From a virus, in the IMG/VR virus record IMGVR_UViG_3300030099_007528, positions 1 to 22,053 of that record: a DNA stretch of 22,053 bases, one strand, 5' to 3'. The first letter of the stretch is position 1. The number at the start of each line of letters is the position of its first letter. A model generated the notes under the pieces. The model did not search any database. It saw only the letters and a program-made list of their open reading frames with translations, and was not told the origin of the DNA. A program made the position numbers and the translations under genes. Shown piece by piece: positions 1 through 22,053 of this stretch.

Positions 1-117
1 CAATTTTTAAAAAGCCAACAACAATTTTACAATAAGTTTTATTCTTGGGATAGAAGAAAGGGAGAATGGACTAATTTTTTACAAGGACTTTTACATGAAA
101 AGCGATCCAAATTCTAA
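1..117 (+). CDS. C-terminal end of an upstream phage gene (partial)
   Basis: An open frame runs from the window edge to TAA at 115-117 and encodes the last 38 residues of a protein whose start lies outside. The tail is rich in aromatic and charged residues (YSWDRRKGEW near its middle) and does not look like random AT-rich translation. It overlaps the next gene by 23 bases, as other genes here do. From its place at the head of the virion block it is probably a structural or assembly gene, but no family can be recognised from 38 residues. Confidence 0.6.
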   Translation, partial: QFLKSQQQFYNKFYSWDRRKGEWTNFLQGLLHEKRSKF

Positions 118-910
118 GCCAATATGGTTTAATGAAGACAAAGAAGAAAAACTTAGTGACAATAGTATATTTGTAGCGACTCCTGTGCACTCAGAGGTTA
201 GCATACATTACACTCAATCTCTTTTAGAATTACAAAAATTAGCTATTAAGAAAAAAACTAAAATAGTATTTCAATTGTACAAATCATCTTTGGTCACACA
301 AGGTAGAAATTTATGTGTATCTGCTTTTTTAAGAAGTGGATTTAGTCACTTACTATTTATTGATTCAGATATTGGATTTAAACCTGAAAGTGCTTTCAGA
401 TTATTAGATGCAAACAAAGATGTGATATCTGTGCCTTATGCATTAAAAGATATGTGTTGGGACAAAGCTTTATATATGATCAAAAATAACAAAATTAAAA
501 CTATAGAAGATTTAAAATATAAGGCTTTCTATAGATATCCTTTCAAAGTAGCTAGCACAGAAAACATTGAGGTCAAGGATGGTGCTATAGAAGTAACTCA
601 TTCACCAACAGGCTTTATGATGATCAAAAGGACTGTATTTGAAAAGATGATAGAAAAATATCCTAACTTTGAGATTATTCAGGATAACGTTATCAATGGT
701 AAAAATGAAAAGGTTGAGCATTTTTATAATTTTTTTGATACATTGCATGATCCTGATACCAAGACTTATCTTGGAGAAGATTTTGCTTTCTGTAAAAGAT
801 GGAGAGATATAGGTGGTAAATGCTATTGTTTAGTCAATGATTACATAACTCATGTAGGAGAGCATCAATATACTTCTTGCTTTGCCGATGAGTTGATTAA
901 AGAATTCTAA
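95..910 (+). CDS. GT-A fold glycosyltransferase-like protein
   Basis: This 271-residue protein most likely transfers a sugar from a nucleotide-sugar donor. Residues 24-31 (SIFVATPV) form the first beta strand of a GT-A nucleotide-binding fold. FIDSDIGF near residue 90 holds the D-x-D metal-binding motif (DSD 90-92). LGEDFAFCKRW (about 226-236) matches the GED segment common near the acceptor site, and the C-terminal HVGEH (253-257) offers metal-binding histidines. The start at 95 follows AGGA with about 7 bases of spacing. It precedes the virion genes, so it could decorate virion proteins or host surface sugars; that target is inference. Marine phages commonly carry such a protein. Donor and acceptor cannot be read from the sequence. 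Confidence 0.8.
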   Translation: MKSDPNSKPIWFNEDKEEKLSDNSIFVATPVHSEVSIHYTQSLLELQKLAIKKKTKIVFQLYKSSLVTQGRNLCVSAFLRSGFSHLLFIDSDIGFKPESAFRLLDANKDVISVPYALKDMCWDKALYMIKNNKIKTIEDLKYKAFYRYPFKVASTENIEVKDGAIEVTHSPTGFMMIKRTVFEKMIEKYPNFEIIQDNVINGKNEKVEHFYNFFDTLHDPDTKTYLGEDFAFCKRWRDIGGKCYCLVNDYITHVGEHQYTSCFADELIKEF

Positions 911-957
911 AATGGTAATATTTACAGATTAGCTAATTTATAAGGAAAACACGACAT

Positions 958-2100
958 ATGTTACAATTTCTACCCTACGCACTGGCCGCTTACGGAGGTT
1001 ATAAAGGATACAAATCTTCTAAAGATGCAGGTGGATCAGGTCTTCAAAGGATATTAGCAGGTATAACTGGAGGGGTTGCTGGTTACTATGGAGGTAAAGG
1101 TATTTTAGGTGGTGGATCTGCAATGGGTATTCCTGGATTTGCTCAAGCACAAGGTAATTTTACTCCATTTTTGCAAACTGGTCCTTTACAATCATTAGGT
1201 GCTAGTTTTCCTAGTTTAGGAATACAACAAGTTGGCACAACATCAACAACACCTTTCTTGCAGAAAGGATCAATGTTTCCTGGAGAAGATCAATTAGGTG
1301 CGTTAGGTCAAGGACAACAATTTGATTCATTAGCATCATTACAGGCACAAGCTGCACAAGCTCAAGCTTTGGGTGTTGGAACTGGTGGGCCTGGAGGACA
1401 ACGAGCAGATCAAAACTTTTTACAAAAATTATTTACAAGACAAAGATTAACTAAAGATGGTAATTTTACAGGTGAATTAGAAATAAGCCCAGGCAAAGCT
1501 GCAGCGGCTATTGGAATCGGATCATACTTAAGTGGTGCTTTTGATCCTAAACCAGTTGATGTGTTTACACCAGGCTATAATTTAGGTGTTGCTGAATTAC
1601 AAAAAGAAAGAGGTGGATTTAAGTATATAGACCCAGTGACAGGAGATGAAAAAACATTTGAACAAGTTTATATTCCTGAAGCTAATAGAGATCCACAATA
1701 CAGAGTGGGTAATATAGAATTATCGAAAAATACATTTAACACAGGAGGCTTAGCCTCTATACCAAAATATAATCAAGGTGGTGTCAATTACTTACCAAGT
1801 AAAGTCACCCATGATGAAAACGATTCTAACAATTATGTTAGAGCGCAAGGATACGTTGAAGACGGATCTGGCACAGGAGACAAAGACGAAGATACAATGT
1901 TAGCTCAATTAGCAGACGGAGAGTTTGTAACAAGAGCAGATGGAGTATTAGGAGCAGGGATCATAGCAGGTGCAAATCCAGAGAGTTTTAAAGACATGCG
2001 TGAAAAAGGTGCTTCGTACTTCTATGAACAACAAAAACGATATAAAAGAGTTTTTGATTTATTAAAAGGAAGTAGAAATGCAAAAGCAGAAATTAATTAA
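958..2100 (+). CDS. Glycine-rich virion protein with DGEFV-type C-terminal motif
   Basis: A 380-residue protein in three parts. The first 60 residues are hydrophobic and glycine-rich (repeated GGY/GGK), which could touch a membrane. The middle (about 60-160) is low-complexity Gln/Ala/Gly. The C-terminal part has acidic DKDEDTM followed by LAQLADGEFVTRADGV and a GANPESFKDMREKG stretch. I recall the 'mLadGEFV..a.aV' motif, after a short Asp/Gly-rich run, in many marine-phage virion and tail proteins. Position among internal-protein genes supports a structural role; exact function is unknown. AAGGA at 942-946 lies about 11 bases before the ATG. The last 23 bases overlap the next gene. Confidence 0.7.
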   Translation: MLQFLPYALAAYGGYKGYKSSKDAGGSGLQRILAGITGGVAGYYGGKGILGGGSAMGIPGFAQAQGNFTPFLQTGPLQSLGASFPSLGIQQVGTTSTTPFLQKGSMFPGEDQLGALGQGQQFDSLASLQAQAAQAQALGVGTGGPGGQRADQNFLQKLFTRQRLTKDGNFTGELEISPGKAAAAIGIGSYLSGAFDPKPVDVFTPGYNLGVAELQKERGGFKYIDPVTGDEKTFEQVYIPEANRDPQYRVGNIELSKNTFNTGGLASIPKYNQGGVNYLPSKVTHDENDSNNYVRAQGYVEDGSGTGDKDEDTMLAQLADGEFVTRADGVLGAGIIAGANPESFKDMREKGASYFYEQQKRYKRVFDLLKGSRNAKAEIN

Positions 2101-2533
2101 ACCTAAAGTAGATATATTATCTGTAGAGCCACAATACGTAGATAAGTTTTGGCCTTTATGTGATTTCATGGTTACAGAGGCATTAAGATACTCAGGTGGT
2201 TTTGCATCTGCACATCATATAAAAGATTTATTAAAAAAAGATGAGGCACAATTATTTTTAGCGTTTGGAAGTGATGAAGAAGAAATGAATCAAGTTTTTG
2301 CTTTAATGGTAACAAGAATTGCATGTTTACCTAATTACAATCAACTTGAGGCTATAATTACAACTGGAAGCAAAAGATATTTATGGGAAGATAAATTAGT
2401 ATCAACAGTCTCTAACTTTGCTAAATTAAACAACTGCAAAAAATTATCTTTTTGGTGCAGGCCTGGTTGGGCAAGAGTATCAAAAAAATGGGGTTGGAAA
2501 GTTAGACACATACAAATGGAGAAAGATTTATAA
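2078..2533 (+). CDS. Small GNAT-like protein, possibly an internal virion protein
   Basis: The 151-residue product has the layout of a shortened GNAT (acyltransferase) fold. An N-terminal helical stretch (VDKFWPLCDFMVTEALRYSG) is followed by strands around AQLFLAFGS and VFALMVTRIA, and a late KKLSFWCRPGWARVSKKWGWKV segment resembles the terminal GNAT strand-helix. I cannot see a clear acetyl-CoA Q/R-x-x-G-x-G/A loop, so catalysis is doubtful. Small GNAT-like proteins of this size sit beside internal virion protein genes in podoviruses. It starts inside the preceding gene after AAGGAAG and ends TAATG with the next one, so it is probably translated in a coupled run. A structural or assembly role is inferred from position. 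Confidence 0.55.
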   Translation: MQKQKLIKPKVDILSVEPQYVDKFWPLCDFMVTEALRYSGGFASAHHIKDLLKKDEAQLFLAFGSDEEEMNQVFALMVTRIACLPNYNQLEAIITTGSKRYLWEDKLVSTVSNFAKLNNCKKLSFWCRPGWARVSKKWGWKVRHIQMEKDL

Positions 2534-3357
2534 TGGGATCGATAGTAGGAAGTATATTTGGTGGTGGTAGCAGATCTGCACCTGCGCCAGCACCCACTAG
2601 TGGAAATGTTTTTCAAACATCAGTAATTAGAGAGGCTCCTGGAATAGAGGAAAGAAAAATTGAATTAATGGATCTAGCAAGATCTGCTGCTGATAAGCCA
2701 GTTAGAATTCCTGCAATTAGCGTTGCTCCCTTTTCTCAACTTGAACAAACAGGATTTACACAAGCTGGACAAACAGGGCAAGGATTGGCACAACTACTAG
2801 CTGCTCAGACACCGAACATCGCACAATTTCAAAATCCTTTTCAAACAGCAGTCATTGATGAAATTAACAGACAAGCAGGCCAAGCAAGAAATAGACTTTC
2901 AGCTGAAGCTGTAAGAGCTGGTGCTTTTGGTGGTGGAAGAGAAGGAGTAGCAATAGGTGAATTAGAAAGAGCTAGACTTGGTCAGGTTGGTTTGGCACAA
3001 AGAGAGGGTTTTGATACAGCCTTACAAGCAGCTCAACAACAACAACAACTTTTAGGAAATTTAGGTGAAGCTATACAACGACAAAGACAAGCCGATATTC
3101 AACAACTGTTAGGCGCAGGTGGGTTGCAAAGACAATTAGCTCAACAAACTTTAGACGCAGCGAGACAGTCACAATTACAACAAGCTTTTGAGCCATTCCA
3201 AAGAGCAGAATTTTTATCAAATATTTATGCAGCGGGACCAAAATCACAGTCAACACTTACTGCTTCTACACAACCAACTCCAAGTCCTCTTGCACAAGCA
3301 GTAGGCACTGGATTAGGAGCCTTTACAGCTTTTCAAGGTTTTGGCCAAGGGAGGTAA
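2533..3357 (+). CDS. Ala/Gln-rich internal virion (ejection-type) protein
   Basis: This 274-residue protein starts with a Gly/Pro-rich segment (GSIVGSIFGGGS) and then becomes a long alanine- and glutamine-rich helical region. The block FQNPFQTAVIDEI, then the stretch RLSAEAVRAGAFGGGREGVA (residues 116-135), is characteristic, by recollection, of a protein family common in short-tailed marine phages and usually treated as internal or DNA-ejection protein. Poly-Gln and heptad-like spacing at about 165-225 suggest coiled coils. Translation is coupled to the upstream gene through TAATG at 2531-2535. Its stop (TAA 3355-3357) lies one base before the next ATG. Family recognition is from memory. Confidence 0.65.
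   Translation: MGSIVGSIFGGGSRSAPAPAPTSGNVFQTSVIREAPGIEERKIELMDLARSAADKPVRIPAISVAPFSQLEQTGFTQAGQTGQGLAQLLAAQTPNIAQFQNPFQTAVIDEINRQAGQARNRLSAEAVRAGAFGGGREGVAIGELERARLGQVGLAQREGFDTALQAAQQQQQLLGNLGEAIQRQRQADIQQLLGAGGLQRQLAQQTLDAARQSQLQQAFEPFQRAEFLSNIYAAGPKSQSTLTASTQPTPSPLAQAVGTGLGAFTAFQGFGQGR
3350..3354 (+). promoter_or_regulatory. Ribosome binding site that decides the start at 3359
   Basis: GGAGG lies inside the last codons of the preceding gene, 4 bases before ATG 3359. It favours that ATG over the in-frame TTG at 3341, which has no comparable site. Confidence 0.7.
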
Positions 3358-3358
3358 C

Positions 3359-5440
3359 ATGGCTTTAAATGAAGTATTAAATAGACCGTTGTTTAGACAA
3401 CAAGCTTTGAAAAAAGGTGCATTAAAACCGATCACCGCACAACAAGGTATAATGGTTGGTGCTCCTACTCAAGATATAAGAAATGTTCGATTCAGACCAC
3501 CTGCAATTAATCAACAAGGATTTTTTGGAAGAAATATTAGACCTGCAATGCAAAGAGTTAGAACAGGCTTTCCTGGTTTTTTACGAGGAGCTGCAGCTGG
3601 TACTGGTTTGTATAATCTATCAGATGCATTAACAACAAAGTTAGGAATCACAGGACCACTTAAAACTGGTATAGATTTAGGAGCATCAATAGTTGGAGGT
3701 TTTACACCCATAGGAAGAGCTATAGGTTTAGGAGCTTTAGGTGTTCAAGGTTTAGGTGCGTTGTATGATAAAATTTATAGAGATAATACAGGAAAAGAAA
3801 GACCAACTGGTACAACTTTTCAAAACTTAACTTTTACAGGTGGTGAACCATTAGCTAACATTGACACCACAAATATTTTTGGTCCTGTTGATCCAAATAG
3901 ATTAACTAGAAAACAAAGAAGAGATTTAAAACAAAAAGAAAGACTTGCTAAAAAAGAAGGTTCAGAGGTTGCATTAATACCGCCTGTAAAACCTGATGCT
4001 TTAGTATCTCAAGGTAAAGAAGAAATAGGTTCAGGCCCAAATAAAACAGAGGTAATAGATACACAAAAAGTTGCTCTTGAGAACTCTCAAGTAGAAAAAA
4101 CACCAGAGGGAGGTCCTGAAATAACTCCTGGAGAAATTAAAACAAAACCTGATGCCCCAGTTGAGGAAGTCAAACCAAAACAAACTGCAGCACAAGCAGA
4201 TTTAAAACTACAAGAAGATACTAACGTATTAGATGATGATTTTAAAAAAACTATTGCAAAAGCTAGATTAATAAAAGAAGAGTTAATGCAAGGACAAACA
4301 TCAAATGCAAATTTAGTTTTTATGGCACAATTGGCTCAAGGATTACTTAGTGGCACCACAAGAAAACAAGGATTAGGTGGTGCATTAGAAGTTTTTGGTA
4401 ATGCCATAGGCCCTGCAATGACAAATTATGCAACTTTAAAATTAAAAGAAAACGAATTAGAAAACAATTTGATGAGTGATGCGTTAGAATTAGTTAATGC
4501 AGAAAATAAATCTAGAAACACAGCAGCAACTTTACCTAAAATTAAACAATTTGGTGTAATACAAGTACAAGACGCTAACAATCAAGCAAGAAATATTGTA
4601 GGTGTTCAATATGAAAATGGCACATTTGGTGTAGCTACAGGTCAATTTGATACATTTGGTAGAGAAATTTTTGCACCTATCCCAGCAAACGCAGTTAATA
4701 AATTTATTGAACACTCTAAAGGTCAATCAGAAAGAGATAAAACTATAAGAGATCTCTCAGGTAAGTACAAAGCTTATCAAATTGGTTTGACTTCTATCAA
4801 TCTTTTAAAACAAGCTGATGTGACTGGAGGTCCAAAAGGTTATTTGGCTTTATTAAGCAAAAGATTAAGTGATGCTTTAAATGACTTTGGAATAGGCTTT
4901 TTAGGAAGAGAGGAAGGTAAAGCTAAAATTAAACAATTAAAAGATCAATACATTCAACAATACATGAAAGATAATGATGTAGATGAAGATACAGCTACAA
5001 AAGTTTTCGAAGGACAATTTGGTACAGGTGAAACTTATTTAAGAAAAACTTTAAAATCACTAGGTGCTTTCAAAGGCGAAGGTGCAGATCTTGAACAGCT
5101 AGCCATAAATGAAACAATTTTAACATATGCATTAGCAAACTCATTAAAATCTAAAGATAGGTTAACACAAAAAGATATTCAAATGGCAGCTAAGCTTGTA
5201 AACGTATTTCCTCTTTTAAGAGGTGAGGCATCAGTAATTGAAGCTTTAGAGGCAGTTAATAATACTCTAATTAAAGACATACAAGCTGCTGAGTTTGATT
5301 ACATAAATGCATTTGGTGGTGATAACAGAACTATTGATAATTACAGAGCTAGATACGGTATAGCTACAACTACACAAGCTCCTACAATTACAAACCCATA
5401 TGCAGATAAAAGCACACAAGATTTATTAAAGGAGTATTAA
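3359..5440 (+). CDS. Large internal virion protein (693 aa)
   Basis: Residues 55-140 are glycine/alanine-rich and mildly hydrophobic (FLRGAAAGTGLYNL, ASIVGGFTPIGRAIGLG), as in proteins that enter a membrane on ejection. About 180-290 is a charged, Pro/Glu/Lys-rich linker. Around 316-369 lies a more conserved-looking helix block (NLVFMAQLAQGLLSG followed by ALEVFGNAIGPAMTNYATLK), which I recall in many uncultured marine phages. The C-terminal half is helical and charged. No lytic transglycosylase motif is visible. It sits between the 274-aa and 1019-aa proteins, matching the order of three consecutive internal-core protein genes in podoviruses; that parallel is inference. The stop forms TAATG with the next start. 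Confidence 0.6.
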   Translation: MALNEVLNRPLFRQQALKKGALKPITAQQGIMVGAPTQDIRNVRFRPPAINQQGFFGRNIRPAMQRVRTGFPGFLRGAAAGTGLYNLSDALTTKLGITGPLKTGIDLGASIVGGFTPIGRAIGLGALGVQGLGALYDKIYRDNTGKERPTGTTFQNLTFTGGEPLANIDTTNIFGPVDPNRLTRKQRRDLKQKERLAKKEGSEVALIPPVKPDALVSQGKEEIGSGPNKTEVIDTQKVALENSQVEKTPEGGPEITPGEIKTKPDAPVEEVKPKQTAAQADLKLQEDTNVLDDDFKKTIAKARLIKEELMQGQTSNANLVFMAQLAQGLLSGTTRKQGLGGALEVFGNAIGPAMTNYATLKLKENELENNLMSDALELVNAENKSRNTAATLPKIKQFGVIQVQDANNQARNIVGVQYENGTFGVATGQFDTFGREIFAPIPANAVNKFIEHSKGQSERDKTIRDLSGKYKAYQIGLTSINLLKQADVTGGPKGYLALLSKRLSDALNDFGIGFLGREEGKAKIKQLKDQYIQQYMKDNDVDEDTATKVFEGQFGTGETYLRKTLKSLGAFKGEGADLEQLAINETILTYALANSLKSKDRLTQKDIQMAAKLVNVFPLLRGEASVIEALEAVNNTLIKDIQAAEFDYINAFGGDNRTIDNYRARYGIATTTQAPTITNPYADKSTQDLLKEY

Positions 5441-8400
5441 TGGCTACCTTAGAACAATTACAAAAACAATTAGATGATAGAACTTTAGTTCCAAGTGAAT
5501 TAACTAAAAAACAAAGACAAATAATTGATACACTTATTGAACGAGGAGATCTCAAAGGTCCTACCACAGAAATGATACAGGCTGAGAGAGATAAAGTTGC
5601 ATCGGACATAGCTGATGAAAGAACTTTTTTAAAAGATCCGTTAAAAGCTGGAACAGGTGTGGGTCAACCAACTTATGAATTAGTTGGAGATATTGGCGGA
5701 AGTATTTATCCCTATGTTGCTATGCGTAAAAAAATATTTGGTGCTGCTAAAAGCGGTAACCTTTGGCAAAAAGGACCTGGTTTACTTTTACAAAAAGCAA
5801 CAAACGTAGCAGATAAGTTACCAGGTAGATTTAAATTATTTGGTGGTGCATTAAAATTATTAGCAAGAGCTGGGGATGTGCCAGGTAAAGTTTTACAAAG
5901 CCCATTAGGAAGAGCAGAAGTTTATTCTGTATTAGGTGGAACTGCAGGTGCTGGAGCAGGTTCAGTAACGTATGATTTATTAAATGAAACAGCTGGTACA
6001 CAAATAGCCACAGCTTTAGGAGATGATCTATCTGAAATACCTCCAGGAGAAGTAGATAGAAATACTTTAACAAACGCTGGAGTCGCCATGAAAAACGCAT
6101 TGTATTGGAACGCAGGGGCTGCAGCCTTAACGCCTTTTATATTTGGACCTTTGGGTAAACTTGGTAGAAAATTATTTGGGACAGTTGGTAAAGACCAAAA
6201 AGAATTAGCACAATTTGCAAGAGATAAAGGTTTGCCCATACCTTTATTATCAGCAATGAAACAAGATGTTGGACCTTTAGGTAATATTGGTAAAACATAT
6301 TTTAAAACAGTTGGTGTATTTCCATTTGTTTCTGCTATTGGTCGTGATGCGTTACAAGGTGCTGAGCAAGCAGCGGGTAAAGTTTTTTTGAATGATATAT
6401 CTACTTATGCACCTTTGATGAAAACAAGTGTATTGTCATCTTCTGTTTACAAACAAGTTAATAAAGTTTTTCAAGACAATGTAGATTTAATTGCATCTAA
6501 ATACGGAGCTTTTGATGCATTATCCGATGCAGTGGGTAACCCAAGTATTATTACATTAAAAAAATCTACTGCTGCCGCAAGAGAATTTTTAGAAAGATTT
6601 AGAAATGAATATCCAGGATTTGCTAGATTTGTAGATGACGTTGGAGATATACCAACAAAAGATATAGATAAAATTCTGACAAATGCATCTGATCCAATTA
6701 ATACTTTTATGAAAGCAATGGTAGCAATTGATACAAAAGCAATATCACCTAAACAATATAAAGGTCTTGTGACAATGTTAAATAGAGCAATTGAAGGAAC
6801 AGGTTATCAAACATTAAAAAGAGAAATGTTTTTAATGAGAGAGGCATTAGAAAATGACTTTGCAAATTTTGGATCAAATATTAATAAAGCAGCTTTATTA
6901 GCTGACGAAGGAATTAAAGCAACCTATGACACAATAGCTAAACAAAGTGGTCCTGAATTAGCTGAACAATATATAAATAAATCTATTCAAGGTGCAGAAA
7001 AATTAAGAGATAAATTATTAGATGCAAATAAAACTTACTCATCTATTCTTGGTTTTTATCAAAGAGCAAAAGTTCCACAAATAATTAAAAAGTTTGATAG
7101 GTCTGCATTTACTTCTCAATCATTACAAGGTTTTTATGGTAAAGAAGCAGTATTTAGAGATCAATTATTTGAAACTTTGGAAAGAGATATATTTCAAAGT
7201 AATTCGCCGAAAGCTTTAGAACAGTTTGCAAAACTTATTGGAGCTGAGGGATCTGCAGAGTTAGGTATAAAAGCTACAGAGGGTGGTAAGGCATTATTAA
7301 AAGCTGCAAAAGCAAGATACTTATTTAATACTTTCTTAGATTCATTTGACTCTGCAACAGCACCACAAGCACAATCTATTTTTAAAAATGTAGCTGATGA
7401 AATGTTACCAGGTCAATATATGCAAGACTCTATGGAGATACTTACAAGACAAGGACGAGAGGATCTAGGAGATTTTTCTATATCTAAGGTTATAAAAAAT
7501 AATGGTATTTATGATGTAAAAGATATTAGATTTAGCCCAAATGATTTTGCTCAATTTAATATTAATAAATTTTTAAATAAACTTGGTATTGGTGAAGCAA
7601 CTGAGGAATTAGGAAGAGCTAAGATGACACAAATGCTTGGTAAAGAAGGAGCAAATGAATTTTTTGGTTTTACAAATTACATGAAAGCAATTTCTGATGT
7701 GCCTCTGTCTGATACTTCTACATTTCTACAAAGAAGATTAACTCTATCTGGTGGTAGAGGAATTATAGGTGGTCTAGTTATGGGTGGATCTTTTATGGCA
7801 AACCCATTAGCACCAGCAGTTTTAATTTTGTTAGCTAGAAGAGCAGGTCAAATTCTTTCTGATCCTGTTGCATTAAGATATATGAACGATGCTTTACTTC
7901 CTGAAGAACAAATTAAATTATTAAGAGGTGGCAAAATAGGAAGAGGCACACCTAGAGCTTTATTTCCAGGAAGGGATTACTTTACAGGAAGATCTATTAA
8001 TCCAAGAATTACACGAGCAGGTCTAACACAAAAACGTGAAGCTTTTGCAAGATTATTAAATTACTTAAACGAGGAGGATAAAGATATTCCAACAGTAAAA
8101 GCCAATGAAATTAATCAAGAAGACATTACAAATAGATTATTAAGTTTAGATTATAGTATTCCGCAACCTAGGTATGATGATAAAACTTTACCTAAAGAAA
8201 CAATTGAATCTATGTTTGTTCAACAGCTTACAAATAAATCAGGTAATGTTGATTTAGACAATGAAATGGCATCTGTCATAAGAGGCTCAGTGCAAAACGA
8301 AGAAGAAACAATTGCAGATGAAATATTAAGAGATGAAGATGCGGACAGACAAGCAGTTACAGGTGATTTAGAATTACAACCTATAGAACAAGCACCACAA

Positions 8401-8499
8401 ACACCGGTCACCGGTCAACAAACAGCACAACAAATTCAAACATTATTTCCATTTGATACAACGTCAATAGCTGCTGCACAAAGGAGGGAACGTGGCTAA
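5440..8499 (+). CDS. Very large internal virion protein (1019 aa)
   Basis: The longest gene in the window. Hydrophobic, Gly/Ala-rich segments lie at about 162-190 (VLGGTAGAGAGSVTYDLL), 220-240 (NAGAAALTPFIFGPLG) and 770-800 (GIIGGLVMGGSFMANPLAPA, then VLILLA). The rest is charged, mostly helical sequence. The C-terminal 130 residues are acidic and Gln/Thr-rich and probably flexible. Size, mixed membrane-friendly and helical character, and last place in a three-gene run match the largest ejection or core protein of short-tailed phages, where such proteins help bring DNA through the cell envelope. I find no recognisable muramidase, peptidase or polymerase motif, so the function rests on position and composition. 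Its end overlaps the next gene by 8 bases. Confidence 0.6.
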   Translation: MATLEQLQKQLDDRTLVPSELTKKQRQIIDTLIERGDLKGPTTEMIQAERDKVASDIADERTFLKDPLKAGTGVGQPTYELVGDIGGSIYPYVAMRKKIFGAAKSGNLWQKGPGLLLQKATNVADKLPGRFKLFGGALKLLARAGDVPGKVLQSPLGRAEVYSVLGGTAGAGAGSVTYDLLNETAGTQIATALGDDLSEIPPGEVDRNTLTNAGVAMKNALYWNAGAAALTPFIFGPLGKLGRKLFGTVGKDQKELAQFARDKGLPIPLLSAMKQDVGPLGNIGKTYFKTVGVFPFVSAIGRDALQGAEQAAGKVFLNDISTYAPLMKTSVLSSSVYKQVNKVFQDNVDLIASKYGAFDALSDAVGNPSIITLKKSTAAAREFLERFRNEYPGFARFVDDVGDIPTKDIDKILTNASDPINTFMKAMVAIDTKAISPKQYKGLVTMLNRAIEGTGYQTLKREMFLMREALENDFANFGSNINKAALLADEGIKATYDTIAKQSGPELAEQYINKSIQGAEKLRDKLLDANKTYSSILGFYQRAKVPQIIKKFDRSAFTSQSLQGFYGKEAVFRDQLFETLERDIFQSNSPKALEQFAKLIGAEGSAELGIKATEGGKALLKAAKARYLFNTFLDSFDSATAPQAQSIFKNVADEMLPGQYMQDSMEILTRQGREDLGDFSISKVIKNNGIYDVKDIRFSPNDFAQFNINKFLNKLGIGEATEELGRAKMTQMLGKEGANEFFGFTNYMKAISDVPLSDTSTFLQRRLTLSGGRGIIGGLVMGGSFMANPLAPAVLILLARRAGQILSDPVALRYMNDALLPEEQIKLLRGGKIGRGTPRALFPGRDYFTGRSINPRITRAGLTQKREAFARLLNYLNEEDKDIPTVKANEINQEDITNRLLSLDYSIPQPRYDDKTLPKETIESMFVQQLTNKSGNVDLDNEMASVIRGSVQNEEETIADEILRDEDADRQAVTGDLELQPIEQAPQTPVTGQQTAQQIQTLFPFDTTSIAAAQRRERG

Positions 8500-8692
8500 C
8501 GGTAAAGTACCTAAAACTACAGGTGAGCATATTATTGCATTATATGGGCATATTTCAGGTCTAAAAAAACAACAAGATCATATGCACAAAGGACTTGATG
8601 ATGTTAGACAAAAAATAAATTGGTTTTTTATTGCATTACTTGCAGGTATGGGTGCAATTATTTTGACTTTATTCAATTTATTAGCTACTTAG
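8492..8692 (+). CDS. Small coiled-coil plus transmembrane protein, candidate holin (XhlA-like)
   Basis: The 66-residue product has an amphipathic N-terminal half (HIIALYGHISGLKKQQDHMH and DDVRQKI) and one C-terminal membrane segment, WFFIALLAGMGAIILTLFNL. This is the layout of XhlA-type haemolysin and holin-associated proteins, a family frequent in marine phages. It is read from GTG 8492, behind AGGAGG at 8482-8487. No endolysin is adjacent, so a holin role is plausible but not shown; it could instead be a small virion or membrane protein. It overlaps the preceding gene by 8 bases, so it is probably expressed late with the virion block. Confidence 0.6.
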   Translation: MANGKVPKTTGEHIIALYGHISGLKKQQDHMHKGLDDVRQKINWFFIALLAGMGAIILTLFNLLAT

Positions 8693-8697
8693 TAGTA

Positions 8698-9366
8698 GTG
8701 GTCAGAATCAATAAAAAATATCAATATAAAAAACATAATAGGTTTCAATCAGAAACAGGCAGAAAATACTTAGTAGATGAGGCTGCAGTTCCAAGCGTAA
8801 CTACAATTTTAAGTGCAACTAAAAATAGTAAAGGTTTAGATGATTGGCGTAGAAGAGTAGGTAATGAGGAAGCTGATCGTATTATGAAAAATGCATCAAG
8901 TGTTGGAACAGAAATGCATAAGGTTCTTGAGTATTATTACAATAATGAAAAATATTTTAACGCCACAGATTTTGGGGAGTTACCTAGAAAAATGGCAGAT
9001 ATTATAAAAGAAAACCTTAAAATTACTGAAGTTTGGGGTAATGAGGTATCATTGGCTTACAATAAGGAATATGCAGGTACAACTGATTTAATAGCTGTTG
9101 TAGGAGAAACACCTACAATTGTAGATTTTAAACAAGCAAATAGACCTAAATTAGAGGAATGGGTAGAGGACTATAAACATCAACTAGGTGCCTATTATTT
9201 AGCTCATAAGACGCATTACGGGCCCGTAGAGCAGGGGGTAATATCAATTGCGACCCGAGGCCTACAATATCAAGAATTTAAGCTCTCAGAGGCTAATTTG
9301 AGTGAATATGCAGATAAATTCTTACATAGATTAGAGCAATATAATCAATCAATTAAAAAAGGTTAA
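8698..9366 (+). CDS. PD-(D/E)XK nuclease (Cas4/RecB-like exonuclease)
   Basis: A 222-residue nuclease of the PD-(D/E)XK superfamily. Motifs in order are H74 in TEMHKVLEYY, E116 in GNEVSLAY, D130 in AGTTDLIAV, D143-F-K145 in TIVDFKQAN, and the Q162/Y166 helix (HQLGAYYLAH). This matches phage RecB/Cas4-like exonucleases used in recombination, replication or genome processing. The four-cysteine iron-sulphur cluster of true Cas4 is absent. I chose GTG 8698, six bases after the preceding stop, because sequence upstream in this frame lies inside the membrane-protein gene and does not resemble the family. There is no strong ribosome binding site, so coupling is likely. It meets the SNF2 gene tail to tail with a 4-base overlap. 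Confidence 0.8.
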   Translation: MVRINKKYQYKKHNRFQSETGRKYLVDEAAVPSVTTILSATKNSKGLDDWRRRVGNEEADRIMKNASSVGTEMHKVLEYYYNNEKYFNATDFGELPRKMADIIKENLKITEVWGNEVSLAYNKEYAGTTDLIAVVGETPTIVDFKQANRPKLEEWVEDYKHQLGAYYLAHKTHYGPVEQGVISIATRGLQYQEFKLSEANLSEYADKFLHRLEQYNQSIKKG

Positions 9367-10787
9367 ATTAACCATTTCTGAGGATTATCACCTAAGGTTT
9401 TAACAGATAATTCTATCTTACTTTTTAAGGCTTGGACTATCTTATCATCAATTGTGTCTTGTGCCATAATATCGACATAAACGACATTTTTATGTTGTCC
9501 TATTCTATGTGCTCTATCTTCTGATTGTCTTCTAACCTCAAGGTTATAACTGTTTGAATAATAAATTACGTATTTAGCCTCTGTTAGAGTTAAACCATAT
9601 CCTCCTGTTGTAGGGTTTGCTACAAAAAATCTACACTTTGGGTCATTCTGAAATCTTGTAACAGCAATATTCCTGTCATCAACTGACGTGGCACCATACA
9701 TAGATACGACAGCATCATTGCCATATTTATCCACAAGCACCTTTATTATTTCATGAATGTTATGTACGTATGTTGCCCAAATGATCACCTTTTGATCTGT
9801 TTCTTCTAGTATCTCTAGCATTGCTTTTAATTTTGGATTTTCAAATTGAATCATGGCACCATCATCATCTTTACAATGTCCATTGGCTAATTGATGCAAC
9901 CTAAGTAATTCTGTTAATTTGTTATGAACTGAAATGGTGCTGTCTTCAAGTAAAGCTAATGCGTTTTGTTTTAATCTTTCATAAACTCTTTTTTGTTCAC
10001 CCTCTATTTTAACGTATCTGATTTGATATATTTTATCAGGAATATCTAAACATTGATCTTTTGTAACTCTGTATGAAAAATCCTTAAGTTTCTGTTCTAA
10101 TTCTGATAGGTGTTGGTAACCCACTGGTACATTTATTGTTTCACCTTGTGCTACATATACTTCATCAAATATACAGAATCTATTGCGAAACGCATAATAA
10201 CTCTTATAACCTAATAATCGTGGATCTAAGAAGGCACATTGTGTATAAAGATCCAATGGAGATTTTGTTACTGGTGATCCTGTTAATATACGGCGCACTT
10301 TCGCTAGGAATCTTAATCGTAAAATGTTCTTTGTTCGTTTTGCTTTTGGGTTTTTTATTGTTGTCGATTCATCAATTATTGTAATATTATGGGGATGTTT
10401 TTTTAAAAATTCTTCACAAGCTTTTAAGCCATTTTTTGTGGATAAAGCTTCAACATTAATTAAAAAAAATTTTAATCCATCAAACTTTTCAAAATGTATA
10501 ACCTCTTTTTTTGAACTTTGTTTCCAAATGTAACAATAATATTTTACTTCATTAGGAAGATGTGTTTTTATCTCATTTTTCCAAATAGAATAAACAGATT
10601 TTGGTGCAATAATTAATGCAGCTTTTAAATTTTTAGTTAAATTTAAATAAGCTATGTTATCTATGGTTGTTTTTGTTTTACCAGTGCCCATTTCCATAAA
10701 AAGTGCGTAATTAGTCTGATTCGCAGATAAATTTAAAGCGTCCCTTTGATGTCCATAGGGTTTTGTTTTATACGGGTATTTCCACAT
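9363..10787 (-). CDS. SNF2-family (SF2) DEAD/DEAH-type helicase
   Basis: A 474-residue ATP-dependent DNA translocase with a complete set of SNF2/SF2 motifs: Q-motif-like YGHQRDAL (11-18), Walker A MGTGKTK (33-39), Ia IIAPKSV (59-65), Walker B IIDEST (137-142, DEST in place of DEAH), motif III LTGSP (168-172), and motif VI QSEDRAHRIGQ (421-431). It is compact, with two RecA lobes and no accessory chromatin domain, as usual for phage SNF2 proteins. It may drive replication start, recombination or protein removal; which is not known. It is the only long gene on the minus strand, facing the nuclease gene tail to tail and diverging from the gene at 10852. A promoter-like sequence lies right upstream. 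Identity is near certain, role uncertain. Confidence 0.93.
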   Translation of the reverse strand: MWKYPYKTKPYGHQRDALNLSANQTNYALFMEMGTGKTKTTIDNIAYLNLTKNLKAALIIAPKSVYSIWKNEIKTHLPNEVKYYCYIWKQSSKKEVIHFEKFDGLKFFLINVEALSTKNGLKACEEFLKKHPHNITIIDESTTIKNPKAKRTKNILRLRFLAKVRRILTGSPVTKSPLDLYTQCAFLDPRLLGYKSYYAFRNRFCIFDEVYVAQGETINVPVGYQHLSELEQKLKDFSYRVTKDQCLDIPDKIYQIRYVKIEGEQKRVYERLKQNALALLEDSTISVHNKLTELLRLHQLANGHCKDDDGAMIQFENPKLKAMLEILEETDQKVIIWATYVHNIHEIIKVLVDKYGNDAVVSMYGATSVDDRNIAVTRFQNDPKCRFFVANPTTGGYGLTLTEAKYVIYYSNSYNLEVRRQSEDRAHRIGQHKNVVYVDIMAQDTIDDKIVQALKSKIELSVKTLGDNPQKWLI

Positions 10788-10794
10788 CTTCTGT

Positions 10795-10823
10795 CTTATA
10801 TAATTTTATACTTGCGTTTTCAA
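10795..10823 (-). promoter_or_regulatory. Sigma70-like promoter for the SNF2 helicase gene, possibly leaderless
   Basis: On the minus strand, TTGAAA (plus 10818-10823) is followed by 17 bases and TATAAG (plus 10795-10800). Seven bases then separate the -10 box from the ATG at 10787, so transcription should begin at or next to the start codon. No good Shine-Dalgarno sequence lies between. AT-rich DNA gives chance matches, but five of six bases match at each element and the spacing is ideal. Confidence 0.5.
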
Positions 10824-10851
10824 TAATTAAATATATTGTCTCATTCCAGAT

Positions 10852-11394
10852 ATGGATATCGAAAAATTTTCTAATTTAGAGATTCAACAATCATCTGTGA
10901 AATCAATTACTGATGCTTGTAATGAAATGAAACAATTAGAAGAGGTAATCAAACTTGATGAGGAGAAGTTAAGCATCAAAAAGAAAAAACTCAAAGACTT
11001 CGTTGAGAGAAAAGTGCCAGAGCTAATGCAGGAAGCAGGGGTTAATGCACTTGTTTTATCAGATGGAAGTAAAGTTGAGGTCAAACCTTTTTATGCAGCA
11101 CGTATACCTGAGTCTAGAACTCAAGAGGCATTTTCATGGTTAAGAGAAAATAGTTTTGAGGACTTAATTAAAAATCAAGTCACTGCATCTTTTAATAAAG
11201 GACAAGATAATCTCGTAGCTAAATTAATTTCTGTATGTGAAGAGAATAACTTCAGATACACAAAAAAAGAAAAAGTTGAGCCTATGACATTAAAAGCTTT
11301 TGTTAGAGAACAAGTAGAAAAAGGCAAGGAGCTCCCATTTGATTTATTTGGTGTCTATATCGCAAATAAAGCAAAACTAACAACGAAGGAGTAA
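10852..11394 (+). CDS. Conserved phage coiled-coil protein of unknown function
   Basis: The 180-residue protein has a charged coiled-coil N-terminus (EMKQLEEVIKLDEEKLSIKK, about 25-44). This is followed by a conserved-looking core: PELMQEAGV, LSDGSKVEVKPFYAARIPES, an AFSWLREN helix, and a C-terminal EKVEPMTLKAFVREQ segment ending near LPFDLFGVYI. I recall this domain order from many phages, where it sits next to SSB-like and nuclease genes, but it has no function I can name. A Gam-like or SSB-accessory role is only a guess from the coiled coil and the neighbours. It opens the rightward replication run, divergent from the SNF2 gene. No clear ribosome binding site precedes ATG 10852. Confidence 0.7.
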   Translation: MDIEKFSNLEIQQSSVKSITDACNEMKQLEEVIKLDEEKLSIKKKKLKDFVERKVPELMQEAGVNALVLSDGSKVEVKPFYAARIPESRTQEAFSWLRENSFEDLIKNQVTASFNKGQDNLVAKLISVCEENNFRYTKKEKVEPMTLKAFVREQVEKGKELPFDLFGVYIANKAKLTTKE

Positions 11395-11396
11395 AA

Positions 11397-12176
11397 ATGT
11401 CAGTAAAGAACAAAGTTACGGTAAAACCGAACAACGCTTTGGCAACAGTGGACATAGAAAAATTTGCAGATCAAGGTTTCGATAACATTGATAGTAAAAG
11501 TCTACAATTACCGTTCTTAAAAATATTGTCACAACTTTCACCGCAAGTGACACAAGGTGATCCAAAGTTTATGGCAGAAGCAAAAGCAGGAATGATCATC
11601 AATACAGTAACAGACAAACTTTATGATGGTGTTAAAGGTATTCTTGTAATACCCGCATATTATAAGTTTGAATACATTGAATGGGCAGATAGAGGCCAAG
11701 AGGGCAGCACTGCACCTAGAAATGTATATGCTGCTGATAGTGATATCATGAGTAAAACTACAAGAGGAGATGATGGTAAGGATCGTTTATCAAATGGTCA
11801 TTACATTGAAGAAACTGCATCACACTTTGTAGTAATTTGTGAAGATGCAATGGCATCTGAAGCATTAATTACTATGAAATCCACACAAAGAAAAAAATCT
11901 AAAAAGTGGAATTCAATGATGAACTTGATGCAAGTACCAAGAAAAGACGGTAAAGGTTTTTTCAGACCAGCACCGTTTACTCAATTGTATAGATTAAAAA
12001 CTGTACTTGAGAAAAATAATCTTGGTTCATGGTATGGCTGGGAAATAACTTCTGAGGGAACATGCGAGAGTCAAAGTTTAGTTGAAAGAGCAGCTAAATT
12101 TAGAGAGTCTGTAATGGGTGGCACCGTAAAAGTTAAACACAGCAACGAAGAGCAACAGGCAAAAACACCATTTTAG
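11397..12176 (+). CDS. Probable single-stranded DNA-binding protein (non-canonical)
   Basis: A 259-residue protein beginning after a strong AAGGAG (11386-11391) and two bases after the preceding stop. A central domain with PAYYKFEYIEWADRG (residues 86-100), HFVVICEDAMASEALITM and PAPFTQLYRLKT is rich in aromatic and beta-prone stretches. I recall this pattern from phage proteins sometimes called ssDNA-binding. The last residues are KTPF. Bacterial SSB proteins also end in Pro-Phe (DIPF), the tip that binds partner proteins, though the acidic run typical before it is weak here. The neighbours (primase, helicase, nuclease) fit. I see no direct sequence match to the classic OB-fold SSB family, so DNA binding is inferred. 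Confidence 0.5.
   Translation: MSVKNKVTVKPNNALATVDIEKFADQGFDNIDSKSLQLPFLKILSQLSPQVTQGDPKFMAEAKAGMIINTVTDKLYDGVKGILVIPAYYKFEYIEWADRGQEGSTAPRNVYAADSDIMSKTTRGDDGKDRLSNGHYIEETASHFVVICEDAMASEALITMKSTQRKKSKKWNSMMNLMQVPRKDGKGFFRPAPFTQLYRLKTVLEKNNLGSWYGWEITSEGTCESQSLVERAAKFRESVMGGTVKVKHSNEEQQAKTPF
11971..11988 (+). repeat. 18-bp exact direct repeat, copy 1
   Basis: CACCGTTTACTCAATTGT occurs here in the SSB-like gene (residues PFTQL, 193-197) and again at 20644-20661. The two copies are identical over 18 bases and read in the same codon phase. Confidence 0.85.
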
Positions 12177-12179
12177 TTT

Positions 12180-13751
12180 ATGGAGTTTAAAGAAACCTTG
12201 GAACAGTTTAAAAAGCTGTTCCAAGGGACAGATAGCTATTTTGGAAAGTCTAAACCTTTGGGTCAAAAAAACTCAAGGGGAAAAGAAGAATATAAACATT
12301 GGACTGAAAAGAAAAACATTACTGATCAAGATTGGTTAGAACATCTCGAAGGTAAGAGTTATACAGGAATAATACCTATTAGAGATGATAGCACTTGCAG
12401 TTGGGGTGTTATTGATGTCGACCGTTATAATATTAATCACAAAGAATTTATAAAATTAATACGTCAAAGAAAGTATCCATTTGTACCTTACAGATCAAAA
12501 TCAAATGGATTACATTTAATATTACATTTAGTGCATAGAGTTCCTGCAAAGGACATGAGAAAAAAGTTAATAATGATAGCATCAGATTTAGGTGTTAACG
12601 ATAAAACAACTGATATATTTCCTGCACAAGATAAAGTGGATCTTTCTAGTCCTGATTGGGATAAAAAACAATTAGGACAATTTGTTAATCTTCCATATCA
12701 AAATGCAAAATTTCCAACAAGATGTGCCATGGATGATGAAGGTAACAGTTTAAAATACACAGAATATTTAAATTATGCAAAAAAATTTTTAATTACAAAA
12801 GAACATTTTTATGATCTCAAAACATCAAATGATGATGAGGTTAAAGAATGGCCTAATTGTGTAAACAAATTTATAAAGAATCAAGTGCAAGAGGGTGAGG
12901 GACGTAATGATGCCATGTTTAATGTTGGTATCCTTGCCAAAAAAATAAATCCAGATAAGGATTATTACGAAGAAATGATAAGGGACTTAAATAAAAAAAT
13001 TTGTGTGCCAGCTTTAAATCCAAAAGAATTGAATAAAGTTATGGAACAAGTTGGTAAACATGATTACGGTTATAAATGTGGAACCTCTATAGCAAGATCT
13101 TGTTGCAATGGGTCCAGACAATGCGCTAAAAGAAAATATGGAATAGGAATAAACGAAGCTTTACCCGAGGTAGGTAAATTAATTAAAGTAAATACATATC
13201 CTGATCCTTACTGGTTGTTACCTATTCAGGGTAAAATGGTTAGATTAGAAACAAAACAGTTGTATCAACAACAGTTGTTAGGTGAAAAACTATTAGCTCA
13301 TGACATAATTTGGAGACCATTAAAACCTAGTAAAAGAGACCCTGATCCTTACAGAGACTGGTTAGAAGATTTAATTACAAATAAGAAAGATATGGAAGAT
13401 GTAGATAGAGAAGACGAACGTAAAGAAATATTTAATACAAGAATGGTAAAATTTTTAGAAGATACAAATGTTGTTGACGAGTTTGATCAGATTGACCACG
13501 ATAATATTTGGCATGATGAAGATGAGATTAGATTTAAATTAGATACTTTTAGACTATTTATGAAAAAACAAGGCTATAATTGGTCAGAAAAAGATTGTAC
13601 TATGTATTTAAAAGAAAATAATTGTGGCCAAAGTAAAAAATTCCAAGCGAACAATACGAGGCATTGGGTCTCGTCATTACCAAAACAAACGGAACATAAA
13701 AACAAAAATGTCAAATTTAATAAAAAGAAAACTCCATGGGAAGACAATTAA
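12180..13751 (+). CDS. Archaeo-eukaryotic-type (AEP) DNA primase with PriCT-like C-terminus
   Basis: A 523-residue primase. The AEP catalytic core shows GVIDVDRY with D79 and D81 as metal ligands, SKSNGLHLIL with H112, and TTDIFPAQDKV with D145 as third acidic residue. GEGRNDAMFNVG (239-250) begins a PriCT-like helical domain. A cysteine cluster (C300, C308, C309, C315) follows, before KRKYGIG, which matches the Cys-rich end common in phage AEP primases and may bind zinc. The C-terminal 190 residues are charged and unassigned; no helicase motif is fused, unlike many plasmid and phage primase-helicases. It should lay down primers for the polymerase encoded downstream. It starts three bases after the SSB-like gene with no clear ribosome binding site and overlaps the helicase gene by 44 bases. 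Confidence 0.85.
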   Translation: MEFKETLEQFKKLFQGTDSYFGKSKPLGQKNSRGKEEYKHWTEKKNITDQDWLEHLEGKSYTGIIPIRDDSTCSWGVIDVDRYNINHKEFIKLIRQRKYPFVPYRSKSNGLHLILHLVHRVPAKDMRKKLIMIASDLGVNDKTTDIFPAQDKVDLSSPDWDKKQLGQFVNLPYQNAKFPTRCAMDDEGNSLKYTEYLNYAKKFLITKEHFYDLKTSNDDEVKEWPNCVNKFIKNQVQEGEGRNDAMFNVGILAKKINPDKDYYEEMIRDLNKKICVPALNPKELNKVMEQVGKHDYGYKCGTSIARSCCNGSRQCAKRKYGIGINEALPEVGKLIKVNTYPDPYWLLPIQGKMVRLETKQLYQQQLLGEKLLAHDIIWRPLKPSKRDPDPYRDWLEDLITNKKDMEDVDREDERKEIFNTRMVKFLEDTNVVDEFDQIDHDNIWHDEDEIRFKLDTFRLFMKKQGYNWSEKDCTMYLKENNCGQSKKFQANNTRHWVSSLPKQTEHKNKNVKFNKKKTPWEDN

Positions 13752-15324
13752 GTTTTTTGGGCCACCGGGCACCGGAAAAACTCACAGATTGTTACAAAGA
13801 GCTAAAAGATTTTTAAGAAGAGGCGTGATGCCTGATGAGATCTGTTACATATCTTTTACTAACAAAGCTGTTCAAGAGTGTTTAGATAGAGTTAGAAAAG
13901 AATTTAAAGGCTATGATGAAGATGACTTTAAATATTTCAGAACTCTTCATAGTTTAGCGAGACAACAATTTGCAGAGATTCCTGTTTTAGATCCAAGAGT
14001 AGATATGCTTCAATTTCATACAGAGTATGGAACTGTAAAAGTAAACTACAAGCCTAACTGGGATGATCAAAATGTTTATAATAATTGGTCATTACAAATT
14101 TATGACAAAGCAAGAAACATGAAAGTAGATCCAATAGCTCTTTACAAAAAAGAACCTAGAAAAAAAGTACGACTTCAACAGTTTAAATCAATTATATATA
14201 ACTATGAAAAGTATAAAACTTACGAAGTAGAACCAGGTAAATTTAAAAATGACAGATTAGATTTCACAGACATGGTACAAAAATTTATTACGTCAGGTCT
14301 TGCAATAAATTTTAAAGTGTTGATGGTTGATGAAGCTCAAGATCTTACACCTTTGCAATGGGACATGGTTGTAAAATTATCTATGCATGCAAATAAAGTT
14401 TATTTGGCTGGTGATGATGATCAGGCCATTTATGAATGGAACGGAGCTGATGTATCTTACTTTCAAACATTTCCAGGCAAATCTAAAATATTAAATAAAT
14501 CTAGAAGATTAAATAAGAAAGTACATTTTTTTGCTAAATGTCTTTTGCATGGTATGGAGGGTCATAGAGTAAAAAAAGAATTTGAATCAAATGATAAAGA
14601 TGGAGAGATATATAGATGGAGTTCTTTAAGAAAAGTCCCATTTGAACAAAAAGGCAATTGGATGATACTTGCTAGAATTAATGATGTTAAAAAAGAATTA
14701 CAAGATGAAGCTAAAAACATGGGTTTATATTTTCAAGACATGAAAGGAAACAAATCTTATGACATAAATCAATGGAAAGCTATTCAAGATTGGGATAAAA
14801 TTTGTAGCGGAGGATCTATCAATAGAGAAGACGCATGCATTATGTATAATTATCTTTTGAACATAGATCACGGCTACCGTTCAGCGGACAGCAAAAAGTG
14901 GAGTTTTGCACATCCAAACCAGCTATTTGATTTCAACGAATTACACTTACGTGGTGGAATGGTAGAAGAAAAAGCAACTTGGCAAGAAGCTTTTAAAAGA
15001 AAATTCAAAGATTCCGAGAAGAAATATTTTATTAAATTAATCGAATCAGAAGTAAATTTAGATGAAAGAGCACCTATTTTAATTGATACGATTCATCAAG
15101 TAAAAGGAGGTGAGGCTGATAATGTTGTGCTTTCATCAAAATGTAATTTTCCATCACACTATGAGAGAAAATCATTATTAGATAAGGTGCAAGAGTTAAG
15201 GGTTTGGTACACAGGAGTAACAAGAGCAATCAACACATTACACTTACTTGGGACTTTCCATAAGTATAATTTTCCGTTGAGTAAATATTATAAATTGTAT
15301 AGAAGTAATTATGTCGGTTTTTAA
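13708..15324 (+). CDS. UvrD/Rep-like superfamily 1 DNA helicase
   Basis: A 538-residue SF1A helicase with all core motifs: Walker A GPPGTGKT (18-25), Ia ISFTNKAVQE (48-57), FRTLHSLA (77-84), Walker B VDEAQD (207-212), motif III LAGDDDQAIYEWNG (233-246), IV KSRRLNKK, V TIHQVKGGEADNVVLS (461-476) and VI YTGVTRAI (501-508). It lacks the long 1B/2B insertions of UvrD, so it is a compact phage form and a good candidate for the fork helicase. I chose ATG 13708 because Walker A then falls at the usual distance from the N-terminus; an in-frame GTG at 13624 would add 28 residues read entirely inside the primase gene. No strong ribosome binding site is seen, so coupling to the primase is likely. Confidence 0.92.
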   Translation: MSNLIKRKLHGKTIKFFGPPGTGKTHRLLQRAKRFLRRGVMPDEICYISFTNKAVQECLDRVRKEFKGYDEDDFKYFRTLHSLARQQFAEIPVLDPRVDMLQFHTEYGTVKVNYKPNWDDQNVYNNWSLQIYDKARNMKVDPIALYKKEPRKKVRLQQFKSIIYNYEKYKTYEVEPGKFKNDRLDFTDMVQKFITSGLAINFKVLMVDEAQDLTPLQWDMVVKLSMHANKVYLAGDDDQAIYEWNGADVSYFQTFPGKSKILNKSRRLNKKVHFFAKCLLHGMEGHRVKKEFESNDKDGEIYRWSSLRKVPFEQKGNWMILARINDVKKELQDEAKNMGLYFQDMKGNKSYDINQWKAIQDWDKICSGGSINREDACIMYNYLLNIDHGYRSADSKKWSFAHPNQLFDFNELHLRGGMVEEKATWQEAFKRKFKDSEKKYFIKLIESEVNLDERAPILIDTIHQVKGGEADNVVLSSKCNFPSHYERKSLLDKVQELRVWYTGVTRAINTLHLLGTFHKYNFPLSKYYKLYRSNYVGF

Positions 15325-15523
15325 AAAACAAGAAGGCGGGTCACATTATAAATCTTTTGCAATTCAGCCAGCACAATACTCAATAAAAAATAATCTCCCG
15401 TGGCCTGAGGGTGAGTCTATAAAATATATTACGAGACATAAATTAAAAGGTGGAAAAAAAGATTTGTTAAAAGCTAAACACTGTATTGATATGATAATAG
15501 AAAGAGACTATGGCTCTGATTGA
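15311..15523 (+). CDS. DUF3310 small protein (T7 gp1.7 kinase-related family)
   Basis: The 70-residue product is close to a bare DUF3310 domain. It has GGSHYKSFAIQPAQYSIKNN near the start, ESIKYITRHKLKGGKKDL in the middle, and KAKHCIDMIIERD at the end. The family is widespread in phages and includes the nucleotide kinase gene 1.7 of T7. Whether this short form is catalytic cannot be said, because it is essentially the shared domain alone. It starts inside the helicase gene (14-base overlap) and ends inside the methyltransferase gene (14-base overlap), consistent with one translated unit serving DNA precursor supply. Confidence 0.85.
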   Translation: MSVFKKQEGGSHYKSFAIQPAQYSIKNNLPWPEGESIKYITRHKLKGGKKDLLKAKHCIDMIIERDYGSD

Positions 15524-16187
15524 CGCTAAATTTTTTGAACGCGCAAAAGAACGTTTTAATATTAATTTTACAAATGTTTTAGACATTGGTGCAGCTAATG
15601 GCGACTGGTCTAGTCATGTCAAAGATTTTTATCCAGATGCTAAATTTACATTAATAGAGCCAAATAAATTATTTAATGAAAGGTTAAGAAGTTTAGGTAA
15701 AGTTCATAATGTTTATCTTAGTGATAAAGTAGAGGAGAGAAATTTTTATGTTTGTAAAGACCCTTTTCAACAAACTGGAAACAGTTTTTATAAAGAAAAA
15801 TCTAATGTTCCCTTTGATAAACAGTTAGTAAATACTCATACTTTAGATTCTATAACACAAGATGAAACATTTGATTTAATTAAATTAGATGTACAAGGTG
15901 CAGAGGTAGAAGTTATAAGAGGTGGCATGATTACAATCCCTAAAGCTAAATGGTTGCAAATTGAAGTGCCTGTATTTGAATTTAACATTGGATCTCCTAG
16001 TATGTATAATTTATTAGGAAACTTAAAGGCAATAGGTTTTTATCCATTTGATGTTGCACAACTTTTATTTAATGTAAGATGTTTGTATATTGATATTATG
16101 TTTGTCAATCGCAACTTACCAACACACAAATCTGAAGATTCAATAATAAATTTTACAAAATATGGTGTTAAAAAAGATAATAGTTAA
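15510..16187 (+). CDS. FkbM-family SAM-dependent methyltransferase
   Basis: A 225-residue Rossmann-fold methyltransferase. Motif I is VLDIGAANGDWS (23-34), followed by the acidic loop LIEPN (48-52). The FkbM hallmark FDLIKLDVQGAEVEVIRGG lies at 121-139, preceded by THTLDSI. FkbM enzymes methylate hydroxyl groups on sugars, lipids or antibiotics; marine phages often carry one, with unknown substrate. Its place here is odd, between a DUF3310 gene and the polymerase rather than beside the glycosyltransferase at 95-910. The start overlaps the DUF3310 gene. The family call is strong, the substrate unknown. A DNA base-modifying role would be speculation, since FkbM is not a known DNA methyltransferase family. 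Confidence 0.88.
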   Translation: MALIDAKFFERAKERFNINFTNVLDIGAANGDWSSHVKDFYPDAKFTLIEPNKLFNERLRSLGKVHNVYLSDKVEERNFYVCKDPFQQTGNSFYKEKSNVPFDKQLVNTHTLDSITQDETFDLIKLDVQGAEVEVIRGGMITIPKAKWLQIEVPVFEFNIGSPSMYNLLGNLKAIGFYPFDVAQLLFNVRCLYIDIMFVNRNLPTHKSEDSIINFTKYGVKKDNS

Positions 16188-16194
16188 AATAAGA

Positions 16195-16287
16195 ATGTGG
16201 TATGCGGATATCCGTGGCCATCACGGTAAACGTTGGAATTATGAACCTGGAGATTGGTACATGGGTAGAAAGAAAAAAAGAAAATGA
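16195..16287 (+). CDS. Tiny basic, tryptophan-rich protein (30 aa)
   Basis: A 30-residue ORF beginning 7 bases after the methyltransferase stop, with composition far from random AT-rich translation. It has three Trp, three Tyr and two His in the first 22 residues (MWYADIRGHHGKRWNYEPGD), then a GRKKKRK basic tail. It could be a small nucleic-acid-binding or host-interacting peptide; no family is known to me. Its TGA overlaps the ATG of the next tiny ORF in an ATGA junction (16284-16287). Together with the next two ORFs it fills the 268-base gap before the polymerase. Confidence 0.55.
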   Translation: MWYADIRGHHGKRWNYEPGDWYMGRKKKRK

Positions 16288-16376
16288 CAGCAAGTTACGG
16301 ATTTGGAATGTTACTAGTTGGTATTATTGTAATAGCAATAATTTGTGCAATTGGTCTTCATATAATTAATAAATGA
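16284..16376 (+). CDS. Tiny single-pass membrane protein (30 aa)
   Basis: Thirty residues, most of them one hydrophobic helix, LLVGIIVIAIICAIGLHII, after a short polar start (MTASYGFG) and before a polar NK end. It joins the previous ORF by ATGA at its start and the next by ATGA at its end, with no ribosome binding site of its own, so translation is probably by re-initiation. The function is unknown; small membrane proteins in phages include holin partners, exclusion proteins and host-membrane modifiers. Confidence 0.5.
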   Translation: MTASYGFGMLLVGIIVIAIICAIGLHIINK

Positions 16377-16459
16377 TTGTTTTATCAATACTTATAGTTT
16401 TATCAATTTATGCATTTGTATGTATGTTACTTTACCTTTGGCATAAGGAGAAGCCATGA
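16373..16459 (+). CDS. Tiny single-pass membrane protein (28 aa), coupled to the polymerase start
   Basis: Twenty-eight residues with one hydrophobic segment (LSILIVLSIYAFVCMLLYLW) and a short HKEKP tail. It begins at an ATGA junction with the previous ORF and ends at another ATGA (16456-16459) that is the DNA polymerase start codon. Its last codons contain the polymerase's AAGGAG ribosome binding site (16445-16450). It could be a true protein, or a translated leader that sets polymerase expression. Confidence 0.5.
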   Translation: MIVLSILIVLSIYAFVCMLLYLWHKEKP

Positions 16460-18333
16460 GTCACCAGTTAAATTTTATATATTCAGATTCAGATTGGGTA
16501 TGTCCTTCAGAATACCCTGACTTAAGAGCAGCAGATGAAATTGCAATTGACTTAGAAACAAAAGATCCTGATTTAAAAAAATATGGTGCTGGGTGGGCAT
16601 ACGGTAAAGGTCATATCGTAGGATTTGCGGTGGCTGCACTTGGTAAACAATATTATTTTCCTATAGCTCATCACGCAGGTGGTAATATGGATTTAGATAT
16701 TACAGTAGCTTGGATGCAAGATCTACTAAAACAACCAAGCACAAAAATATTTCATAACGCTGCATATGATTTAGGATGGTTGAAATTTAATAATTTTCAA
16801 GTCAATGGACCAATTGTAGACACAATGATAGCTGCTGCATTAATTGATGAAAACAGGTGGAGCTTCTCATTAAATGCTTGTGCTAAAGATTATTTAGGTG
16901 AGATTAAAAATGAAACTTTTTTAAATGAAAAAGCAAAAGAATGGGGATTAGATCCTAAACAAGATCTTTGGAGAATGCCCGCAGGTTATGTTGGTTTTTA
17001 TGCAGAGCAGGATGCTGGTTTAACTTTAAGACTTTGGCAAAGATTCAAAGCAGAAATACAAAAACAATCACTTAATGATGTTTGGGAAATGGAAATGGAA
17101 CTATTACCAATATTACATAAGATGAGAGCCACAGGTATTCGTGTCGATGAAGAGAAAGCATTGTTATTAAAAAAAGAATTTAAACAAAAAGAAGCATCCT
17201 TGTTGAGTAAAATTAAAAAAGAAACCACTTTAAATGTAGATATTTGGGCGGCTCGTAGTGTTGCTAAAGTATTTGATCGTATAGGTGTTGACTATCCTAG
17301 AACACCAAAGTCAGATGAACCATCATTTACAACAAATTGGTTAGCTAATTGTGAACACCCAATCGCTAAGTTAATTAAAGAAGTTAGAGAAATTAATAAA
17401 TTTCATTCGACGTTTATAGATTCTATACAAAGATATGTACATAAGGGTAGAATACACGCAGAGATAAATCAATTAAGATCGGATCAAGGAGGCACTGTAT
17501 CTGGTAGACTGTCCTATGCCAATCCAAATTTACAGCAGATACCAGCACGTAACAAAGAATTTGGTAACAAAATTAGATCTTTGTTTTTACCTGAAGAGGG
17601 TAAACAGTGGGGTTCATTTGATTACTCGCAACAGGAGCCAAGATTAGTAGCACACTATTCAACGGCCATCGGACAACAACTTGACGGATCAGAAGAATTT
17701 ATTAAAGCTTATCAAGATGAGTCTGCGGACTTTCATCAGATTGTAGCTGACATGGCTCAAATTTCTAGAACCCAGGCCAAAACAATTAATTTAGGATTGT
17801 TTTATGGAATGGGTAAAAATAAATTATCAAAAGAACTAGGAATATCTAAAGATAAAGCGGAAATACTTCTAAACCAATACAATAGCAGAGTGCCTTTTGT
17901 AAAAAAATTAGCTGAAGCTGTAACGCAATCGGCTAGTAAGTTTGGTTTTATAAGAACTGTAAAAGGTAGAAAATGTAGATTTGATAAGTGGGAGCCTATG
18001 ACTTTTGGTATGAACCAGGCCATGAACTATAATGAGGCCAAAGCTAATTATGGTAACAACATAAGGCGTGCATTTACTTACAAGGCACTAAATAGGTTAA
18101 TTCAGGGTTCAGCAGCTGACCAAGCTAAACAAGCTATGATTGATTGCTACAACGCAGGGTTTATGCCAATGTTACAAATACATGATGAATTGTGCTTTAG
18201 TATCTATGGGGAAGATGATATAATTAAAATAAAGAAAGAAATGGAAACATGTATCGAAGACTTACGTGTTCCATTTAAAGTAGATATCGCGAAAGGTAAA
18301 AGTTGGGGAGAGACACATGATGATGACAGATAA
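16456..18333 (+). CDS. polA-like: Family A DNA polymerase with 3'-5' exonuclease domain (Leu762 type)
   Basis: A 625-residue replicative polymerase without a 5'-3' nuclease domain. The proofreading domain has Exo I D32-x-E34 (IDLET), Exo II N101-x3-D105 (NAAYD) and Exo III Y182-x3-D186 (YAEQD). The polymerase domain has motif A DYSQQEPR (389-396), the O helix R438-x3-K442-x3-L446-x3-Y450 (RTQAKTINLGLFYG), a QGSAADQAK segment and motif C H576-D577-E578. All catalytic acids are kept. Leu446 sits where E. coli Pol I has Phe762 and T7 has Tyr526. Motif A is QxP where E. coli has IxL (DYSQIELR). It follows a good AAGGAG site and is coupled to the tiny ORF before it. This enzyme should replicate the phage genome. 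Confidence 0.97.
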   Translation: MSHQLNFIYSDSDWVCPSEYPDLRAADEIAIDLETKDPDLKKYGAGWAYGKGHIVGFAVAALGKQYYFPIAHHAGGNMDLDITVAWMQDLLKQPSTKIFHNAAYDLGWLKFNNFQVNGPIVDTMIAAALIDENRWSFSLNACAKDYLGEIKNETFLNEKAKEWGLDPKQDLWRMPAGYVGFYAEQDAGLTLRLWQRFKAEIQKQSLNDVWEMEMELLPILHKMRATGIRVDEEKALLLKKEFKQKEASLLSKIKKETTLNVDIWAARSVAKVFDRIGVDYPRTPKSDEPSFTTNWLANCEHPIAKLIKEVREINKFHSTFIDSIQRYVHKGRIHAEINQLRSDQGGTVSGRLSYANPNLQQIPARNKEFGNKIRSLFLPEEGKQWGSFDYSQQEPRLVAHYSTAIGQQLDGSEEFIKAYQDESADFHQIVADMAQISRTQAKTINLGLFYGMGKNKLSKELGISKDKAEILLNQYNSRVPFVKKLAEAVTQSASKFGFIRTVKGRKCRFDKWEPMTFGMNQAMNYNEAKANYGNNIRRAFTYKALNRLIQGSAADQAKQAMIDCYNAGFMPMLQIHDELCFSIYGEDDIIKIKKEMETCIEDLRVPFKVDIAKGKSWGETHDDDR

Positions 18334-18562
18334 AGATGCAGAAGACTTTCATAAACAAATAGAAAATTTAAAAAAGGGTAAAGAAGTAAAAAGATATATT
18401 CCTATCGACGAAAGAGGAACCTCTTGTTTAAGATGTAAGGATAAAAGAACTATTTATGTTTACAAAGATAATACTGAAAGTAGTGGTATTGTTAAAGTTG
18501 ACTGCCCAATGTGTAGCCCACAACGGCCACCGGAAGAACTAAGAGAAGACGGAATGATTTAG
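18317..18562 (+). CDS. Small zinc-ribbon-like protein
   Basis: An 81-residue protein with two CxxC pairs, C37/C40 (CLRC) and C63/C66 (CPMC), spaced as in a zinc ribbon. The N-terminus is charged and helical (DKDAEDFHKQIENLKKGKEV) and the C-terminus is acidic and proline-rich. Three consecutive ATG codons (18317, 18320, 18323) could each start it; the first is given. It overlaps the polymerase end by 17 bases and shares one base with the next start (TAGTG). It may bind nucleic acid or a partner in replication or transcription; no family is recognised. Confidence 0.7.
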   Translation: MMMTDKDAEDFHKQIENLKKGKEVKRYIPIDERGTSCLRCKDKRTIYVYKDNTESSGIVKVDCPMCSPQRPPEELREDGMI

Positions 18563-19017
18563 TGAAAGTCAAACCCATTACTCTGCGTTTTGCAAATGCA
18601 TACGTAGAGGAACATCATAGACATAGTAAACGTGCACAGGGATGTAAATTTTGTATTGCTTGCGTGAATACAGAAGATCAAATTTTAGGAATAGCAATAG
18701 TTGGTAGACCCGTAGCAAGAAAACTAGATGATGGCTACACCGGTGAAATAATTAGAACATGTACAAATGGATCAAAAAATGTAAATAGCTTTCTGTATGG
18801 GGCTTGTGTAAGAATTTGGAAAGAAATGGGTGGAAGAAAGATAATAACTTATACACTTGAAACAGAATCGGGAGTAAGTCTTAAAGCTGCAGGTTTTATT
18901 AACGACAACACTACAAAGTCATTTCCTAAAGGTAAGGGTTGGACGACAAGAAAAAATAGAGAGTGGCAACCTAAAGTACATTCATTACAAAAATTAAGAT
19001 GGATTAAAAATATATGA
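18562..19017 (+). CDS. Mom/XF1762-like GNAT protein, possible DNA-modification enzyme
   Basis: The 151-residue sequence matches the XF1762 family pattern: LRFANAYVEEHHRHSKRAQG (8-27), then LGIAIVGRPVARKLDDG (42-58), EIIRTCTNGSKNVNSFLYGA (62-81), and ITYTLETESGVSLKAAGF (95-112). This family belongs to the GNAT-like group around phage Mu Mom, which adds a carbamoylmethyl group to adenine and so blocks restriction enzymes. A modification role here is therefore plausible, but XF1762 proteins are largely uncharacterised. It starts at GTG, coupled by TAGTG to the zinc-ribbon gene, and ends the rightward replication block, facing the minus-strand cluster. No strong terminator is seen between them. 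Confidence 0.72.
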   Translation: MKVKPITLRFANAYVEEHHRHSKRAQGCKFCIACVNTEDQILGIAIVGRPVARKLDDGYTGEIIRTCTNGSKNVNSFLYGACVRIWKEMGGRKIITYTLETESGVSLKAAGFINDNTTKSFPKGKGWTTRKNREWQPKVHSLQKLRWIKNI

Positions 19018-19022
19018 AAGTT

Positions 19023-19226
19023 TTATTGAAAGTTTTTTAATTCTTGTTTTTTTTCGTTTGCATGACAAATCTTACCTATTAATTTATCAACTTCATCAAT
19101 ATGTTGTGGATGTTCACCTATTCCAACGGGTTGTTCTAAGTAAATTTTGATCGTAGCATCAGCTTCAGAGATTTGTGAATCGTATCTCTTTTCTAAAGCG
19201 TCAAGGATAGCCTTCTTAATTGTCAT
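19023..19226 (-). CDS. Small conserved-looking helical phage protein (67 aa)
   Basis: The protein is charged and helical: ILDALEKRYDSQISEADATI, then YLEQPVGIGEHPQHIDEVDK near the middle. The second segment with GIGEHPQH is a pattern I recall from small ORFs of marine phages. No function is known. I start it at ATG 19226 rather than at the in-frame TTG 19232; neither has a clear ribosome binding site. It appears to be the third gene of a leftward unit that begins at 19625 and converges on the Mom-like gene, leaving only five bases between their stops. Confidence 0.6.
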   Translation of the reverse strand: MTIKKAILDALEKRYDSQISEADATIKIYLEQPVGIGEHPQHIDEVDKLIGKICHANEKKQELKNFQ

Positions 19227-19258
19227 AAACAATCGATAATATAAACTAACGTCAGTTG

Positions 19259-19348
19259 TTAGTCAAAAAGTCCTTCAGAAGCATCAACAACACTTTGTTC
19301 ATTGATTCTTTTTTTAAGGCTTTTTATTTCTATATCTATCCACTTCAT
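19259..19348 (-). CDS. Tiny helical protein (29 aa) coupled to its upstream neighbour
   Basis: Twenty-nine residues, beginning MKWIDIEIKSLKKR and ending EGLFD, mostly amphipathic helix. Its ATG lies one base after the TGA of the 91-aa gene on the same strand, and AAGGG about 12 bases before the ATG could help ribosome binding. The placement and the non-random, acidic/basic patterned sequence argue that it is a real gene. The function is unknown. Confidence 0.5.
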   Translation of the reverse strand: MKWIDIEIKSLKKRINEQSVVDASEGLFD

Positions 19349-19349
19349 T

Positions 19350-19625
19350 TCAGGTGTTACCCTTTTCTGTGATAACGCCTGGGTTGCCCACTTGGACTCC
19401 AACTGAAGTTTCTTTGATATTAACTCCTGTAGTGCCATTTTCTATCTCCTCATAAGTGATGAAGATTCTTTCGTGGTTATAAAAATCCTCTTCATCTTGA
19501 CAAGTAAGCTCGCCTGATTGCATCTTTTTTTCAGCTAATTTTAAAGCTTCCTCATCATTATTAGCACTTATTGTCCCATTAAAATACTTGCCTTTGTATC
19601 GTATCTGAACAAAATAGTGCTTCAT
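19350..19625 (-). CDS. Unknown small protein (91 aa), first gene of a leftward unit
   Basis: Residues 1-60 alternate beta-like and helical stretches (HYFVQIRYKGKYFNGTI, then NNDEEALKLAEKKMQ, then ERIFITYEE), resembling a small alpha/beta domain such as those binding nucleic acid or protein; no family is certain. The C-terminal 30 residues are Gly/Val/Thr-rich and probably extended. No Shine-Dalgarno sequence precedes the ATG, but a good promoter ends only five bases upstream, so the message may be leaderless. The next gene begins one base after its stop. Confidence 0.6.
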   Translation of the reverse strand: MKHYFVQIRYKGKYFNGTISANNDEEALKLAEKKMQSGELTCQDEEDFYNHERIFITYEEIENGTTGVNIKETSVGVQVGNPGVITEKGNT

Positions 19626-19630
19626 AAGAG

Positions 19631-19660
19631 ATTATATACCATATTTTGTGTCATATTCAA
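19631..19660 (-). promoter_or_regulatory. Sigma70-like promoter for the 19625-19023 unit, probably leaderless
   Basis: On the minus strand, TTGAAT (plus 19655-19660) lies 18 bases from a perfect TATAAT (plus 19631-19636). The ATG at 19625 follows after only five bases, so the predicted start site falls on or beside the start codon. Confidence 0.6.
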
Positions 19661-19663
19661 CCC

Positions 19664-19876
19664 CTAGGCACCATTTAAAGGATTACAGGCAAATTTGGTT
19701 GCTAAACGGTTTTTTTCTATAACATCAATATCTATTTTTTCGATAATTATAAGAGATTCCTTATAAGCTTCACGCATACATAAGTTCCAAGAATCAAAGG
19801 ATTTAGGGTAATGAACCCAAGGTGTGCAGGTCATTTCAATAAAAGAACATACTGCTATTGACATAAGAAATTTCAT
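19664..19876 (-). CDS. Small probably exported cysteine-containing protein (70 aa)
   Basis: The N-terminus MKFLMSIAVCSFIEM is short, basic then hydrophobic, like a signal peptide or lipoprotein-type leader. The mature part carries Cys17, Cys33 and Cys64, with FDSWNLCMREAYKESL and a late KFACNPLNG. Proteins of this shape, with a short leader and spaced cysteines, recur in small-gene regions of marine phages, but I cannot name a function. A periplasmic or envelope role, such as superinfection exclusion, is a guess. A weak promoter-like TTTAAA-N17-TATAAA lies about 33 bases upstream. It diverges from the gene at 19949 across 72 bases. Confidence 0.55.
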   Translation of the reverse strand: MKFLMSIAVCSFIEMTCTPWVHYPKSFDSWNLCMREAYKESLIIIEKIDIDVIEKNRLATKFACNPLNGA

Positions 19877-19948
19877 TATCTATCCCATTTAATTCTTGCT
19901 TTTTTTATAAAGAATTGTTAAAAAACTTTAAATTAAAAGGAGTATAAC

Positions 19949-20209
19949 ATGACGACTAGTATAGCTAAAGACACTTGGACGCTTAAAGGACCAAATGACC
20001 TTGTTAATCAAAAAACTAAAACTATTGTAGTTGAATTAATTAATGATGAAGAAATACATTATACAATTAATTATGAAAGAGTTAACAAGTTTACATATGA
20101 TCCATCTTATAAGGCCGGTATTGATTTCCATAAGATTATGGAATTCATAATTAAAACATTAGACAAATCAACAACACCAATTTATTTAGGTGGGAGGTCT
20201 AAACAATGA
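19949..20209 (+). CDS. Unknown small protein (86 aa)
   Basis: The first half is beta-rich (DTWTLKGPNDLVNQKTKTIV, then ELINDEEIHYTINYERV). The second is helical (FHKIMEFIIKTLDK) before a short polar tail. AAGGAG (19937-19942) lies six bases before the ATG. It opens the right-hand group of small plus-strand genes and overlaps the next by ATGA. No family is recognised; product size and place suggest an early accessory protein. Confidence 0.6.
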   Translation: MTTSIAKDTWTLKGPNDLVNQKTKTIVVELINDEEIHYTINYERVNKFTYDPSYKAGIDFHKIMEFIIKTLDKSTTPIYLGGRSKQ

Positions 20210-20481
20210 GTCAGACAACAATTCTTAAATCACATGTTTCAGAATGGCGAGAGTTTTGTTCTAAAGTAGATAATATTTTGCAGGATATGGTTACAATTGA
20301 TGCGCAGGGCAACCCAGTTGAAAAAGGTTCTGTTTGGTTTGATGATACTGTATCGAAGATAACATCTTGTTATTTAGATATTTTAGGTTCTCCAACTTAC
20401 CCTATCAATGAGTTTGTAGCCACAGAACTTGTAAAATTAGAAGTTGAGAGAAGAAATCTTGAATTTATGAAGGATGCGTAA
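20206..20481 (+). CDS. Unknown small helical protein (91 aa)
   Basis: The protein is mostly helical, with aromatic positions (EWREFCSKVDNILQDM, GSVWFDDTVSKITSCYLDIL) and a charged C-terminal helix (KLEVERRNLEFMKDA). GGGAGG sits in the end of the previous gene and the start is at an ATGA junction. The stop forms TAATG with the following tiny membrane ORF. No known domain is seen. Confidence 0.6.
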   Translation: MSQTTILKSHVSEWREFCSKVDNILQDMVTIDAQGNPVEKGSVWFDDTVSKITSCYLDILGSPTYPINEFVATELVKLEVERRNLEFMKDA

Positions 20482-20585
20482 TGGGACCATTAATAACTAG
20501 AACTGTATTAACTGCAATATTGTTACTAAGCCCTAAAATTTTAGTAATTTTAGTTGGCTTATTGGCTTATGCAATTTTTTTTTAA
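20481..20585 (+). CDS. Tiny hydrophobic membrane protein (34 aa)
   Basis: After MGPLITRT come two short hydrophobic stretches, VLTAILLLS and ILVILVGLLAYAIFF, parted by Pro-Lys. This could be a helical hairpin or one bent membrane helix. It starts at a TAATG junction with the preceding gene and ends in a run of nine T. The junction and the membrane-like sequence support a real gene, although AT-rich sequence can produce hydrophobic runs by chance. Confidence 0.45.
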   Translation: MGPLITRTVLTAILLLSPKILVILVGLLAYAIFF

Positions 20586-20612
20586 ACAAACAAACCAAAT
20601 AAGGAGGACTTT

Positions 20613-20915
20613 ATGTCAATTAAAAAAACTATTAAATTCACAACACCGTTTACTCAATTGTCTGGCGGTATAACATTACCACCAACAAATGTAGACTCAC
20701 CAATAGCAGGAAAACCTGGTGATGATGTTGATTTAGAGGCTGCACTAAATAGACTTGGAGATACTATTAAGGGATTACTAAAAAATATGGATAGACTGAA
20801 ACAAAATTTAGATAATCTTACAGCTGAAAACCAAAAACTCAAAGATGCCTTAGGTATTTATGAGTCACCATTAGTATTAACAGAAGACATGGAGGTAAAA
20901 GATGGACATCAATAA
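20613..20915 (+). CDS. Small coiled-coil protein (100 aa)
   Basis: Residues 1-40 are polar and extended, with TPFTQLSGGI and a Pro/Gly-rich loop (VDSPIAGKPGDDVD). Residues 41-80 form a clear heptad coiled coil (LNRLGDTIKGLLKNMDRLKQ then NLDNLTAENQKLKDAL), suggesting an oligomer. A short acidic tail follows. AAGGAGG (20601-20607) gives a strong ribosome site. Its codons 12-16 (PFTQL) lie in the 18-bp repeat shared with the SSB-like gene. The function is unknown; virion or scaffold roles are possible but not supported. Confidence 0.65.
   Translation: MSIKKTIKFTTPFTQLSGGITLPPTNVDSPIAGKPGDDVDLEAALNRLGDTIKGLLKNMDRLKQNLDNLTAENQKLKDALGIYESPLVLTEDMEVKDGHQ
20644..20661 (+). repeat. 18-bp exact direct repeat, copy 2
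   Basis: Identical to 11971-11988 and translated in the same frame (PFTQL), here near the N-terminus of the coiled-coil protein. Confidence 0.85.
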
Positions 20916-21120
20916 ATGGAAATCAGTGGCTATCGACATAGATACATATGCGATTGTAAAAGCTATGGGCAAACAAGGATTTAGAGGCCCAGGAGCTATG
21001 ATTGCCAAATTGGTTGATTCAGAGGCAAAAAAACTTGCAAAAAAGAATGGGGTCACACCTGAGTCTTTTAAGGCAAAACTACTTGCTGAAGGCAAATCGC
21101 TAACAAAAACAAAAAAATAA
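20902..21120 (+). CDS. Ribbon-helix-helix-like small protein (72 aa), possible DNA-binding regulator
   Basis: The layout is a short beta strand (WKSVAIDID), a helix (TYAIVKAMGKQG), and a second helix (GPGAMIAKLVDSEAKKLAKK) with a basic C-terminus (GKSLTKTKK), as in Arc/MetJ-type ribbon-helix-helix proteins. Those bind DNA as dimers through the strand. If correct, it could be a regulator of phage genes, perhaps its own or the next one, as it lies just before a perfect inverted repeat. GGAGG in the previous gene's end is the ribosome site, and the start overlaps that gene by 14 bases. The RHH call is from pattern only. Confidence 0.5.
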   Translation: MDINKWKSVAIDIDTYAIVKAMGKQGFRGPGAMIAKLVDSEAKKLAKKNGVTPESFKAKLLAEGKSLTKTKK

Positions 21121-21132
21121 TACTTGATCTTG

Positions 21133-21161
21133 ACCCTATAAGTTTGTATTGCTTATAGGGT
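21133..21161 (+). promoter_or_regulatory. Perfect 10-bp inverted repeat overlapping a candidate promoter
   Basis: ACCCTATAAG (21133-21142) and CTTATAGGGT (21152-21161) pair perfectly across a 9-base loop. TTGACC (21130-21135) and TATAGG (21154-21159), 18 bases apart, resemble -35 and -10 boxes, so the repeat covers both and could be an operator. No T-run follows on the plus strand, so a Rho-independent terminator for the upstream gene is less likely. Confidence 0.5.
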
Positions 21162-21168
21162 ATTCCTC

Positions 21169-21201
21169 AACCTCATGAAAAGAAGAGGTTTATATCTTCT
21201 T
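21169..21201 (+). promoter_or_regulatory. Leader with two mutually exclusive short hairpins
   Basis: AACCTC (21169-21174) can pair with GAGGTT (21185-21190), or AAGAAGA (21180-21186) with TCTTCTT (21195-21201). The second arm of the first and the first arm of the second overlap, so only one can form. This lies in the 5' leader expected for the gene at 21253. Stems are short, so confidence is low. The rest of 21121-21252 holds nothing else I can support beyond AGGAG at 21242-21246. Confidence 0.25.
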
Positions 21202-21252
21202 ATTATCACAGAATAACGGACACAATTTTTTATTAATTAATAGGAGATTGTA

Positions 21253-21498
21253 ATGACAGCGGTGAAAAAACCGATTGATTCGAAACTTGATGAAGCTCTT
21301 GATAAACTGGTAGTCATCTGCCCTAACAAGAAAACTTACGATAGTATCACCTCTGTTATGTTCCAATTGTATTGTGGCAATGATTTAGGTTTGGGGAATG
21401 GAAATTTAGGCTTTTTAGATAAAGTCGAAAATAACTGGAGAAAAGGACGTAAACGAGTAGCAAAAAAACTTGGTTTGTCTTTAGTAAAAAATGTATAG
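21253..21498 (+). CDS. Unknown small basic protein (81 aa)
   Basis: An acidic/basic helix (SKLDEALDKLVVICP) is followed by a central stretch TYDSITSVMFQLYCGNDLGL, a glycine-rich turn (GNGNLGF) and a basic C-terminal helix (NWRKGRKRVAKKLGLSLVKN). The basic tail could bind nucleic acid. AGGAG (21242-21246) gives a good ribosome site. Its stop codon forms part of the following hairpin. No family is recognised. Confidence 0.6.
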   Translation: MTAVKKPIDSKLDEALDKLVVICPNKKTYDSITSVMFQLYCGNDLGLGNGNLGFLDKVENNWRKGRKRVAKKLGLSLVKNV

Positions 21499-21542
21499 TC
21501 GCCAGCTTCCACATCCATGTCTTTTCATTGCTGGTGGCTATA
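21494..21542 (+). promoter_or_regulatory. 13-bp RNA hairpin across a gene junction, masking a start region
   Basis: In RNA, 21494-21506 pairs fully with 21530-21542 (11 Watson-Crick and 2 G-U pairs, no mismatch) around a 23-base loop. The left arm contains the stop of the 81-aa gene. The right arm contains GGTGG, the only ribosome-site candidate for ATG 21546. No U-run follows, so termination is unlikely. The loop begins a 9-codon ORF (21517-21546, MSFHCWWLY) whose TAA overlaps that ATG. Confidence 0.45.
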
Positions 21543-21545
21543 CTA

Positions 21546-21728
21546 ATGTTTCACGATGACGAATTTCCTATTATCGATCTCAAAGCCGTAAGAAAAATGG
21601 ACGGCGTGGCTAAAACTGAATTCATGAATGATCTTTATGAAGAATTTCAGGACCACCGAAACTCAAATCCTATGAGGTTATTTTATTGTGACTTGCTCTC
21701 CATACTTATTAAAAATCATGGGAACTAA
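21546..21728 (+). CDS. Unknown small protein (60 aa)
   Basis: The start is acidic (MFHDDEFPIIDLKAVRK), followed by a helical charged middle (TEFMNDLYEEFQDHRNSN) and a hydrophobic helix with Cys (MRLFYCDLLSILIKNHGN). I chose ATG 21546; an in-frame TTG at 21528 lies in the hairpin loop and is less likely. The weak ribosome site is inside the hairpin, so expression may depend on upstream translation opening it. No family is recognised. Confidence 0.5.
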   Translation: MFHDDEFPIIDLKAVRKMDGVAKTEFMNDLYEEFQDHRNSNPMRLFYCDLLSILIKNHGN

Positions 21729-21759
21729 TCTTGCTGCGGAGATTGTAAAGGAACCTAAG

Positions 21760-22053
21760 ATGGCAGATCAAAGATTATACCAGGCAATAGTAATACAGGC
21801 CTTTGAAGATTGTCTTTATACTTTAGGTGGAAAAAACGAAGCTTATAATAAAAAAGATGCACACGAATGGTTTTTAAATAAAAACCAAGACTTTGAAAAA
21901 ATCTGTTATTTCGCTGGACTTGATCCAGATATGGTGCACAATCGATATAAGAAATGTTTACAAGAAAAGATAATTGTATTTACTGAAGTACAAAGATATT
22001 GGATAGAATATAAAAATGAATATGTAAATTATAGAGCTGCTGATTCTAAGGAG
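21760..22053 (+). CDS. Conserved-looking phage protein, C-terminus cut by window end
   Basis: Ninety-eight residues are visible and no stop occurs before the edge. The sequence has MADQRLYQAIVIQAFEDCLY, then NKKDAHEWFLNKNQDFEKIC, and YFAGLDPDMVHNRYKKCLQ. I recall the pattern of a 'DAxEWF' helix, an 'F..IC' helix and 'aGLDPDxVR' from small phage proteins of unknown role; the last part resembles a helix-turn-helix. ATG 21760 is preferred because AAAGGA (21747-21752) lies seven bases before it. The in-frame ATG at 21718 has no ribosome site. Confidence 0.65.
   Translation, partial: MADQRLYQAIVIQAFEDCLYTLGGKNEAYNKKDAHEWFLNKNQDFEKICYFAGLDPDMVHNRYKKCLQEKIIVFTEVQRYWIEYKNEYVNYRAADSKE

Follow-up and report, generated by a model that had tools for sequence, protein, structure and literature searches.

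How a phage DNA polymerase gene came to be preceded by three very small overlapping reading frames, and whether these encode proteins or serve the synthesis of the polymerase, is the question raised by one locus in a DNA sequence of 22,053 nt from an uncultivated virus (positions 1–22,053 of IMG/VR record IMGVR_UViG_3300030099_007528), which as a whole stretch of DNA is referred to below as the window. An earlier sequence-only reading had offered both answers, namely that the ORFs may be real small proteins or a coupled leader metering polymerase synthesis. The features concerned are the following:

15311–15523, plus strand: DUF3310-like protein gene; in relatives, usually the gene immediately before polA
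15510–16187, plus strand: FkbM-type methyltransferase (Methyltransf_21; Pfam PF05050, E 4e-16), cargo of the slot before polA
16162–16287, plus strand: ORF1, family F1, 41-residue basic Trp/Tyr-rich microprotein (conservation, dN/dS)
16284–16287, plus strand: ATGA junction ORF1/ORF2 (sequence)
16284–16376, plus strand: ORF2, family F2, 30-residue single-TM microprotein with the motif MTxxY[GA][LF]GM (45 related loci; dN/dS)
16284–16372, plus strand: 89-nt ATGA-to-ATGA unit that L009-type relatives lack (skip alignment)
16373–16376, plus strand: ATGA junction ORF2/ORF3 (sequence)
16373–16459, plus strand: ORF3, family F3, 28-residue single-TM microprotein with C-terminal W-x-[KN]-E (homologues; dN/dS)
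16445–16450, plus strand: AAGGAG, SD-like site for polA within the 3' end of ORF3 (sequence)
16456–16459, plus strand: ATGA junction ORF3/polA, a 4-nt overlap kept in 67 of 82 loci with differing upstream genes
16456–18333, plus strand: DNA polymerase A, HTVC023P/HTVC027P type (phrog_17, E 2.9e-116)

Gene order and gene models

The arrangement first described from the letters was found again: an interval of 268 bases separating the methyltransferase stop (16187) from the ATG of polA, ORFs of 30, 30 and 28 codons (with ORF1 read from 16195), and three ATGA overlaps, the last of which is the polA start. ORF1 is rich in Trp and Tyr and has a basic tail, as had been stated, and its stop and ATGA junction stand; its start was corrected from 16195 to 16162, giving 41 codons (MVLKKIIVKIRMWYADIRGHHGKRWNYEPGDWYMGRKKKRK) and an overlap of 26 nt with the methyltransferase gene. 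The N-terminal part of F1, KK[LI]IV[RK][LI]R, is kept in phages with wholly different upstream genes and unrelated upstream DNA, and position 16195 is therefore an internal codon, Met12. A competing frame of 55 codons (16202–16369) was unsupported.

The claim that three consecutive ATGA junctions are unlikely by chance was examined with first-order Markov sequences of the window's nearest-neighbour composition, in which ORFs of at least 25 codons were chained into a fixed ATGA start serving as the chain end; none of 40,000 random sequences contained the chain of three, in agreement with the claim, and 18 of 40,000 contained a chain of two. Short overlaps as such are ordinary in this genome, as the majority of the adjacent gene pairs listed overlap or almost abut; a further 4-nt overlap lies at 20206.

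The helicase neighbouring the chain belongs to phrog_1967 and, among named phages, the polymerase is nearest to those of HTVC023P and HTVC027P. Downstream of polA (18562–19017) a Mom-like DNA modification protein is encoded (phrog_1384, E 3.6e-31; weak Pfam match), and a SNF2-type helicase is found at 9363–10787 on the minus strand, opposite to its neighbours.

Coding evidence

The sequence-only reading had proposed comparing the interval among related phages, and a polymerase scan of viral contigs provided 80 relatives with a polymerase of 78–100% protein identity. Start/stop overlaps proved to be conserved, together with the amino acid sequences: for all three ORFs the homologues retain start, frame, stop and junctions, and low dN/dS is confined to the proposed frame, so that the first of the two answers, real small proteins, is supported for each of them. 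By the Nei-Gojobori method the F1 core, RMWYADIRGHHGKRW[ND]YEPGDWYMGR, has a median dN/dS of 0.07 over 72 distinct sequences and of 0.04 in the polA-linked set; the medians are about 0.30 for F2 and about 0.23 for F3, where F2 homologues outside polA loci and two F3 loci were gathered by similarity or motif, which may bias the values downwards, and the other F3 loci were found through polA. Shifted frames of the identical aligned DNA give about 0.6–1.8. Synonymous sites in F1 are near saturation, and it is therefore the protein that is conserved and not the DNA or RNA. In polA relatives ORF1 is either intact or entirely absent.

The F1 family and its genomic contexts

A profile search of viral contigs with F1 yielded at least 583 confirmed relatives among the 600 matching stretches listed. 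F1 had no match above cut-off among Pfam and NCBIfam profiles and nothing convincing in PHROGs (one of 66 members at E 0.085), sequence searches of PHROGs, Pfam, NCBIfam and PDB with all three peptides returned no credible family, and a literature search for the letters of the F1 motif found no paper; the F1 family appears to be undescribed. It is present in four named phages, HTVC021P, HTVC048P, HTVC103P and HTVC104P. The HTVC021P homologue (gp56, AXH68365.1) is annotated as a "hypothetical protein" and shares 72% identity over 36 residues, but differs in its position near maturase B. In HTVC103P and HTVC104P the gene lies in the early region and is unannotated because gp28 (L005:4055–4381) and gp30 (L004:4055–4381), respectively, are annotated from starts inside it, in a different frame.

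In marine T4-like phages F1 is located between the clamp-loader genes 44 and 62, as identified by PHROGs. Among 79 matches not ranked by similarity, 26 lay at gp44/gp62; the neighbourhood was that of an exonuclease for 13, of polA for 6 and of primase/DnaB for 1, two other groups comprised 5 and 4, and 24 lay elsewhere, many of the last adjoining secreted or late proteins; about 40% are thus at gp44/62 or polA, with many elsewhere. As it occurs in early, exonuclease and late regions as well, F1 behaves as an accessory microprotein that crosses lineages. The gap between gp44 and gp62 in marine T4-like phages (L129:1470–3111, L224:1501–3408, L225:1501–3839) holds F1 in uncultivated phages; in Mosig and HTVC008M, two T4-like pelagiphages in culture, it is occupied by an oxygenase gene, and so the gap accepts varied cargo too. 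Four matches came from metagenome-assembled bacterial genomes, and these are treated as phage-borne because in two of them (L219, L221) F1 is surrounded by a complete gp45-44-62-regA cluster of phage genes. An F1 variant starting MPRPVRKWIVRL (L240, L241, L252, L269, L272, L286) adjoins secreted Ser/Thr-rich proteins and a 121-residue TM/coiled-coil-like protein; the three proteins tested beside it had no match in Pfam.

F1 is strongly basic (pI 10.6). Its AlphaFold model, built with 64 sequences, contains one helix (residues 2–19), the remainder being of low confidence (mean pLDDT 66); a Foldseek search with this model gave no match among viral proteins, and the amphipathicity of the helix is not significant, as 22% of shuffles reach the same value.

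Because F1 is nearly invariant in marine phages unrelated to one another, it may act on a partner, either a host factor or a nucleic acid, that their infections have in common. The main rival for its role is that F1, perhaps with F2, takes a direct part in phage DNA replication; this would account for the placement beside clamp-loader genes and polA in the unranked matches and is in keeping with the basic charge and with the 27 of 50 F2 records (some of them duplicates) that adjoin polA. However, F1 is also found near maturase B, in the early region and beside secreted or late proteins, it is absent from most polA relatives (conserved in 9 of the 81 rows of the polA tree), cultured T4-like pelagiphages hold other cargo in the gp44-gp62 gap, and its location may reflect insertion slots only. 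The AlphaFold model does not decide between a host-factor or nucleic-acid partner and a replisome role; we regard a replisome accessory as rather unlikely. A tentative suggestion, also less likely than not, is that F1 is a near-invariant effector of 41 residues with a conserved host or replisome target, carried as an ATGA-to-ATGA microcassette that would dock seamlessly into gaps of replication operons where translation is coupled (polA; clamp-loader 44|62).

The membrane peptides F2 and F3

ORF2 and ORF3 had been described as single membrane helices, and the 19-residue Kyte-Doolittle means bear this out (best values 3.05 and 2.93, respectively); all collected F2 and F3 homologues have a best 19-mer mean above 2.0, and both are predicted to be single-pass membrane microproteins. 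F3 has 28 codons in all 14 distinct homologues, each joined to polA by ATGA or GTGA, and F2 homologues in other lineages lie directly upstream of polA. Neither peptide matched annotated phages by tblastn. In three relatives (L065, L071, L080) small lipoprotein-like ORFs of about 39 residues (L[TS]xC) lie upstream of polA and share the slot with F2.

Such peptides might alter the host envelope, e.g. by excluding competing phages, and the occupation of one slot by single-TM and lipoprotein-like units is consistent with this reading. The PHROGs, Pfam and NCBIfam searches gave no homology to any exclusion protein, though, and early co-expression is only an assumption; an envelope function is regarded as rather unlikely.

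Exchange of units upstream of polA

Among 82 loci the gene directly before polA has been exchanged repeatedly, and at least eight non-homologous genes precede it: DUF3310-like, oxygenase-like and SAM-dependent methyltransferase-like genes (the latter two named from sequence motifs, not profiles), F3, F2, a lipoprotein-like ORF, a 33-residue Trp-rich ORF and others. The minimum number of state changes on the polA tree is 4 for F1, 5 for F2 and 2 for F3. When 16284–16372 is left out, the window aligns with L009 without gaps over 220 bases, 170 of them identical, across F1, F3 and polA; ORF2 is therefore present or absent as a single ATGA-to-ATGA block. The methyltransferase is joined directly to F3 in L011, and F1 lies between the two in L010. 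The junctions have short A-rich ends in common, e.g. AAATGA, and from the end states only we infer exchange by recombination at this short microhomology.

A stop/start overlap at polA is found in 79 of the 82 loci (67 by 4 nt, 12 by 1 or 17 nt), and only 18 have an SD-like tetramer ahead of the polA start. Coupling of polA is plausible because the overlap is so widespread and mostly lacks an SD-like site; the polA start may be served by ribosomes finishing the preceding gene, a proposal drawn from the gene layout, and compaction alone can also give rise to 4-nt overlaps.

Only this half of the coupled-leader idea is supported. A dedicated leader, in which the three ORFs mainly meter polymerase synthesis and their peptide sequences are secondary, would fit the three successive ATGA junctions, the conserved polA overlap and the SD-like site borne by the end of ORF3, but the peptides are conserved at the amino acid level, are dispensable to polymerases 79–96% identical and have family members away from polA in unrelated phages; immediately before polymerases 90% identical, DUF3310 takes their place. 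A regulatory leader is expected to be conserved at the gene that it regulates, and here one preceding gene has replaced another among loci whose polA is similar. The sequence-only reading had named unrelated sequence upstream of similar polymerases as grounds for refutation; such sequence was found, and it counts against the leader and not against real peptides. RNA folding of the interval is no better than that of shuffles (z-scores 0.56 and 0.30), and neither a terminator-like site nor an attenuator was found across it. A dedicated leader is consequently judged improbable.

That the ORFs merely arose by chance in compact, AT-rich DNA has a negligible probability, as short ORFs are indeed common in the window but the simulated chains, the purifying selection and the wide range of homologues all speak against it.

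Comparison with known systems

Four-nucleotide overlaps are an experimentally established route of coupling by termination-reinitiation in other organisms (Huber et al. 2019, PMC6728339). The pairs described there resemble the window in their ATGA overlap geometry and in downstream starts that often lack a strong SD-like site; they differ in that here the overlap at polA persists through changes of the upstream partner, and in that coupling here is only predicted from gene architecture. The classic translationally coupled pair of T4, clamp-loader genes 44 and 62 (reviewed in PMC2988022), likewise consists of adjacent replication genes, and it is exactly in this gap that F1 sits in marine T4-like phages; the T4 pair acts together, whereas F1 is a unit inserted between the two.

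Pelagiphages of the HTVC023P/HTVC027P type (PMC9599517) have in common with the window a related polA, helicase and DUF3310-like gene order and small unannotated genes before polA, but other small ORFs occupy the slot in HTVC023P and HTVC027P; terms for genes like F1–F3 were not found in the text of PMC9599517. Overlapping genes with coupled translation, and intergenic slots that take accessory cargo, are already known kinds of arrangement, of which a polA overlap persisting through cargo exchange is, as read from the genomes compared, a clear example.

Conclusions

In conclusion, the three ORFs are real coding sequence with conserved overlaps and are exchanged as units. We consider it probable that the interval is a slot in which cargo is exchanged from ATGA to ATGA while polA stays tied to the preceding stop, and that the microgenes are accessory rather than a polymerase switch. 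The slot would separate polA from the helicase/DUF3310 genes in a relative of the Pelagibacter phages, and it holds three genuine microgenes. The start of each unit overlaps the previous stop and its own stop the next start (for ORF1, the 26 nt shared with the methyltransferase gene), so that gain, loss or exchange of a unit could leave the junctions between genes intact. Ribosomes that have just completed the preceding gene would translate polA by termination-reinitiation, whichever gene that may be, with F1, F2 and F3 probably serving as accessory cargo and not as parts of a switch.

Phage genes of 30–40 codons such as these are missed by gene callers and family libraries. The very strong conservation of F1 across phage lineages suggests a target shared among abundant marine infections, and the slot before polA illustrates how a compact operon may swap cargo while an essential downstream start remains tied to an upstream stop, which would constitute a design rule for phage genome evolution.
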